Positions 1 to 64,000 of a DNA stretch of 64,000 nt are shown piece after piece; within the stretch, counting starts at the first letter, position 1; each line of letters opens with the position of its first letter. Both the position numbers and the translations under genes were made by a program. This DNA is from Rhizobiaceae bacterium (GTDB lineage: Bacteria; Pseudomonadota; Alphaproteobacteria; Rhizobiales; Rhizobiaceae). A model generated the notes under the pieces. The model was not told where the DNA came from. It searched no databases and worked only from the letters and a program-made list of their open reading frames with translations. Location of the stretch: positions 558,001-622,000 of the forward strand of contig JAILWO010000003.1 of NCBI GenBank assembly GCA_025698895.1, written 5' to 3'.

Positions 1-599
1 GACACCACTTCCTGACCGACATAGCAGCCCTTGCGGAAACCCACGCCGTCGAGCTGGTCGAGAAGGGCGTCGTGAGGAAAGACCTCGCCGAGCGCGTAGT
101 CGAAACCGCTCTCGGGAATGCCGTTGCGGACGCGGAACTCATGCCAGTCTTCCTGCGAGGCCGTCGCCGGCGGAACGCTTTCGCCATGGAACCGTGTCAC
201 GGTCATCGGTCCGATGAAACGTGTGTCGCGAAGTCCCGCACCGGTCTCCGATGCGGGTGAAACGGAGTCCGACGCGGACGAATCATCCTGCCATGAGACG
301 GCCACGCCCTCCCGGTCCCGCTTCGCCATCTCCACCCGCGCGCGGAGCTTGTAGAGGGTGAGGCGCTTCAAGAGATCCTCCGCGATGTCCTTGCGGATGT
401 CGAGCACGAACGATTCCCCGTGCCGCGAAACGAGAAAATCGAACAGGATCTTGCCTTGCGGCGAAAGCAGCGCGCCGGGCTTGGCCTCGCCCGCCCGGAG
501 GCTATCCAGATCGGTCGTGATCAGGTTCTGGAGAAAGTGCTCCGCGTCGGCACCGCCGATCTCCACGAGGGCGCGGTCGTCCAGATGGGTGGTCGGCAT
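1..599 (-). CDS. ygfZ: YgfZ/GcvT-like folate-binding protein (partial, C-terminus outside window)
   Basis: YgfZ-type proteins are folate-binding relatives of the glycine-cleavage T protein that support Fe-S cluster enzyme maturation. About 199 N-terminal residues are visible. They begin MPTTHLDDRALVEI at an ATG whose first base is 599, followed by an 'FLQNLITTDL' segment near residue 22. The family signature KGCYVGQE lies at residues 190-197, just before the left edge of the window, so the C-terminal domain is missing. Residues of roughly 100-115 form a Ser/Asp-rich stretch that looks like a lineage-specific loop. The gene is divergent from pyrC, with only about 75 bases between the two starts. 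Identification rests on the signature motif and is secure at family level. Confidence 0.88.
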   Translation of the reverse strand, partial: MPTTHLDDRALVEIGGADAEHFLQNLITTDLDSLRAGEAKPGALLSPQGKILFDFLVSRHGESFVLDIRKDIAEDLLKRLTLYKLRARVEMAKRDREGVAVSWQDDSSASDSVSPASETGAGLRDTRFIGPMTVTRFHGESVPPATASQEDWHEFRVRNGIPESGFDYALGEVFPHDALLDQLDGVGFRKGCYVGQEVV

Positions 600-676
600 G
601 ACGGACCTCGTCTTGCATTGCAGGCGGCCACTACGTAAGCCCCGTGCAGATCGGCGGCAAGACGCGGGAGTGCATC

Positions 677-2002
677 GTGCCACAGACTTACGACCTGATC
701 CTGACAGGCGGCACGGTCGTCAATCACGACGGCATCGGACGACGCGACATCGGCATCCGCGACGGGCGCACCGCGGCGATCGGCGACCTCGGACCAGCAG
801 ATGCCGGCGAAACGGTGGACTGCACCGGTCTTCACATCCTGCCCGGCGTCATCGACAGCCAGGTCCATTTCCGCGAACCGGGCCTGGAGCACAAGGAGGA
901 TCTGGAGACGGGTTCCCTGGCCGCGGTTCTGGGCGGTGTGACCTCCGTTTTCGAGATGCCCAACACCAGGCCGCTGACGACGAGCGACACCGCCCTGGCC
1001 GACAAGGTCACCCGTGCCCGGCATCGCATGCATTGCGACTTCGCCTTCTGGGTCGGCGGGACGCGGGACAATGCCGCGCAGGTCGGCGAGTTGGAGCGTC
1101 TGCCCGGCGCCGCCGGCATCAAGGTCTTCATGGGTTCGTCGACGGGCGATCTGCTGGTCGAGGACGATGACGGGGTCCATTCCATTTTGGCGAATACCCG
1201 CCGCCGCGCGGCCTTCCATTCCGAGGACGAATTTCGTCTCCGCGACAGGCTGGGCGAGCGGATCGAGGGCGATCCGGCCTCGCATCCGGTCTGGCGCGAC
1301 GAGATCGCGGCTCTCCAATGTACGGAGCGGCTGGTGGGTATCGCGCGTCGCGCCCGCGCGCGCATCCATGTGCTGCACATCTCCACCGCCGGGGAGATCG
1401 ACTTCCTGGAACGCCACAAGGATGTCGCGTCCTGCGAGGCCACGCCGCATCATCTGACCCTGACGGCTGAAGATTACGAGCGGCTCGGAACGCTGATCCA
1501 GATGAACCCGCCCGTCCGCGACGCCCGCCATCGCGACGGGGTCTGGCGCGGCATCACGCAGGGCATCGTCGATGTGCTGGGCTCGGATCATGCCCCCCAC
1601 ACGCTGGAGGAAAAGGAGAAGCCTTATCCGGCCTCGCCTTCCGGCATGACAGGCGTGCAGACGCTGGTCCCGATCATGCTGGACCATGTCGCCGCCGGCC
1701 GCCTGACCATCGAGCGCTTCGTCGACCTGACCAGCCACGGCCCCCAGCGCTTGTTCGGCATCGCCGGCAAGGGGCGCATCGCGGCGGGGTGGGATGCCGA
1801 TTTGACGATCGTCGACCTTAAGCGGCCCGCCACGATCACCAATGCCCAGCAGGGGTCGAAAGCGGGCTGGACGCCTTATGACGGCCGCGCGGTGACCGGC
1901 TGGCCCGTCGGCACGATCGTGCGCGGGCGGCGTGTCATGTGGGAGGGCGAGATCGTCGGGCCGGGGCAGGGCGAACCGGTGCGCTTCCAGGAAGCACTGT
2001 AG
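677..2002 (+). CDS. pyrC: dihydroorotase (class I, PyrC-type)
   Basis: Dihydroorotase closes carbamoyl-aspartate to dihydroorotate in pyrimidine synthesis. I chose the GTG at 677 (441 aa) because GGGAG lies 6 bases upstream; another in-frame GTG at 644 has no such site. The amidohydrolase core is visible: Lys149 in GIKVFMGSS (the lysine carboxylated in relatives), His181 (HSED), His234 (VLHIST), CEATPHH near 253-259 and Asp304 in GSDHAPH. The usual first metal motif HxH is QVH here (Gln62, His64). I recall this substitution from an alphaproteobacterial dihydroorotase subfamily, but a ligand change could also mean altered metal content or another cyclic-amide substrate. The gene stands alone, with a convergent hypothetical gene ending two bases downstream. 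Confidence 0.85.
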   Translation: MPQTYDLILTGGTVVNHDGIGRRDIGIRDGRTAAIGDLGPADAGETVDCTGLHILPGVIDSQVHFREPGLEHKEDLETGSLAAVLGGVTSVFEMPNTRPLTTSDTALADKVTRARHRMHCDFAFWVGGTRDNAAQVGELERLPGAAGIKVFMGSSTGDLLVEDDDGVHSILANTRRRAAFHSEDEFRLRDRLGERIEGDPASHPVWRDEIAALQCTERLVGIARRARARIHVLHISTAGEIDFLERHKDVASCEATPHHLTLTAEDYERLGTLIQMNPPVRDARHRDGVWRGITQGIVDVLGSDHAPHTLEEKEKPYPASPSGMTGVQTLVPIMLDHVAAGRLTIERFVDLTSHGPQRLFGIAGKGRIAAGWDADLTIVDLKRPATITNAQQGSKAGWTPYDGRAVTGWPVGTIVRGRRVMWEGEIVGPGQGEPVRFQEAL

Positions 2003-2004
2003 GC

Positions 2005-2814
2005 TCAGTCTCCGGCGACGAAAAAGGCCCAGCGCCCTTCCGGCGTGATGCCGAGGCGATAGAAAATATAGGCGCCGTAGGTCTTCATGTCCTCATAGTC
2101 GCCGGCGGTGACGATCTTGAACAGTTCCACCCGCTGACCGGCATCGAGATTCTCCAGCGGCACGGCGAAGAAATAGGGCCAGACATAGAGCTCCTGCGGC
2201 TGGCCCGGGTCCAGGTTGACATAGCCGGCGCTGAGTACTTCCAGCATGATGGCCAGGATTTCATGGCCTTCGGAATCGCCCGACATCTCGCGCAGGAACT
2301 CGATCGGATCGCTGCCTATCGCGCCGAAGGAGAGCTGCGTGGCGTTCTGACCCGTCTCGATCAGCGGCCGAAGCCGCTCGATGTCGCCTGACCTGCAGGC
2401 TTCCACGAGCAGGCCGTGCATGCGCCGCACGGGTTCAGGCAGCAATGAAAGATCGTAGTGGACTTCCGGCACCGGCGTTTGCGGGGCGGTGGGTTCCGTC
2501 GTTTCCTCGCCCTCTTCCGGCGGCTCGTCCGCCGGTGCTTCCTCGTCCGCCGGGGCTTGCCGGCGTGTCGATCCAGGCGGATCGGGCAGCGGCACGGTCT
2601 GCCCGGTCGAGGGCGTCAGTTCGGCCTCGGGCTCGGGCAGCTCGCGCCTTTCGATCCCGTCATCCGCCTCGGCCTGCGGAAGTTCCTCCTCCTGGAACTC
2701 GCTCAGCGCCAGGGCAGGGCGGGTGGGAAGAATCAAAACGAGAATGAGGACCGCCGCCGCTGTGCGAATCAGGCGGAAGGCCGCTTCCGGCGATGCTGGA
2801 CGCGTCGATCTCAT
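2005..2814 (-). CDS. conserved hypothetical secreted protein with acidic Pro-rich linker
   Basis: 269 aa. An N-terminal signal peptide is clear: Arg residues, then a hydrophobic run at about residues 18-35 ending PALA. Residues 40-115 are a low-complexity linker rich in Glu, Pro and Asp. The last 150 residues look globular, with a start like 'LSLLPEPVRRMHGLL' and ending in aromatic-rich WPYFF and FFVAGD segments. I do not recognise a named domain. It is probably a periplasmic or envelope protein. It is convergent with pyrC (stops two bases apart), and no clear Shine-Dalgarno is seen before the ATG at 2814. Confidence 0.75.
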   Translation of the reverse strand: MRSTRPASPEAAFRLIRTAAAVLILVLILPTRPALALSEFQEEELPQAEADDGIERRELPEPEAELTPSTGQTVPLPDPPGSTRRQAPADEEAPADEPPEEGEETTEPTAPQTPVPEVHYDLSLLPEPVRRMHGLLVEACRSGDIERLRPLIETGQNATQLSFGAIGSDPIEFLREMSGDSEGHEILAIMLEVLSAGYVNLDPGQPQELYVWPYFFAVPLENLDAGQRVELFKIVTAGDYEDMKTYGAYIFYRLGITPEGRWAFFVAGD

Positions 2815-2872
2815 GACAGTGGGACTATGGCGCAGACTGGCGCGGTTTGGAACAGCGGCGGGCGATTCCGCC

Positions 2873-3136
2873 TCAGTGATGGATGCGTTCGGCCTCGAAC
2901 TCGCCAGAAACGGCGCGCTCGCGCATGCGATCGAGCAGGGCGACCACGGCCTCCTCGCCGCTGGCGCGGTGAAGCTCCTCCAGCGCGGTCGTCAGGGCGG
3001 CTTCGGCGATGATCTCCGGCTCGATGCCGGCAGAAACTGTCTCCGCCCAGGCTTCGGCGAGGCTTTCGACCGCCACGAGGCGCTTTTCCTCGCGGATTAT
3101 CGCCGCCATGTCGGCGGTCTGCCGTCCAATGCCCAC
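2873..3136 (-). CDS. small conserved hypothetical protein (87 aa)
   Basis: An 87-residue, mostly alpha-helical, soluble-looking protein with no signal peptide or membrane segment. I chose the GTG at 3136 because GGAGG lies 8 bases upstream on the minus strand; the internal ATG at 3109 has no such site. The sequence is rich in Ala and Glu and ends in a basic/His tail (RIHH). It lies 58 bases upstream of the secreted hypothetical gene in the same direction, so the two may be co-transcribed. I do not recognise its function. Confidence 0.6.
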   Translation of the reverse strand: MGIGRQTADMAAIIREEKRLVAVESLAEAWAETVSAGIEPEIIAEAALTTALEELHRASGEEAVVALLDRMRERAVSGEFEAERIHH

Positions 3137-3284
3137 TTTTTCGGCCTCCGTCCTGTGGTCGTGTCGGGGTTCGGCCCTTGGCGCGAATCGAAAATCCGAA
3201 CGATCACTTTAATGTCCCGTTAATGCTTCTAGCACAGGCGGTGCGCAATGCACGAGCGCCACTGCCGGAAAAGTTAACAGCTAC

Positions 3285-3656
3285 CTAATTGCCGAACCGT
3301 GTCGCGATCTCGCGGGAAAGCTCTTCGCCTTCCTTCATATAGCGTTCGATCGCGGCAGTCGCCGATGACGTGCAGACCGAATAGACACCATCGAAGGCAC
3401 GGTAGCCCCGGTTGAAGCGCCCAACCAGCCTGGCGCGCCGTTCGGCGTCTGGCGCCTCCGTTTCGAGCAGCTTTTCCATCTCCGCTCTCCAGCTATTGCC
3501 CTCCTCGCCGCACAGCGTGCGCAGGAAGTGGATCGAGCCCAGGATCTCGGCCAGCCGCAGAAGCCTGCTCTCGTAAAGCGGCTCGCTGGCCCGGACCGGA
3601 GCGGAGATGAATGCCGAGGCGAGGATCGTTGCCAGAATCATGATTCGGATGCGCAT
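3285..3656 (-). CDS. TIGR02301 family protein, secreted
   Basis: 123 aa from the ATG at 3656. A signal peptide (MRIRIMILATILASAFISAP, then VRA) precedes a mature domain starting near SEPLYESRLLRLAEILG. The pattern of LRLAEILGSIHFLRTLCG, followed by a helical region with FNRGYRAFDGVY and a second Cys, matches the TIGR02301 family of short exported proteins I know from Rhizobiales. Two cysteines (in LRTLCG and VYSVC) could form a disulfide in the periplasm. Function in the family is unknown. It lies 38 bases downstream of the NUDIX gene on the same strand, so the two are probably co-transcribed. Confidence 0.78.
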   Translation of the reverse strand: MRIRIMILATILASAFISAPVRASEPLYESRLLRLAEILGSIHFLRTLCGEEGNSWRAEMEKLLETEAPDAERRARLVGRFNRGYRAFDGVYSVCTSSATAAIERYMKEGEELSREIATRFGN

Positions 3657-3694
3657 GGGGAAACTGTCACCAGCTTCTCTGTCGCCGCAAGGTG

Positions 3695-4105
3695 TCATCG
3701 CATGGCCAGAATCTCGAGCGCGGCGCGCATGGTCGGGTCGGTGAGCGGAAGCGCGGCAAGTTCGTCCAGCTCGAACCACTCAACCGTGTCGGCGTCGTCT
3801 CCGGCCACAGGTTCGCCGTCCCTCGGCTCTCCGGTGAAGACGGTCAGGCGGAACGCGACGGGCTCGCCTTCCGGTTCCGCCTCGATGTCGATCTGCTGGA
3901 ACCGGGCGAGCGGTCCGGCGGTCAGCCCGGTCTCTTCCAGGAGTTCGCGCCGCGCCGCCTGTTCCAACGTTTCCTCAGGCTCGACCCGGCCGCCCGGAAA
4001 GGCGTAGAGGCCTTGGGCCGGTGGGCGGGCACGCCGCACCAGGAGAACCTGCCTGTCCCGCACGAGCGCGACCGAAACCGCCGTCACGATCCTGATGCCG
4101 TCCAT
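3695..4105 (-). CDS. NUDIX hydrolase (MutT-like)
   Basis: 136 aa from the ATG at 4105. NUDIX enzymes hydrolyse nucleoside diphosphates linked to another moiety. The complete Nudix box is visible at residues 38-61: GG, five residues, E, seven residues, then RELLEETGL. The N-terminal strand IVTAVSVALVRDRQVLLVRRA and the early 'GLYAFPGG' are typical of the MutT/ADP-ribose pyrophosphatase group. The exact substrate cannot be told from sequence. An open frame extends well upstream through the convergent SRAP gene; I rejected that extension because the domain starts exactly at this ATG. Confidence 0.88.
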   Translation of the reverse strand: MDGIRIVTAVSVALVRDRQVLLVRRARPPAQGLYAFPGGRVEPEETLEQAARRELLEETGLTAGPLARFQQIDIEAEPEGEPVAFRLTVFTGEPRDGEPVAGDDADTVEWFELDELAALPLTDPTMRAALEILAMR

Positions 4106-4180
4106 GCGGCACCGATATACTTCGGGTGAAACCCGCGCAACGCGCTTGACGCGGGCTACCGGTCCAATGATCTTCGCGCC

Positions 4181-4945
4181 ATGTGCGGACGCTACACTTT
4201 GACGGTCACGCCCGTGGAACTCGAGGCGCTGTTTACGGTGCTTGAGATCGAGGATTTTCCGCCGCGCTACAACATCGCGCCGACGCAGCCCATTCTTGTC
4301 GTGGCGGCGGCGCACGGCCCGAGCGAGCCGGGATCGAACCTGCCCGATCGCCGCGCCTTCCTCGTGCGCTGGGGCTTGATTCCGTCCTGGGCGAAGGATC
4401 CGCGGGACCTGCCGCTGCTCATCAATGCAAGGGCCGAAACCGCTGCCGACAAGAATTCGTTCAAGGCGGCGATGCGCCACCGGCGTGCCTTGGTGCCGGC
4501 ATCGGGCTTCTACGAGTGGCGGCGGGAAGGCGGCCGCACCGGCCAAGCCTATTTCGTCCGCCCGCGCGGCGGAGGCACGGTCGCCTTCGGCGGTCTGTGG
4601 GAAAGCTATCTCGCCCCGGACGGCTCGGAAATCGATACGGGCGCGATCCTGACCACGCGCGCCAACGCGGCCATCGCCTCCATCCACGATCGCATGCCGG
4701 TCGTGGTGAAACCGGAGAATTATGGCCGCTGGCTCGATTGCAGGACGAACGAGCCGCGCGAAATCGCCGACATCCTTGAGCCGGTCGAACCGGATTTCTT
4801 CGAAGCCATCCCGATCTCGCCGAAAGTCAACAAGGTCGCCAATACCGGCCCCGATATTCAGGAGCCGATCGCCCCCTCCAGCCCGCCTCCTGAACCAGCG
4901 CCGAAAGTGGTTGTTGAGGACGACAGGCAGATGCAGCTCTTTTGA
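4181..4945 (+). CDS. SRAP-domain protein (YedK/HMCES family)
   Basis: 254 aa. Family members self-cleave to expose Cys2 and covalently cap abasic sites in single-stranded DNA. The key residues are present: Met1-Cys2 (MCGRYT), Asn31 in YNIAPTQ, the NARAET motif (82-87), Glu112 in GFYEWRR and His169 in IHDRMPVV. The start is fixed because Cys2 must follow the initiator. The last 40 residues are a Pro-rich tail outside the fold. No Shine-Dalgarno is visible. A TTGACG hexamer at 4146-4151 is close enough that the transcript may have a very short leader. No alphaproteobacterial LexA box (GTTC-N7-GTTC) is seen upstream. It is divergent from the NUDIX gene. Confidence 0.93.
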   Translation: MCGRYTLTVTPVELEALFTVLEIEDFPPRYNIAPTQPILVVAAAHGPSEPGSNLPDRRAFLVRWGLIPSWAKDPRDLPLLINARAETAADKNSFKAAMRHRRALVPASGFYEWRREGGRTGQAYFVRPRGGGTVAFGGLWESYLAPDGSEIDTGAILTTRANAAIASIHDRMPVVVKPENYGRWLDCRTNEPREIADILEPVEPDFFEAIPISPKVNKVANTGPDIQEPIAPSSPPPEPAPKVVVEDDRQMQLF

Positions 4946-5036
4946 CTTCGGATGAGAGGCGATCGCCGGTCCTGGCCGACAAGCTCGGCGCGTACTGGCC
5001 ATTGCACCGTCGGATATTTCAGGCTCTTGCGCAATC

Positions 5037-5648
5037 ATGAGCGCCGCTTTCGTCTCCGGTTTCCTGCTTGGCCTGTCGCTGATCCTGGCGATCGGTGCGC
5101 AGAACGCCTTCATCCTGCGCCAGGGCCTGCTCAGGCAGCACGTCTTCGTGCTTTGCCTGATCTGCTCGGTGTCCGACGCGCTGCTCATCGCGGCCGGCGT
5201 GGCCGGGTTGGGGACGCTGGTCGCGCAATCGCCCAGCCTCATCCTGGCGGTCACGCTCGGTGGCGCGGTCTTTTTGTTCGTCTACGCCGCCATCGCTTTC
5301 CGCCGCGCCTTGCGGCCTCAGGCGCTGGTCGCAGCGCGGCAGGGCGAAACGAGCCTGACGGCGGCGGTGGCGACGTGCCTTGCCTTCACCTTTCTCAACC
5401 CGCATGTCTATCTCGACACGGTGGTTCTGCTGGGATCGCTGTCCGCCGCGTTCGAGGGGCGGGCGCGGCTGGCCTACGGCATCGGCGCCGGCCTCGCGTC
5501 GTTCGTTTGGTTTTTCGTGCTGGGCTACGGGGCGAGGCTCCTGCAGCCGGTTTTCGCGAGACCCGCCGCATGGCGGGTGCTCGATGTGCTGATCGGCCTC
5601 GTCATGGCCGCGATCGGAATGGGACTGCTAGCCCGCCTTGTAGGCTGA
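5037..5648 (+). CDS. LysE/ArgO family amino-acid exporter
   Basis: 203 aa inner-membrane protein with about six hydrophobic segments. The N-terminal motif GLSLILAIGAQNAFILRQGL is diagnostic of the LysE/ArgO family, which exports basic amino acids. A second family motif, FTFLNPHVYLDT, follows in the middle of the protein. Length equals the family norm. ArgO-type arginine export is likely but the exact substrate is inferred. No LysR-type regulator is adjacent, unlike the classic lysG-lysE pairing. The 3' end overlaps the stop of a small minus-strand ORF by about 20 bases. Confidence 0.9.
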   Translation: MSAAFVSGFLLGLSLILAIGAQNAFILRQGLLRQHVFVLCLICSVSDALLIAAGVAGLGTLVAQSPSLILAVTLGGAVFLFVYAAIAFRRALRPQALVAARQGETSLTAAVATCLAFTFLNPHVYLDTVVLLGSLSAAFEGRARLAYGIGAGLASFVWFFVLGYGARLLQPVFARPAAWRVLDVLIGLVMAAIGMGLLARLVG

Positions 5649-5777
5649 CAGGGGGCGCCTGACGCGGGTGCGTGGCATGCATATCAGCGCCGCCAGCACG
5701 GCAGCCGGGCCGATGGCGCGATAGTGCTGGGCCAGTGATGCGGCGGGAAGGCGGGGCTGCGACGGGACGGGTTTCAT
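5628..5777 (-). CDS. possible very short conserved protein (49 aa)
   Basis: A 49-residue ORF beginning MKPVPSQPRLP, with a central LAQHYRAIGPAAVLAAL segment and a basic C-terminus. I recall a family of 50-60 residue Rhizobiales proteins sharing a core like HYREIGISAVAAAL; this ORF resembles it, but that is memory and not a search. The ribosome-binding site is weak, and the 3' end overlaps the end of the LysE-family gene. Treat as tentative. Confidence 0.42.
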   Translation of the reverse strand: MKPVPSQPRLPAASLAQHYRAIGPAAVLAALICMPRTRVRRPLSAYKAG

Positions 5778-6295
5778 GATGCTGCTCTGAATGGCTTCGG
5801 GGTTGCGGCTCGGTGGCCTTGCACGAAGCCCAATCGCCACCGATTGGGGCCGCATCGTGACCGGTCCGCGATGTTCCCGCTTCGGCCCGGTCGCTCGGTC
5901 CGAACATGTTTAATCAAATCTGAACGAAACGATGAATGGAGGCCGGATAAAAGCCGCCCGTCCACGCTTGCGCGCGGCCGGGCGGCATGCCTTTGGCCTA
6001 CGGATGGGGCTTCCCGTCTGCCGCCGGATTGGCGATTCCACCAAAGTGGACCTTCGCGAGTCTTAGCGGCGACCTTGCCTTGCTCCATCCCCCGTTCGGG
6101 GGATTCGCCTTGAAATTGCAGCTCGGGTCACCTTGACGCAAAGGAGCGGCGGCGCGATAAGGGCTGCCATGTCAACGGCGACCGCCAGCATCCGCGGTAT
6201 CTGCATTATCGGCTAGCGCTCACGCTGGTCCGGCCGTTTTCGCTCACGCTTCTCGAACCGAAAAACGCTCCCGGCCAGCAGGGTGGGGAGAATTC
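5778..6295. other. gene-free interval upstream of cysS
   Basis: 518 bases with no convincing protein-coding gene. Contents: an inverted repeat GCCGCCCG / CGGGCGGC at about 5953-5987 with an 18-base loop; a compact hairpin at 6087-6104; and a 15-codon ORF beginning ATG near 6170 ([15 protein letters not shown]) that ends before cysS. The region should hold the cysS promoter, but I see no strong -35/-10 pair. Longer frames here have unnatural composition and were rejected. Confidence 0.5.
6087..6104. repeat. perfect 7-bp hairpin ATCCCCC-GTTC-GGGGGAT
   Basis: A perfect GC-rich inverted repeat with a four-base loop, about 190 bases before cysS. Neither side carries a T-run, so it is not a canonical intrinsic terminator. 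It could be part of a leader RNA structure or a small palindromic repeat. Confidence 0.5.
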
Positions 6296-7801
6296 ATGTC
6301 TGACGGATCGACAGGTCTGAGGCTCTACAACACGCTGACGCGCAGGAAGGAGGACTTCGTCCCCCTCGATGCGGACAATGTGCGCATGTATGTGTGCGGG
6401 CCCACGGTCTATGACTTCGCCCATATCGGCAATGCGCGGCCGGTCATCGTCTTCGACGTGCTCTACCGTCTCCTGCGCCATCTCTACGGCGCCGAGCACG
6501 TCACCTATGCGCGCAACATCACTGACGTGGACGACAAGATCAACGCCCGCGCCCTGCGCGATTTCGGCAGCGAGATCGCGGCCGGCCGGCTGTCGCTCAA
6601 CGACGCGATCGCCAGGGTGACCGAAACCACGACGAACCAGTTCCACGCCGATGTGAAGGCGCTCGGCTGCCTGGAGCCGACGCACGAGCCGCGTGCCACC
6701 GGTCACATCGATGGCATGGTGGCGATGGCCCAGGCGCTGATCGACAAGGGCCACGCCTATGTGGCGTCCGGTCCCGAGGGCAGGGAGGTGCTGTTCAACG
6801 TCTCGTCCATGGCCGACTACGGGCAACTGTCGAACCGCCGCCTCGAGGACCAGCAGGCCGGCGCGCGTATCGAGGTCAAGGACCACAAGAAGAATCCCGG
6901 CGATTTCGTCCTGTGGAAGGAAAGCACCGCCGATCAGCCCGGCTGGCCCGCGCGTTTCCATGTCGCGGGGCAGGGCGTCGACATTCTCGGCCGCCCCGGC
7001 TGGCACATCGAATGCTCTGTGATGAGCGAGGCCCTGCTTGGACAGAAGTTCGACATCCATGGCGGCGGCATCGACCTGATCTTCCCGCATCACGAGAACG
7101 AACTGGCCCAGTCGCGCTGCGCCCACGGCACGGAAGTGATGGCCAATGTCTGGATGCACAACGGCTTCCTGCAGGTCGAGGGCAGGAAGATGTCGAAGTC
7201 GGAAGGCAATTTCGTCACCATCCACGACCTCCTGCACACCGAGAAATTCGGCGGCCGCAAGTGGCCGGGCGAGGTGCTCCGGCTGGCCATGTTGATGACG
7301 CATTACCGCGAGCCGATCGACTTCAGCGTGAGGCGGCTGGAGGAGGCGGAGGATGCTTGGCTCCGATGGGGGGAAGTGCGGCGAAAGGCGAGCGAAGATG
7401 ACTGGCTGGCGGTGAACCAAACCCTTCACAGGGGCGGTCTCTCAGGGGATGTACTCGCTCACCTTCTCGAGGATCTGAATTTTTACGGGGCTTTCGCCTT
7501 AATGCAGAGTGACGCCAAGGCCGGGTTGGCTGGAGACCGTGATGCCGCAATGCGATTGTTGATGCATGCTGTCTTCCTCGGTTTCGACCTTGGGGATGCC
7601 GCTGTAGAAGCGTCTGTCCCGGAGATCGAGGAGATACTCCTTCGCGACATGGTGGCGGAACGCCTCGCCTTCATCCGCGAGAAGAACTGGACCGAGGCCG
7701 ACCGCATTCGCGATGAGCTGCTCGAGCAGGGCATACAGCTCAAGGACGGCAAGGATCCCGAGACCGGCGAACGCGTCACGACATGGGAGGTGAGGCGGTG
7801 A
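6296..7801 (+). CDS. cysS: cysteinyl-tRNA synthetase
   Basis: 501 aa class I aminoacyl-tRNA synthetase that charges tRNA-Cys. Visible signatures: zinc ligand Cys34 in [10 protein letters not shown], the HIGN signature at 43-46, a second zinc Cys near 240 in HIECSVMSE, the [10 protein letters not shown] motif, and KMSKS at 298-302. The start is supported by GGGGAG 6 bases before the ATG. It is about 40 residues longer than E. coli CysS; the extra length falls in the helical region before the C-terminal anticodon-binding part. Bases 7340-7620 use noticeably more AT-ending codons than the rest of the gene, though the protein still reads as a continuous synthetase, with an ending [15 protein letters not shown] typical of the family. 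Confidence 0.96.
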
Positions 7802-7817
7802 GTGTAGGCCCCTGTTT

Positions 7818-7973
7818 CACCCCCCTCTGGCCTGCCGGCCATCTCCCCCTCAAGGGGGGAGATCAGCCTAGCTTGCAGCGGCCGTTCAGCGCCAACGTTG
7901 CCGGAAACGCGGGGCTCGTGCCGCGAGTAATCTCCCCCCTTGAGGGGGAGATGGCCAGCAGGCCAGAGGGGTG
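7818..7973. repeat. nested palindromic repeat downstream of cysS
   Basis: Two arms of about 44-46 bases, 7818-7863 and 7930-7973, are inverted copies differing only by a two-base length change in a C-run and one substitution. Each arm contains its own smaller palindrome (ATCTCCCCCTC / AAGGGGGGAGAT). The 66 bases between them are unremarkable. Similar 'CTGGCCTGCCGGCCATCTCC' elements occur between genes in Mesorhizobium-type genomes as far as I remember. It starts 17 bases after the cysS stop, so it would fold as a long 3' hairpin of the cysS transcript. It has no coding capacity and looks like a MITE- or REP-like element. Confidence 0.8.
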
Positions 7974-8151
7974 GTCTGAATCATCGTCCTGTGCCCCGTC
8001 AAAACCGCCTGAATGCGCGCAAGATGCGCAAGAACGAAGATGTACTGCGCGACATCGACGGCCTATGCGCGCATGTCGTCGTTTCCACCGGCCTGACAGA
8101 AGCCGATGCGGCGTGCCAGGCAAGCGGACACCACGATGAGGAGACCCATCC
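7974..8151. other. intergenic segment before the VOC gene
   Basis: Together with the palindromic repeat this makes a 350-base stretch without a gene. A short plus-strand frame here (about 43 codons, starting MRKNEDVLRD) runs out of the repeat and overlaps the VOC start region. It has no ribosome-binding site or recognisable features, so I do not call it a gene. The promoter of the VOC-GFA-cimA operon is expected here. Confidence 0.4.
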
Positions 8152-8550
8152 ATGATCGACCACACGGGCATTCCGGTGACGGACTGGGAAAAGTCCAAGA
8201 CGTTCTATGATGCGGCCCTGGCGCCGCTGGGGGCGAAGCTGCTCATGATGGTACCGGAGGAGTATACGGGCGGCGCCAAGGTCGGCGGCTATGGCCGGCA
8301 CAAGCCGGATTTCTGGCTCACCGAGGAAACCGGAACCGGCCCCGGTCGTCACTATGCTTTCGTGGCCGCCAACCGCGCCGAGGTCGACGCTTTCTATACG
8401 GCCGCGATGGCGGCTGGCGGGCGCGACAACGGAGCGCCTGGCCCGCGCCCGCATTATCACGAGCACTATTACGGCGCCTTCGTCTTCGATCCCGACGGCA
8501 ACAATATCGAGGCGGTCTGCCATCATCCGCCCGGCGGGGAGGGCTCATGA
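8152..8550 (+). CDS. VOC family protein (glyoxalase/bleomycin-resistance fold)
   Basis: 132 aa, one vicinal-oxygen-chelate domain. The start MIDHTGIPVTDWEKSKTFYD and the end FVFDPDGNNIEAVCH are the classic first and last strands of the fold. His4 and the Glu in NIEAV are likely metal ligands. Such proteins include glyoxalases, dioxygenases and antibiotic-binding proteins; the substrate cannot be assigned. The stop overlaps the start of the GFA gene by 4 bases (ATGA), so the two are translationally coupled. Confidence 0.9.
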   Translation: MIDHTGIPVTDWEKSKTFYDAALAPLGAKLLMMVPEEYTGGAKVGGYGRHKPDFWLTEETGTGPGRHYAFVAANRAEVDAFYTAAMAAGGRDNGAPGPRPHYHEHYYGAFVFDPDGNNIEAVCHHPPGGEGS

Positions 8551-9034
8551 GCCTCGACAATCGCCCTGTCTACACCGGAGGCTGCCAGTGCGGCGCGGTC
8601 AGGTTCCGCGTTGAGGGCGCAGTGGGGCGGCCTTCCATCTGCCATTGCCGCATGTGCCAGAAGGCATTCGGCAGCTTCTACGCGCCGCTGGTCTCAGTGG
8701 AAGGGGCAAAGCTCGAATGGACGCGCGGCGAGCCGAAGCGCTTTGCCTCTTCCAACCATGTGCTGCGCGGCTTCTGCGCTGATTGCGGCACGCCGCTCAC
8801 CTTCGAGGCCCCCGACGGGATCGCGCTGGCGATCGGCGCCTTCGATCATCCGGAAGAGTTCGCCCCGCGCATCCAGTGGGGCATGGAGGGAAAGCTTCCC
8901 TATGTGGACACGTTGCACACCCTGCCGGGCCACGACACCATGGAGGACGTGACGCAGGCGAGCTATCTCGCCCGTCTCGTGTCCTATCAGCATCCCGACC
9001 ACGACACCGATCAATGGCCGCCGGAGAATCCGCA

Positions 9035-9038
<4 letters not shown>
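8547..9038 (+). CDS. GFA family zinc-binding protein
   Basis: 163 aa. The family takes its name from glutathione-dependent formaldehyde-activating enzyme but is functionally broad. Zinc-binding cysteines are all present: CQC at 13-15, CHCRMC at 32-37, and FCADCG with Cys77 and Cys80. Length and motif order match the DUF636/GFA family. It overlaps the VOC gene upstream by 4 bases and the cimA gene downstream by 4 bases, forming a tight three-gene operon. A link to glutathione-adduct chemistry is plausible from the VOC partner but not shown. Confidence 0.92.
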
Positions 9039-10651
<1,613 letters not shown>

Positions 10652-10741
10652 CGGCCGCCGATTGCACCATTCAGCGCCGTTTGATTGATCCATCAAGGCT
10701 TTCGATTGGCCTTGGCGGCGCGAATGGTCCATTCAGGCGCC

Positions 10742-11683
10742 ATGTCCGCGCCCGAAACCCGACTTGCCGTCATCCCGCCCAAGACAGAGCCGGGCGGAGA
10801 TACGCTGCCGGGTTTTCTGTTTGCCCTGTCGGCCTATCTGTTCTGGGGTTTCCTGCCCTTCTACATGAAGGCGGTGGGGCATGTTCCGGCCGTGGAAGTG
10901 GTCGCCCACCGCATCGTCTGGTCGGTGCCGCTGGCGGGCCTGCTTCTTCTGCTGCTGCGGCGCACAGGCGACATCGGGGCGGCGCTGCGCTCGCCACGCA
11001 CGCTCGCCATGGGCGCGCTGACGGCCTCCATCATCACGATCAACTGGGGCGTCTATGTCTGGGCGATCGCGGCGGACCGGGCGCTGGAGACCGCGCTCGG
11101 CTATTACATCAATCCGCTCTTCTCGATCTTCCTTGGCGCCGTCGTGCTGGGCGAGCGGCTGTCGCGCGCGCAGATGGCCGCGATCGCGCTGGCGGTGTGC
11201 GCGGTGGTGGTGCTCACCTGGGAGGCCGGCGGTCTGCCCTGGGTTTCGCTGGCGCTGTGCATCTCATGGGGTTTTTACGCGCTGTTCAAGAAGACGCTGC
11301 CGATCGGGCCCGCGCAGGGCTTCTTTCTGGAAGTGCTTTTGCTGACGCCGTTCGCGGGGGCCTACATCGTATGGCTGCAACTTGGCGGGATGGGCCATTT
11401 CGGCGGCACGGGCATGGCCGACGTCTGGCTGCTGCTTCTCGCCGGTTTCATCACCGCCGTACCCCTCATTCTTTACGCGAACGGCGCCAAGCTGCTCAGG
11501 CTGTCGACCATCGGCATCATGCAGTACATAGCGCCGACCATGATCTTCCTGTTCGCGGTCTTCATCTTCCGCGAACCGTTCAGTGGAACGAAGCTCATTG
11601 CCTTCATGCTGATCTGGTCGGCGCTTGCCATCTACACCTGGTCGATGCTGGCGGAGCACAGGGCCGCCATTGCCAAGGGCTGA
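10742..11683 (+). CDS. rarD: RarD-type EamA transporter
   Basis: 313 aa inner-membrane protein with about ten transmembrane segments in two EamA repeats. The motifs SAYLFWGFLPFYMKA near the N-terminus, then the INWGVYVWAI and ALGYYINPLFS segments, are typical of RarD proteins of the drug/metabolite transporter superfamily. E. coli RarD was linked to chloramphenicol sensitivity, but its natural substrate is unsettled. The start is the ATG at 10742, just ahead of the hydrophobic region. The downstream GST gene starts 4 bases after the stop, so they are likely co-transcribed. Confidence 0.92.
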   Translation: MSAPETRLAVIPPKTEPGGDTLPGFLFALSAYLFWGFLPFYMKAVGHVPAVEVVAHRIVWSVPLAGLLLLLLRRTGDIGAALRSPRTLAMGALTASIITINWGVYVWAIAADRALETALGYYINPLFSIFLGAVVLGERLSRAQMAAIALAVCAVVVLTWEAGGLPWVSLALCISWGFYALFKKTLPIGPAQGFFLEVLLLTPFAGAYIVWLQLGGMGHFGGTGMADVWLLLLAGFITAVPLILYANGAKLLRLSTIGIMQYIAPTMIFLFAVFIFREPFSGTKLIAFMLIWSALAIYTWSMLAEHRAAIAKG

Positions 11684-11687
11684 CCGC

Positions 11688-12374
11688 ATGTACGAACTCG
11701 TCATCGCCAACAAGAACTACTCGTCCTGGTCGCTCAGGCCCTGGGTGCTGATGAGGGCGCTGGACATTCCCTTCACCGAACGACTGATCCCGTTTCCGGG
11801 GGGTAACAGCCGGTCGACCTATCTGCCTTTCTCTCCGAGCGGGCGGGTCCCGGCATTGCGCGAAGGCGAGGTGACCGTGTGGGATTCGCTCGCCATCGTG
11901 GAGTATCTGGCCGAGCGACATGTCGGCGTGTGGCCCGAAGACGGTATCGCGCGCGCCTGGGCGCGGTCGGCTTGCGCCGAGATGCATTCCTCGTTCACGA
12001 CCCTGCGCGTCATCTGCACCATGAACTGCGGCATTCGCGTGGATCTCGCCGAGCGGCCGCCACAGCTGACGGCCGATATCGACCGTCTCGGCGCCCTGTG
12101 GAACGAGGGGCTGGCGCGCTTCGGCGGGCCCTTTCTGGCGGGCGTGGAATTCACCGCGGTCGATGCCTTCTTCGCGCCGGTGGTCTTTCGCTGCCAGACC
12201 TACGGCCTGACGCTCGGTGGCGAGGCCGATCGGTACGTCTCGCGCATGTTGGCCCGTCCGGCGCTGGTGCAATGGTACGAGGCCGCGCTGGCGGAGACCT
12301 TCCGCGAGGAAGGGCACGAGGACGAGGCGCGCCGCGCCGGCCGCTGGACGGCCGATCTCAGGGCGACGGCCTAA
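11688..12374 (+). CDS. glutathione S-transferase family protein
   Basis: 228 aa. The N-terminal thioredoxin-like domain reads MYELVIANKNYSSWSLRPWV, with the family's catalytic Ser/Tyr region in NYSSWS. GRVPALREGEVTVWDSLAIVEYLAE contains the cis-Pro and the glutathione gamma-glutamyl-binding Ser (DSLAI). The helical C-terminal domain contains FLAGVEFTAVDAFFAPVVFR, the N-capping box region. Its physiological substrate is unknown. It follows rarD by 4 bases and is convergent with the GDPD gene. Confidence 0.92.
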   Translation: MYELVIANKNYSSWSLRPWVLMRALDIPFTERLIPFPGGNSRSTYLPFSPSGRVPALREGEVTVWDSLAIVEYLAERHVGVWPEDGIARAWARSACAEMHSSFTTLRVICTMNCGIRVDLAERPPQLTADIDRLGALWNEGLARFGGPFLAGVEFTAVDAFFAPVVFRCQTYGLTLGGEADRYVSRMLARPALVQWYEAALAETFREEGHEDEARRAGRWTADLRATA

Positions 12375-12378
12375 TCCC

Positions 12379-13614
12379 CTAATCGAGGCCGAAGCAGTTG
12401 GCGAAATAGGTCGTCGTAGCCGGCCAGTCGGAGAACACGCCGCGGACGCCGGCCTCGTTGGCGAGCGCGTCGAGCAGCTCGTAGACGTCGCCGTCGTTGT
12501 CGGTGATGTCGCCGATCGACTGGTAGAACCATCCACCGCCTCCGGTCAGGGGACCCGATCGCTCGAGCGACCATGCGATCAGGTCGAGGCCGGCCGCTTT
12601 CGCTGCCCGTGCATAGGCCGACGGCTCCGGCTTCCCGTCCTCGCCCGGCCTGACCAGCACCCAGAGCGGCGGCGCGAGCGTGGTGACGCCGGCTTCGGCG
12701 AGTTCCACCATGGAGGGGGCCCAGGTCGCCTCCCGCTCCGGATCGAGGCCGCCGCGACCGTAACGCCCGTCGAGATAGATGGCGTTGCGGCCGAAATCGG
12801 GATGGTTCGCTATCCAGTGCCGCACGTCGTCGAGATTGAAGGATTGCGGCATGACGTCCGCCGGCGCGACGCCGGCCGCCTCATATTCGGCGATCAGCTT
12901 GTCGGCATAGGCCTCCTGCGTGAAATCGCCATCGAACGGCATTGAGACTTCTGGCTCCTTGAGCTCGGGCGTCATCCTGGCGCCGAACGACTTGAACAGT
13001 TCGATCGATTCGGCGTGCGTCATCAGCGTGCCGCGCGAGGCGTAGAGATCGGTGCGCCAGGACGCGGTGCCACCGACGAATTCCTCGGGTGTGGTCGCAT
13101 CGGGATCGGAGGCGTCCATCTTGCCCTTCAACCGGCGGAATTCGGCCAGCGTGATGTCGGAGGTGCAGCAGGTGGCTTGCGCCTTCATCCCACCGGACGC
13201 CGCGCGGAACGGCACCGAGCATTTCGCGGCCAGATCGTCATGCAGCAATATGTCGGTGGTGGTCGCCAGGTCGCATTGGGAGTGCCGGCAGACCAGCTCG
13301 CGGTCCTTGGTGAAGGTCACGTCGCATTCCTGAACGCCCGCTCCCATGCGATGCGCGGCCTCGTAGCTTTCGCGTGTGTGCTCCGGAAACATGAGCGGCG
13401 CGCCCCGATGGGCTATCGAAAAGGCCGAGCGGCTGAACGGACCGGCCTTGCACTGCCGCAGACGTTCCTTGAGCGGCCCGTCGTCCATGTCCTCGACGAG
13501 GAAGAAGGGCCGGGGACCCAGTTGCACCGGGTCCGATCCGTCGGCCGCATCGGCGGGAAGCGGGAGGAGGAGCAGCAGCAGGGCGGCGAGCGTGCGTCTG
13601 AATGGTATGGCCAT
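12379..13614 (-). CDS. secreted glycerophosphodiester phosphodiesterase family protein
   Basis: 411 aa. An N-terminal signal peptide (hydrophobic Leu run at residues 9-19, cleavage near ADA) sends it to the periplasm. The GDPD catalytic pattern follows: AHRG (His69, Arg70), Glu78 in FPEHT, ECDV (Glu96, Asp98) and His111 in CRHSQCD. These enzymes split glycerophosphodiesters into glycerol-3-phosphate and an alcohol. It is longer than the basic 250-aa domain, with several Cys pairs (QCK, ECD, QCD, KCS, TCC) that could form disulfides. It is convergent with the GST gene and has no operon partner. Confidence 0.9.
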
Positions 13615-13648
13615 CGTCCTTCCTAACCCGCCGCGCCCGCTGCGGGCG

Positions 13649-14254
13649 TCACATTTTCTCGATCACGGCGTCGTGGCCCTCGTGCAAAGCGCCAGGGGCC
13701 GCGGCCAGGATCGCCGGCACGATCTGGTCGACCTGCGCCACGACGATAGGGCGCACGCGATTGCCGGCATGAATGAAGCCTTCCGCGTTCATCCGTTCGA
13801 GCAGGGTCGACATGGGCGACCAGAACCCGCCGATATCGGCGAACACGATCGGCTTCTCATGATGCCCGAGCTGCGCCCAGGTCATGATCTCCACGATCTC
13901 CTCCAGCGTTCCCAGGCCGCCGGGCAACGCGATGAATGCGTCGGACCGGTCGAACATGGCCTGCTTGCGCTGGTGCATCGTGTCCACCACGATCGCTTCG
14001 TCGAGCGCGTCCAACGTGTCCTCGGCTGATTCCTTGCGCACCAGGAATGCCGGAATGATGCCCGTCACGGACCCGCCGGCCTCGCGCGTGCCGGCCGAGA
14101 CGGCTCCCATCACGCCGCGCGCGCCGCCGCCATAGACGAGCCTGATCCCGTGGCGCGCAATGGACCGGCCGAGTTCGCGTCCGGCTTCGACATAGGCCGG
14201 GCTACGGCCGGGGGATGAGCCACAATAGACGCAGACGGATCGAATCTTGGACAT
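13649..14254 (-). CDS. LOG family protein (TIGR00730, nucleotide 5'-monophosphate phosphoribohydrolase)
   Basis: 201 aa. LOG proteins cleave nucleoside monophosphates, including cytokinin riboside 5'-phosphates, at the N-glycosidic bond. The signature PGGLGTLEE spans residues 111-119, and the upstream HQRKQAMF supplies the conserved Arg/Lys. The N-terminal [10 protein letters not shown] and [12 protein letters not shown] form the nucleotide-binding Rossmann-like fold. Length is typical. In plant-associated rhizobia such genes can influence cytokinin levels, but a housekeeping purine role is equally possible. It is divergent from the LysM gene, sharing a 130-base promoter region. Confidence 0.93.
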
Positions 14255-14384
14255 GAGACCATTGGGCCGGCTGACGCGACTGCGTCAAGTTCACACCGGC
14301 AGACGGTCTCACATTCCTTGTGAGATGCGAACAAAAAGGCTACATCGAGCTTAGGCGGCTCATTCGGGGCGAGGAATCGGTCCC

Positions 14385-16418
14385 TTGGATATTGTAAGGG
14401 CGACACTTTTTACGACGACGGCTGTCGCGGCGATTGCGGTGGGCGCATATCTGTCGGGCATGTTCGACCGCTTCCTCGGTCCGGCGGGGGAGCCGGCGCC
14501 CATCGAGGCTTCGCACTCGCCGGGGGGCGAGGGGGAAGCCGCCGATGCGGCCCAGGCCACCGGCAAGGGTGACCGCCCCGTCGCCGCGGATCGTGACGAG
14601 GCGCGGGAAAACGCCGCGACCGGACAGGCAATGTCCGAGGACGAGGCGGCGAACGACGCATCGCCCGCCGGGCAGGAGGCGCGGCAAGACGCCGTTCCTC
14701 CGACATTCGATCTTGTCAGGGTCGAGCCGGACGGATCGACCGTATTCGCCGGCACCGCGCCCGCCGGTTCGACGATCGACATCATCGCCGGCTCCAAGGT
14801 GATCGGGAAGGCTGTCGCCGGCCCCACCGGCGATTTCGCCGCGGTGCTCGAAGAGCCGCTCGAACCCGGCGACTATCAGATCGTCCTGCGTGCCACCGGC
14901 ACGGACCACGTGGCCATGTCGGCCGAGACCGCGATCGTGTCGGTGCCCGATTCGCCCGATGGAGATGTGCTGGCGCTGGTCGAAGCGCCGGGCGAGGCGA
15001 GCCGGCTGATCACGACGCCCCGTGCCAGGACCGAAGGCGGGGCGCAGCAGGCAGGTACGGAGGCTGAACCGGCCGCCGAGGGCGCTGGTGATGCCGCTGA
15101 TGTGGCGGATGCCGCCGATCCGGTTGTCGAGGCTCCAATCGCGCGCGATGACGGCAGGGATGACGGCGCCTCGTCGCAGACGGCGGATGCCGACGCATCC
15201 GAAGACGGGGACGTTGACGACCAGGTCGCCCTGTCGGACCCGTCCGCAACCAGCCGTCAGGACGAGCAGGCCGAGCCCTCGGAGGGGCAAAGGGTCGAGG
15301 ATGCCTCTCCCCAGCGGGACGAAGCCGAGGAAACGGCGGCGGGCGGCGATGACGCCGCCGGGGAACGTCAGGCGGCGGTCCAGCCCGGTGATGCCGGGGA
15401 TCGAAACGAGTCGCGCGAAGCCGCCGGCGAGCCGGTCGCTGAAGAGGCCGCTCCCGCCAGACAGCCGGCTCCCGACAAGGCCGCCGCGAGCCAGGTGGCC
15501 ATCCAGGCGGTCGAGATCGAGGGCAGGCGCGTCTTCGTGGCGGGCGAGGCCGAAGCCGGGCGCATCGTGCGCATCTATGCGAACGAGATACTGCTCGGGC
15601 AAGCGCGTGCGTCTCAGGCGGGCCGTTTCCTGATCGAGGCCGAGCGGGATATGCCGGTCGGCGACTATATCGTGCGGGCCGACATGCTGGCCGACGACCA
15701 GGCCGCGGTGCTCGCCAGGGCGGCCGTGCCCTTCGCGCGCGAGGAAGGCGAATTTGTCGCCGCCGTCGCGCCCGCGACACGTGATGCGGCCGATGAAGCC
15801 GCGCCGGCCGTGGATGACGCCGAAGCTTCGCAACCTGTCCCATCTCGCCAGGAAGTCGCGGGACGGGTGGACGAAACCGTCGCCGGGCAGGTCAGTGCCG
15901 ACCATGCCGGCAGCGGTGAAGAGCCGTCGCCGGCGCCCGTGCTCACCCCGGCGCCGCAAGGGTCCGTCTCGATCCAGCCCGGGGAGGCAGCCGGCGCCTC
16001 GACAGACGGCGAAAGAACCGCCGCGCCTTCGTCCCGCGATGATGCGGCGCCGTCCCGCCCGGTCGTCTCGGAGGAGGCGCGGCCCCGGTCGGCACCCGCA
16101 GGACAGGAGGTTGCCGCGGCGACGATCCCGACCGAGGCGCCGCGGTCTGGCGAAACGCTTTCTCCCCGGCTGGAGCCGGTCAAAAGTGCGGTTATCATCC
16201 GCCGTGGCGACACGCTGTGGCGGATTTCCCGACGAGTCTATGGCCGCGGCGTCCGCTATTCGACCATCTATCTGGCCAATCAGGACCAGATCGCCGATCC
16301 CGATCTCATCTGGCCGGGTCAGGTCTTCAAGGTTCCAGTCGAGACCGACGAAGGCGAGAAGGCCGATCTGTCGACGATCGGCGACCAGGCGACCACCGCG
16401 ACCGAACGCCTCCAATAG
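14385..16418 (+). CDS. membrane-anchored LysM protein with Ig-like repeats
   Basis: 677 aa from a TTG at 14385 (GAGG 10 bases upstream; no in-frame ATG precedes the hydrophobic segment). Residues 7-24 form one membrane anchor or uncleaved signal. Two related beta-rich modules, about 106-170 and 369-440, share the pattern of 'G.A.AG..I.I.A....IG.A.A...G.F' and end in PxGDYxxRA-like strands. They are separated by about 200 residues of Ala/Asp/Glu/Gln-rich disordered sequence, and a second such linker follows. A single LysM domain at about 603-651 starts VIIRRGDTLWRISRRVYG and ends WPGQVFKVP; it should bind peptidoglycan. The architecture suggests an inner-membrane protein reaching the murein. 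Its role is unknown. Confidence 0.85.
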   Translation: MDIVRATLFTTTAVAAIAVGAYLSGMFDRFLGPAGEPAPIEASHSPGGEGEAADAAQATGKGDRPVAADRDEARENAATGQAMSEDEAANDASPAGQEARQDAVPPTFDLVRVEPDGSTVFAGTAPAGSTIDIIAGSKVIGKAVAGPTGDFAAVLEEPLEPGDYQIVLRATGTDHVAMSAETAIVSVPDSPDGDVLALVEAPGEASRLITTPRARTEGGAQQAGTEAEPAAEGAGDAADVADAADPVVEAPIARDDGRDDGASSQTADADASEDGDVDDQVALSDPSATSRQDEQAEPSEGQRVEDASPQRDEAEETAAGGDDAAGERQAAVQPGDAGDRNESREAAGEPVAEEAAPARQPAPDKAAASQVAIQAVEIEGRRVFVAGEAEAGRIVRIYANEILLGQARASQAGRFLIEAERDMPVGDYIVRADMLADDQAAVLARAAVPFAREEGEFVAAVAPATRDAADEAAPAVDDAEASQPVPSRQEVAGRVDETVAGQVSADHAGSGEEPSPAPVLTPAPQGSVSIQPGEAAGASTDGERTAAPSSRDDAAPSRPVVSEEARPRSAPAGQEVAAATIPTEAPRSGETLSPRLEPVKSAVIIRRGDTLWRISRRVYGRGVRYSTIYLANQDQIADPDLIWPGQVFKVPVETDEGEKADLSTIGDQATTATERLQ

Positions 16419-16491
16419 CCGCGAAACGTCCCGCCGGCTTTACGATGACCGCAATCCGGTCATCGACGCAGGATTTCTCTTGATCTGGCAT

Positions 16492-16524
16492 CGTTCATCG
16501 TTTATCGACGATGGACGATGAACG
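16492..16524. promoter_or_regulatory. nested inverted repeat at the arsR-type gene start (candidate operator)
   Basis: CGTTCATCG (16492-16500) and CGATGAACG (16516-16524) are perfect inverted copies. Inside them, CATCGT (16496-16501) pairs with ACGATG (16508-16513). The right arm overlaps the ATG of the ArsR gene at 16518. Dyads next to the start are the usual place for ArsR/SmtB autoregulation; that role is inferred here. Confidence 0.55.
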
Positions 16525-16832
16525 TACTTGCGGAACCGATCAAGGAAGGTCTCGATGCGGCGCCGCGCTTCGCGGCCCTGGCGCATCCCGCGCGGCTCAA
16601 AATCCTGCGCCATCTCGCCTGCCGTGATGCCTGCTGCTGCAAGGACGTGGTCGAGCGGCTCGACCTGGCGCAGTCGACCGTCTCGCAGCATCTGAAGATC
16701 CTGGTGGAGGCGGGGCTGGTCACCTACCGGCCCGAGCGTCCGCGGTCGCGCTACGCGCTCGACCGTGCGGCGCTGACCGAGCTGTCGCGCGATCTCGACG
16801 ATCTCGTCCGCTTCTGTTGCGCTCCGCGCTGA
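16518..16832 (+). CDS. ArsR/SmtB family transcriptional regulator with Cys cluster
   Basis: 104 aa winged-helix repressor. The recognition helix is in LAQSTVSQHLKILVEAGLV (residues 50-68). A cysteine cluster (Cys35, Cys39, Cys40, Cys41) sits at the position of the metal-binding ELCVCDL box of classical ArsR, and two more cysteines lie at the C-terminus (100-101). This fits a thiol-coordinating metal or thiol-redox sensor; the ligand is unknown. The gene lies 19 bases upstream of an Atm1-type exporter, on the same strand, and a dyad overlaps its start, which suggests it controls itself and the exporter. Confidence 0.92.
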   Translation: MNVLAEPIKEGLDAAPRFAALAHPARLKILRHLACRDACCCKDVVERLDLAQSTVSQHLKILVEAGLVTYRPERPRSRYALDRAALTELSRDLDDLVRFCCAPR

Positions 16833-16851
16833 CGAGAAAGAAAGTCCTATC

Positions 16852-18744
16852 GTGGCCAAGACCGTTTCCGGCGATTCCGGCTCGACATTCCAGACGCTTG
16901 TCAACCTGTGGCCCTATATGTGGCCCTCCGACCGGCCCGACCTGAAGAGCAGGGTGGCCTGGGCGACGGTGTTTCTCGTCGTCGCCAAGCTGGTTCTGAT
17001 GCTGGTTCCCTATTTCTTCAAATGGGCGACCGACGCGCTCGATGGCGAACTGGCGCCGGCCGCCTGGATTCCGGGCATCCTGATCGCGCCGGTCATGCTC
17101 GTTCTGGCCTATAACGCGGTGCGCGTCGTGCAGCTTGGCTTCAACCAGTTGCGCGACGCACTGTTCGCCAAGGTGGCGCAGTACGCCGTGCGGCAGCTTG
17201 GCTACAAGACCTTCGTGCACATGCACGACCTGTCTCTGCGTTTCCATCTGGAGCGGCGCACCGGGGGCCTGTCGCGGATCATCGAGCGCGGCGTGAAGGG
17301 CATCGAGGCGATCGTGCGCTTCACGATCCTCAATACGCTCCCGACCTTCCTCGAATTTGCCCTGACGGCGGTCATTTTCGCCGTCGCCTATGGCTGGATC
17401 TATGTAGCCATCATCGCGGTGACAGTGTGGCTCTACACATGGTTCACGGTCAAGGCGAGCGACTGGCGTATCGCCATTCGCCGCGAGATGAACGATTCCG
17501 ACACCGAGGCCAACACCAAGGCCATCGACTCGCTGCTGAACTTCGAGACCGTGAAGTATTTCGGCAACGAGACCATGGAGGCCGAGCGCTTCGACCGCTC
17601 GATGGCGCGCTACGAGGAGGCCGCGACCAAGACCTGGACCTCGCTCGGCTGGCTCAATTTCGGCCAGGGCCTGATCTTCGGGCTGGGCATGGCGGCGGCG
17701 ATGGGACTGTCCGCCTGGGAAGTCACGCGCGGCACGCAGACGCTCGGCGATTTCGTCTTCATCAACGCCATGCTCATGCAGCTTTCGATCCCGCTGAATT
17801 TCATCGGCTTCATCTATCGCGAGATCAGGCAGGGCCTGACCGACATCGAGAACATGTTCGAGCTTCTCGACGTCAAGCCGGAGGTCGAGGATCGCGCCCA
17901 CGCAAAGCCGCTGGTCGTGTCCGAAGGACGCGTGACCTTCGAGGATGTCCATTTCGCCTACGACCCGAACCGCGCCATCCTGAAAGGCATTTCCTTCGAG
18001 ATACCGGCCGGCAAGACCGTCGCGGTCGTCGGGCCTTCCGGAGCCGGAAAATCCACGATCTCGCGGCTGATGTTCCGTTTCTACGACATCCAGTCGGGCG
18101 CGATCAGGATCGACGGCCAGGACGTGCGCGATGTCACGCAGGAAAGCCTGCGCGCCGCCATCGGCATGGTCCCGCAGGATACCGTGCTGTTTAACGACAC
18201 GATCCGCTACAATATCCGCTACGGTCGCCCGTCCGCCAGCGACGAGGAGGTGCGCCGTGCCGCCGACCTGGCCCAGATCAGCGACTTCATCGACACCTTG
18301 CCCGACGGCATGAAGACGATGGTGGGCGAGCGCGGGCTCAAGCTGTCGGGTGGCGAGAAGCAGCGCGTGGCGATCGCGCGCACCATCCTCAAGGCGCCGC
18401 CCATCCTGATCCTCGACGAGGCGACCTCCGCGCTGGACAGCCATACCGAAAGCGAGATCCAGGCCGCGCTGGACCTCGTCTCCAGGGGGCGCACCACGCT
18501 GGTGATCGCGCATCGCCTGTCCACGGTCATCAGCGCCGACGAGATCATCGTGTTGCGGGACGGCCAGATCGCCGAGCGCGGCAATCACGGCGACCTGCTG
18601 GCGCAAGGCGGCCTCTATGCGGCCATGTGGGACCGCCAGCGCGAGGCGAGCGAGGCCGAGGAGCGGCTGCGGATCGCGCGCGAGACCGATGAGCTCGGCG
18701 TCGTGGTCCGCAGGCGCACGCCGGAGATCGCCGAGGGAACGTGA
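16852..18744 (+). CDS. Atm1-type (ABCB7-like) ABC exporter
   Basis: 630 aa half-transporter with the membrane domain first and the ATPase second, starting at a GTG (16852). Walker [10 protein letters not shown] is at 394-402, the signature LSGGEKQR at 498-505 and Walker B ILILDEA at 518-524. The N-terminal region (LWPYMWPSDRPDLKSRV) and the EANTKAIDSLLNFETVKYF segment are characteristic of the Atm1/HMT1 group. Relatives export glutathione-metal or glutathione-persulfide species; the Novosphingobium Atm1 is linked to metal detoxification. The preceding ArsR gene with a Cys cluster fits such a role. Substrate is inferred, not shown. Confidence 0.93.
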   Translation: MAKTVSGDSGSTFQTLVNLWPYMWPSDRPDLKSRVAWATVFLVVAKLVLMLVPYFFKWATDALDGELAPAAWIPGILIAPVMLVLAYNAVRVVQLGFNQLRDALFAKVAQYAVRQLGYKTFVHMHDLSLRFHLERRTGGLSRIIERGVKGIEAIVRFTILNTLPTFLEFALTAVIFAVAYGWIYVAIIAVTVWLYTWFTVKASDWRIAIRREMNDSDTEANTKAIDSLLNFETVKYFGNETMEAERFDRSMARYEEAATKTWTSLGWLNFGQGLIFGLGMAAAMGLSAWEVTRGTQTLGDFVFINAMLMQLSIPLNFIGFIYREIRQGLTDIENMFELLDVKPEVEDRAHAKPLVVSEGRVTFEDVHFAYDPNRAILKGISFEIPAGKTVAVVGPSGAGKSTISRLMFRFYDIQSGAIRIDGQDVRDVTQESLRAAIGMVPQDTVLFNDTIRYNIRYGRPSASDEEVRRAADLAQISDFIDTLPDGMKTMVGERGLKLSGGEKQRVAIARTILKAPPILILDEATSALDSHTESEIQAALDLVSRGRTTLVIAHRLSTVISADEIIVLRDGQIAERGNHGDLLAQGGLYAAMWDRQREASEAEERLRIARETDELGVVVRRRTPEIAEGT

Positions 18745-18819
18745 TCGTCGGCGCCGCGTTGCTCCGGACAATCCCATGGGCTAAGCAAGGCCCAAATTTC
18801 AGGAACCGGCCGAGCGTCC

Positions 18820-19518
18820 ATGAGCCTTGCAGATACCATCAGGCGCACATTCGTGCCCATCCATCGGGAAGGCTGGCCATTCGTGGCCGGCTTTGCGCTG
18901 GTTTCGCTGCTGCTTCTGCTCTTCTCGCAGTTCCTGTTCTGGATCGGCGCGATCCTGACAGCCTGGTGCGCCTATTTCTTCCGTGATCCGGAACGTGTCA
19001 CCCCGCTTGACGACAGCCTCGTGATTTCGCCGGCCGACGGCATCGTCTCCTCGGTCCATCCGGCCGTGCCGCCTCGGGAGCTCGGCCTCGGCTCGGACGA
19101 GATGATGCGCGTCTCGGTGTTCATGAACGTCTTTTCCTGCCACGTGAACCGCGCGCCGGTGCGCGGGCGGATCGTCCGCGTCGAACATCGGCCCGGACGC
19201 TTTCTCAACGCCGAACTGGATAAGGCCAGCGCCGAGAACGAGCGCAATGGGCTGGTCATCGACAGCCCCGTCGGGCGGCTGGCCGTCGTACAGATCGCGG
19301 GGTTGGTCGCGCGGCGGATCCTCTGTTTCGCCGAGCCCGGCGACGACCTGACCGTCGGCGAACGGTTCGGCCTGATCCGCTTCGGCAGCCGCCTGGACGT
19401 CTACCTGCCCGAAGGAGCGGTCGCGAAGGTCGCGGTCGGGCAGTTGGCCGTGGCGGGCGAGACGATCATCGCTGAGGCGCGCGAGGGCGCCGAAGCCCCG
19501 CGCGTCAAGGTCTCGTGA
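18820..19518 (+). CDS. psd: phosphatidylserine decarboxylase proenzyme
   Basis: 232 aa, the short (archaeal/rhizobial-like) Psd form. It decarboxylates phosphatidylserine to phosphatidylethanolamine at the inner membrane. Two hydrophobic stretches near residues 20-50 anchor it. The self-cleavage site that creates the pyruvoyl cofactor is FGS at 188-190, in the motif LIRFGSR. The earlier [17 protein letters not shown] is a family signature. The stop overlaps the next gene, pssA, by 4 bases, so the two steps of PE synthesis are coupled in translation. Confidence 0.96.
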
Positions 19519-20351
19519 CGATGTTCGGCGTTTTCCCTCCCTTCGAGCCGCATGGCTCCGGCGGCCCGCGCATCCGCGAAATTCCGCTGCGTATGGTGCT
19601 GCCCAATCTGATCACAATCCTGGCGATCTGCGCCGGCCTGACGGGCGTCCGGCTGGCCTTCGAGCACCGCTTCGAGATGGCGGTGGCGCTGGTGCTGTTC
19701 GCCGCGTTCCTCGATGGCATCGACGGCCGGGCGGCGCGCATGCTGAAGGCCACCTCGAAGTTTGGCGCGCAGATGGATTCGCTGGCCGACATCGTCAATT
19801 TCGGCGTCGCCCCGGGGCTGGTGCTCTACGCCTTTCTGCTCGACCAGGCAGGATCGGCGGGGTGGATCGCCGCGGTTCTGTTCGCCATCGCATGCGGCCT
19901 GAGGCTCGCCCGCTTCAACGTGCTGGAGGAGGATGCCAAGCGGCCGATCTGGCAGACGGAATATTTCGTCGGGGTGCCGGCTCCGGCAGGCGCCGTGCTG
20001 GTCATGCTGCCGGTCTATCTGGGCTTCCTGGGTCTCCAGCCGAGTGTCGCCGCCGCCTGGATCGCGTCCGCCTATACCGTTCTCATCGGTTTTCTTCTGG
20101 TGTCGCGGTTGCCGGTCTGGTCCGCGAAGACCTGGGGACAGCGGGTCAAGCGCGATCTCGTCATTCCGATCCTGCTGGGCGTGGTGTTGTTCGTCCTGCT
20201 GCTTGCATCCTATCCCTGGCACGTGATGGCGGCCGGTGTGATCGCCTATCTGGTCTTCCTGCCGCTTTCGTTCCGCGCCTATGCCAAGCGCATGGAGCGC
20301 GAGGAGGCCAGGGAGCGCGAGGAGGTCAGTTCGCCGGTGGAGAAGGACTGA
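19515..20351 (+). CDS. pssA: CDP-diacylglycerol-serine O-phosphatidyltransferase
   Basis: 278 aa if translation starts at the GTG at 19515 that overlaps the psd stop; an ATG two codons later (19521) is an equal candidate. The CDP-alcohol phosphotransferase motif is present at about 67-90 as DG(ID)GR-AAR, eight residues, G-x3-D-x3-D. Several membrane segments follow. The enzyme makes phosphatidylserine from CDP-diacylglycerol and serine, feeding Psd encoded just upstream. The C-terminus is a charged, Glu/Arg-rich tail after the last membrane helix. Confidence 0.95.
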
Positions 20352-20669
20352 TCAGCACATGCGGGTCAGCCGACTGCCGCCGGATCGGCAGCTCGGTCTC
20401 ACGACAGGGACGTGCTGCTTGGAGGAACGCTGCGCGTTCATGAACCGGTCTTCGGCGCGATCAAGGCGATGCCGCTGCTGTTCGAGAGCCCTGCGCTGGA
20501 TCGCGCGCTGCGTCGAAAGTTCGAGGTCGAGCACGCGTCTGTCGATCGACGGAATCGGCGTGCTGGCGCCCTGCGTGCCGGGTGCATATTGCGCGAGCGC
20601 TGCGAGCGGAGAAAGCGCGACCACCGTGGCGATGCCCGCCGCGACCCCGAGCCGTATCGAGGGGCCCAT
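20352..20669 (-). CDS. small secreted hypothetical protein
   Basis: 105 aa from the ATG at 20669. A signal peptide (hydrophobic run VAAGIATVVALSPLAALA, residues 8-25) precedes a mature part with PIPSIDRRVLDLELS and a charged helical segment rich in Arg and Gln. An in-frame ATG lies 15 codons upstream (20714), but the signal peptide favours the shorter form. Two Cys residues lie near the C-terminus. It is convergent with pssA (stops adjacent). Function unknown. Confidence 0.6.
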   Translation of the reverse strand: MGPSIRLGVAAGIATVVALSPLAALAQYAPGTQGASTPIPSIDRRVLDLELSTQRAIQRRALEQQRHRLDRAEDRFMNAQRSSKQHVPVVRPSCRSGGSRLTRMC

Positions 20670-20784
20670 CGCTTCCTTCCTCCCGTTGTGTTTTGGTGCT
20701 TTCATGGGTTCCATTTAGGAAGGGCCTGCTCGAAATCAAACGACCGGAACCGTTGCCGGCGCGGCGGAGCAAAGGAGTCGACCA

Positions 20785-21285
20785 ATGGATGCCGACACGC
20801 TCAAGCAGTTGCAGGCGCCGATCAAGGCGCGATTGAAGGAAAGCCCGGATGCCGGCCGGATAACCCTGAGCGCCAGCGGATCGATCGGCGAGGGGATTTC
20901 CTGCAAGGTGGAGACCGGTCGCGCGCTCGCGGTTGCGGGCCTGCACCCCGCGACCGGCGGGTCCGGGCAGGAGCTGTGCTCGGGAGACATGCTGCTCGAA
21001 GCGCTGGTCGCCTGCGCCGGCGTCACGCTCAAGGCCGTGGCCACCGCGCTGGAATTCCGACTCGGCGATGCCCGTATCTCTGCTGAAGGCGATATCGACT
21101 TTCGCGGCACACTGGGCGTCGACAAGGAGACGCCGGTCGGCTTTTCCGCGATCCGGCTGACCTTCGATCTCGACACGGACGAGCCGCGCGAGCGCATCGA
21201 TACGCTGCTGAAGCTGACGGAACGCTATTGTGTCGTGTTCCAAACGCTGGCCACGAAACCCGTGCTTTCGACCTTGGCCAGGTGA
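20785..21285 (+). CDS. OsmC family protein
   Basis: 166 aa. OsmC/Ohr proteins reduce organic hydroperoxides with a reactive cysteine pair. The two conserved cysteines are Cys77 (in LVACAGVTLKA) and Cys149 (in TERYCVVFQTL), and the conserved LEALVACAG helix is complete. AGGAG lies upstream of the ATG. Some family members, especially small-molecule-binding ones next to transporters, are not peroxidases. No MarR-type OhrR regulator is adjacent. Confidence 0.9.
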   Translation: MDADTLKQLQAPIKARLKESPDAGRITLSASGSIGEGISCKVETGRALAVAGLHPATGGSGQELCSGDMLLEALVACAGVTLKAVATALEFRLGDARISAEGDIDFRGTLGVDKETPVGFSAIRLTFDLDTDEPRERIDTLLKLTERYCVVFQTLATKPVLSTLAR

Positions 21286-21390
21286 CCGCGTAGAACGGAT
21301 TTTCTTTTCGCGGCCGCGAAACGAGGGTACCGACTTTCCCGTTGAGGGGAGTTGCCGGCTTGCTCCGGTGACCGAGGGACGCCACGATTC

Positions 21391-23166
21391 ATGACGACCG
21401 ACCAGATCCTTTCCTGCACGATCATCGTCGCCATGATGGCGGTGTTCGTCTGGGGTCGTTATCGCTACGATCTCGTGGCGGCGGGGGCACTGCTGGCTGG
21501 CCTGCTGTTCGGACTGGTTCCTTTCGACGAAGCCTTCAGCGGATTTTCCGACGACATCGTCATCATTGTTGGCTCCGCGCTTCTGGTTTCGGCCGGCGTC
21601 GCCCGGTCGGGCATCATGGAAGTGGCCATTCAGCGCTTTGTGCCCGACCTCGCCAATGTGCGTATCCAGATCCTGCTTCTGGTGGTCATCGTCGCCGTGA
21701 TGTCGGCGATCGTGAAGAATATCGGCGCGCTGGCGATCATGATCCCGATCGCGTTCCAGTTCGCCAGGCGCTCGAAAGTCTCGCCCTCGGTCTTCCTCAT
21801 GCCCATGGCCTTCGCGTCCCTTCTGGGCGGACTGATGACGCTCGTGGGCACCTCGCCCAATATCATCGTCTCGCAGATGCGCCAGCAACTCGGCGGCGAG
21901 CCCTTCGGCATGTTCGACTTCACGCCGGTCGGAGCTGGGCTGACCGTGATGGGCTGCATCTTCCTGACATTTTTCTACTGGCTGCTGCCGAAGCGCGAGC
22001 GCGTCGATGCCTCGCTCGACGAGGCTATCGACATCAAGAACTATATGGCCGAGGCGCGCGTCACGGCCGAAAGCACGGCCCTCGGCAAGACGATCTCCGA
22101 TCTTCTGAAATCGACCGAGGGCGCGGCCAGAATCACCTCGCTGCTGCGCTCCGAAGACATGCGCGTCAGCCCTCTGCCGGATGCCGTGCTGAAGGAGGGC
22201 GACATTCTCCTTATCGAGGGAGACCATGAGGCGCTCGAGAAAGTCGTGGCCGGCGGAAAGCTGAAGCTGGCCGAAAGTCGGCCCTTGAAGAAGGAGAAGG
22301 ACGACGGCGACATCGAGACGATCGAAGCGGTCATCGGGGAGCAATCGATTCTGCGCGGACTTTCCGCGCGCCGCCTTGCGCTCTATCACCGTTTCAACGT
22401 CAATCTGCTGGCGCTGTCGCGCAGGGGCGAGCGCATCAAGGATCGGCTCGCCGACACACGCTTTCAGGCCGGCGACGTCATATTGCTGCAGGGCGCGCGA
22501 AACGCCATACCCGAAACGCTCCGCGAACTCGGCCTCCTGCCATTGGCGGCGCGCCCGATACGTCTGGGCAGCGTACGCCAGGGGTTACTGCCGCTTGGAA
22601 TCCTTCTGGTGGCCATGCTTGCCACGGCGACTGGCTATGTGCCGGTGGCGGTCGCCTTCTTCGCCGCCGCGGTTTCCATGGTGGCGATCAAGGCCGTTCC
22701 GATCCGCGAGGTCTATTCCGCGCTGGATGGCCCGATCCTCGTCATGCTGGCTGCGCTGATTCCGGTATCGGAAACGCTGTCGCGAACCGGGGTCACGGAC
22801 ATGATCGGTGCGGGCCTTGCCGACATGGCGTCGGTGATGCCCGCATGGGGCGCGCTCGCGCTGATCATCGTGGCAGCGATGGCCGTCACGCCTTTCCTCA
22901 ACAACGCCGCGACCGTGCTCGTCATGGCACCGGTCGCGGTCGCGTTCGCCAGCGGCCTGGGCTACAGGCCTGAGGCCTTCCTCATGGGCGTGGCGATCGG
23001 GGCAGGATGCGACTTCCTCACCCCCATCGGCCATCAGTCGAACATGCTGGTGCTCGCTCCCGGCGGCTACCGCTTCACCGATTATCCGAGGCTCGGCCTG
23101 CCGCTGTCGATCCTGGTCGTGATCTGCGCGGTGCCGCTCCTGATGATCGTGTGGCCGCTGAACTGA
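21391..23166 (+). CDS. SLC13/DASS-type permease with two RCK-C (TrkA-C) domains
   Basis: 591 aa from the ATG at 21391. About ten membrane helices are split by a cytoplasmic region (about residues 210-385). That region carries two RCK_C domains, each ending in a strand like 'LKEGDILLIEGDHEAL' and 'RFQAGDVILLQGAR'. The first membrane half has the motif SALLVSAGVARSGIMEVA and the second has FLNNAATVLVMAPVA and GCDFLTPIGHQSN, the signature of SLC13 transporters. Substrates in the family are dicarboxylates, citrate or sulfate; this one cannot be assigned. It is convergent with the lectin-like gene. Confidence 0.9.
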   Translation: MTTDQILSCTIIVAMMAVFVWGRYRYDLVAAGALLAGLLFGLVPFDEAFSGFSDDIVIIVGSALLVSAGVARSGIMEVAIQRFVPDLANVRIQILLLVVIVAVMSAIVKNIGALAIMIPIAFQFARRSKVSPSVFLMPMAFASLLGGLMTLVGTSPNIIVSQMRQQLGGEPFGMFDFTPVGAGLTVMGCIFLTFFYWLLPKRERVDASLDEAIDIKNYMAEARVTAESTALGKTISDLLKSTEGAARITSLLRSEDMRVSPLPDAVLKEGDILLIEGDHEALEKVVAGGKLKLAESRPLKKEKDDGDIETIEAVIGEQSILRGLSARRLALYHRFNVNLLALSRRGERIKDRLADTRFQAGDVILLQGARNAIPETLRELGLLPLAARPIRLGSVRQGLLPLGILLVAMLATATGYVPVAVAFFAAAVSMVAIKAVPIREVYSALDGPILVMLAALIPVSETLSRTGVTDMIGAGLADMASVMPAWGALALIIVAAMAVTPFLNNAATVLVMAPVAVAFASGLGYRPEAFLMGVAIGAGCDFLTPIGHQSNMLVLAPGGYRFTDYPRLGLPLSILVVICAVPLLMIVWPLN

Positions 23167-23168
23167 AG

Positions 23169-23789
23169 TCAGTTCGCCGCGAAACAGTAGAACAGGCCGT
23201 CACCGCCCGTGCCTTGCAGAGCTTCCTGGCTGCAGCCTCGCGAGGGATGTGACGAATTCCAGGACTTGGCCGCATCCGAATCGTCGAGGCCCATGCGGTC
23301 ATGGTGCCCGACCATGGCGCTGCCATCGCCGGACGCGGTCCAGTTTTCGCAGGTCGCCTCGTGCGCGGTGCCGTCGGGATTGGATCCGGTGAGGATGTCA
23401 TGGCGGTTGGGGCTGTCGCCGCGTCCGTTGACCGTCTGGCCGTTCTCGTCGAGCGCCGTTTCCTTCGAGATCGCGTTGGCGTCGGAGTGCAGCGACGCGA
23501 CGTCGTCGGCGATCCTGTCGCTATTGGCGTTGTGCCAGGGCCCCGAGCCGATCCGGTCGCGCGCATTCTCCTCGGACGTGGACAGGTAGGCCCGCCAGGT
23601 CTTGCCGGTGACGCCAGCCGCTTCGGCAAGTGCGGTGCAATGCGCGTCGGCGCCTTCAAGCCCGCCGAGGTCCGCGCCGCTGCCAGGCCCGGCGCTGGTA
23701 ACGAAAAAACTCATGGAATTGTCCTGGGCATGCGCGGCGAATGCGATGCCTCCCGCCAGGGCGATTGCGAGCGTGAGACGGCTTTTCAT
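23169..23789 (-). CDS. secreted lectin-like (C-type-lectin-fold) protein
   Basis: 206 aa. A signal peptide (residues 1-21, ending AHA) precedes a mature domain of about 185 residues. Four cysteines (51, 147, 186, 202) and the motifs TWRAYLST, GPWHNA, CENWTAS, VGHHDRMG and WNSSHPSRGCS...GGDGLFYCFA match proteins I know as lectin or endostatin-like C-type-lectin folds in Rhizobiales. Two disulfides are likely. Ligand unknown. Its ribosome-binding site lies in the 3' arm of a 20-bp hairpin (23796-23845), so translation may be regulated. The NCS1 transporter lies 87 bases upstream on the same strand. Confidence 0.8.
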   Translation of the reverse strand: MKSRLTLAIALAGGIAFAAHAQDNSMSFFVTSAGPGSGADLGGLEGADAHCTALAEAAGVTGKTWRAYLSTSEENARDRIGSGPWHNANSDRIADDVASLHSDANAISKETALDENGQTVNGRGDSPNRHDILTGSNPDGTAHEATCENWTASGDGSAMVGHHDRMGLDDSDAAKSWNSSHPSRGCSQEALQGTGGDGLFYCFAAN

Positions 23790-23795
23790 GGCGTT

Positions 23796-23845
23796 CCTCC
23801 CTCGTCAGGCCTCCCGCAATGGCAGGGTAGGCCCGACGAGGGAGG
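23796..23845 (-). promoter_or_regulatory. 20-bp RNA hairpin sequestering the lectin gene Shine-Dalgarno
   Basis: On the minus strand the leader reads CCTCCCTCGTC (from 23845-23835), GGGCCT, A, CCC, a nine-base loop, then GGG, AGGCCT and GACGAGGGAGG (ending at 23796). Eleven, six and three base pairs form, with one G-U and one bulged A. The terminal GGGAGG is the Shine-Dalgarno, six bases before the ATG at 23789. No U-run follows, so it is not a standard terminator. Confidence 0.75.
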
Positions 23846-23876
23846 TAACTCCACTCAATTACGCGTGTAGCCGCGG

Positions 23877-25328
23877 CTATGCTGTCGCGACGACGGGATG
23901 GTTCCTCATCATCGCCACATGCAGGATCGCGCCGAGCGCTGCTCCTATTAGCCAGCCGAAGCCGGCCAGCGCCGAAAGGGCCGGGAGCCAGACGGTCGCG
24001 ATCGAAAACACGGCCGCGATCGCGAAGGCGATCAGCGCCTTCAGGTTCCAGCCGCTGTCGTAGTAGTAGGCGCCACCGGCGTCCGACGAGAACAGCTGCT
24101 GGATGTCGAGGCGCTGCTTGCGCACGAGATAGTAGTCGGCGACCAGTATGCCGTAGAGAGGCGCCAGCACCGCGCCCAGCGTGTCGACGAAGCCGGTGAT
24201 CCCGATCTGGCTGATGAACGACACCCAGAGCGCGCCGATGAAGAAGGCGACGACAGCAGTGATGACGCCGCCCGTTTTGGCCGAAATCTTCGACGGAGCC
24301 AGATTCGCAAGGTCGTATGCGGGTGGGATGAAGTTGGCCACGAGGTTGATGCCGACGGTTGCTGCGAAAAAGGTTGCCGCCGCGACGATCGTCAGCAGCA
24401 GGCTGTCGACTCTCTCCACGATCTCGGCCGGATTCGTCAGTCTCTCGCCGAACACGACCACCGTTCCCGCCGTCACGAACAGTGCGATCAGCGAGAACAC
24501 GGCGATGTTTCCGGGGAGGCCGACGAGATTGCCTAGCCGCATCTGGCCCTCGTCCTTCACGAAGCGCGAGAAGTCGCCGAAATTGATTATGACGGCGGCA
24601 AAGTAGGCGACCATCGTGCCGACGATCGCGATGAAGGCGGTGACCGACGTGCCCTCATAATCGCCGGTGCCGGAGAATATCTCGCCGACCGCGGCCAGCA
24701 GTCCGCCGCCCGCCTGCCACCAGAGCGCGATCATCAGCACGAGCATGACGACATACACCATGGGGCCGGCCCAGTTGAGGAAGCGTGCGATCGTGTCGAT
24801 GCCGCGCATGAACAGGGCCACCTGGAACACGCACACGATGAAATAGGAAAGCCAGCCGATCGCCGTCATGCCGAGGAAAGTGGCGCTGTCGGCGCCGATA
24901 CCGAACAACGAATTGAGCAGCAAGGCCACGGCCGTCGAGGCGAAATAGGTCTGCACGCCGTACCAGAAGATGGCCACGATGCCGCGCACCATCGCTGGGA
25001 AATTCGCCCCGCGCACGCCCATCGCCGCACGGGCCATCACGGGGTAGGGGATTCCGTAGCGCACGCTCGGCCGGCCGGACAGATTGACAAGCACCATCAC
25101 GATGAAGCCGGCCAGGATGATCGCGGCCAGAACCGCCCAGCCGTTGAGGCCGTAGGTCAGGAACAGCGACGCCGCCAGCGTGTAGCCAAACAGGCTTTGA
25201 ACGTCGTTGGCCCAGACATTGAAGATCTCGAACCAGCCCCATTTGCGTTTCCCGGGCGGCAGCGGCGCCAGGTCCTCGTTATAGAGGGTTGGATCGATGG
25301 TGCGGATCTGAAAGTCCTGGTCGCTCAT
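23877..25328 (-). CDS. NCS1 family nucleobase:cation symporter
   Basis: 483 aa with about twelve membrane segments. NCS1 proteins import purines, pyrimidines, allantoin, hydantoins or thiamine with a cation. The motifs NEDLAPLPPGKRKWGWF and FNVWANDVQSLFGYTLAASL mark the family, followed by GRPSVRYGIPYPVMARA and YFASTAVALLLNSLFG in helices 2-4. The ATG at 25328 is preceded by GGGGA. The substrate cannot be assigned, and no catabolic enzymes are adjacent. The gene may be transcribed together with the downstream lectin-like gene. Confidence 0.92.
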   Translation of the reverse strand: MSDQDFQIRTIDPTLYNEDLAPLPPGKRKWGWFEIFNVWANDVQSLFGYTLAASLFLTYGLNGWAVLAAIILAGFIVMVLVNLSGRPSVRYGIPYPVMARAAMGVRGANFPAMVRGIVAIFWYGVQTYFASTAVALLLNSLFGIGADSATFLGMTAIGWLSYFIVCVFQVALFMRGIDTIARFLNWAGPMVYVVMLVLMIALWWQAGGGLLAAVGEIFSGTGDYEGTSVTAFIAIVGTMVAYFAAVIINFGDFSRFVKDEGQMRLGNLVGLPGNIAVFSLIALFVTAGTVVVFGERLTNPAEIVERVDSLLLTIVAAATFFAATVGINLVANFIPPAYDLANLAPSKISAKTGGVITAVVAFFIGALWVSFISQIGITGFVDTLGAVLAPLYGILVADYYLVRKQRLDIQQLFSSDAGGAYYYDSGWNLKALIAFAIAAVFSIATVWLPALSALAGFGWLIGAALGAILHVAMMRNHPVVATA

Positions 25329-25486
25329 TGCCGTCCCCTTTTCGGCGAATATTGCAGTGCAAGGCCTGCGCCTTCGCAACTGCGAAGTCAAACGACTGTT
25401 GATAAGGAATCACAACTAAATTTCGGCAAGCATCGGCGCGGTCCGACTGTTTGTCGACCACCGATTGCCAAGAAAACAAGCAAGGT

Positions 25487-25509
25487 GATTATCGAAAAGT
25501 CAGATAATC
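25487..25509. promoter_or_regulatory. 7-bp inverted repeat upstream of the NCS1 gene (candidate operator)
   Basis: GATTATC (25487-25493) and GATAATC (25503-25509) are perfect inverted copies separated by 9 bases. The pair lies between the NCS1 start (25328) and the SDR stop (25533), in an AT-rich patch. It could bind a regulator, or be part of the 3' structure of the SDR transcript. No regulator gene is adjacent. Confidence 0.4.
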
Positions 25510-25532
25510 GACAGCCAGGGAGGGAACCGAGC

Positions 25533-26279
25533 CTAGGCGGGCCGCCGCCAGGCCGTGAAGCGTTCGCTTTCCACGTTCCAGATCAGTCCGGTCTCCGTGA
25601 GGTCCGGTGACGCGAGCGGCAGGATCTTCGCCGCGACCTCGGAAGGATGCGGTACGTCGTCGGGGTTCTCGCCAGGCATGGCCTGGGCGCGCATGGCCGT
25701 GCGCGCGATGCCGGGATTGACCAGGTTGACCCTGAGAGGTGTGTTCTTGGTCTCGTCGGCCCAGGATCGCGTCATGGCCTCGACCGCGGCCTTGGATGCC
25801 GCGTATGGCCCCCAATAGGCGCGGGCCGAATGGGCCGCGCCGGATGACATGACGACGGCGCGCCCCGCGTCCGACTTCCGCAGCAGCGGGTCGACGGATC
25901 GGATCAGCCGCCAGGTCGACGTCACGTTGATCGTCATGGTGCGCTCGAACACCCTGGCCTCGACATGGGCGAGCGGGGCGATGACGCCGAGCACCCCAGC
26001 ATTGGCCACGAGTATGTCGAGTTTGCCCCAACGTTCGTGGATCGAGCCGCCCAGCCGGTCGATGCCGGCCATGTCGGCCAGGTCGAGCGGCACCAGCGTT
26101 GCCGCGCCGCCGGCCGCCTTGATCTCGTCGTCGAGCTCCTCCAGCCCGCCCACGGTACGCGCCACCGCGATCACATGCGCGCCCGCCGCGGCGATCTGCT
26201 TGGCCAGATGATAGCCAATGCCGCGCGAGGCGCCGGTCACCAGCGCGGTTCGGCCGGAAAGGTCAGGAGCAGCGGTCAT
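25533..26279 (-). CDS. SDR family NAD(P)-dependent oxidoreductase
   Basis: 248 aa from the ATG at 26279. Classical short-chain dehydrogenase features: TGASRGIG (15-22) for the cofactor, NAG (93-95), Ser145/146, and YAASK with Tyr159 and Lys163 as the catalytic pair. The NPGIARTAM segment follows. Substrate unknown. I recall an SDR gene next to purF in many Rhizobiales; here it is separated from purF by DoxX and a secreted hypothetical, so it may have drifted from that block. Confidence 0.93.
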   Translation of the reverse strand: MTAAPDLSGRTALVTGASRGIGYHLAKQIAAAGAHVIAVARTVGGLEELDDEIKAAGGAATLVPLDLADMAGIDRLGGSIHERWGKLDILVANAGVLGVIAPLAHVEARVFERTMTINVTSTWRLIRSVDPLLRKSDAGRAVVMSSGAAHSARAYWGPYAASKAAVEAMTRSWADETKNTPLRVNLVNPGIARTAMRAQAMPGENPDDVPHPSEVAAKILPLASPDLTETGLIWNVESERFTAWRRPA

Positions 26280-26342
26280 GGAAAGCCTCGCAGTGGAACC
26301 TGCGCATGCCATAGACCGGATGCCGGACGAGCGAAACCCTGC

Positions 26343-26852
26343 TCAGGAAGGCGGTCTGAAACTGTCTTCCAGCCGCTCGACCACAGGATCGTATCGCGGC
26401 TTTTCGGCTTCGGGGTAGCTGATGGCGAAGACCGCGTAGCGGGAGCGGTCGGGGCTCATCATCAGCTTTAGATAGAAGACGAGGTCGGCGCCGCGGCCGC
26501 TCTCGAGATCGTAGTAGCCGGAAATCACCAGCCATGAAGCGCCCGAGCGCCGATAGGTGATCTCCCGTATCCATTCCGACCGTTCCAGCGACGCGGCCAC
26601 TTCCGACAGGGGAAGACGGTCGTGGTTCTCCTCGGCATAGACCGAAAGCTGGACCGGACCGGCCGGGTCTCGAAATACCAGCCGCCCGTCCTGCCCGTCC
26701 TCGGGTTCCAGAAGATCGGTCGGGATGTCGATCCTGTAGCCGTATTCGGGGTCGGAGTAGGTCTGCCATTGCGGGGTCTGCGCAGCGACTCCGACGGTGG
26801 TCATGAGCAGGGCCGCGGCGGCGGCGAGCGTGGTGGGCATGGAGGAAATCAT
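26343..26852 (-). CDS. secreted hypothetical protein
   Basis: 169 aa from the ATG at 26852. A signal peptide (residues 1-24, MISSMPTTLAAAAALLMTTV then GVAAQ) precedes a mature domain beginning PQWQTYSDPEYGYRIDIP. This 'x-Y-xD-xx-YGYRIDIP' start is common in exported proteins with a PsbP-like or similar mixed alpha/beta fold, but I do not name a family. The C-terminal half contains LVISGYYDLESGRGADLVFYLK. It lies between the SDR gene and the divergent DoxX gene. Function unknown. Confidence 0.65.
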   Translation of the reverse strand: MISSMPTTLAAAAALLMTTVGVAAQTPQWQTYSDPEYGYRIDIPTDLLEPEDGQDGRLVFRDPAGPVQLSVYAEENHDRLPLSEVAASLERSEWIREITYRRSGASWLVISGYYDLESGRGADLVFYLKLMMSPDRSRYAVFAISYPEAEKPRYDPVVERLEDSFRPPS

Positions 26853-27038
26853 CGGGCTGAAACGCGCCCGGGCGCGAAGGGTTTCACAAGCGTCGTCCGG
26901 CCTTGCTGTCACCGGCGGAGAGGCTTCGCGCGCAAGCCGTGCGATTCTTTCATGGCCGGGTCGGAAACCGGCCGTGACGAACGTTCCTTGGTTGACAGGC
27001 CCCTCCAGGGGCCGCTCGGGATCAGGGGAGATCACAGC

Positions 27039-27437
27039 ATGAGAACGATCGCGATACTTGCCGGCCGGCTGATCTTTGCCGGCGCTTTCGCCATGGCGGC
27101 CTTCTTCAAGTTCACCGGCATGGGCATGACCGCCGAACAGATCGCGGGCGCCGGCTTTCCATTTCCCATGCTGCTGGCCTGGCTGGCCGCGATCTTCGAG
27201 ACGGGTCTCGTCCTGGCCTTCCTGACCGGCGCCTTCTTCACGGAAGCCGCGTTACTGGCGGGGGCCTATGTGATCTTCCTGGCCTTTGCATTTCACGGCC
27301 CGGACAAATGGGAGGCGTGGTACGAGTTCGGCTTCTTCGTCGACCATTTCACGTTTCTGGCCGGCCTGCTCTTCGCGGCCGCCCACGGCCCTGGCGAGCG
27401 CCTCGCGGTGCGTCTGGGCTATCTGGCAAGGACGTGA
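27039..27437 (+). CDS. DoxX family membrane protein
   Basis: 132 aa with four predicted membrane helices. The N-terminal GRLIFAGAFAMAAFFKFTGM and the central FETGLVLAFLTG match the DoxX family. These small membrane proteins are often linked to thiosulfate oxidation or oxidative-stress responses, but the individual role is unknown. GGGGAG lies 10 bases upstream of the ATG. It is divergent from the secreted hypothetical gene and convergent with purF, leaving only 9 bases between the stops. Confidence 0.9.
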   Translation: MRTIAILAGRLIFAGAFAMAAFFKFTGMGMTAEQIAGAGFPFPMLLAWLAAIFETGLVLAFLTGAFFTEAALLAGAYVIFLAFAFHGPDKWEAWYEFGFFVDHFTFLAGLLFAAAHGPGERLAVRLGYLART

Positions 27438-27446
27438 CGTCCCAGA

Positions 27447-28913
27447 CTATCCCCTGGTCGCCAGCAGCGAAAGCTGGCGAACATTGTCGGCGCCCTCATG
27501 GTCGAGCAGACGCGTGGGATAGTCCTTGGTGAAGCAGGCATCGCAGAATTGCGGCTGCTCCATGTTGCGCGCGGCGTGGCCCACGGCGCGGTACAGCCCG
27601 TCGATCGACAGGAAGGTGAGCGAATCGACGCGGATGAACTCCGCCATCTCCTCCACCGACATGCGGCTGGCCAGCAGCTTGGCGGTTTCCGGCGTGTCGA
27701 CGCCGTAGAAACAGGACGCCCGCGTCGGTGGTGAGGCGATGCGCATATGGACCTCGCGCGCGCCGGCGTCGCGAACCATCTGCACGATCTTCTGGCTCGT
27801 CGTGCCGCGCACGATCGAATCGTCGACCAGCACCACGCGCTTGCCTTCGATCATCTGCCTGTTGGCGTTGTGCTTGAGCTTCACGCCCATGTGCCGGATC
27901 GAATCGGTCGGCTGGATGAAGGTGCGGCCGACATAGTGATTGCGGATGATGCCGAGCTCGAAGGGCAGGCCGGCCTCCTGCGCGAAGCCGATGGCGGCCG
28001 GCGTGCCCGAATCGGGGACCGGCACGACGAGGTCGGCATCTACCGGGCTTTCGCGCGCCAGCTCCACGCCGATCTGCTTCCTGACGCCATAGACGTTGCG
28101 CCCTTCGACCGAGGAATCGGGCCGGGCAAAGTAGACATATTCGAAGATGCAGAAGCGCGAGGGCCGCGGTTCGAAGGGAAAGAAGCTTTCAATACCCTTG
28201 GACGTGACGACGACCATTTCGCCGGGCTTCAGATCACGCACGAAACGCGCGCCAATGATGTCGAGCGCGCATGTCTCGGACGCCAGGATCCAGGCTCCGT
28301 CGAGATCGCCGAGCACGAGCGGGCGGATGCCGAGCGGATCGCGGCATCCGATCATCTTCTTGGACGACAGGGCCACCAGCGAGAACGCCCCCTCGATCTG
28401 GCTCACGGCATTGATGAAGCGCGCGTTGGTGTCGCGTTCCTTCGAGGTGGCGATCAGATGCAGGATCGTCTCGGTGTCGGACGTGGAGGAGAAGATCGCC
28501 CCTTCCTTCTGCAGGCGGCGCTGGACGGTCATCGCATTGGTGATATTGCCGTTGTGCGCCACCGCGATGCCGCCTTCGGAAAGCTCGGCGAAGAGTGGCT
28601 GGACGTTGCGCAGGCCCGAGCCGCCGGTCGTCGCATAGCGGGTGTGGCCTATGGCGCGGCTGCCCTTCAGACTGTCGATCACGGCCTGCTTGGTGAAGTT
28701 GTCGCCGATCAGCCCGATATGCCGCTCGACATGGAACTGCGTGCCGTCGAAGGAGACGATGCCGGCGGCTTCCTGGCCGCGATGCTGAAGGGCATGAAGC
28801 CCCAGCGTCACGATCGCGGCCGCGTCCTGGCGTCCGAAGATGCCGAACACGCCGCACTCGTCGTGGAAGTGATCGTCGGCCTCGTCGGCCATCATGTCGG
28901 TGGCAATGGTCAT
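27447..28913 (-). CDS. purF: amidophosphoribosyltransferase
   Basis: 488 aa. PurF makes 5-phosphoribosylamine from PRPP and glutamine, the first committed step of purine synthesis. The catalytic nucleophile is Cys20 in DECGVFGIFG, so 19 residues of propeptide would be removed. The N-terminal Ntn-hydrolase domain contains the RHG(Q)EAAG-like LQHRGQEAAGI motif. The PRPP-binding loop VVLVDDSIVRGTTS lies in the second half. It follows cvpA on the same strand, the classic cvpA-purF pairing, but a strong hairpin sits between them. Confidence 0.97.
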   Translation of the reverse strand: MTIATDMMADEADDHFHDECGVFGIFGRQDAAAIVTLGLHALQHRGQEAAGIVSFDGTQFHVERHIGLIGDNFTKQAVIDSLKGSRAIGHTRYATTGGSGLRNVQPLFAELSEGGIAVAHNGNITNAMTVQRRLQKEGAIFSSTSDTETILHLIATSKERDTNARFINAVSQIEGAFSLVALSSKKMIGCRDPLGIRPLVLGDLDGAWILASETCALDIIGARFVRDLKPGEMVVVTSKGIESFFPFEPRPSRFCIFEYVYFARPDSSVEGRNVYGVRKQIGVELARESPVDADLVVPVPDSGTPAAIGFAQEAGLPFELGIIRNHYVGRTFIQPTDSIRHMGVKLKHNANRQMIEGKRVVLVDDSIVRGTTSQKIVQMVRDAGAREVHMRIASPPTRASCFYGVDTPETAKLLASRMSVEEMAEFIRVDSLTFLSIDGLYRAVGHAARNMEQPQFCDACFTKDYPTRLLDHEGADNVRQLSLLATRG

Positions 28914-28946
28914 GGCTTCGTCTCCGGCGTCGGGCCGTAACGCAAG

Positions 28947-28968
28947 AGGGCGGCCTGCACGCCGCCCT
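28947..28968 (-). terminator. GC-rich hairpin between cvpA and purF
   Basis: AGGGCGGC, CTGCAC loop, GCCGCCCT: an 8-bp perfect stem just after the cvpA stop (28977) on the minus strand. The bases after the stem (minus strand CTTGCGTT) have only scattered Ts, so it is a weak terminator or an attenuator, or a 3' stabiliser of the cvpA message. Confidence 0.5.
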
Positions 28969-28976
28969 GACTTCGA

Positions 28977-29546
28977 CTATTCGTTCGCCGGAACCGTCTC
29001 GGGCGGTTCGGGATCGGCCGGCGCCTCGGCGCCATCGGATCTGTCCAGCCTGTCCAAGATGGTGTTTTCGGGGTCGTCCGGCAAGTAGCTCTGGATTTTG
29101 TCCCCGATCGATTCCAGCAGGGGGCGCGATTTGGCTTCGGCCACCCAGGCGGGCTGGTTCGTGCCGACGAGCCAGTTGAAGAACAGGAGCGCCACCGCCA
29201 GGACCAGAAGCCCCCGCGCCGCGCCGTAGAGGAAACCAAGCGTCCGGTCGAGCGCGCCGATGCGGCTGTCGATGATGAAGTCCGCGATCTTCATCGTGAT
29301 GACGGTCACCACGATCAGCGCGATGAAGAACACAATTGCCGCGGCTGCCGCGAGCGCCAGCGTGTCATTGTCGATATAGGGCTGCACATAGGGCAGCACG
29401 GCCGGGTGGAAGAAGTAGGCCGCCGCGGCCGCGGCAACCCAGGACACGATCGAAAGGACTTCGCGCGAGAAGCCTCTGACCATGGCCAGCATCGCCGAAA
29501 CCAGGGTGAAGCCGACGACGATTCCGTCAAGCAGTGTGATCGGCAT
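28977..29546 (-). CDS. cvpA: CvpA family membrane protein
   Basis: 189 aa with four membrane segments. The start (MPITLLDGIVVGFTLVSAMLA) and the VLPYVQPYID/ALDRTLGFLYGAARG segments match CvpA, first known as a colicin V production factor and now linked to envelope homeostasis. The C-terminus after residue 140 is a cytoplasmic, acidic/Pro-rich tail (ending ETVPANE). It lies 27 bases after radA and 63 bases before purF. Confidence 0.93.
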   Translation of the reverse strand: MPITLLDGIVVGFTLVSAMLAMVRGFSREVLSIVSWVAAAAAAYFFHPAVLPYVQPYIDNDTLALAAAAAIVFFIALIVVTVITMKIADFIIDSRIGALDRTLGFLYGAARGLLVLAVALLFFNWLVGTNQPAWVAEAKSRPLLESIGDKIQSYLPDDPENTILDRLDRSDGAEAPADPEPPETVPANE

Positions 29547-29573
29547 GAACGATTTTCCGTGGCGAGCCTAGCG

Positions 29574-30986
29574 TCAATTCCCCTCGTCGGTTTCGCGACT
29601 TCGTCTCGACCCTGCGATGCGGGCGACGAGGTCGGCCAGCGAAGCCGGTCGGAACGATGCCGAAGCCAGCGCCATGCCTGCCGTTTCGTCGCCGCCGGCA
29701 GGAAAGACGGCCCGGCCGAAACCCAGCTTCTCCGCTTCCTTGAGCCGCTGCGCCATGTGCGCGACCGGCCTGACGGCGCCCGAGAGGCTGATTTCGCCGA
29801 AATAGACGCAATCGGCGGGAAGGGCAAGGCCGGCAAGGGACGACACCAGCGCGGCGGCCACGGCCATGTCCGCGGCCGGTTCGGCGATGCGGTAGCCGCC
29901 GGCGACGTTGAGATAGACGTCGTTCTGTCCGAAGCGCACGCCGCAATGCGCTTCCAGCACCGCGAGCACCATCGAAAGCCGCGAACCGTCCCATCCCACG
30001 ACGGCACGGCGAGGCGTGCCGAGCGGGGAGGGGGCGACGAGCGCCTGGATCTCGACCAGCAGCGGGCGGGTGCCCTCCATCCCCGCGAAGACCGCCGCTC
30101 CGGGAGCCTTCTGGCTGCGCTCGCCGAGGAAAAGTTCCGACGGGTTCGCCACTTCGCGCAGGCCCGAATCGCCCATCTCGAACACGCCGATCTCGTCGGT
30201 CGGCCCGAACCGGTTCTTGACGGTGCGCAGGATGCGGTAGTGATGGCCGCCTTCGCCCTCGAAATAGAGCACCGCGTCGACCATGTGCTCGACCACGCGC
30301 GGGCCGGCGATCTGACCTTCCTTGGTCACGTGCCCGACCAGCACGACGGCCGCACCGGTGGACTTGGCGAAGCGGATCATCGCCTGGGCGGAGGCGCGGA
30401 CCTGGGTCACGGTACCCGGAGCGGAGTCGGCCATGTCCGTCCACAGGGTCTGGATCGAATCGAGAATGACCAGATCCGGGCGCCTTCCCTCCGAAAGCGT
30501 GGCCAGGATGTCCTCCACATTGGTCTCGGCGGCCAGTTCGACCGGTGCGTCGGCCGCACCGAGCCGCTGGGCACGCAACCTCACCTGCGCCACCGCCTCC
30601 TCGCCGGATACATAGACGGTCCGGTTGCCTCTTTTGGCGAGCGTGGCGGCCGCCTGCATCAGAAGCGTCGACTTGCCGATGCCCGGATCGCCGCCGATCA
30701 GCAGGGCCGAGCCGCGCACGAAGCCGCCGCCGGTCGCGCGGTCCAGTTCGGCGATGCCGCTGGCGATGCGCGGCGCATCCTCGATCTCGCCGGACAGCGA
30801 GGTGAGGGCGACCGATCGTCCCTTGCGCGCCGAACGCAACGAGGCCGGTCCGCCGCCGATGCCGCCGGCCTGTGTTCCCTCTTCGACCAGCGTGTTCCAT
30901 TCGCCGCAGGCGTCGCATTTGCCCGCCCAGCGCGCATGGCTGGCGCCGCAGGCCTGACAGACGAACTGGACTCTGGATTTCGCCAC
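29574..30986 (-). CDS. radA: DNA repair protein RadA
   Basis: 470 aa starting at a GTG. RadA is a RecA-like branch-migration ATPase used in recombinational repair. The N-terminal C4 zinc finger has Cys10, Cys13, Cys24 and Cys27 (CQAC...CDAC). Walker A GGDPGIGKST is at 98-107. The RadA-specific KNRFG motif (TVKNRFGPTDEIG) follows in the middle, and a Lon-protease-like C-terminal domain completes it. The gene starts just 2 bases after the alr stop, so the two are co-transcribed. Confidence 0.97.
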   Translation of the reverse strand: MAKSRVQFVCQACGASHARWAGKCDACGEWNTLVEEGTQAGGIGGGPASLRSARKGRSVALTSLSGEIEDAPRIASGIAELDRATGGGFVRGSALLIGGDPGIGKSTLLMQAAATLAKRGNRTVYVSGEEAVAQVRLRAQRLGAADAPVELAAETNVEDILATLSEGRRPDLVILDSIQTLWTDMADSAPGTVTQVRASAQAMIRFAKSTGAAVVLVGHVTKEGQIAGPRVVEHMVDAVLYFEGEGGHHYRILRTVKNRFGPTDEIGVFEMGDSGLREVANPSELFLGERSQKAPGAAVFAGMEGTRPLLVEIQALVAPSPLGTPRRAVVGWDGSRLSMVLAVLEAHCGVRFGQNDVYLNVAGGYRIAEPAADMAVAAALVSSLAGLALPADCVYFGEISLSGAVRPVAHMAQRLKEAEKLGFGRAVFPAGGDETAGMALASASFRPASLADLVARIAGSRRSRETDEGN

Positions 30987-30988
30987 GG

Positions 30989-32167
30989 TCAGGCCGCTTC
31001 CACGTAGCGTCGGTGATAGCGCGCGCCGAGGCTCGTCAGCAGTTCGTAGGAGATGGTCCCGGCGGCGCGCGCGGCCTCGTCGAGCGGGATGTTAGGGCCG
31101 AAGAGTTCGATCCAGTCGCCGCGTCCGACAGCACCTTCACCGCAATCGGTCACGTCGAACAGGGTCACATCCATCGTGACGCGGCCGAGCACCGGAACCG
31201 TGCGGCCCGCCACGAAGCCGGACGCGCCGGCCCCATCGCCGCTCCTGAGCGGAACGCCGGCGCCGGATGCGGCCCGGTGGTAGCCGTCGGCATAACCGGC
31301 CGCGCAGGCCGCGATGATCGTGTCGCGGCGCAGGGTGACGGTTGCGCCATAGCTGACCGTTTCTCCCGCCCGTGCATAGCGGATCTGGACGATTCGGGCC
31401 TCCGCGGTCGCGACCGGCCGCATCGGATTAGGATGCCCGGTGACCGGCTGGCCGCCATAGAGCGCGATGCCAGGTCGGACGAGGCCGAAACGATAGTCTT
31501 GCCCGAGGAAGATGCCGGCCGAGTTGGCAAGACTTGTTTCTATGCCCTTGAATTCCGCCGCGGCCAGCCCGAACGCCTCGCACTGCCGCCGGTTGAGCGG
31601 ATGCGCTGGCTCGTCCGCGCAGGCGAGGTGGCTCATCAGGAGAACCGGCTCGATCGCCTGCGTCAGCGCGTTCTCCTCGGCGAAGGCGCGGGCCTCTGCG
31701 GGCGTGAGGCCGAGCCGGTTCATGCCCGTGTCGACATGGATCGCGCAGGGGAGGGGGGAGCCATGCGAGCCGCAGAAGGATTCCCACACCGCGATCTCGC
31801 TTGTCGAGTTGAGGCAGGGAACGAGGCCGTGCGCGGCAATGTCGGTTTCCGCGCCATCGCCCAGCATGGGCACGAGCACGAAGATGCGCGCGTCCGGTGC
31901 GAGTCCACGCAAGGCTACGCCCTCGGACGGTGTCGCCACGAAGAAGGTAGCGCACCCGGCCGCCAGGAGCTTGCGCGCGACCGGCTCCAGGCCCAGGCCG
32001 TAGCCGTCGGCCTTGACCACGGCGGCCGTCTCCGCCGGCCGGCATTTCCCGGCGAGCGCGCGCCAGTTGGTCGCCAGCGCCTCGAGATCAACCGTCAGCC
32101 TGCATCCGGCGAGGCGGTAGGGCACGCCGCCGGCGAGGGGAGTCGGTTCGATCGCTGGGTTCGCCAC
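30989..32167 (-). CDS. alr: alanine racemase
   Basis: 392 aa from the GTG at 32167; a longer open frame upstream overlaps dnaB and was rejected. Alr interconverts L- and D-alanine for peptidoglycan. The PLP-lysine motif VVKADGYGLG places Lys52. The family's second catalytic Tyr region is in GETVSYGATVTLRR, and GYADGYHR follows. The gene starts 11 bases after the dnaB stop and ends 2 bases before radA. This single gene is presumably the main anabolic racemase. Confidence 0.96.
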   Translation of the reverse strand: MANPAIEPTPLAGGVPYRLAGCRLTVDLEALATNWRALAGKCRPAETAAVVKADGYGLGLEPVARKLLAAGCATFFVATPSEGVALRGLAPDARIFVLVPMLGDGAETDIAAHGLVPCLNSTSEIAVWESFCGSHGSPLPCAIHVDTGMNRLGLTPAEARAFAEENALTQAIEPVLLMSHLACADEPAHPLNRRQCEAFGLAAAEFKGIETSLANSAGIFLGQDYRFGLVRPGIALYGGQPVTGHPNPMRPVATAEARIVQIRYARAGETVSYGATVTLRRDTIIAACAAGYADGYHRAASGAGVPLRSGDGAGASGFVAGRTVPVLGRVTMDVTLFDVTDCGEGAVGRGDWIELFGPNIPLDEAARAAGTISYELLTSLGARYHRRYVEAA

Positions 32168-32178
32168 GGCGGAGCCGG

Positions 32179-33669
32179 CTATTCGAAGCGATCGGGGAGG
32201 TGGCTGTCCTCGGCGAGGTCGAAGAAGCGGGTATATTCGCCTTGGAAGCCCATCGAAACGCTTCCCGTCGGGCCGTGGCGCTGCTTGGCGATGATCACCT
32301 CGGCCTTGCCGCGAGCGTCGTTCATGTCGCCCTCCCACTTCAGATGTTCGTCGGTGCCGGGCTTCGGCTCCTTGTTCTGAAGATAGTATTCCTCGCGATA
32401 GACGAACATGACAACGTCGGCATCCTGCTCGATCGAGCCGGATTCGCGCAGGTCCGAGAGTTGCGGGCGTTTGTCCTCACGGCTCTCCACCTGGCGCGAA
32501 AGCTGCGAAAGCGCGATGACGGGAACGGCCAGTTCCTTGGCCAGCGCCTTGAGCCCGGTGGTGATCTCGGTGATTTCCTGGACGCGGTTCTCGCTGGCGC
32601 GGCGCGACGAGCCCGTCATGAGCTGGATATAGTCGATGACGATGACGTCGAGGCCGCGCTGGCGCTTGAGGCGCCGCGCGCGCGCCGTAAGCTGCGCGAT
32701 GGAGATGCCGCCGGTCTGGTCGATGTAGAGCGGGATCTTCTGCATCGTCTGCGAGCAGGCGACCAGCTTGGCGAAATCGGCCTCGGAAATCTCGCCGCGC
32801 CGGATCTTGGAGGACGGTATCTCGGTCTGCTCGGAGATGATGCGGGTCGCGAGCTGCTCGGACGACATTTCCAGCGAGAAGAAGCCGATGACGCCGCCGT
32901 CGGCGGCCTTGAAGGAGCCGTCGGCCTGCTGCGCGGGCCGGTAGGCCTGCGCCACGTTGAAGGCGATGTTGGTGGCAAGCGAGGTCTTGCCCATGCCGGG
33001 CCTGCCGGCCAGAACGATCAGGTCCGAGGGCTGCAGGCCGCCCATGCGGCGGTCCAGATCGCGAAAGCCGGTGGCGACACCCGAGAGGTGGCCGTCGCGC
33101 ATATAGGCCGCATTCGCCATGTCGACTGCGGTCTTCACCGCGTCGGTGAAACTCTCGAACCCGCCGTCATAGCGCCCGGTCTCGGCCAGTTCGAACAGGC
33201 GCCGCTCCGCATCCTCGATCTGTTCCGACGGTGCCATGTCCACTGGCGCGTCATAGGCGATGTTGACCATGTCCTCGCCGACCGTGATCAGCGCGCGGCG
33301 CGTGGCGAGGTCGTAGATGGCGCGGCCGTAGTCGGCTGCGTTGATGACGGTGACAGCCTCCGCCGCCAAGCGCACGAGATATTGCGCGACCGTCATGTCG
33401 CCGACCTTCTCGTCGGCCGGCAGGAAGGTCTTGAGCGTGATCGGCGTCGCCACCTTGCCCATGCGGATGAAGTCCTGCGCGATCTCGTAGACGCGCCGGT
33501 GCAGCGGCTCGAAGAAGTGCGAAGGCTTGAGGAAGTCGGAGACGCGATAATAGGCGTCGTTGTTGACCAGGATCGCACCCAGCAGTGCCTGCTCGGCCTC
33601 GATATTATTGGGCGCCTCGCGATAGAGCGGTGGTTCCGCCCCGGCCAATTTCACTGCCGCTTCGGCCAT
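32179..33669 (-). CDS. dnaB: replicative DNA helicase
   Basis: 496 aa, the ring-shaped helicase that leads the replication fork. The N-terminal primase-interacting domain starts at NNIEAEQALLGAIL. The C-terminal RecA-like domain shows Walker A GRPGMGKTSLA, Walker B VIVIDYIQLM, and the H4 segment in SQLSRQVESRED. No intein is visible: the P-loop and downstream motifs are continuous. It heads the dnaB-alr-radA-cvpA-purF run. Two DnaA-box-like sequences lie about 100 bases upstream (33767-33796). Confidence 0.97.
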   Translation of the reverse strand: MAEAAVKLAGAEPPLYREAPNNIEAEQALLGAILVNNDAYYRVSDFLKPSHFFEPLHRRVYEIAQDFIRMGKVATPITLKTFLPADEKVGDMTVAQYLVRLAAEAVTVINAADYGRAIYDLATRRALITVGEDMVNIAYDAPVDMAPSEQIEDAERRLFELAETGRYDGGFESFTDAVKTAVDMANAAYMRDGHLSGVATGFRDLDRRMGGLQPSDLIVLAGRPGMGKTSLATNIAFNVAQAYRPAQQADGSFKAADGGVIGFFSLEMSSEQLATRIISEQTEIPSSKIRRGEISEADFAKLVACSQTMQKIPLYIDQTGGISIAQLTARARRLKRQRGLDVIVIDYIQLMTGSSRRASENRVQEITEITTGLKALAKELAVPVIALSQLSRQVESREDKRPQLSDLRESGSIEQDADVVMFVYREEYYLQNKEPKPGTDEHLKWEGDMNDARGKAEVIIAKQRHGPTGSVSMGFQGEYTRFFDLAEDSHLPDRFE

Positions 33670-34018
33670 CTTTCCTCTTTTCCCGTCTTTCCTGTGTCAC
33701 GACACTCGGTACCAGAACCGGAACGGCTCGGGGCGGCCGGCTGCGAAAATTGGCGGCTTTTGGCCCCAATCCACAGCGCGGCGTAGCCGTGGATAACATC
33801 CGCGAGCCGGCTTGACGCCGAATCACACCGGCCGGTCCGGTTCGCGGAACATAACAGGAAACGTCGTCCCGCCGGACCATCTTCGACGTGTTGCATCGCC
33901 GCGTCCAAATCCCACCGCAATTGTGGGGTAGGAGCGGATTCAATCAAGAATTCCCGTGCCTCCATCGATAAGCCGCCTTTCGTGAGGACACGGGACGATT
34001 CGGTCCAGGGAGAGACAG
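33670..34018. other. gene-free region upstream of dnaB with DnaA-box-like sequences
   Basis: 349 bases without a convincing gene. It holds CAATCCACA at 33767-33775 and, in the opposite orientation, CGTGGATAA (TTATCCACG) at 33788-33796. These differ from the TTATCCACA consensus by two and one bases. The region should contain the dnaB promoter on the minus strand and that of the 65-aa ORF on the plus strand; I could not assign -35/-10 elements. Confidence 0.45.
33767..33796. promoter_or_regulatory. pair of DnaA-box-like 9-mers upstream of dnaB
   Basis: CAATCCACA (33767-33775) and, on the other strand, TTATCCACG (33796-33788). They differ from TTATCCACA by two and one bases and lie 12 bases apart in opposite orientation, about 100-125 bases before dnaB. 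They may allow DnaA to influence dnaB transcription; two boxes alone do not make an origin. Confidence 0.4.
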
Positions 34019-34216
34019 ATGACACCCACGGCGCAGGGCGCGAGCCACCATCCGTTGAAGAAGGACATTCCCGTGCGCGTCCTGCCGAGACCCAGCATGG
34101 CGGTTTCCGATCCGCGGGTGCGTGCCGAAAGGGAAGCCGCCTTGCGCCAGCGCACGGATACGGTCGGCGCGCTCAGGCGCATGCGTCAGATCGTGGAAGA
34201 CAACAGGCTTCTTTGA
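34019..34216 (+). CDS. small basic hypothetical protein (65 aa)
   Basis: 65 residues with a good ribosome-binding site (GGGAG, 6 bases before the ATG). The protein is basic and probably helical in its second half (VRAEREAALRQRTD, then LRRMRQIVED). No signal peptide or membrane segment. I do not recognise a family. It lies about 200 bases before cspA on the same strand. Confidence 0.42.
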   Translation: MTPTAQGASHHPLKKDIPVRVLPRPSMAVSDPRVRAEREAALRQRTDTVGALRRMRQIVEDNRLL

Positions 34217-34412
34217 TCCGTGGCGGGAATAGTTGAGGCGCTTTCTTGAATTGCCGGGCTCGGTGACTTAAGTAGGTACGATCGGATTTTGGCCAAGCTT
34301 GGCTCTTCGCGGCGTCAGAGGCTTTCGACCCGCCAATCGAACTCCAAGGTATTCGATACGAATGCGCGCCGGATGCGGCGTGCATAGAGCATTTTCTATA
34401 AGGATGCCTTAG
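34217..34412 (+). promoter_or_regulatory. cspA upstream/leader region with short palindromes
   Basis: 196 bases before cspA. A perfect 12-bp palindrome GCCAAGCTTGGC lies at 34292-34303, and ATTCG-ATA-CGAAT at 34351-34363. AAGGA precedes the ATG by 8-9 bases. Long structured 5' leaders are typical of cold-shock genes, where they act as thermosensors. The promoter is not clear: TTGAAT at about 34250 with TAAGTA 17 bases on is only a weak candidate. Confidence 0.4.
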
Positions 34413-34619
34413 ATGCAGACTGGTACAGTCAAGTTCTACAATGGCCAGAAAGGTTTCGGTTTCATCGAGCCGGAAACCGGGGGCAAGGATGTTTTCGTTC
34501 ACGTGAGCGCGCTTGACCGCGCCGGGCTTGGCGGGCTGGCCGAGGGCCAGAAGGTCGAGTTTGATCTTGAACAGGATCGCCAGGGGCGCAGCGCGGCTGC
34601 GAACCTGAAGGTGGTCTGA
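34413..34619 (+). CDS. cspA: cold shock protein (CspA family)
   Basis: 68 aa single cold-shock domain. RNP1 KGFGFI (14-19) and RNP2 VFVHVSAL (27-34) are intact. It acts as an RNA chaperone. The sequence starts [15 protein letters not shown] and ends SAAANLKVV, like other rhizobial CspA paralogues. A strong intrinsic terminator follows at 34699-34724, so the gene is probably monocistronic. A leader with short palindromes lies upstream. Confidence 0.96.
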
Positions 34620-34698
34620 ACGCCACGAGGGCAGGGCCGACCACGGATGTACTGGCGGCCTGCTGATCGCGGTGTCCCGGTTGAATTCCGGGCTGGGA

Positions 34699-34724
34699 AG
34701 CGGGGGCATATGTCCCCGCTTTTT
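34699..34724 (+). terminator. intrinsic terminator of cspA
   Basis: AGCGGGG (34699-34705), an eight-base loop, CCCCGCT (34714-34720), then a run of Ts to 34724. This is a canonical rho-independent terminator, 80 bases after the cspA stop and 39 bases before the next start. Confidence 0.85.
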
Positions 34725-34762
34725 GCATTGAGGCATGCCCTTGTCGCAGCAGAGGAACGAAG

Positions 34763-35023
34763 ATGAATCCAAAGGCAGAAGCGATCTTCCGGCCGTTGCC
34801 GGGTCCAAAGAGCAAGGGCGACACGACCACTGAGGCCGCCCGTGCCATCATAGACGCGGAGGAGGCTGCCCGCCTGCGCAAGACGGAAAAGCTCAAGAGG
34901 CTTCGCGAAATTGCGGAAGCCGAAGCGGCACCCGTCGAGCCCGCGCCGAAACGTCCCAAGGCCCGGGTCGCCGCCAAAAAGGCTCCGGCCAAAAAAATCG
35001 TCGCCAGGAAGCCCGCGGGCTGA
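34763..35023 (+). CDS. small protein with Lys/Ala-rich basic tail
   Basis: 86 aa. Residues 1-50 include 'NPKAEAIFRPLPGPKSKG' and a charged helix (AIIDAEEAARLRKTEKLKRLREIAEA). The last 30 residues are a Lys/Ala/Pro-rich tail with KAPAKKI- and ARKPAG-type repeats, reminiscent of histone-H1-like tails of bacterial nucleoid proteins. A weak AGGAACG precedes the ATG. No known domain is recognised. It lies between cspA and the convergent cfa gene. The tail suggests nucleic-acid binding (inference). Confidence 0.6.
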   Translation: MNPKAEAIFRPLPGPKSKGDTTTEAARAIIDAEEAARLRKTEKLKRLREIAEAEAAPVEPAPKRPKARVAAKKAPAKKIVARKPAG

Positions 35024-35038
35024 CGTCCCGCCGGGAAC

Positions 35039-36289
35039 TCACGTCCGTTCGCGCTGGCGCGATCGTGCCGCCGCCGACAGTTTCCGCTCCTTCTCCATCA
35101 TATAGTCGCGTGTGAGGGGTAGGGCATCGTTCCGGCGTGTGAGCTGGAACTGGAAGACGACCATGTCCTGCCAACGGAAGGCGGCTTCCGAACCCGCCAG
35201 GTAGAACTCCCACATCCGGCAGAAGCGTTCGTCGTAGAGCGCCTTGGCCTTGTCGCGATTGGCCTGGAAGCGCTCCTGCCAGTGGCGCAGGGTTTCGGCG
35301 TAGTGCAGCCGAAGCACCTCCACGTCCGAGATCACGAGCCCGGATTTCTCGGCCGCCTCGGCGACCTCCGACAGGGCCGGTATGTAGCCGCCCGGGAAAA
35401 TGTACTTGCGGATGAAGGCGCTGGTCGCGGCCGGTGGTCCCGATCGGCCGATCGTGTGCAGCAGCATCACGCCGTCGGGCTTGAGCAGCGAGGCGGCCTT
35501 GTCGAAGAAGGTCCGGTAGTGATTGACGCCGACATGCTCGAACATGCCGACCGACACGATGCGGTCGAAGCGTTGTTGGAGGTCGCGATAGTCGCGCAGT
35601 TCGAAATGGACGTGGCTGTCGAGACCTTCCTCCTGCGCGCGCTGCGTGGCCACCGCGAGCTGCTCCTTTGACAGCGTGACCCCGAGCACGTCCGCCTGGA
35701 AGCGGCGTGCGATCGACAGGGCCATGCCGCCCCATCCCGAACCGATGTCGAGAACGCACTGACCGTCGGCAAGCCGGAGCTTGGCCATGATGTGGCGCTT
35801 CTTGGCCTCCTGCGCCTCGTCGAGGCTCATGTCCGGCCGCGCGAAATACGCGCAGGAATACTGCATGTCCCGATCGAGGAAGAGCCGGTAGAGGTCCTCC
35901 GACAGGTCGTAGTGGTGTTCCACGTTGCGGCGCGACCGGCTTTCGGGATTGTACTGCTGCAGGCGGCGGGCGGCGTAGCGAACCGTATCAATCGCCCGGG
36001 AGAATGCCGTCGCCACGCTGCCGCCCGGACCGGTGTTGATATAGGCGATGCGCAGGAGATCGAGAACCGTGCCCTCGACGATGTCGATCTCGCCATCCAT
36101 GTAATGTTCAGGGACTGCGAGCGTCGGGTCGAGCATGATGGCGAGTTCGGCGCGGAGCGTCTTCACCTCTACGTGGCACGGAGGTCCCGAACCGTCGCCG
36201 AAGGTTCGCGTTTCTCCGTCCGGCCCGGTCACGATCAGGTTGCCGACCTGGACCAGTCGTCCGACAATGCTCTGGAAGACAGTGTGCAT
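35039..36289 (-). CDS. cfa: cyclopropane-fatty-acyl-phospholipid synthase family methyltransferase
   Basis: 416 aa. Cfa adds a methylene from SAM across phospholipid double bonds. The N-terminal substrate-binding region (to about residue 110) contains PEHYMDGEIDIVEG. The SAM-binding Rossmann motif VLDIGSGWGGMAL follows, then MFEHVGVNHYRTFF, a Cfa signature, and FIRKYIFPGGYIP in the C-terminal part. NVEHHYDLSEDLY and MQYSCAYF are the bicarbonate/acyl-site region. Length is typical (about 400 aa). It lies between the cspA group and rplI, an insertion in an otherwise familiar gene order. Confidence 0.93.
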   Translation of the reverse strand: MHTVFQSIVGRLVQVGNLIVTGPDGETRTFGDGSGPPCHVEVKTLRAELAIMLDPTLAVPEHYMDGEIDIVEGTVLDLLRIAYINTGPGGSVATAFSRAIDTVRYAARRLQQYNPESRSRRNVEHHYDLSEDLYRLFLDRDMQYSCAYFARPDMSLDEAQEAKKRHIMAKLRLADGQCVLDIGSGWGGMALSIARRFQADVLGVTLSKEQLAVATQRAQEEGLDSHVHFELRDYRDLQQRFDRIVSVGMFEHVGVNHYRTFFDKAASLLKPDGVMLLHTIGRSGPPAATSAFIRKYIFPGGYIPALSEVAEAAEKSGLVISDVEVLRLHYAETLRHWQERFQANRDKAKALYDERFCRMWEFYLAGSEAAFRWQDMVVFQFQLTRRNDALPLTRDYMMEKERKLSAAARSRQRERT

Positions 36290-36360
36290 GGCCCTTCTCC
36301 CTTAGGATAAGGACATAATGCCACATTTGCCTTTTTGGGAGTCCCGCGCCGATCTGGTGC

Positions 36361-36394
36361 AAACAAAAGGGCCCGGCTGTCACCAGCCGAGCCC
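36361..36394 (-). terminator. intrinsic terminator downstream of rplI
   Basis: On the minus strand GGGCTCGGCTG, loop GTGA, CAGCCGGGCCC, then TTTTGTTT. The stem is 10-11 bp and the T-run lies at 36361-36368. It ends the rpsF-rpsR-rplI transcript about 30 bases after the rplI stop and 70 bases before cfa begins. Confidence 0.88.
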
Positions 36395-36423
36395 GAAGAT
36401 CTGTCGTTCCTGAAGCGAGCCGG

Positions 36424-37023
36424 TCAGGCCGATTCCGGGTTTTCCTCGTCTTCTTCCGCTTCGTATTCCGCGTTCGGATCGAAGAAGGCGTCGGGCCGGG
36501 CATTCTCGTTGATGTCGTCGCCGTAGATCGCTTCCGCCGAGGTCAGCGTCTCGCCACGCGCCTGGCGCTCGGCCTCGTCGGCCGTGCGGGCGATGTTCAG
36601 CGTGATCGTCACCTCGACCTCGGGATGCAGCGCGATGGCGACATTGGTCATGCCGATCGCCTTGATGGGCTGGTTGAGCTCAACCTGGTTGCGGCCGACC
36701 GTGAAGCCTTCCGCCGTCAGAATCTCGGAAATGTCGCGCGTCGACACCGAGCCGTAGAGCTGACCGGTCTCGCCGGCCGAGCGGACGACGATGAACGACT
36801 TGCCGTCGAGCTTGTCAGCGATCTTCTGGGCTTCGCTCTTGCGCTCGAGATTGCGGGCCTCGAGCTGGGCGCGCTGATCCTCGAACTTCTTCTTGTTGGC
36901 TTCATTCGCGCGCAGCGCCTTGCCCTGCGGAAGCAGGAAGTTGCGCGCGAACCCGTCCTTGACCCGGACGGTTTCACCCATCTGGCCGAGGCGGGAAATG
37001 CGTTCGAGAAGGATGACTTCCAT
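36424..37023 (-). CDS. rplI: 50S ribosomal protein L9
   Basis: 199 aa from the ATG at 37023 (AAAGGAA 8 bases upstream). The N-terminal L9 domain starts [16 protein letters not shown] and carries the conserved [16 protein letters not shown], followed by the long central helix. It is about 50 residues longer than E. coli L9. The extra part is a C-terminal acidic extension, rich in Glu and ending [10 protein letters not shown], seen in other alphaproteobacteria. It follows rpsR by 209 bases. Confidence 0.97.
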
Positions 37024-37232
37024 TGTCACGTTCCTTTCATGCCGGCTGGCGGCGGAATGGGACAGGAAGCGGCCGAGCATGGAAGCTCGCGAGGGTCGCT
37101 GTCCTGCCCTGTCAGGCAGTTAGAGGCGTTACCTCGTCCAGTGGACGAGAAAGCCCCAGCTTCGGAACCGATTGCCGGCGTTCCGCCCGGCGGCGAGCGG
37201 CGCGGAGCCCGAAGGCCCGCGCCGCGCCGAAA

Positions 37233-37481
37233 TCACTTCACCACGTAGGGCAGCAGGCCCAGGAAGCGGGCGCGCTTGATCGCCTTGGCAAGTTCGCGCT
37301 GCTTGCGCTGGCTGACGGCGGTGATGCGCGAGGGCACGATCTTGCCGCGCTCGGAAATGTAGCGCTGCAGCAGCCGCACGTCCTTGTAGTCGATCCGCGG
37401 CGCGTTTTCGCCGGAGAACGGGCAGGTCTTGCGGCGGCGATGGAAAGGCCGGCGGGTGGGGATCTGGTTGATGTCGACCAT
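37233..37481 (-). CDS. rpsR: 30S ribosomal protein S18
   Basis: 82 aa. The conserved [22 protein letters not shown] and the [30 protein letters not shown] core are intact. S18 binds 16S rRNA as a heterodimer with S6. Its ATG overlaps the rpsF stop by one base (TAATG), giving tight translational coupling of the two partners. A 209-base gap precedes rplI; in some Rhizobiales a DUF2232 membrane-protein gene occupies this place, but I see none here. Confidence 0.97.
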
Positions 37482-37921
37482 TATTCCTGTCCTCCTTCCG
37501 CGCCTTCACGGGGACGGCGCGGGCCACGGTCGCCGCGGTCGCCGCCGCGGTCACCACGGTCGCGGTCGCCGAAGCGGCCGCCGCGATCGCCACGGTCGTC
37601 GCGCTTCTGCATCATCGCCGAAGGGCCGTCCTCATGCTTCTCGACCTTGATGGTCATGAAGCGCAGCACGTCCTCCGACAGGCCCATCTGACGCTCCATC
37701 TCGGCGACGGCGGCAGGCGGCGCGCTGATGTCCATCAGCGTGAAATAGGCCTTGCGGTTCTTGTTCATGCGATAGGTCAGGGACTTCAGTCCCCAGTTCT
37801 CGATCCGTCCGGTCGAGCCGCCATTGGCTTCGATGACGCCCTTGTACTGCTCGACAAGCGCGTCGACCTGCTGCTGCGACAGGTCCTGACGGGCGAGAAA
37901 CACGTGTTCGTAGAGAGCCAA
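37481..37921 (-). CDS. rpsF: 30S ribosomal protein S6
   Basis: 146 aa. The S6 fold starts [19 protein letters not shown] at a TTG codon (first base 37921); no ATG is available in frame, and AAAGGGA lies about 6 bases upstream. Residues 1-100 are the ribosomal domain. Residues 107-146 are a low-complexity tail of repeated Arg-Gly-Asp-type units ([15 protein letters not shown]...), ending EGAEGGQE. Such tails vary among alphaproteobacteria. rpsF heads the rpsF-rpsR-rplI unit with a promoter at about 38140-38168. Confidence 0.95.
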
Positions 37922-38139
37922 CTCGTTTCCCTTTCTTCATTTCCCTGCGCGGCGCCAGCGGCTAGAGCCTCTGCAACTTCTCTGATCCGGGCTGTCGCGC
38001 GGAGAAGAAAGGAGCATGACGAGACGGTCGAGAGCGGAGACACGGGAGGCGGAAGCGCTTCAGGCTCCTCGACGAACCACCCTCATGGGCGGCCCGGCCC
38101 TCCGTTCAGCCCCCGGCTGGGACCGGCAGATTGCGGCGG

Positions 38140-38168
38140 GCCATACAGCGGAACGGGCCGATTGGCAA
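38140..38168 (-). promoter_or_regulatory. candidate promoter of rpsF-rpsR-rplI
   Basis: On the minus strand TTGCCA (38168-38163), a 17-base spacer, then TATGGC (38145-38140). This would give a leader of about 210 bases before rpsF. S6:S18 dimers regulate their own leaders in many bacteria; I could not confirm that structure here. Confidence 0.4.
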
Positions 38169-38217
38169 GGGTCTTATGCCTGTAAGACGACGCACGAGAC
38201 ACGAAACGCCTGACCGC

Positions 38218-39564
38218 TCACTCGCCGGCGGTCGCGCGCATCAGCGAGAGGCCGGCTCCGGTCCGCTCCGCGAAGCCTTTCCAGTAGGTGTGTTCCGGCT
38301 CGAAGCTGCCGTCCTCCTTGACCGCCCATACGCCGTCCGCGGCCTTCTCGGTCGCGGGCTCCAGATAGGCGGCGTATCCCTCTTCGCCCTTGATGTGCTT
38401 GCCCAGAAAGGCGGTGGCGAAATGCTGGGCGATGTTGTTCATCCGCACCGTATCCCAGACCGGATCGGCATAGTGTCCGAAGGAGGCCGATTCCGCGCCT
38501 TCGGCCTTCTTCCAGGATTCGACCGGCGCCGGGATCGGTGCCGCCGCGTTGTGGTTGGCGTTCTCGAAGGTCAGGAGATAGCGCTCGGGGGCGTTGACGG
38601 CCCCCTCGTAAATGGCCTTGACGCCGTCCTCGTAGCCCGACACGTCGTCGGCGCTGCCGGCCATGAACAGGATCGGCTTGGAAACGCCTTCCAGGCCCTT
38701 GGCGTTCCAGAAGCCGCGCTGCATGCCCCACGGCGCGATGGCGATAACCGCCTTGACCCGTTCGTCGACGAGTTCTGCGAGGGTCTCCGAACCCGCCATG
38801 TTGACCGCGAGCGTTCCGTCGGGCGCGCCCCATTCGAATGCCGTGGAAGCTTCCGTAACGCCGCCGCCGGCCGTGATCACGGCACCGTAACCGCCCATCG
38901 AATAGCCGATGACGGCGGTGTTGGTCGCGTCGACCAGCCCTTCGAGGAACTGCTTGGGTTCCTTCGACAGGCGATCCATCTCCGACAGCACGAATTTCTG
39001 GTCGAGCGGCCGGTTGACCAGGGTTGAGCCGAACTTGCCCTGATCGCGATAGGTCGATTCCAGGTGATCGATGGAGGCGACGACATAGCCTTTCGATGCG
39101 AGATTCTCGGCCAGGTGCGACAGCAGGTACCGGTTGCCGGGATAGCCGTGAGAGATGATGACCAGCGGGAAGGGGGCGGCCTGCTTCTTGGGCGCCGCGT
39201 CGCGCACCGCGCGCCCGGAGAGTTTCACCTTCGTGATGCCATCGCGCAGGAAGACGTCGTAATGACCGCGCTGATTGACCGTCGTGTCGGCCGGATACCA
39301 GATTTCCAGGGTCAGCTTACGGTCGTAGCGTGGATGCTCCTTGCCGGCCTCGACATTGAGGATGTCGACCTGGTCGCGATGAAGCAGGTCTATGGTGCGC
39401 ACGCCGATCGCGTGTTCTCCATAGGGGGCCAGTTCGGGCGCGTCGGGCCTGATCAGGTCGATGCGGTTGTGCTGGGATCCGGCTGCGTCCCGCGACATTT
39501 CTTGAGCGAAGGCCGGAAGGGTCGACATAAGCCCGAAAAGTGCCACGATCGCCGTTGTTCTCAT
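38218..39564 (-). CDS. secreted alpha/beta hydrolase (PAF-acetylhydrolase/dienelactone-hydrolase type)
   Basis: 448 aa from the ATG at 39564, which has GGGG 9-10 bases upstream; an ATG three codons earlier is too close to that site. A signal peptide ends near AFA. The alpha/beta-hydrolase core shows PLVIISHGYPGNRYLLS (oxyanion region) and the nucleophile elbow IGYSMGGYGA. A likely acid lies in LFMAGSADDVSGYE and the His in FENANHNAAAP. Relatives are annotated as platelet-activating-factor acetylhydrolase-like or dienelactone hydrolases. The substrate is unknown. It reads toward the rpsF promoter region with no operon partner. Confidence 0.88.
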   Translation of the reverse strand: MRTTAIVALFGLMSTLPAFAQEMSRDAAGSQHNRIDLIRPDAPELAPYGEHAIGVRTIDLLHRDQVDILNVEAGKEHPRYDRKLTLEIWYPADTTVNQRGHYDVFLRDGITKVKLSGRAVRDAAPKKQAAPFPLVIISHGYPGNRYLLSHLAENLASKGYVVASIDHLESTYRDQGKFGSTLVNRPLDQKFVLSEMDRLSKEPKQFLEGLVDATNTAVIGYSMGGYGAVITAGGGVTEASTAFEWGAPDGTLAVNMAGSETLAELVDERVKAVIAIAPWGMQRGFWNAKGLEGVSKPILFMAGSADDVSGYEDGVKAIYEGAVNAPERYLLTFENANHNAAAPIPAPVESWKKAEGAESASFGHYADPVWDTVRMNNIAQHFATAFLGKHIKGEEGYAAYLEPATEKAADGVWAVKEDGSFEPEHTYWKGFAERTGAGLSLMRATAGE

Positions 39565-39699
39565 TGTTTCCATCCCCTGTTGCCGAACGATCCGCCGACC
39601 GTCAATGGCCGTTGTCCACGCCTTCCATGTCGCCAGTACGACGGCATGGTCGGGTCAGTGTCGCTTGCGCGTCCGGGGAGTGCAAGCGCGGCCGGGGAT

Positions 39700-40457
39700 T
39701 CAGGTCTTGAGACGGTAACCGGTCCGGAAGATCCACCAGCAGACCGCCAGGCAGGCCGCGAGGAAGAACACGATCATCACCAGGCTGGTCGCCACGCTGA
39801 CGTCGGACACTTCATAGAAGCTCCAGCGGAAGCCGGAAACCAGATAGAGCACCGGATTGAAATAGGTGACCGTCTGCCAGAAGGGCGGCAGCATATCGAC
39901 GGAGTAGAAGCTGCCGCCGAGGAAGACCAGCGGCGTGACCACCAGCAGCGGGATGAGTTGGAGCTTCTCGAAATTGTCCGCCCAGATGCCGATGATGAAG
40001 CCGAACAGGCTGAACGTGACAGCGGTGAGCACGAGGAAGAAGACCATCCAGACTGGATGGGCGATTTCGAGCGGTACGAAAAAGCCGGCGGTCGCCAGGA
40101 TGATGCCGCCGAGAATGAGTGACTTGGTCGCCGCCGCGCCCACATAGCCGAAGACGATCTCCAGGAACGAGACCGGTGCGGACAGGATTTCATAGATCGT
40201 GCCGATGAACTTGGGAAAATAGATGCCGAAGGAGGCGGCGGTGATCGAGTTGGTCAGGATCATCAGCATGATCAGGCCCGGCACAATGAACGCGCCGTAG
40301 TTGACGCCGTCTATCTCTTCGATGCGCGAGCCGATCGCGCCGCCGAACACGACGAAGTAGAGCGAGGTCGAGACGACCGGAGACACGATGCTTTGCAGCG
40401 ACGTCCGCCAGAAGCGTGCCATCTCGAAGCGGTAGATTGCGGCGATCGCGCGATGGT

Positions 40458-40461
<4 letters not shown>
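39700..40461 (-). CDS. ABC-2 type transporter permease
   Basis: 253 aa with six membrane helices, typical of ABC-2 permeases of the YadH type. The start [20 protein letters not shown] and the segments [17 protein letters not shown] and [17 protein letters not shown] match the family. The gene overlaps the stop of the ATPase gene by 4 bases, so the two form a coupled exporter. The substrate is unknown; relatives export drugs, polysaccharides or lipids. It lies close to the end of the operon, followed by the secreted hydrolase gene. Confidence 0.92.
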
Positions 40462-41414
<953 letters not shown>

Positions 41415-41606
41415 GATCCCTCCGGGCCGACGCGTTGGACGGGCGTGGCGCATGCCGGAACAGTGGCGTGCGGCTCATATAGGAGTAACGACGTTTGTCC
41501 GCCACCCGCCCCGACAACGGCCCCTGACGGACCGTGTCAGCAGGCCCGCATGCTTGACTTGCGCGCCCCGGTCGCGCAACGACGGCGCGGCGAAAGAGGA
41601 GGTTCG

Positions 41607-42551
41607 ATGGTCGTCGCGTTCACGTTTCCTGGACAGGGCAGTCAGGCGGTCGGCATGGGCAAGGATCTCGCCGATGCGTTCTCCGAGGCGAGGGCGGTCT
41701 TCGCTGAAGTCGACGAGGCGCTTGGGGAGAAGCTTTCCACGCTGATGTGGGAGGGCCCGGAGGACAGGCTCACCCTGACGGCCAACGCGCAGCCGGCGCT
41801 GATGGCCGTCTCGGTCGCGGCCGTGCGCGTGCTGGAGTCACGCGGGGTCTCGCTCAAGGACCGGGTGGCCTACGTGGCCGGTCATTCGCTTGGCGAGTAT
41901 TCCGCGCTCTGTGCGGCGGGCGCGCTCTCGCTGGCGGATACGGCGCGGCTGCTGCGCATTCGCGGCAATGCCATGCAGGCCGCGGTTCCGGTGGGCGAGG
42001 GGGCGATGGCCGCCATCATCGGCCTGGATCAGGAAGCCGTCGAGGCGGCCTGCGCCGAGGCCGGCGAAGGTTCGGTGTGCCAGATCGCCAACGACAATGG
42101 CGGCGGCCAGATCGTCATTTCCGGCGCGAAGCCAGCGGTGGAGGCCGCGGCGCGGCTGTGCACCGACAAGGGTGCCAAGCGCGCGCTGATGCTGCCGGTT
42201 TCCGCTCCCTTCCACAGCGCGCTGATGGCGCCCGCGGCCGAGGCGATGCGCGAAGCGCTCGCCGGCGTGACGAAGTCGGCGCCGGTCGTGCCGGTCGTGC
42301 CCAATGTGACGGTTGAACCGACGCGGGAGCCCGAGGAGGTCGCGCGCCGGCTGGTGGAGCAGGTGACCGGCCGCGTCCGCTGGCGCGAGACCGTCGAATG
42401 GTTCGCCGCCAACAAGGTCGACACGCTTTACGAGATCGGCGCGGGCAGGGTGCTGTCGGGGCTGGCCCGGCGCATTTCCAAGGATGTGCAGACCGCCAAT
42501 GTGGGCGTCGCGGCGGATGTCGACGTCGCCGTGGCCGCGCTGAGGGCGTAG
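41607..42551 (+). CDS. fabD: malonyl-CoA:ACP transacylase
   Basis: 314 aa. FabD loads malonyl groups onto ACP for fatty-acid synthesis. The ATG at 41607 has GAGGAGG upstream. The N-terminal FPGQGSQAVGMG and the nucleophile motif GHSLGEYSA (Ser94) are intact, and PFHSALM in the middle has the catalytic His. It heads the fabD-fabG-(GNAT)-acpP-fabF block. An open frame extends 54 codons upstream, but the domain begins at this ATG. Confidence 0.97.
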   Translation: MVVAFTFPGQGSQAVGMGKDLADAFSEARAVFAEVDEALGEKLSTLMWEGPEDRLTLTANAQPALMAVSVAAVRVLESRGVSLKDRVAYVAGHSLGEYSALCAAGALSLADTARLLRIRGNAMQAAVPVGEGAMAAIIGLDQEAVEAACAEAGEGSVCQIANDNGGGQIVISGAKPAVEAAARLCTDKGAKRALMLPVSAPFHSALMAPAAEAMREALAGVTKSAPVVPVVPNVTVEPTREPEEVARRLVEQVTGRVRWRETVEWFAANKVDTLYEIGAGRVLSGLARRISKDVQTANVGVAADVDVAVAALRA

Positions 42552-42578
42552 TGCCGGAACTGAACGAGGGACGAAGAC

Positions 42579-43316
42579 ATGTTTGACCTGACTGGCCGCA
42601 AGGCGCTCGTGACCGGTGCGTCGGGGGGTATCGGCGAGGCGGTGGCCCGCGCGCTGCATGCGCAGGGCGCGACCGTGGGCCTGCACGGCACGCGCGTCGA
42701 GAGACTGGACGAACTCGCCTCGGCGCTCGGCGAAAGAGTTGCGGTGTTCCCCGCTAATCTCTCCAGCCGCGATGAGGTCAAGGCGCTCGGCCAGAAGGCC
42801 GAGGCCCAGCTCGAAGGCGTAGACATCCTCGTCAACAATGCCGGCATCACCCGTGACGGGCTTTTCGTGCGTATGTCGGACGAGGATTGGGACGCGGTCC
42901 TGGAAGTCAACCTTACTGCGACCTTCCGCCTGTCGCGCGAACTGGCTCATCCCATGATGCGCAGGCGCTGGGGCCGGATCGTCAACATCACCTCGGTCGT
43001 CGGCGTGATGGGCAATCCCGGTCAGGTCAATTACAGCGCCTCGAAGGCCGGCATGATCGGCATGTCGAAATCGATGGCGCAGGAGATCGCGACGCGCAAC
43101 GTCACCATCAATTGCGTGGCGCCGGGCTTCATCGAATCGGCGATGACGGACAAGCTGAACGAAAAGCAGCGCGAGGCGATCATGGGAACCATTCCCATGA
43201 AGCGCATGGGTTCGGGGGCCGAAATCGCCGCGACGGTGGCTTTTCTGGTCTCGGAGGAAGCGTCCTACGTCACCGGCCAGACGATCCACGTCAATGGCGG
43301 CATGGCGATGCTGTAG
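42579..43316 (+). CDS. fabG: 3-oxoacyl-ACP reductase
   Basis: 245 aa SDR enzyme that reduces 3-oxoacyl-ACP with NADPH. TGASGGIG is at 12-19, NNAG at 86-89, and the catalytic Ser139, Tyr152 and Lys156 (YSASK) are all visible. PGFIESAMTDKL and the C-terminal SYVTGQTIHVNGGMAML match FabG rather than general SDRs. It lies 27 bases after fabD. Confidence 0.97.
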   Translation: MFDLTGRKALVTGASGGIGEAVARALHAQGATVGLHGTRVERLDELASALGERVAVFPANLSSRDEVKALGQKAEAQLEGVDILVNNAGITRDGLFVRMSDEDWDAVLEVNLTATFRLSRELAHPMMRRRWGRIVNITSVVGVMGNPGQVNYSASKAGMIGMSKSMAQEIATRNVTINCVAPGFIESAMTDKLNEKQREAIMGTIPMKRMGSGAEIAATVAFLVSEEASYVTGQTIHVNGGMAML

Positions 43317-43339
43317 GCGGTAGCGGGCGGCCGGCTCCC

Positions 43340-43870
43340 GTGAGGCTCGAGACCGCGCGCTTCCTGCTGCGTGAATTCCGCCACGACGATCTCGAGGCTT
43401 TTCGCGCCTACCAGACGGACGAGCGCTACGTCGCCCTGCGCTCTGCGAACGAGGATATCGGGCCGCCGCCGGAGGACCTGCTGGCGCTGTTCATTGGCTG
43501 GCAGGACGACGAGCCGAGGCTTTGCTGGCAACTGGCCGTGGAAGACAGGGCGAGCGGCAGCCTCATCGGAACCGCGGGACTGCGCCGGTCGGCGGCCAAG
43601 GCCCGGGAGGCCGAGTTCGGTATCGAACTCGCGCCGGCGCAGTGGGGGCGCCACCGCGCCGCTATTGAGATCGCCCAAGCGGTCATGGAGTTCGGCTTCC
43701 GCGCGCTGGAAGTCGACACGATCATCGGCCGCAGCACCGCTGGCAACAGCGCGGTCGCGCGACTGGCCCGACATGCGGGCGCGGAGTTGCTGACGGAGAG
43801 CGCGGTAGGCGGGGCCGCCGGCTCCGCCGTCGCGTGGCGCGTGACGCGGCGCGCCTGGGAGGCTCGGTGA
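43340..43870 (+). CDS. GNAT family N-acetyltransferase
   Basis: 176 aa from a GTG at 43340, 23 bases after fabG. The RimJ/RimL type start (RLETARFLLREFRHDDLEAF) is clear, and the acetyl-CoA-binding segment (FGIELAPAQWGRHRAAIEIA) follows, though with H-R-A in place of the common G-x-G/A pattern. The protein ends near RRAWEAR. The acceptor is unknown. It sits between fabG and acpP inside the fatty-acid block, where it may be a recent insertion, as the usual fabG-acpP order has no such gene. Confidence 0.85.
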   Translation: MRLETARFLLREFRHDDLEAFRAYQTDERYVALRSANEDIGPPPEDLLALFIGWQDDEPRLCWQLAVEDRASGSLIGTAGLRRSAAKAREAEFGIELAPAQWGRHRAAIEIAQAVMEFGFRALEVDTIIGRSTAGNSAVARLARHAGAELLTESAVGGAAGSAVAWRVTRRAWEAR

Positions 43871-43904
43871 ACGGATTCAGGTCATTGTCCCCAGCCGGGA
43901 GCTG

Positions 43905-43934
43905 GCATGCCTTTGCCATATGGGCAAATCATGC
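43905..43934. promoter_or_regulatory. extended imperfect palindrome upstream of acpP
   Basis: GCATG-CC-TTTGCC-ATATG-GGCAAA-T-CATGC. The core arms TTTGCC (43912-43917) and GGCAAA (43923-43928) are perfect, and the flanks GCATG (43905-43909) and CATGC (43930-43934) are also inverted. It is 165-195 bases before acpP and not GC-rich, so an operator is more likely than a terminator. Confidence 0.45.
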
Positions 43935-44033
43935 TAATCGCGCCGCGAACCGGGTCGCAGGTCCGGTCTCGGGGCCGTGGAGCCAGCCGGGCATTAGAGC
44001 GCCCGCAGGCTCGGTCGGCGGCCTCTTTTCAGC

Positions 44034-44062
44034 TTGATTAGCGCCAGTCTGGTCGCTAACGA
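44034..44062 (+). promoter_or_regulatory. candidate acpP promoter
   Basis: TTGATT (44034-44039), a 17-base spacer, then TAACGA (44057-44062), which would start transcription about 30 bases before the acpP ATG at 44099. The -35 is good and the -10 weak. acpP normally needs its own strong promoter because ACP is very abundant. Confidence 0.35.
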
Positions 44063-44098
44063 AGGTCAACGAAAACACCCAGGTCGAGGTCACCCCCC

Positions 44099-44335
44099 AT
44101 GAGCGATACCGCAGAACGCGTCAAGAAGATCGTCGTCGAACATCTCGGCGTCGACGCTGACAAGGTCACCGAGGGTGCGAGCTTCATCGACGACCTCGGC
44201 GCGGACAGCCTCGACACCGTCGAGCTCGTGATGGCCTTCGAGGAAGAGTTCGGCGTCGAGATCCCCGATGATGCGGCCGAGACCATCCTCACGGTCGGTG
44301 ATGCCGTGAAGTACATCGAAAAGTCCTCGGCCTGA
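44099..44335 (+). CDS. acpP: acyl carrier protein
   Basis: 78 aa. The phosphopantetheine attachment Ser37 lies in [13 protein letters not shown]. The protein is small, acidic and highly conserved. ACP carries growing acyl chains for fatty-acid and lipid A synthesis. It has its own upstream region of 228 bases with a palindrome and a candidate promoter, and lies 22 bases before fabF. Confidence 0.98.
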
Positions 44336-44357
44336 CCGACTTCGTCGGAAGCGGGGG

Positions 44358-45617
44358 ATGAGGCGCGTCGTCGTTACTGGTCTGGGGTTGGTGTCGCCTT
44401 TCGGCGTCGGCGTCGAACACACGTGGCGCAACATCCTTTCAGGCGCGAGCGCCTGCCGGCGGGTCACCACCTTCGACGTCGAGGATCTTCCCTGCAAGAT
44501 CGCTCATGTCATTCCGCGCGACGGCGAGGAAGGCGCGTTCGATCCGGACCGCTATCTGGAACCGAAGGAGCAGCGGAAGGTCGCCGACTTCATCCAGTAC
44601 GGCATAGCCGCCGCCGACGAGGCCATCGCCGATTCGGGCTTCGACGCGCGCGAAGCCGGCGAACAGGACACGACCGGGGTCATGATCGGCTCTGGCATCG
44701 GCGGCATCCAGGGCATCGCCGAGAACGCGCTGATCCTCGATCAGCGGGGTCCCCGGCGGATCAGCCCGTTCTTCATACCGGGCAACATCATCAACCTGGT
44801 GTCCGGGCAGGTCTCCATCCGTCATGGTCTCAAGGGCCCCAACCACGCCGTGGTCACCGCCTGCTCGACCGGCGCCCATGCGATCGGCGATGCGTCACGC
44901 CTGATCATGTTCGGAGATGCCGACGTGATGGTTGCCGGCGGATCGGAATCGCCGATCAACCGCCTTTCGCTCGCGGGCTTCGCGGCCTGCAAGGCGCTTT
45001 CGACCGCTCGCAACGACGAACCGACGAAGGCATCGCGTCCCTATGACCGCGACCGCGACGGTTTCGTCATGGGCGAGGGGGCCGGCGTGGTGGTTCTGGA
45101 GGAACTCGAGCATGCCCGGGCGCGGGGCGCCAGGATATATGCCGAGATCACCGGCTACGGCCTTTCCGGCGACGCCTACCACATCACCGCGCCCTCCGAG
45201 GATGGCGACGGCGCCTATCGCTGCATGAACGCGGCCTTGAAGCGCGCGGGCCTCGCGCCGGCCGACATCGACTACATCAACGCGCACGGCACTTCCACCA
45301 TGGCCGACACGATCGAGCTTGGCGCGGTCGAGCGCCTGGCCGGGAACGCGGCGTCGAAGATATCCATGTCGTCGACGAAATCCGCCATCGGTCATCTGCT
45401 GGGCGCGGCCGGCGCGGCCGAGGCGATATTCTCGATCCTGGCGATCCGCGACAATGTCGTGCCGCCGACGATCAATCTCGACAATCCCGACACGGAGACC
45501 GCGATCGACCTCGTGCCCAACGAGGCGCGCGAACGCCAGGTCGACGTCGCCTTGTCGAATTCCTTCGGTTTCGGGGGCACGAATGCATCGCTGATCTTCC
45601 AGCGTTATGCGGCCTAG
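44358..45617 (+). CDS. fabF: beta-ketoacyl-ACP synthase II
   Basis: 419 aa. Condensing enzyme for chain elongation, including the temperature-sensitive 16:1 to 18:1 step. The catalytic Cys169 (VVTACSTGAH), His310 (INAHGTSTMADT) and His346 with Lys341 (STKSAIGHLLGA) are present. The N-terminus RRVVVTGLGLVSPFG is typical. It follows acpP closely and precedes mltG. Confidence 0.97.
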   Translation: MRRVVVTGLGLVSPFGVGVEHTWRNILSGASACRRVTTFDVEDLPCKIAHVIPRDGEEGAFDPDRYLEPKEQRKVADFIQYGIAAADEAIADSGFDAREAGEQDTTGVMIGSGIGGIQGIAENALILDQRGPRRISPFFIPGNIINLVSGQVSIRHGLKGPNHAVVTACSTGAHAIGDASRLIMFGDADVMVAGGSESPINRLSLAGFAACKALSTARNDEPTKASRPYDRDRDGFVMGEGAGVVVLEELEHARARGARIYAEITGYGLSGDAYHITAPSEDGDGAYRCMNAALKRAGLAPADIDYINAHGTSTMADTIELGAVERLAGNAASKISMSSTKSAIGHLLGAAGAAEAIFSILAIRDNVVPPTINLDNPDTETAIDLVPNEARERQVDVALSNSFGFGGTNASLIFQRYAA

Positions 45618-45720
45618 CGGGCGTGGCGCGGCACGTTGTGTCGCGCCGCGATTTTAGCCACATTCGCCGCTAGCTTCCTGTCCGTCCTGAACCGTTGCCA
45701 GACTTCATTCGAGAGGGCCG

Positions 45721-46911
45721 ATGAACGATACTTCCGGCGATCAGCCCCGGTTCGGGCGGCGAGACGAAACCAGGCCGATCGTGCCGAAATCCGCCAACGA
45801 GGCGCTTCGCCCGGAAGCCGGAACGCCGCCGCCCCCGCGCCGCCGCTCGCGCCAGTCGCGCAGCCAGGTCGTCGTGTTCCTCAATTTCCTGTTCTCGATC
45901 GTCGTTCTGGCGGTGCTGGCCGGGGCGGCGCTGTTCTGGTTCGGCAAGACGGAGTTCGAGGCGCGCGGCCCGCTGGCCGAGGCGGACACGGTCATGATCC
46001 GGCCGAACACCGGCGTCGGCGAGATCGCGGCGACGCTGGAAAGGGGCGGTTTCATTTCCGATGCGCGCATCTTCCGGGTCGGGGTGCAGGTTTCGGGAAA
46101 GGCCGGGCAGCTCAAGGCGGGCGAGTACGAGATCAAGGCCGGCGCCTCCATGCGCGAGATCATGAACCTGCTCGAAAGCGGACGGTCGCTCCTCTACTCG
46201 CTGACGATTCCCGAAGGGATAACGGTTGCGCAGGCTTTCCAGCGCATTGCCGAACACGAGGCGCTGACGGGGGACATGCCGTCCGAAATGCCGCCGGAGG
46301 GCAGCCTGATTGCCGATACACAGCGCTTCACCCGCGGCACGCCGCGCGAACAGGTCATCCGCAAGATGGTGGCCGAGCAGAAGGCGCTGGTCGAGGACAT
46401 CTGGTCGCGCCGGGCGGACGATCTTCCGATCGAGAATATCGACCAGTTCGTCACACTCGCGTCCATCGTCGAAAAGGAGACCGGCCGCGGCGACGAGCGG
46501 TCGCATGTCGCGTCCGTGTTCATCAATCGTCTGAACCGGGGGATGCGGCTGCAGTCGGATCCGACGATCATCTATGGCATCTGGGGCGGCGAGGGCAAGC
46601 CGCCGGACGAGCCAATCCGCCAGTCGCATATCGCGGACGACAATCCCTACAACACCTACGTCATCAACGGGCTGCCACCCGGGCCGATCGCCAATCCCGG
46701 GCGCGCCGCGCTGGAGGCCGTCGCCAACCCGTCCAGGACGAACGATCTTTATTTCGTCGCCGACGGCACGGGGGGCCATGTCTTCGCGGAGACGCTCGAA
46801 GAGCACAATGAGAACGTCGCTCGCTGGCGCCGGATCGAGAAGCAACGGCGCGAAGCGGGCGAGACGGTCGACCAGTCGCCGGGCACGGGCGTGGTTCCGG
46901 AAGCCGACTGA
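45721..46911 (+). CDS. mltG: endolytic transglycosylase MltG
   Basis: 396 aa. MltG cuts nascent glycan strands and influences their length. It has one membrane helix (about 50-75) after a basic cytoplasmic N-terminus. A LysM-like region (VMIRPNTGVGEIAATL) follows, then the YceG catalytic domain with the Glu in LASIVEKETGRGDE and the NPYNTYVINGLPPGPIANPG signature. It lies 103 bases after fabF; the mltG-yicC-gmk order after fabF is common in Rhizobiales. Confidence 0.95.
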   Translation: MNDTSGDQPRFGRRDETRPIVPKSANEALRPEAGTPPPPRRRSRQSRSQVVVFLNFLFSIVVLAVLAGAALFWFGKTEFEARGPLAEADTVMIRPNTGVGEIAATLERGGFISDARIFRVGVQVSGKAGQLKAGEYEIKAGASMREIMNLLESGRSLLYSLTIPEGITVAQAFQRIAEHEALTGDMPSEMPPEGSLIADTQRFTRGTPREQVIRKMVAEQKALVEDIWSRRADDLPIENIDQFVTLASIVEKETGRGDERSHVASVFINRLNRGMRLQSDPTIIYGIWGGEGKPPDEPIRQSHIADDNPYNTYVINGLPPGPIANPGRAALEAVANPSRTNDLYFVADGTGGHVFAETLEEHNENVARWRRIEKQRREAGETVDQSPGTGVVPEAD

Positions 46912-46944
46912 CCGGCCTGTCGCCGGGCCCGGGATGGGGGATGA

Positions 46945-47832
46945 ATGGCACTGCAGAGCATGACCGGCTTCGGCCGGGCCGCGTCCGTGGAAGACGCCGC
47001 CGAGATCGCGTGGGAACTGAAATCGGTCAACGGCAAGGGGCTGGAAGCGCGATTGCGCCTGCCCTCCGGGTTCGAGCGGCTGGAACAGCCGGTGAGGCAG
47101 GCGTTCCAGAGACGCTTCACGCGCGGCAACATCCAGGCGGCGCTGACGGTTTCCCGAACGGATGCCACCGTGCTGCCGGTCGTCAACGAGACGTTCCTGC
47201 GCGATGTTGCGGGGCTGGCGCAGAGGCTTCAGGAACAGTTCGGGGTCGCGCCGCCAACCGCGGACGGCCTGCTTTCGCTTCGCGGCGTACTGGAGGTTCC
47301 CGAATCAACCGAGGACGAGGAGACCAGGACCGCGCTCGACCGGGCGATCCTTGAATGCCTTGAGAGCGCGCTCGACCAGCTTGTCGAATCGCGACAGTCC
47401 GAAGGTCGCTCGCTCCACGAGGTCCTCCGCGGCCATCTCGACAGGATCGAGGAGCTTGCGCTGAAGGCCGAGGCCGATCCTTCGCGTGAGCCGGCGTCCA
47501 TCCGCGCGCGTCTTGCCGAGCAGGTGCGACTGCTGCTTGACGCGGCTCCGCCGCTCGACGAGGCGCGGCTGCATCAGGAAGCGGCCTATCTCGCCGCCAA
47601 GGCCGACATCCGCGAGGAGATCGACCGGCTCAAGGCCCATGTCGATGCGGCCCGGTCGCTGCTCGACGCGCAGGGTCCGGTCGGCAGGAAGCTCGATTTT
47701 CTGGCGCAGGAATTCAACCGCGAATCGAATACATTGTGCTCCAAGTCCAACGCGGCCGCGGTGACGGCGATCGGCCTCGATCTGAAGGCCGTGGTCGATC
47801 AGTTCCGCGAGCAGGTCCAGAATTTGGAGTAG
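46945..47832 (+). CDS. yicC: YicC family protein (putative endoribonuclease)
   Basis: 295 aa. The YicC-N start ALQSMTGFGRA and the segment ELKSVNGKGLEARLRLP are diagnostic; the C-terminal DUF1732 domain contains LDFLAQEFNRESNTLCSKSN. Family members have been reported as endoribonucleases affecting small-RNA stability. It lies 33 bases after mltG and 3 bases before gmk. Confidence 0.95.
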   Translation: MALQSMTGFGRAASVEDAAEIAWELKSVNGKGLEARLRLPSGFERLEQPVRQAFQRRFTRGNIQAALTVSRTDATVLPVVNETFLRDVAGLAQRLQEQFGVAPPTADGLLSLRGVLEVPESTEDEETRTALDRAILECLESALDQLVESRQSEGRSLHEVLRGHLDRIEELALKAEADPSREPASIRARLAEQVRLLLDAAPPLDEARLHQEAAYLAAKADIREEIDRLKAHVDAARSLLDAQGPVGRKLDFLAQEFNRESNTLCSKSNAAAVTAIGLDLKAVVDQFREQVQNLE

Positions 47833-47835
47833 ACG

Positions 47836-48489
47836 ATGGCCGACGGCGTCGCCGATACCTGTATCAGACGCCGTGGTCTCATGGTTGTCTTGTCCTCGCC
47901 GTCGGGGGCGGGCAAGTCGACGATCGCGCGCAATCTGCTGGAAAACGACCCGCGCTTGGAACTGTCGGTCAGTGTCACGACGCGGGCGCGCCGGGGCAGC
48001 GAGATCGACGGGGTCCACTATCATTTCATTTCGCGCCGTGATTTCGAAAGGCTTCGCGACACGGACTCACTGCTGGAATGGGCCGAAGTGCACGGCAATT
48101 ACTATGGGACTCCGAGGGAGCCGGCCGAGCGCGCGCTGGCCGAGGGGCGCGACATGCTGTTCGACATCGACTGGCAGGGCGCTGTCCAGCTCAACGAGAA
48201 AATGCGGGCCGACATCGTGTCGATCTTCATCCTTCCGCCCTCCATGAGCGAGCTCAAGACGCGGCTGCGCAGGCGGGCGGAGGATTCCGACGAGACGATC
48301 CAGACGCGCCTGACCAATGCTCGGGTCGAACTCGAGCACTGGCGCGAATATGACTTCGTCATCATCAATGACGATCTCGACCGGGCCTATTCGGCCGTCC
48401 GCTCCATCGTGACGGCCGAACGCCTGCGACGGGACCGCCGGCCAGGCCTGTTCGACTTCGTTTCGGGCCTGCTTGACGAGAACGTGTGA
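47836..48489 (+). CDS. gmk: guanylate kinase
   Basis: 217 aa. Phosphorylates GMP and dGMP to the diphosphates. The P-loop SPSGAGKST spans 21-29. The GMP-binding region has [17 protein letters not shown], and the lid and Asp region includes [14 protein letters not shown]. An alternative start at MVVLSS would remove the first 15 residues. It is convergent with the DUF1772-like gene (stops 3 bases apart). Confidence 0.96.
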
Positions 48490-48491
48490 AC

Positions 48492-48986
48492 TCAGGCGCG
48501 GACCGTCACGGCGGCGGCCAGTGCCAGGAAGCTTGTCATCATCAGCGCCGCGCGCGCGACATGGGAATATTCCCACATGTTGCGAAGCGCCTGCCAGTCT
48601 CCACCGGCGTCGCGGCTGAACAGCGAGAAGAACATACCGCCCGCGCCTGAGGGGTTCACGTCCTTCAGCCAGAAACTGTTCACCGGATGGGTCCAGACCC
48701 AGTAGGTGAGATGGGCCGCCACGAGCAGGCCAAGCGCCGCCGCCACCCACCAGAACCGGGCGGTCCCGAAAGGCGCCAGTAAGACCAGCGCCGCCAGCGC
48801 CAGCATTCCGCCGAACTCGCCGACCAGGCCGCCGAAGGTGAAGCCAGGATAGTAGATCGGCTGCACCGCCATATAGGCCTCCTTGCCGAGCCGCATCTTG
48901 CCGGGCAGTTCCAGGGCATGGGCGAGCGACAGCGCCATGGCGATCGCGACGAGCAGCAGGGCGACGATATCGACCGTTCGTGTCAT
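48492..48986 (-). CDS. DUF1772-like (anthrone-oxygenase-type) membrane protein
   Basis: 164 aa from the ATG at 48986 (AAGGAGG upstream). Four membrane helices are predicted, with the first at residues 6-22. The pattern of ...LAHALELPGKM..., the HLTYWVWTHPVN segment and the last helix with RNMWEYSHVARA resembles DUF1772/anthrone-oxygenase-like proteins; that is a family resemblance, not a proven function. The gene is divergent from a TetR regulator, with a dyad between them, so it is the likely target of that regulator. Confidence 0.7.
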   Translation of the reverse strand: MTRTVDIVALLLVAIAMALSLAHALELPGKMRLGKEAYMAVQPIYYPGFTFGGLVGEFGGMLALAALVLLAPFGTARFWWVAAALGLLVAAHLTYWVWTHPVNSFWLKDVNPSGAGGMFFSLFSRDAGGDWQALRNMWEYSHVARAALMMTSFLALAAAVTVRA

Positions 48987-49043
48987 GACCAAACCTCCTT
49001 TCTGTTGCGCCGGCGGCATTGCCGTAGCGGGTTTACGCCGTAT

Positions 49044-49058
49044 ATATACACCGTATAT
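49044..49058. promoter_or_regulatory. ATATAC-ACC-GTATAT dyad between DUF1772-like and tetR genes
   Basis: A perfect 6-3-6 inverted repeat in the 98-base divergent region, flanked by a second CCGTATAT in direct orientation (49038-49046 region). TetR operators are commonly such short AT-rich dyads in divergent promoters. Assignment is inferred. Confidence 0.5.
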
Positions 49059-49084
49059 GGACGGGCCGAAGGAGAGGTCAAGGC

Positions 49085-49726
49085 ATGAACGCGACGTCTC
49101 GTGGATCGCCGCAGGCCCGCCTGACGCGGGAGCGGATCGTGGCCGAGGCCAGCCGCATCGTGCTGAGCGAGGGCGCTGACGCGCTCTCGATGCGCGACCT
49201 GGCAGGACGGCTCGGGGTCAGCGCGATGGCCCTCTACAATCATGTAGGCGACAAAGGCGATCTGGTGCGGGCGGTGACGAGTTCGGCGCTCCGCGACCTG
49301 AAGCTGCCGCGCGCGGAGGACTGGCGCGAGCAGTTGCGGCTGGTGTTCCGCGCTGTTCGTGATCGCTGCGTCGAGAATCCGGCGCTGCCGCGCCTCATCG
49401 AGCGTGCCGATCTGCGCGAGCCGAAGCTGTTCGAACCGATGGAGGTCGCCTTGGCGGCCCTTGCCAAAGCCGGTCTCACCGGTGCGGACGCGCTGCGGGC
49501 CTATTTCCTCCTGATCGGCTTCACGATGGGACACGTCGCCTACCTTATCGGCGGCCCTTTCCGCGCGCTCGACCTGTCGCGGGCGATCTCCGAAGGCAAA
49601 CTGAACCCCGTCGCTTTTCCGCTCACCGTCGAGGTGGCCGCGTCAGCGGCGGATTGGAATTTCGAGACCGCCTTCGAGTTCGGGCTGGATACGATCATCG
49701 CGGGGCTCGAGCGGGGGCGGGACTGA
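49085..49726 (+). CDS. TetR/AcrR family transcriptional regulator
   Basis: 213 aa. The N-terminal helix-turn-helix is RLTRERIVAEASRIV...DALSMRDLAGRLGVSAMALYNHVGDKGDLV, typical of TetR_N. The C-terminal ligand domain (residues 75-213) is helical, with hydrophobic GFTMGHVAYLIGG. The ligand is unknown. It is divergent from the DUF1772-like membrane gene; the shared dyad suggests local repression, as in many TetR pairs. Confidence 0.93.
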   Translation: MNATSRGSPQARLTRERIVAEASRIVLSEGADALSMRDLAGRLGVSAMALYNHVGDKGDLVRAVTSSALRDLKLPRAEDWREQLRLVFRAVRDRCVENPALPRLIERADLREPKLFEPMEVALAALAKAGLTGADALRAYFLLIGFTMGHVAYLIGGPFRALDLSRAISEGKLNPVAFPLTVEVAASAADWNFETAFEFGLDTIIAGLERGRD

Positions 49727-49898
49727 ACGCGCGGGGCAATGACACGGCTCCAACTCTCCGCCCGCCGTCGCAGGGTGTGAACAGATTCCGGCGCCGCCCC
49801 CAGCAGAACCGGCCTTTTCAACGAATCTTGCCTCGAGTCTATCCACGTGCCCCGCGACCGGCGGCACAATGCCCGCCGGTGAACGGAGGGACCGCGGA

Positions 49899-50330
49899 AT
49901 GGACGAGCAGACGGCAAGATGGGACGGGAGGTTGCGGCGCATCATCGCCGTCCTCGTCGCGCTTGCCGTTCTGGCGGAGCGCGCCGCTGACCGGTCCTAT
50001 CCGGTCCGCTGTTTCGTGCTGTGGCTGTTGCGGCGGGCCGAGGCCGCGGTGGCGGACTTCGTCGCCGAGGCGACGGGCATGCCGCAGCCGGCCTTCGCCG
50101 GCATCGGAACGACCGGGAACGATCCGGAGGACGCGCTGCTGCTTGCGGCGCGCTTGCACGCGCTGGCCGAGGCCCTTGCCGTCCTGCTGCGCTGCGCGCT
50201 CGTCCTCCCCCCGCTTGGCGGGAAGAGGTGGCGAGGGCGAAGCCCGAGCCGGAGGGGGACGACGCCATGCCCCGGCCGGCTTGCCCTCGCCCCCGATGGT
50301 CTCACGGCCGGGCCGAACGACACCTCATAA
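49899..50330 (+). CDS. small hypothetical membrane protein, 3' end running into a repeat
   Basis: 143 aa. An N-terminal hydrophobic helix (about 13-27, RRIIAVLVALAVLAE) is followed by helical sequence (FVLWLLRRAEAAVADFV). After about residue 100 the frame enters a palindromic repeat (50206-50290), where the sequence becomes Gly/Arg/Pro-rich (LPPLGGKRWRGRSPSRRG) and no longer looks natural. The original protein probably ended near residue 100 and has been extended by the repeat. Function unknown. Confidence 0.55.
   Translation: MDEQTARWDGRLRRIIAVLVALAVLAERAADRSYPVRCFVLWLLRRAEAAVADFVAEATGMPQPAFAGIGTTGNDPEDALLLAARLHALAEALAVLLRCALVLPPLGGKRWRGRSPSRRGTTPCPGRLALAPDGLTAGPNDTS
50206..50290. repeat. 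REP-like palindromic repeat
   Basis: GC-rich. Arms GCGAGGGC-(GA)-AGC (50231-50243) and GCTT-GCCCTCGC (about 50279-50290) are inverted copies differing by one indel. CCCGC-TTG-GCGGG forms a small hairpin near 50210-50222. Rhizobiales genomes carry many such intergenic elements. It overlaps the 3' part of the small membrane-protein frame. Confidence 0.5.
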
Positions 50331-50356
50331 GGCGCCGGCCGCGCCGGGATACGGCG

Positions 50357-51202
50357 TCACCGGTCCTGTAGCGATTTGGCCAGTGCCGCGAACTCGTGCA
50401 CGTCCAGCGTTTCGGCCCGCCGCGTCGGGTCGATCCCCGCCCTTGCGAGCAATTCCTCTCCTCCGAGCGGCTTGAGGCTCTGGCGCAGCATCTTGCGGCG
50501 CTGGCCGAAAGCAGCCTTGGTAACCCGTTCGAGTGTCCGGAGATCGACGGGCAGGGGCTCCCTGCGGGGCGACAGCGTCACCACCGACGACGTGACCTTG
50601 GGCGGCGGCGTGAAGGCCTGCGGCGGAACGTCGAAAGCGATCCGCGCCTCGGTCCGCCAGCCTGCCAGGACGCCGAGCCGGCCATAGGCGCCGGAGCCCG
50701 GCGCGGCCACGATCCGCTCCGCCACCTCGCGCTGGAACATCAGCGCCATCGAGCGCCAGAAGGGCGGCCATTGTTCCAGCGTGAGCCAGCGCACGAGCAG
50801 TTCGGTGCCGATATTGTAGGGAAGATTGGAGACGATCCGGGTCGCGCCACTCGTCGCGGCCAGACGGGCGTAGTCGACGGCGAGCGCATCCTCGGCCAGC
50901 ACGTCGAGACGGCCCGGATGGGCGGCCGAAATCTCGTCCAGCGCCGCCAGGCAGCGCTCATCGCGCTCGATCGCGATCACCCTGGCCTCCTGCATGAGAA
51001 GCGCGCGCGTCAGTCCGCCGGGGCCCGGACCGACCTCGATCACCGTTTCGCCCGGCATGAAGCCGGCGGCGCGCGCCACCTTGGCGGTCAGGTTCAGGTC
51101 GAGCAGGAAGTTCTGCCCGAGCGACTTCCTGGGTGCCAGCCCATGCCGTTCGATGACGTCGCGCAGCCTTGGCAGTCCGTCCGCCGCCAGGGTCGTGGTC
51201 AT
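50357..51202 (-). CDS. rsmA: 16S rRNA (adenine1518-N6/adenine1519-N6)-dimethyltransferase
   Basis: 281 aa (also KsgA). Dimethylates two adjacent adenines in helix 45 during 30S maturation. The motifs [12 protein letters not shown] (25-36), [12 protein letters not shown] for SAM, and [15 protein letters not shown] (motif IV) are all present. Its ATG overlaps the pdxA stop by 4 bases. The gene order pdxA-rsmA downstream of the surA-like and lptD genes is the usual alphaproteobacterial arrangement. Confidence 0.97.
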
Positions 51203-52230
51203 CGGCCGCGGGACCCGGCGATCGCCATTCGCGCGGCCATGTCGAGCGCGGCCGCCAGGCTCGTCTCGCGCGCGACGCCCTTGCCGGCGATGTCGAAGGC
51301 GGTGCCGTGGTCCGGCGACGTACGGACGAAGGGCAGGCCGAGCGTGACATTGACCGCCGTGTCGAACGCGAGCGCCTTGGCCGGGATGAGCGCCTGGTCG
51401 TGATACATGCAGATCGCCGCGTCATATCCGGCGCGGGCGGCCTCGTGAAACATCGTATCGGCGGGGAGGGGGCCGAAGGCGTCGATGCCGGCGCTCCGCA
51501 GGGCGCGCACCGCCGGGGCGATGACGGATATCTCCTCGCCGCCCATCGCGCCGTCCTCACCGGCATGCGGGTTCAGGCCGGCTATGGCGAGCCGTGGCCT
51601 GGCAATACCGAAATATTTCGCCAGGTCGGCCGCCACGATGCGTCCGGTCTCAACGATGCCCGACGTCGACAGCTTGAGCGGCACCTCCGACAATGGAACG
51701 TGGATGGTGACCGGCACCGCGCGAAGCTGCGGGCCGGCCAGCATCATGACCGGTGTCGGGGAGGTGCCTGTGGCGCGGGCCACGAGATGGGCGAGGAATT
51801 CGGTGTGCCCGGGAAAGGCGAAACCGGCATCGTAGAGTGGCTTCTTCGCGATCGGGCAGGTGACCAGGCCCGCCGCGCGTCCGGCCATCGTGTCGGCCAC
51901 CGCCCGCTCGATCGATTCCAACACCGCCGGCGCGCTGGCCGGATCGGCAAGACCCGGCGTGTCCGCCTGGGCGTTTTCCAGCGGCACGACCGGCAGCGCC
52001 TCAGGGAAGATGTCGGCTGCTTCCTCCGGCGTCGTGGCCCTGACATTGATCTCGATGCGCGCGCGCTGCGCGCGCGCGACGATCAGGTCGGGGTCCGACA
52101 GCAGATAGAAGGCGGGCATGGACGCATCGCGCCGAGCCCACACCCTGGCCGCGAGCTCGGGACCGATGCCCGCGGGCTCGCCGCAGGTCATGGCCAGAAC
52201 GGCCGGGGTCCCCGCCCGCATGGAGGTCAA
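51199..52230 (-). CDS. pdxA: 4-hydroxythreonine-4-phosphate dehydrogenase
   Basis: 343 aa. PdxA oxidises 4-phosphohydroxy-threonine in pyridoxal-phosphate synthesis. The start contains [12 protein letters not shown], the family N-terminal motif. Metal-binding His residues lie in GHTEFLAHL and in the [10 protein letters not shown] segment, and the final MYHDQALIP provides the third. It overlaps rsmA downstream by 4 bases and lies 7 bases after the surA-like gene. Confidence 0.96.
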
Positions 52231-52237
52231 TCCGGGG

Positions 52238-53152
52238 TCACCGCTCGACGATACGGGCCTTTTCCTTCAGGTCGGCCATGTATTTCTGGCTGAACTCATC
52301 GGCCTTCTCGTCCGGCTTGCCTTCCAACTGGAACACCATCTGCGCGACGCGGTCGTCGGAGACCTCGCGCGCCGAGCAGATGCCGATGAACTCGTAGCCT
52401 CTGTCGGTCTGACGCACGATGGTGGCCTGGCCCGGCCCGATCGCCTCGATATGTTCCTTCCAGTCCGGCGGCAGTTCCGGCTGCAACACCCGGCCGAGAT
52501 CGCGCACGGTGACGTCGATCAAGCCCTTGGCGAACTCGCGCGTCTGGTCGCAGGCAGTGAAGCGCTGGCGCATCGCTTCGGCCTCGTTCTTGCGCCGGGC
52601 CATGTTGCCGCGCTCGGACTGAGGTACGACGAAAATCACCTGCTGGAGCATGTATTCCGTCGCCGATGGCTTCGAACCGCCCTGCTGCAGCATTTTGCGC
52701 ACCACGTCCTGCTCGGTCATTCGGCCTTCGGCCCGGAAGCGGGCCTGAAGCGCCTGGCTCCAGCCCATCTGGACCCGGATGAACTCCCTGAAATGCTCCT
52801 TGGTGACGCCGGACTGCGCCAGGATCTGGTCGAGCTGGGCGGTCGAGAGCTTGTTCTGGTCGGCAAATCGCTTGTAGGCGCCGTCGACCGCCTGCTCGGG
52901 TATGTTGACGTTCAGCCGCTTCATCTCGGCGGCGCGCAGCGTCTGGTCGATCATGTCCTGCTGCGCCTTGCCGGGCGACTGACGCTGGAGCCGGAGAAAC
53001 GCGGCGCGGCGCTGGATGTCGTAGCTCGTCACCGGAATGTTGTTGACCACGACCTTGATCTCGCTCGCCGAAGCCGGCGATATAGCAAGCCCGCAAAGGG
53101 AGCTCGTCGCGACGAGGACCGCGACAGCGGCGGCGCGAATGCCGTTCTTCAT
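52238..53152 (-). CDS. SurA N-terminal domain-containing periplasmic protein
   Basis: 304 aa from the ATG at 53152; AGGAGG lies 6 bases upstream. The ATG two codons earlier (53158) abuts that site. A signal peptide ends near ASA (residues 1-30). The SurA-N chaperone domain has [21 protein letters not shown] second region with [12 protein letters not shown] and [21 protein letters not shown] looks like a degenerate parvulin fold lacking the usual catalytic residues. SurA helps outer-membrane proteins such as LptD to fold, and the gene sits directly downstream of lptD, supporting that role. Confidence 0.85.
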
Positions 53153-53283
53153 GTCCATCCTCCTGAATTTCCCCGGGATGCTGGTGGGCCGGATCGTTCG
53201 AACCGCGATCTTGGTCCATCTCCGAGCCTGCCTTCAAGTGCAGTGCTGCCAATCTTGGGCGAAAGCGTGGCCCGATCGCCGCC

Positions 53284-55713
53284 TTAGTTCTGGAACGCGG
53301 AGGAATTCGTGCCGAAATCGCCTAACGTTCGCAGCGAGAGCTGGAAGCCGAAGCTTCGGTCGACTTCGGCCGTAGGCGATGAGCGTGTCTGGGTCAAGGT
53401 CACGCCGAACACGATGCACTCATCTGCATAGGCGAATCCCAAGCGGTCGCTGGAAAAGTAGCCTCCCTCGATGTCGTAGGTCCGGCCTCCGTAGGTGCTC
53501 CAGTTCTCGTGGAACTGCAGCCGGCCTCCGACGGTGATCTCCTCGCGGTCGTTGGGGAAGCCGTAGCGGGGCTGCGCCTCGATAAAAGCGTACTGCGTGC
53601 TCACCGTCACGCGGTCGTTTCGATAGGCCGCCCTCAGTTCGCCGCGGCGCATGTCGAAATCCTCCTCGTCAAACCGGCCGGCCGCCGCCATCGACAGGCC
53701 GAAGGGCGTCCCCAGCCCGACGAGCCCCACATAGTCGGAACGGTCGGTCTCAAGACCCGAGAAGGCACCGGCATTGACCAGATCAGGCGACGCGTAGGAA
53801 TTCACGCCGGCCAGATGGAAGGACTGGCCAAAGATGGCGTTGGCGGTCCAGCCGTCCGCGAACGTGCCGGAGTAGCGAAAGCCGAGATTTGCGCGCGTGC
53901 CGCCCTCGATCCGGTCGTAACCCGAGAACTTGTCGCGCTCGAACAGCGAGGCCGCGTCGAACACCAGGCTCTGGGCGTCCTCGTTCGGGATGCCGAGCGA
54001 TCCGGCGTAGCGCTCGTCGGGCCTTGCGAATATTTGCGCGATCGGCTCCAGCACGTGGCTGGCGCTGGTGGTGGAAAACAGGACCGGCCAGCGCAGTTCC
54101 AGCCCGGCGGTCGCCATGTAGCGATAGTAGGAGGCGCGAACATCCGCCGACACGCCCGCGCTCGCCGCCTGCGCGTTGATCGCCGCGATCGACTGCGAAG
54201 ACACGTCCAGGAAGGTGGCGTCGCCCTGCGCGTGCAGCAGCGGCGTGATGACGAGGCCGCCCGGCGTGATGAAGGAGCGCTTCCACTCGGCTTCCGCGGT
54301 CGTGCGGCCGGTCGTGCCCTGCAGGCCGCGTGTGGCCGAACCCGGCCCTTCGCCGGGATCGAAGATGCCGTTGCGGTTCGTGTCGGTGAAACCCGGAAAA
54401 TCCAGTTCCTCGCGGTAGAGAATGCGCGAGTTGATGTCGATGTTCAGTTCGCCGCCGGCGATCGGTTCGTCCGGCGTGTAGGAATAGTCGAAGGTCGGTA
54501 GGGCCCAGGCCTGGCGCGGGTTCAGCACGCTTGCGCTTAGTCCGCGTGCCGGGTTGGGATAGTCGAGCGACGCCTCCTGATACTGGAAGCGCATGGCCCG
54601 CAGGTCGAAATAGTTCCGCTCGTTCAGCCCGGTCAGATAAATCTCGGACCGGTGCACGAGCTGGTCATAACCGTCGATGCCATAATCCCTGGAAAAGTTC
54701 TTGTCGCTCTGGACGAGAATGTCCCAGCCGAACGCCCAGCGCGGATTGATCTTGAAATCGCCCTTGGTGGCGAGCATCAGCCGCGTCTTGTTCGGATCGG
54801 ACGCGAGGCCGCTGCCGACCGTCGGTCTTCCACGGTCGTCCCGAAGTTCCTCGGGATCCTGCTGGTGGATGCCGGCGACCTTGAGATTGTACTGGCCGTT
54901 GTTGAACTGCTGGCGCCACTCGGCCTCGCCGAGGAAACCCTGCTTGCTATAATAGGTGCCGCTGAACGTCAGGTCGTAGGTGGGGGACAGCGCGACATAG
55001 AAGGGGACCTTCACGCCGAAACCCAGATCGCTCTTGTAGGCGATGCCGGGCGTCAGGAAGCCCGTTTTCCGCTTCACCGTATGGTCCGGAACCTCCATGA
55101 AAGGGAAATAGGCGATCGGCAGGCCGAAAAGCTCGAAGCGGGCATTGTGAAACCTGATCGTCTTCTTCTTCTGGTTCCAGACGATGGTCTGGCTCTTGAT
55201 CCTCCAGATGGCCGGCTTGTCGGGCTGCTCCTCGCACGGTTCGCAGGCCGTGTAGACGCCGTTGTTGAAGGTGGTGACGTTGTCGTCCTGCCGGCGCGCA
55301 CTTTCGGCGCCGAAGTAGGTCTTGTCGGTCGTCTCCACCTGCAGCGCGTTGAGGAAGCCTTCGGCGAAATCGTCGGTGACGTCGATCTGATCCGAATAGA
55401 TCTTCGTTCCCTCGGGGTCGACGATCTCGACATCGCCGCTCGCCATGAGCCGGCCCGTGCGGCGGTCATAGGTTACGCGCCGCGCCACCAGCCGGTTGCC
55501 ATCATAGTCGATCTGGACACCGCCGGCGGCCGTGACCGTGTCGCGGTCATTGTCGAAGGTCAGCGTGTCGGCCTCGAGCAGCATCTGGCCGTTGCTCTGC
55601 GCCAGGGCCTGCCCATAGATCGTCGCGCCAGCGACGGCCGCGAAGGCCAGCGCCGCGACGCCACCAAGAGCGATCCGCCGAATCGTCCCGCGCTGCGATG
55701 GGCGCACCGCCAT
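53284..55713 (-). CDS. lptD: LPS-assembly protein LptD
   Basis: 809 aa from the ATG at 55713, coupled to the lptG stop by ATGA overlap. LptD is the outer-membrane barrel that inserts LPS with LptE. A signal region precedes the OstA/LptA-like beta-jellyroll (MLLEADTLTFDNDRDTVTAAGG...). Two Cys residues are visible in ACEPCEEQ. The barrel domain extends to the C-terminus, ending in an aromatic-rich strand. The open frame continues upstream through lptG; that extension was rejected. Confidence 0.95.
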   Translation of the reverse strand: MAVRPSQRGTIRRIALGGVAALAFAAVAGATIYGQALAQSNGQMLLEADTLTFDNDRDTVTAAGGVQIDYDGNRLVARRVTYDRRTGRLMASGDVEIVDPEGTKIYSDQIDVTDDFAEGFLNALQVETTDKTYFGAESARRQDDNVTTFNNGVYTACEPCEEQPDKPAIWRIKSQTIVWNQKKKTIRFHNARFELFGLPIAYFPFMEVPDHTVKRKTGFLTPGIAYKSDLGFGVKVPFYVALSPTYDLTFSGTYYSKQGFLGEAEWRQQFNNGQYNLKVAGIHQQDPEELRDDRGRPTVGSGLASDPNKTRLMLATKGDFKINPRWAFGWDILVQSDKNFSRDYGIDGYDQLVHRSEIYLTGLNERNYFDLRAMRFQYQEASLDYPNPARGLSASVLNPRQAWALPTFDYSYTPDEPIAGGELNIDINSRILYREELDFPGFTDTNRNGIFDPGEGPGSATRGLQGTTGRTTAEAEWKRSFITPGGLVITPLLHAQGDATFLDVSSQSIAAINAQAASAGVSADVRASYYRYMATAGLELRWPVLFSTTSASHVLEPIAQIFARPDERYAGSLGIPNEDAQSLVFDAASLFERDKFSGYDRIEGGTRANLGFRYSGTFADGWTANAIFGQSFHLAGVNSYASPDLVNAGAFSGLETDRSDYVGLVGLGTPFGLSMAAAGRFDEEDFDMRRGELRAAYRNDRVTVSTQYAFIEAQPRYGFPNDREEITVGGRLQFHENWSTYGGRTYDIEGGYFSSDRLGFAYADECIVFGVTLTQTRSSPTAEVDRSFGFQLSLRTLGDFGTNSSAFQN

Positions 55714-56801
55714 CAGCCGTCTTCCCTGTAGAGCAGGAATGATATGCCGTAAAAGAGCCCTACCGTCACCGGAAACCACGCAGCTACCACAGGCGGAACG
55801 GTCCCGGTGCTGCCGAATGCCGTCACCAGAGCCGTAACGACATAAAGCAGAAAGCCGGCGAGGATTCCACCCAGAATGAGGGCGGTGGACTGCCCCATTC
55901 TGGCGAAGCGAAGCGACACAGTCGCCGCGATCAGGGTCATGGCGACCAGGAGCGCCGGCAGCGCCACGAGCGAGTGGTAGTGCATCGCAAAGGCATTGGC
56001 ACTCAGACCGAAGGACCGCGCGGCCTCGATCTTGTCGCCCAGTTCCAGAAAGGGGATCGTTTCCGGACGCGCCAGACGTTCCTGAACGAATTCGGGTTCC
56101 AGATTCGTGGGCACTTCCAGCCGCTCGACCTTTTCCGGTCGTGACCCGGCCCTTCGTCTGGTGACGTCGACGAGTTCCCAATATCCGTCCTCCAGCGACG
56201 CGTTTTTCGCGTCGAGCCGTTCGGCGATCGAGCCGTCCTGCGCCAGGCGCAGGAATGTCGCATCGGCCATTGTCAGGCCTTGGTCGAGGATCGAGCGCGC
56301 GCCGATAATCGTAGTGCCTTCCTCCGTCTCCTGGCGGATCCAGGGGGCAATGTCGTTTGAGATCGCGATCGCGGTGCCCGTTCTCAGGTCGGCCTCGAGG
56401 TTCTCCGATCGCGCAAGGCCGTTCGCGGCAAGCGGATTGAGGACGAAGATCGTTGCAAGCCCGAACAGGATCGCGCCGATACAGGCCGGCGCGAGGAACT
56501 GCCACGCCGAGATGCCCGCGGACCGGGCTATCACGAGTTCGTTCTTCCGGTTGAGCGAAACCAGCGTCGCCATAGCGGCGAAAAGGCCGACGAAGGGAAC
56601 CGAATTCTGCATGAGCATCGGGACCCGCAGGCTCGAAATCGCCATTGCGAGTCCGAAACTGAAGCCCGGCAGACCGCTCATGCGGTTGGAGAACTCGGTG
56701 AAATCGATGATGAAGATAAGCGCGAACACCCCGAAGAAGATCCACCCCGCAATGGCGAGGTAGCGTCTGAGAAAGTAGCTGCCGAGCGTCAGGCCGATCA
56801 T
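55713..56801 (-). CDS. lptG: LPS export ABC transporter permease LptG
   Basis: 362 aa from the ATG at 56801, overlapping the lptF stop by 4 bases. With LptF and the ATPase LptB it extracts LPS from the inner membrane. Six membrane helices flank a periplasmic beta-jellyroll (about residues 135-265). The family-typical cytoplasmic segment LVSLNRKNELVIARSAGIS, which contacts LptB, is near 80-98. lptB is not in the window. Confidence 0.95.
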   Translation of the reverse strand: MIGLTLGSYFLRRYLAIAGWIFFGVFALIFIIDFTEFSNRMSGLPGFSFGLAMAISSLRVPMLMQNSVPFVGLFAAMATLVSLNRKNELVIARSAGISAWQFLAPACIGAILFGLATIFVLNPLAANGLARSENLEADLRTGTAIAISNDIAPWIRQETEEGTTIIGARSILDQGLTMADATFLRLAQDGSIAERLDAKNASLEDGYWELVDVTRRRAGSRPEKVERLEVPTNLEPEFVQERLARPETIPFLELGDKIEAARSFGLSANAFAMHYHSLVALPALLVAMTLIAATVSLRFARMGQSTALILGGILAGFLLYVVTALVTAFGSTGTVPPVVAAWFPVTVGLFYGISFLLYREDG

Positions 56802-58000
56802 GTCTTGGCCGGTCCCGCGCCAACCAGCGCTCTGGAGCGGGCGGCCGCGTATGACAGGCGCGCCCTTGCTTTCTCGAAAATCGTCGCGAGCTGTTCGGTG
56901 CGCCGTGTCGGCAGCTCCATCGTCCGGTTCGTCGCCATGAACCAGACCGGCAGGAGAACTCCGGCCGCGATCACCAGATAGATCACCGGTATCCAGGCCG
57001 CCGAGCTTTGCGCCTTGCCGACGACGAAATAGCCCGCCCACCGTATCAGCAGACTGATGAGAAGGGCCGTTATGAGCGGATGCACCCGGGCCTCGCGGTG
57101 AGAGCGGGCGTCGCCGGCCACCGCCAGCGCGACTAGGGCGAAGACGAGGCCGTACAGCCAGTCGGTGAACCGCTTGTGCAACTCGGCCCGGAACGCCTGT
57201 GGGGTTTGCTGGTACACCCTGTCGGTCGTGTCGGGATTAAGCAGGAAGGCCAGCGACCGATCCTTCGCGAAATAGGTGATCTGGCCGGTCGCGGCGGAAA
57301 ATTGCGACAGGTCGAAGGCGTAGGACGTGAAGCGCACCACGGAAACCTCGCCCGCGGCGTCCCGGCGATGGACCTCTCCGTCGCTCATCAGGAGGGTGCT
57401 GCCCTGATCGCCCGAAACCACGGAACCTTCCCTGGCGTAGTAGATGAGGTCGAGATCGTCGGCGCGCGAATCGATGACGACAAGCTCCCCCAGCCGGCCG
57501 CTTGGCAGCCTTTCGCCGATCTGGACGTAGAGCCCATCCTCGACCTTCCGGAAGCTGCCCTCCTGGATGAAGGTCGACAGCAGGTCGCCATGCGCGTTCG
57601 CCAGCAGTTCGCGGAACCGCGTCTTTGTTGCCGGGTCGATGACATTGGCGAACACGAAGGAGGTTACGCAGGCGAGCAGCGCAAGCACGAGGATCGGCCT
57701 GTAGATCGCCGAGCGGGACGCGCCGGACGCGCCGATGACGGACAGCTCCGAATCGACATTCATGGAACTGAGCGTATGCGCCGCCGCGATGGCCACGGCG
57801 AACGGGATCACCTCCGGCACCACCGAGGGAAGCATGAGCGTCGCGAGTTCAAGGAAAGCCGCGGCCGACTGCCCGCTGTCGGTGACCAGATTGATGCGGG
57901 TCAGCGCCTGGGTCATCCACACGATCGCGAGCACCGACAAGAGGGCGCCGATGAATATGCCGAAAGCGCGGCGGAATATGTAGCGCTCGATCAGTTTCAT
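56798..58000 (-). CDS. lptF: LPS export ABC transporter permease LptF
   Basis: 400 aa from the ATG at 58000. Starts [20 protein letters not shown] and shows the YjgP/YjgQ fold of six helices plus a periplasmic domain. The LptB-contacting region includes [20 protein letters not shown]. It is the first gene of the lptF-lptG-lptD-surA-like-pdxA-rsmA run, and all neighbours overlap or lie within 130 bases. It is divergent from pepA across about 310 bases. Confidence 0.95.
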
Positions 58001-58312
58001 GCCGGAGGGGATTGGCCTTTCAGGCGATTGCTCGGCGGCCTGGCCGGCGCGAAAGATGCGCCGACGGTCGGTACCACTCGTAGGGTTCGATCGAATTGTC
58101 GGCAAGTTCGGCTAAAAAAGGGCCAAGGTAAAGGGTTAACGGTTCGTTACCGGCGGTTGCGGCGATGGCGGAACTGGTCCATCCGGCCGGGAGCGCGGCC
58201 GCCGGATGCCCCGCCGCCCCTTGCCAATGGCGCCAAAAGCGACAAGATCGCGCGCCAAGCACCCTCGGGCCAAAGCGCCCGCCTTCCCGCATCCTCCTGG
58301 TTTGGAGACCTC
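58001..58312. promoter_or_regulatory. divergent lptF/pepA intergenic region
   Basis: 312 bases without a gene. GTTAAC-GGTTCG-TTAC at about 58136-58148 is an imperfect dyad in an AT-richer patch and may mark the promoters. The pepA side has a GGAG site just before the ATG. I see no clear -35/-10 pair. Confidence 0.35.
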
Positions 58313-59809
58313 ATGTCACAGAAAGTTCAGATCAGCTTTACGAAGTTCGGCACTCCGAAGGCGGCTGTCGTCGCCGTTCTGGCGGCGGTCGGTCCGGCTG
58401 TTGGCGAGAACGCGAGACAGTGCGATCCGGCCGGAGCACTGACGCGGGCGTTCGGGATCGCGGAGTTCACCGGCAAGCTCGCCTCCGATGTTGACGTGCT
58501 TGCGCCGGAAGGGGCGTCGCATGACCGTCTGCTCGCGATCGGCGTCGGGAAGCCGACCGAACTCGGCGCCGACGCCCTCATGAAGGTTGGTGGCGCGCTT
58601 GCGGCGAAGACGGGAAGATCGGCCGATGTGGCCCTGGTGGCCGAAATTGCGGATTTCGACCTCGAGCCCGGACAGGTGGCGGACCTGGCGCTCGGCTTTC
58701 TCCTGCGCAGCTATGCGTTCGATCGCTACAAGACCAAGAAGAACGATGCGGACGACAAGAAGCCCGAGCCGAAAACTCGCAAGCTGACAATTCACTGCTC
58801 CAACCCGACTGCCGCCCGCAAGGCCTGGCAGCGGGCGGAAGCGGTCGGGCAGGGCGTTGCGCTGGCGCGCGACCTGGTCAATGAGCCCGCCAATATTCTC
58901 GGTCCGCTCGAGTTCACCGCGAAGGCCAGGGAGCTCGAACAACTCGGCGTCAAGGTCGAGATCCTGACCGAGAAGGAAATGAAGAAGCTCGGCATGGGTG
59001 CGCTCCTGGGCGTTGCCCAGGGTTCGGCCCGGCCGCCGCGCATGGTTATCATGCAGTGGAACGGCGGCAAACCGAAGGACAAACCGGTCGCCTTCGTGGG
59101 CAAGGGGGTTGTGTTTGACAGCGGCGGGATCTCGATCAAGCCGGCCGGCGGCATGGAAGACATGAAAGGAGACATGGGCGGAGCGGCCGCCGTGACCGGC
59201 CTCATGCACGCGCTCGCCGCCAGGAAGGCCAAGGCCAATGTCGTCGGCATCATCGGGCTGGTCGAGAACATGGTCGACGGCAACGCCCAGCGGCCGGGCG
59301 ACATCGTCACGTCCATGTCGGGCCAGACGATCGAGGTGCTCAACACCGATGCCGAGGGCCGCCTGGTACTGGCCGACGCGCTCTGGTACTGCCGCGACCG
59401 GTTCGACCCGCGATTCATGGTCAATCTGGCGACGCTGACCGGTGCGATTCTGATCGCCCTTGGCAACCAGCATGCCGGGCTGTTCTCCAACAATGATGAA
59501 CTGGCCACCCGCCTGTCCGAGGCCGGCGTCTCGACGGCCGAAAGGGTCTGGCGCATGCCGCTTTCGCCGGATTACGACCGGCTGATCGATTCCAAGAACG
59601 CCGACATGAAGAACATCGGCGGCCGGCACGCGGGCTCGATTACCGCGGCGCAGTTTCTGCAACGCTTCGTCAAGGACACGCCCTGGGCGCATCTCGACGT
59701 CGCCGGCACCGCGATGGGATCGCCGTCCAATGAGTACAATCAATCCTGGGGATCGGGCTGGGGCGTGCGCCTTCTCGACAGGCTCGTCGCGGATCACTAC
59801 GAGAGCTGA
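58313..59809 (+). CDS. pepA: leucyl aminopeptidase (M17)
   Basis: 498 aa from the ATG at 58313 (GGAG 6 bases upstream). M17 aminopeptidases remove N-terminal residues with two metal ions. The signature NTDAEGRL is at 344-351. Lys264 in [13 protein letters not shown] and [10 protein letters not shown] supply metal and catalytic residues. The N-terminal macro-like domain covers residues 1-160. Some M17 proteins also act as DNA-binding regulators (XerA); whether this one does is unknown. It precedes holC by 32 bases. Confidence 0.96.
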
Positions 59810-59841
59810 GCCGGGCCGGTCCGGCGAACAGGTGCGCGAAA

Positions 59842-60294
59842 TTGGCAGAGGTCTGGTTCTACCATCTCACCGATTCCACGCTGGAAGGAGTCCTGCCGGA
59901 CCTTCTGGAGCGCTCCCTGTCGCGCGGCTGGCGCGCCGTCATTCAGGCAGGCGCCGAAGAGCGTCGCGATGCGCTGGATTCACACCTTTGGACCTATCGC
60001 GATCGCTCCTTCCTCGCCCACGGCACCGATCGCGAGCCGCATGTCGAACACCAGCCGATCGTGCTGACCACCGGCCCGGCCAATCCGAACGGGGCCACGG
60101 TGCGCTTCATGGTGGACGGCGCCGGGCCGACGCCGCACATGGATGATTACGAACGGATCGTGTTCATGTTCGACGGTCACGATGCCGACCAACTCTCCGC
60201 GGCGCGCGTGGAGTGGAAGCGGCTCAAGACCTCCGGCGTCGCGGTCAGCTACTGGCGCCAGAACGAGGGCGGTCGGTGGGAGAAGCAGGCGTGA
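59842..60294 (+). CDS. holC: DNA polymerase III subunit chi
   Basis: 150 aa from a TTG at 59842; no ATG is available nearby. HolC links the clamp loader to SSB. The family start EVWFYHLTDSTLEGVLPDLLE and the segment DSHLWTYRDRSFLAHG are typical; the P/QPI(V)LTT strand and ERIVFMFDGHDADQL follow. The pepA-holC pairing is common across proteobacteria. It overlaps the next gene by 4 bases (GTGA). Confidence 0.92.
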   Translation: MAEVWFYHLTDSTLEGVLPDLLERSLSRGWRAVIQAGAEERRDALDSHLWTYRDRSFLAHGTDREPHVEHQPIVLTTGPANPNGATVRFMVDGAGPTPHMDDYERIVFMFDGHDADQLSAARVEWKRLKTSGVAVSYWRQNEGGRWEKQA

Positions 60295-60908
60295 GGGTCC
60301 TGCTGCGGATCATGTTCGGTCTGATGATCGTCGTGGGAGCGCTGCTGGCGATCGTCTATCCTTGGTCGGCCGACACGATTGGGAACTACGAGGCGGGCCG
60401 TCACACCCTCTTCGAGGATGGGGAGTGGCGGTCCGCAATCCAGATACTCGAGGCCGCGCAGGCTCCGATCTCCGTTCTGGTCTCCATGACGGTTGAGCGG
60501 GAATTCGCCCCCGATGATGCACGGCCGGTGCTGACCATAACCGCTTCCACGGGCGATCGAACAGCGCTTTCGAGCGCGCTTCCCTTTGCGGAGAGGCCGC
60601 CGACCAAGCCCAGCCCCCAGGCCAATGAAGCGACCTATCGCACGGAAGCCGGTCGCATCAAGGACGTTACCGGCGGCGTCTACGTCTTCGAAGCGGCCCC
60701 GGCCGAGGCGGAGGGGATCGCGTTCGAGGAAGTCGAGATCATCCTGCGCGCCGGCGCCTTCGAACTCGATCCGCGTGCGCGGCCGGCTGGTTTCGCAATG
60801 ATCGGTCTGGGGCTTGTCGGGTTTCTGCTTTCCCTGCGGCGGATCATGCCGCGATGGACTGGCGGTTCCGACGACCGGCGGTCACGGCGCGGATGGGGCC
60901 GCGAATAG
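60291..60908 (+). CDS. hypothetical membrane protein
   Basis: 205 aa from a GTG that overlaps the holC stop. One membrane helix at each end (residues 5-22 and about 164-183) brackets a periplasmic-looking domain of about 130 residues with ISVLVSMTVEREF and YVFEAAPAEAEGI. The C-terminal tail is Arg-rich. I do not recognise a family. The coupling to holC suggests co-expression only; a functional link is not implied. Confidence 0.65.
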   Translation: MRVLLRIMFGLMIVVGALLAIVYPWSADTIGNYEAGRHTLFEDGEWRSAIQILEAAQAPISVLVSMTVEREFAPDDARPVLTITASTGDRTALSSALPFAERPPTKPSPQANEATYRTEAGRIKDVTGGVYVFEAAPAEAEGIAFEEVEIILRAGAFELDPRARPAGFAMIGLGLVGFLLSLRRIMPRWTGGSDDRRSRRGWGRE

Positions 60909-60974
60909 CGGAGCCTCGCGATCGAAGTGTCGATGCGGGGGCACCGCGACTCCGTTCCCGGTACCAGGCACCCG

Positions 60975-61781
60975 TCAGATATCGTCGAAATCGCCCGACC
61001 GGCCCCTGCCGGACGCGAAGCGCTGGGCGCCGGCCTCGCCCTCCGCCTTGAAGGTTCCTGCGCTCAGCCACTCGTTCACCAGCGCCGGCGCCAGGCCGAG
61101 CGACCACTGGTCGATCGCCGAGCGCCGGTCGGCGCGCATGCATTGTTGCGGAAAGCGGGCGATCTCCGAGGCGAGTTCTACCGCGGCCTCGACAGCCTCG
61201 CCGTCGCCGACCAGCCGGTTGGCGAGGCCGATGGCCAGACATTCCTCGGCATCGACCCTTCGCCCGGTCAGGATCAGGTCCATGGCGCGGCCGTGGCCGA
61301 CGATCCGGGGCAGGCGGATCGTTCCGCCGTCGATCAGCGGCACGCCCCATCGCCGGCAATAGACGCCCATATAGGCCGAGCGCTCCATCACCCGCATGTC
61401 GCACCACAGCGCCAGCTCCATGCCGCCCGCGACCGCCGGTCCCGTGACGGCGGCGATGACGGGCTTGGACAGGTCGAGCCGGGTCGGCCCCATCGGCCCC
61501 TTTCGCGGCCGATCGTCATGACCATCGAAACCAGCGTCGAGTTCGTGCTCGGCCCACCAGCCGGCGTCCATGCCGGCGGCGGCGCGCTTCAGATCGAAGC
61601 CGGCGCAGAACGCGCCCGGCCGGCCGGCAAGCACCGCCACCCTCATCGCTTCGTCCCGATCGAAATTCACGAAGGTTTCGAACAGGCGCGCGGCCGTTTC
61701 GGGGTCGACCGCGTTGCGCGCCTCGGGCCGGTCGAGCGTGACCACAAGGACCGCGCCGCGCCTTTCGGACCTGACACTCAT
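60975..61781 (-). CDS. enoyl-CoA hydratase/isomerase family protein
   Basis: 268 aa crotonase-fold protein. The oxyanion-hole segments AGRPGAFCAGFDLKR and VTGPAVAGGMELALWCD are present; the Glu in GGMELAL is at one catalytic position. The second catalytic Glu of true hydratases is not obvious (the segment reads GVPLIDGGTIRLPRI), so this may be an isomerase, hydrolase or other branch. Its ATG overlaps the ABC-F stop by 4 bases, so the two are coupled. Confidence 0.9.
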   Translation of the reverse strand: MSVRSERRGAVLVVTLDRPEARNAVDPETAARLFETFVNFDRDEAMRVAVLAGRPGAFCAGFDLKRAAAGMDAGWWAEHELDAGFDGHDDRPRKGPMGPTRLDLSKPVIAAVTGPAVAGGMELALWCDMRVMERSAYMGVYCRRWGVPLIDGGTIRLPRIVGHGRAMDLILTGRRVDAEECLAIGLANRLVGDGEAVEAAVELASEIARFPQQCMRADRRSAIDQWSLGLAPALVNEWLSAGTFKAEGEAGAQRFASGRGRSGDFDDI

Positions 61782-63664
61782 GCCGCCATGCCTTCCTCGT
61801 ACTCCATCGACAGCCTGAGCCAGGTCTCTTCCTGCCGAGCCAGATTGGTGGAAATCTCGGCGCGTTCCTTGGCGAGTTGCGTCGCGGCCTTTGGATCCTT
61901 CTCGTAGAGGGTCGGATCGGCGAGCTGGTCCTCGATCGAATCGATCCGTCTTTTCAGACGCTCGATCAGCCCTTCCGTGGCCCTGATCTGCTTGGCGAGC
62001 GGCTCCAGCGCCGCGCGCTTCTGGGCGGCCTCGCGACGCTTTTCGGCCTTGGAAGCCTTGTCGGCCTCACGCGCTTCCTTCCGCTCGCGGGACTGGCCGG
62101 CCGACCCTGTCACCTCGGCCTTGTAATCGCTCAGGTCGCCATCGTAGCTGCGCACCTGGCCGTCCCTGACGAGCCAAAGCCTGTCTACGGTCGCCTCGAT
62201 CAGGTGCCGGTCGTGACTGATGAGGATGACGGCGCCCGGAAACTCGTTGAGCGCATGGATGAGCTGCTCGCGGCTGTCGATGTCGAGATGGTTCGTCGGC
62301 TCGTCCAGGATGAAAAGATTTGGTCCTTCGAAGGAGGCGAGTCCCAGAAGCAGCCGGGCCTTCTCGCCGCCCGACAGGTCTCGCGCGGGCGTATCCATCT
62401 TTTCGGTGGTGAGGCCCATGCGGGCCACCCGAGCCCGCACTTTCGATTCGGCGGCCTCGGGCATCAGCCGGCGCACATGCGCGACCGCGCTTTCGTCGGG
62501 GCGCAAATCGTCGAGCTGATGCTGGGCGAACATCGCGACCTTCAGTCCGGGCGCCACCGTCATCGTGCCGGCTTCCGGCTTCAGCCGGCCCGACAGGAGC
62601 TTGGCGAAGGTGGACTTGCCGTTGCCGTTGGCGCCCAGAAGCGCGATGCGGTCGTCAGCGTCGATCCTCAGCGTCAGGTTCTTCAGCACGGGATTTCCGG
62701 GCTCGTAGCCGACGGCGCCGCCCGAGAGGGCGATGATCGGTGACGCCACGGTCTTCGCCGGTTCGGGAAAGTCGAACGGCCGGAACGTTTCGTCGACGAT
62801 CAGGTCGATCGGCTTGAGCTTCTCCAGGGCCTTCAGGCGCGATTGCGCCTGCCTTGCCTTGGTGGCTTGCGCGCGGAACCGGTCGACAAAGGCCTGCATG
62901 TGCTTGCGGTGTGCTTCCTGCTTGACCCGCGCCTTCTCGAGATGCTCGGCCTTTTCCGCCCTCTGTCGTTCGAATTGGTCGTAGCCGCCGCGCCACAGCG
63001 TCAGTTTCCGATGTTCCAGGTGAACGATCGAGGAGACCGCGCGGTTGAGCAGGTCGCGATCGTGGCTGATCAGAAGGACCGTGTGCGGGTACTTCGCCAC
63101 ATAGTTCTCAAGCCAGACCGTGCCTTCCAGGTCGAGATAGTTGGTCGGCTCGTCCAGCAGCAGCAGGTCGGGTTCCGAGAACAGGACCGCCGCGAGCGCC
63201 ACGCGCATGCGCCAGCCGCCGGAGAAGGACGACGCCGGCCGTTTCTGCGCAGCCTCGTCGAAACCGAGACCGGACAAGATCGTCGCGGCGCGCGCCTCGG
63301 CCGAGTGTGCGCCGATGTCGGTCAGCCGGGCGTGAATCTCGGCGATGCGGGCGGCGTCCCTGGTCCCCTTCTCCTCGGCCAGAAGCGCGGCCCGCTCGGT
63401 GTCGGCTGCCAGCACGATGTCGATCAGGGGCTCGCTAGTCCCCGGTGCCTCCTGGGCAACCTGACCGATCCGGGTTCCCTTCGGCATCGAGATCGTGCCA
63501 GTCTCGGATGGAAGCTCCCCGGTGATGGCGCGGAACAGGGTCGTCTTGCCGGTGCCGTTGCGTCCGACGAGACCGGCCTTCGTTCCCGCAGGAAACGTCA
63601 GCGTTGCGTGGTCGAGCAGGAGCCGGCCCGCGATGCGCAGCGAAAGGTCGTCGATGATCAGCAT
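61778..63664 (-). CDS. ABC-F family ATPase (Uup/YheS type)
   Basis: 628 aa with two ATPase domains and no membrane segment, which marks ABC-F proteins acting on ribosomes. Walker A sites: GRNGTGKTTL (about 35-44) and GANGNGKSTF (about 345). Signatures: FSGGWRMRVALA and LSGGEKARLLLG. Walker B sites LLLLDEPTNYLD and LFILDEPTNHLD follow. The linker between domains (about 235-290) is Lys/Ala-rich. The C-terminal coiled-coil (about 530-628) is typical of Uup/YheS. It is coupled to the enoyl-CoA hydratase gene. Confidence 0.95.
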   Translation of the reverse strand: MLIIDDLSLRIAGRLLLDHATLTFPAGTKAGLVGRNGTGKTTLFRAITGELPSETGTISMPKGTRIGQVAQEAPGTSEPLIDIVLAADTERAALLAEEKGTRDAARIAEIHARLTDIGAHSAEARAATILSGLGFDEAAQKRPASSFSGGWRMRVALAAVLFSEPDLLLLDEPTNYLDLEGTVWLENYVAKYPHTVLLISHDRDLLNRAVSSIVHLEHRKLTLWRGGYDQFERQRAEKAEHLEKARVKQEAHRKHMQAFVDRFRAQATKARQAQSRLKALEKLKPIDLIVDETFRPFDFPEPAKTVASPIIALSGGAVGYEPGNPVLKNLTLRIDADDRIALLGANGNGKSTFAKLLSGRLKPEAGTMTVAPGLKVAMFAQHQLDDLRPDESAVAHVRRLMPEAAESKVRARVARMGLTTEKMDTPARDLSGGEKARLLLGLASFEGPNLFILDEPTNHLDIDSREQLIHALNEFPGAVILISHDRHLIEATVDRLWLVRDGQVRSYDGDLSDYKAEVTGSAGQSRERKEAREADKASKAEKRREAAQKRAALEPLAKQIRATEGLIERLKRRIDSIEDQLADPTLYEKDPKAATQLAKERAEISTNLARQEETWLRLSMEYEEGMAA

Positions 63665-63845
63665 GCTGGCCTTGTGGCCGAGGCGGTGCGCGAAGGCAAG
63701 GGGGAGTCCGACGGCCCCGACGGAGGCCTCAGTACCGGACGGTCCGCATCCCCGCTGCGATCACCAAGGCTGCGGCCTGAAACCATTCCCCATCATTGTT
63801 CATGCCGTCCCAGATCACGAGTGCGGAGCATTGCAATATCCCCAC

Positions 63846-64000
63846 TCAGGCGAAACCGCGCCCGTTTCCTGTCCGCTGGAAATATATCAGATCGAGGGCA
63901 AGGCTGGGCTTTCCCAGAATCGTCAGTATCGCATGCGCCTGACCGCGATGATGCGTCTGGTGATTGAAGAAATGGGCGAGCGCTGGCGCCAGTCTTTGGC
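63846..64000 (-). CDS. DinB family protein (partial, N-terminus outside window)
   Basis: The last 51 codons of a minus-strand gene that continues beyond the right edge. The visible part includes HFFNHQTHHRGQAHAIL, with the conserved metal-ligand His spacing of DinB proteins, and LDLIYFQRTGNG near the stop (63846-63848). DinB proteins are four-helix bundles, often thiol-transferases or stress proteins. The preceding 181 bases (63665-63845) hold no gene. Confidence 0.85.
   Translation of the reverse strand, partial: QRLAPALAHFFNHQTHHRGQAHAILTILGKPSLALDLIYFQRTGNGRGFA

Follow-up and report, generated by a model that had tools for sequence, protein, structure and literature searches.

A hairpin of 22 pairs closes over the Shine-Dalgarno sequence of a gene for a secreted lectin-like protein in a Rhizobiaceae bacterium, within the 64,000-nucleotide stretch of DNA analysed here (the window), and we suggest, tentatively and with a probability of roughly 0.43, that it acts as a translational insulator against read-through from the NCS1-family permease gene lying in front, with RNA from the lectin-like gene's own promoter remaining open. 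RNA entering from the NCS1 gene would carry both arms of the hairpin, fold, and shut the Shine-Dalgarno, while RNA from the predicted promoter, starting at about position 23817, would contain the 3′ arm alone and be translated normally. The translational block would probably affect just those transcripts that extend across the junction from the transporter gene, and the lectin-like gene would thereby be ruled by its own promoter despite its neighbor; the hairpin could in addition serve the NCS1 message as a 3′-terminal hairpin. The features of the locus (Table 1) are computed or predicted; activity of the promoter, read-through of NCS1 transcription and selection of the hairpin for insulation are inferred.

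Table 1. Features of the lectin-like gene, its leader and its upstream neighbors (window coordinates).
Feature	Position	Strand	Basis or remark
Secreted lectin-like gene, 206 aa	23172..23789	minus	Weak DUF1554/endostatin-like match below Pfam cut-offs
GGGAGG Shine-Dalgarno	23801..23796	minus	End of hairpin 3′ arm, all bases paired
Hairpin, 22 pairs	23845..23796	minus	Folding and pairing check
Hairpin 5′ arm	23845..23822	minus	
Hairpin loop (CATT)	23821..23818	minus	
Hairpin 3′ arm	23817..23796	minus	
Predicted transcription start, G, +/-2	23817	minus	Inferred from -10-like element
TACCCT, counterpart of relatives' TAnnnT (-10-like)	23829..23824	minus	Alignment and matrix
ACACG..TTGA block, upstream element of predicted own promoter	23849..23868	minus	Between NCS1 gene and hairpin
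NCS1-family permease gene	23877..25328	minus	Pfam PF02133; possible source of read-through RNA
SDR oxidoreductase gene	25533..26312	minus	Usual upstream neighbor in relatives

The hairpin covering the Shine-Dalgarno is real and far beyond chance expectation. Its pairs fall into blocks of 11, 6, 3 and 2, with one G-U, and two bases (A 23828 and U 23824) are bulged from the 5′ arm; a first-pass annotation, made from the sequence alone, had recognized the fold correctly but counted 20 pairs and one bulge. It was right in placing GGGAGG at the end of the 3′ arm, six bases ahead of the ATG (23789..23787), as the only ribosome-binding site of the gene. Computational folding of the leader, which it had put forward as a check, gives -82.7 kcal/mol for 161 nt (z -5.86), and none of 200 shuffles is equally stable. 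Only two 60-base segments fold better than the hairpin's in 464 kb of the source genome (the window and 20 other stretches of 20 kb each, scanned on the plus strand in steps of 6 bases), and among 14 inverted repeats its score is tied third, two of the other 13 being followed by five or more T. No U-run lies beside the hairpin on either strand (AACGCC comes next on the minus strand and TAACTCC on the plus strand) and a terminator scan lists nothing at its position, in agreement with the earlier view that it is not a normal terminator; a standard intrinsic terminator, in which a GC-rich hairpin precedes a U-run, is thus rejected. A genome search recovered the exact pattern once and no second copy, the matches being the hairpin itself and its own other arm, and the lack of further copies rules out a dispersed palindromic (REP-like) repeat. 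No Rfam family reaches its gathering score anywhere in the window, and the pairing is not kept in relatives either (see below), so that a conserved cis-regulatory RNA (riboswitch, leader or thermometer) finds no support.

The modelled accessibility of the Shine-Dalgarno differs strongly with the length of the transcript. Opening GGGAGG costs 15.1-17.4 kcal/mol in the model when the 5′ end lies between -60 and -200 relative to the ATG, and 5.2-6.3 kcal/mol when it lies between -25 and -29; for GGAGG alone, 5′ ends at -60 and -75 give 14.3-15.8 kcal/mol, and those between -25 and -30 give 1.9-4.2. The probability that the Shine-Dalgarno is unpaired is 0.000-0.002 for four modelled 5′ ends from -56 to -80, and 0.30-0.54 for 17 from -50 to -20. 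Among 54 control genes in the loci of relatives, all folded from -75, opening GGAGG costs 4.6 on average (s.d. 2.9, maximum 11.8), and the cost for the window's own-promoter RNA is inside this control range. In 126 genes of the source genome the mean is 3.7 (s.d. 2.7) and one gene exceeds the window's 14.2, although the starts of this set were picked by rule and some are doubtful, the one exception (L107:15974) having a TTG start and the window's gene being missing from the top of the ranking, apparently displaced by an overlapping frame. The predicted distinction between read-through RNA and own-promoter RNA does not depend on the exact position of the start. The first-pass annotation had proposed a start closed until something opens it, and for RNA starting upstream of about 23845 the fold prediction agrees; what does not stand is that the start is always closed, as the promoter signature described next puts the predicted transcription start inside the hairpin.

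Alignment of the relatives' leaders reveals a common block, ACACG..TTGAT, followed by TAnnnT, and this signature is retained before the lectin-like gene where the upstream neighbors differ. The window's counterpart of TAnnnT falls within the 5′ arm of the hairpin. Both bulges of that arm coincide with bases of TACCCT, its A and its final T, which are two of the three conserved bases of TAnnnT. With the usual spacing from -10 element to start, transcription is predicted to begin at about 23817, where the 3′ arm begins, and mRNA from the gene's own promoter would therefore be without the 5′ arm. A start within the hairpin, which the earlier annotation had named as a result that would speak against its interpretation, is thus what the promoter signature predicts.

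Statistical support for this signature is of two kinds. The TA lies 37-39 bases after the start of the block in 20 of 22 leaders, whereas control offsets within these leaders give 5.1%; the count is neither blind nor independent, since the leaders were selected for the ACACG block after the alignment had been viewed, several are closely related, and the anchor of one (L031) was shifted two bases by hand; two leaders among the nearer relatives (L011 and L027) have no TA at that offset. A two-block matrix trained without the window gives a best window score of 17.8 bits, with ACACG at 23868 and the -10-like element at TACCCT, and reaches a maximum of 14.5 bits at 797,520 positions over 400 kb of the source genome. 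The window's upstream block itself scores 11.3 bits, the weakest of all, against 14.7-27.3 in the training set, and no standard -35 element is seen in the window's leader, so the promoter could be diverged or decayed. A standard sigma-70 spacing from TTGATT was dropped by eye, there being 22-23 bases to the TA, and an EcfG promoter was rejected for the window, whose leader does not contain GGA[AT]N-N16/17-CGTT. That pattern, composed after the leaders had been viewed and expected at a mean of 0.2 in base shuffles, does occur in 40 of 79 relatives' leaders, mainly Mesorhizobium, among L037-L090, where it lies some 75 to 36 bases ahead of the ATG; it is close to GGAAC-N16-CGTT, the EcfG motif reported for Rhizobium etli (PMC3892343). 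Where the EcfG-like motif is present, the lectin-like gene may be part of the general stress response.

The lectin-like protein weakly resembles collagen XVIII endostatin, and its match to DUF1554 (E 1.5e-5) stays below threshold, at 25.3 bits where 27.5 are required. The NCS1 gene is co-directional with it, and in the terminator scan no U-run terminator was seen between the two. To judge how usual this arrangement is we used the best 80 of 465 loci encoding relatives of the lectin-like protein, with further loci added from other genomes. An SDR orthologue lies upstream of the lectin-like gene in 56 of the best 80 loci, being the nearest of five reference genes in 49 of those 56, and in the remaining 7 a CitMHS/Na-sulphate-type permease gene lies between the two. 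A purF-like gene, the SDR gene and the lectin-like gene thus form a recurring order in the window (23172-28913) and in relatives, with an insert between the last two that is the NCS1 gene in the window and the CitMHS-type permease gene in L028, L029, L030, L036, L044, L061 and L085. An NCS1 gene was seen upstream of the lectin-like gene in none of the best 80 of 465 relatives, four of which (L015, L016, L022 and L032) have less than 600 bases of upstream flank, and none was seen in another 27 loci with flanks of 1.5 kb, many of these being the same species. When 394 genomes of the family were sampled, 11, the window's included, had a close NCS1 homologue (E <=1e-150). Because NCS1 was not seen upstream in the sampled relatives, the pairing of the two genes is so far known only from the source genome, and the suggestion of the first-pass annotation that the hairpin links the lectin to transporter expression finds no support in this distribution.

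The hairpin, too, is known from one genome. The best 60-base fold in the leaders of the best 80 of 465 relatives averages -20.6 kcal/mol, with a lowest value of -37.0, against -47.3 in the window. When the window's pairs are projected onto 15 aligned relatives, 121 of 268 cells are paired (45.1%), which is near chance: the shuffled mean is 43.3%, 83 of 500 shuffles are as high, and slid versions give 36-43%. There are 32 further pair types, a number equalled or exceeded in 45 of 500 shuffles. With the window row included the figures appear better: 49.3% of cells are paired, with 0 of 500 shuffles as high, further pair types number 39 (as many in 1 of 500), and the covariation score is matched in 9 of 500. 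We discount these figures because the window pairs 22 of 22 by construction, and conservation of the hairpin is rejected once that row is left out. Arms whose pairing is not conserved in relatives, the other result that the annotation had listed as contrary to its proposal, are therefore what the alignment contains.

Closing of the Shine-Dalgarno by some other structure could still have been a trait of the family, and a raw comparison of 104 leaders with 54 controls, the window being left out, gives p 0.0004. This difference is gone after merging similar leaders: the duplex z is then -0.32 against -0.06 in controls (31 and 39 clusters, p 0.29), and an opening z >=2 is found in 4 of 31 leader clusters and 3 of 39 control clusters. 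The sample comprised 105 usable leaders of 107 (window included) and 54 usable control leaders of 65. Folds with z < -2 are present in 27 of 90 distinct leaders (window included; mean -1.07 without it), a count over leaders alone, to which many related Mesorhizobium leaders contribute. As the merged family is no different from control genes, we regard the hairpin of the window as specific to its lineage. A search for closer relatives gave the source genome only at the level of the genus, and extending it to the genera of two near relatives yielded no others. In other genomes the 3′ arm has two short matches (L112 and L113), both at the starts of different genes that lack the hairpin.

The closest relative sampled (L116), whose lectin-like protein is 84% identical, has a Shine-Dalgarno-closing structure that differs in its letters from the window's and is similar in plan. 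In its leader TAGCCT sits at the apex of a hairpin of 10 pairs, and an upstream UUCCUCCU pairs with GGGAGGAA; the fold z is -3.68 and the opening cost 10.5 (z 2.7), the duplex energy (z -0.17) being within chance. Many Mesorhizobium leaders have CCUCCGG/CCGGAGG together with an inner hairpin. In 22 Mesorhizobium-type loci (alignment A2) this takes the form of a two-part Shine-Dalgarno-closing hairpin, CCUCCGG/CCGGAGG plus UUCGAAUGU/ACAUUCGAA, with 90.1% of cells paired against 27-52% for slid versions and one pair compensated in three sequences. We also note two copies of a REP-like inverted repeat, CCCTCTCCCCG..CGGGGAGAGGG, at L094:16558-16586 and 17080-17108.

The insulator reading is supported by the promoter signature, the difference in Shine-Dalgarno opening, the coincidence of the bulges with -10 bases, the co-directional NCS1 gene with no U-run terminator seen in between, and the similar plan in L116. 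Against it stand the upstream block being the weakest of its set, the non-blind choice of leaders, the finding that caging of the Shine-Dalgarno is no commoner than in controls, and the duplex z of L116. Its main rival, although we think it unlikely, is that the hairpin serves as a 3′ element of the NCS1 message, be it an unusual U-less terminator, a stop for 3′-exonucleases or an RNase III site, a role that may coexist with insulation. The hairpin is 31 bases past the NCS1 stop codon (23879..23877) with a long, GC-rich stem, and we surveyed the ends of 10 NCS1 homologues outside the window (L145-L154) with a hairpin search unguarded by shuffles, one of them (L150) giving no stop. Counted from the first base of the stop codon, L145 (12 pairs) and L148 (13 pairs) have compact GC-rich hairpins without a T-run at a distance of 5-7 bases, and L151 has one further on; L153 has a GC-rich hairpin followed by ATTTTTG, L147 and L149 have a terminator-like GGCCGGC..GCCGGCC followed by T-rich sequence, and L146 has a short hairpin around the stop itself. 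The U-less hairpins behind some of these homologues favor a 3′-end role, but the window's arms are unlike those hairpins and far longer, its flanks offer no U-run on either strand, and it covers two elements of the following gene, the Shine-Dalgarno and the -10-like element, a placement not required of an NCS1 terminator. The hairpins in L145, L148 and L151 are perhaps U-less terminators. It is also improbable that the hairpin is an accidental quasi-palindrome, one arm having been copied by a template-switch or similar mutation in a poorly constrained stretch ahead of the start codon, with silencing of read-through RNA as a side effect and no selected role. The pairing is near-perfect, as in a young repeat, it occurs in one genome and is not kept in relatives, and template switching has been reported to create RNA hairpins (PMC8794818); on the other side, the hairpin sits on both the Shine-Dalgarno and the -10-like element, its interruptions coincide with conserved -10 bases, and the closest sampled relative has a Shine-Dalgarno-closing structure of other sequence.

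We regard as quite unlikely the interpretation of the first-pass annotation itself, namely a cis-acting switch in which all transcripts are closed and a chaperone, a helicase, RNase III or upstream translation opens them, linking the gene to NCS1. The Shine-Dalgarno is indeed closed in long RNA in the model, but opening it would require 15-17 kcal/mol, the promoter signature lies inside the hairpin, and NCS1 is no conserved partner of the gene, being upstream in none of the best 80 of 465 relatives. A ribosome at a stop codon covers about ten bases beyond it, so one ending at the NCS1 stop would fall short of the hairpin across the intervening 31 bases. An out-of-phase GTG frame at 23854 does cross the hairpin and stop on the lectin ATG, and a small frame acting on intergenic stem-loops has a precedent in Salmonella mgtQ-mgtB (PMC8092293), but the GTG frame has no Shine-Dalgarno, and of 107 leaders (window included), 22 have a frame ending at that place, in no case with a Shine-Dalgarno; opening by an upstream small frame is unlikely. 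An operator acting at the level of DNA, with the inverted repeat as a repressor site, has very little to recommend it: the repeat spans the predicted -10 element and start, but its 11-base half-sites are 28 bases apart, a separation wide for one dimer, there is no second genomic copy, and the repeat is not conserved.

The type of device that the insulator reading invokes is known, while its place is unusual and the reading rests on a predicted start. In IS10 and IS50, RNA from outside folds and closes the transposase start, which stays open in transcripts of the element's own promoter; these are mobile elements, and there is no transposase at the window's locus. The closest likeness is with gene e (lysozyme) of phage T4, where long early transcripts are reported to hide the start region by structure and late-promoter transcripts lacking the 5′ portion are well translated, and where phages related to T4 have a promoter within the region encoding the 5′ strand (PMC3014915). 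In the model the window's Shine-Dalgarno is, as in this type of leader, closed in long RNA and free in the shorter RNA, and the -10-like element located by alignment and matrix would place the start beyond the 5′ strand. For gene e the 5′ ends have been mapped and the effect is 100-fold, the promoters being phage late promoters and the leaders having similar counterparts in related phages, whereas the window offers a bacterial chromosome, a predicted start and one genome. The ribosome-binding sites of T4 I-TevI, I-TevII, I-TevIII and segB and of phage Aeh1 mobE are likewise described as closed in RNA from upstream promoters and free when the transcript lacks the 5′ part (PMC2988022), but these are homing endonuclease genes under phage timing, and in the window the likely reason is the upstream neighbor gene. 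For a bacterial chromosomal counterpart a narrow search of the open-access literature, from which we claim no absence, found only looser parallels. Intergenic RNA stem-loops in Salmonella mgtC-mgtQ-mgtB control translation of the second gene (PMC8092293), which by that account a small frame promotes, whereas the window has no frame with a Shine-Dalgarno and has a promoter signature inside the hairpin. The read-through transcript of IsrK in the Salmonella Gifsy-1 prophage is translationally inactive (PMC4825925), but is described as activated in trans by a small RNA and as arising by read-through of a terminator within its own unit.

A broader version of the insulator reading, which we consider doubtful, is that a bacterial chromosomal gene is shielded from its upstream neighbor by a hairpin whose 5′ arm contains the gene's own -10 element, with the promoter bases kept as bulges, and that locks of a different build may have arisen at this position in other lineages (L116, Mesorhizobium). 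If the shielding is true, a promoter and a translational lock would be written in the same 50 bases. It would also carry a more general caution, that a Shine-Dalgarno-closing hairpin inferred from DNA may be missing from the real mRNA of the gene. Were the insulator reading to hold, the logic of T4 gene e would be at work in a bacterial chromosome, suggesting a route by which a gene could retain its own control after another gene arrives in front of it.
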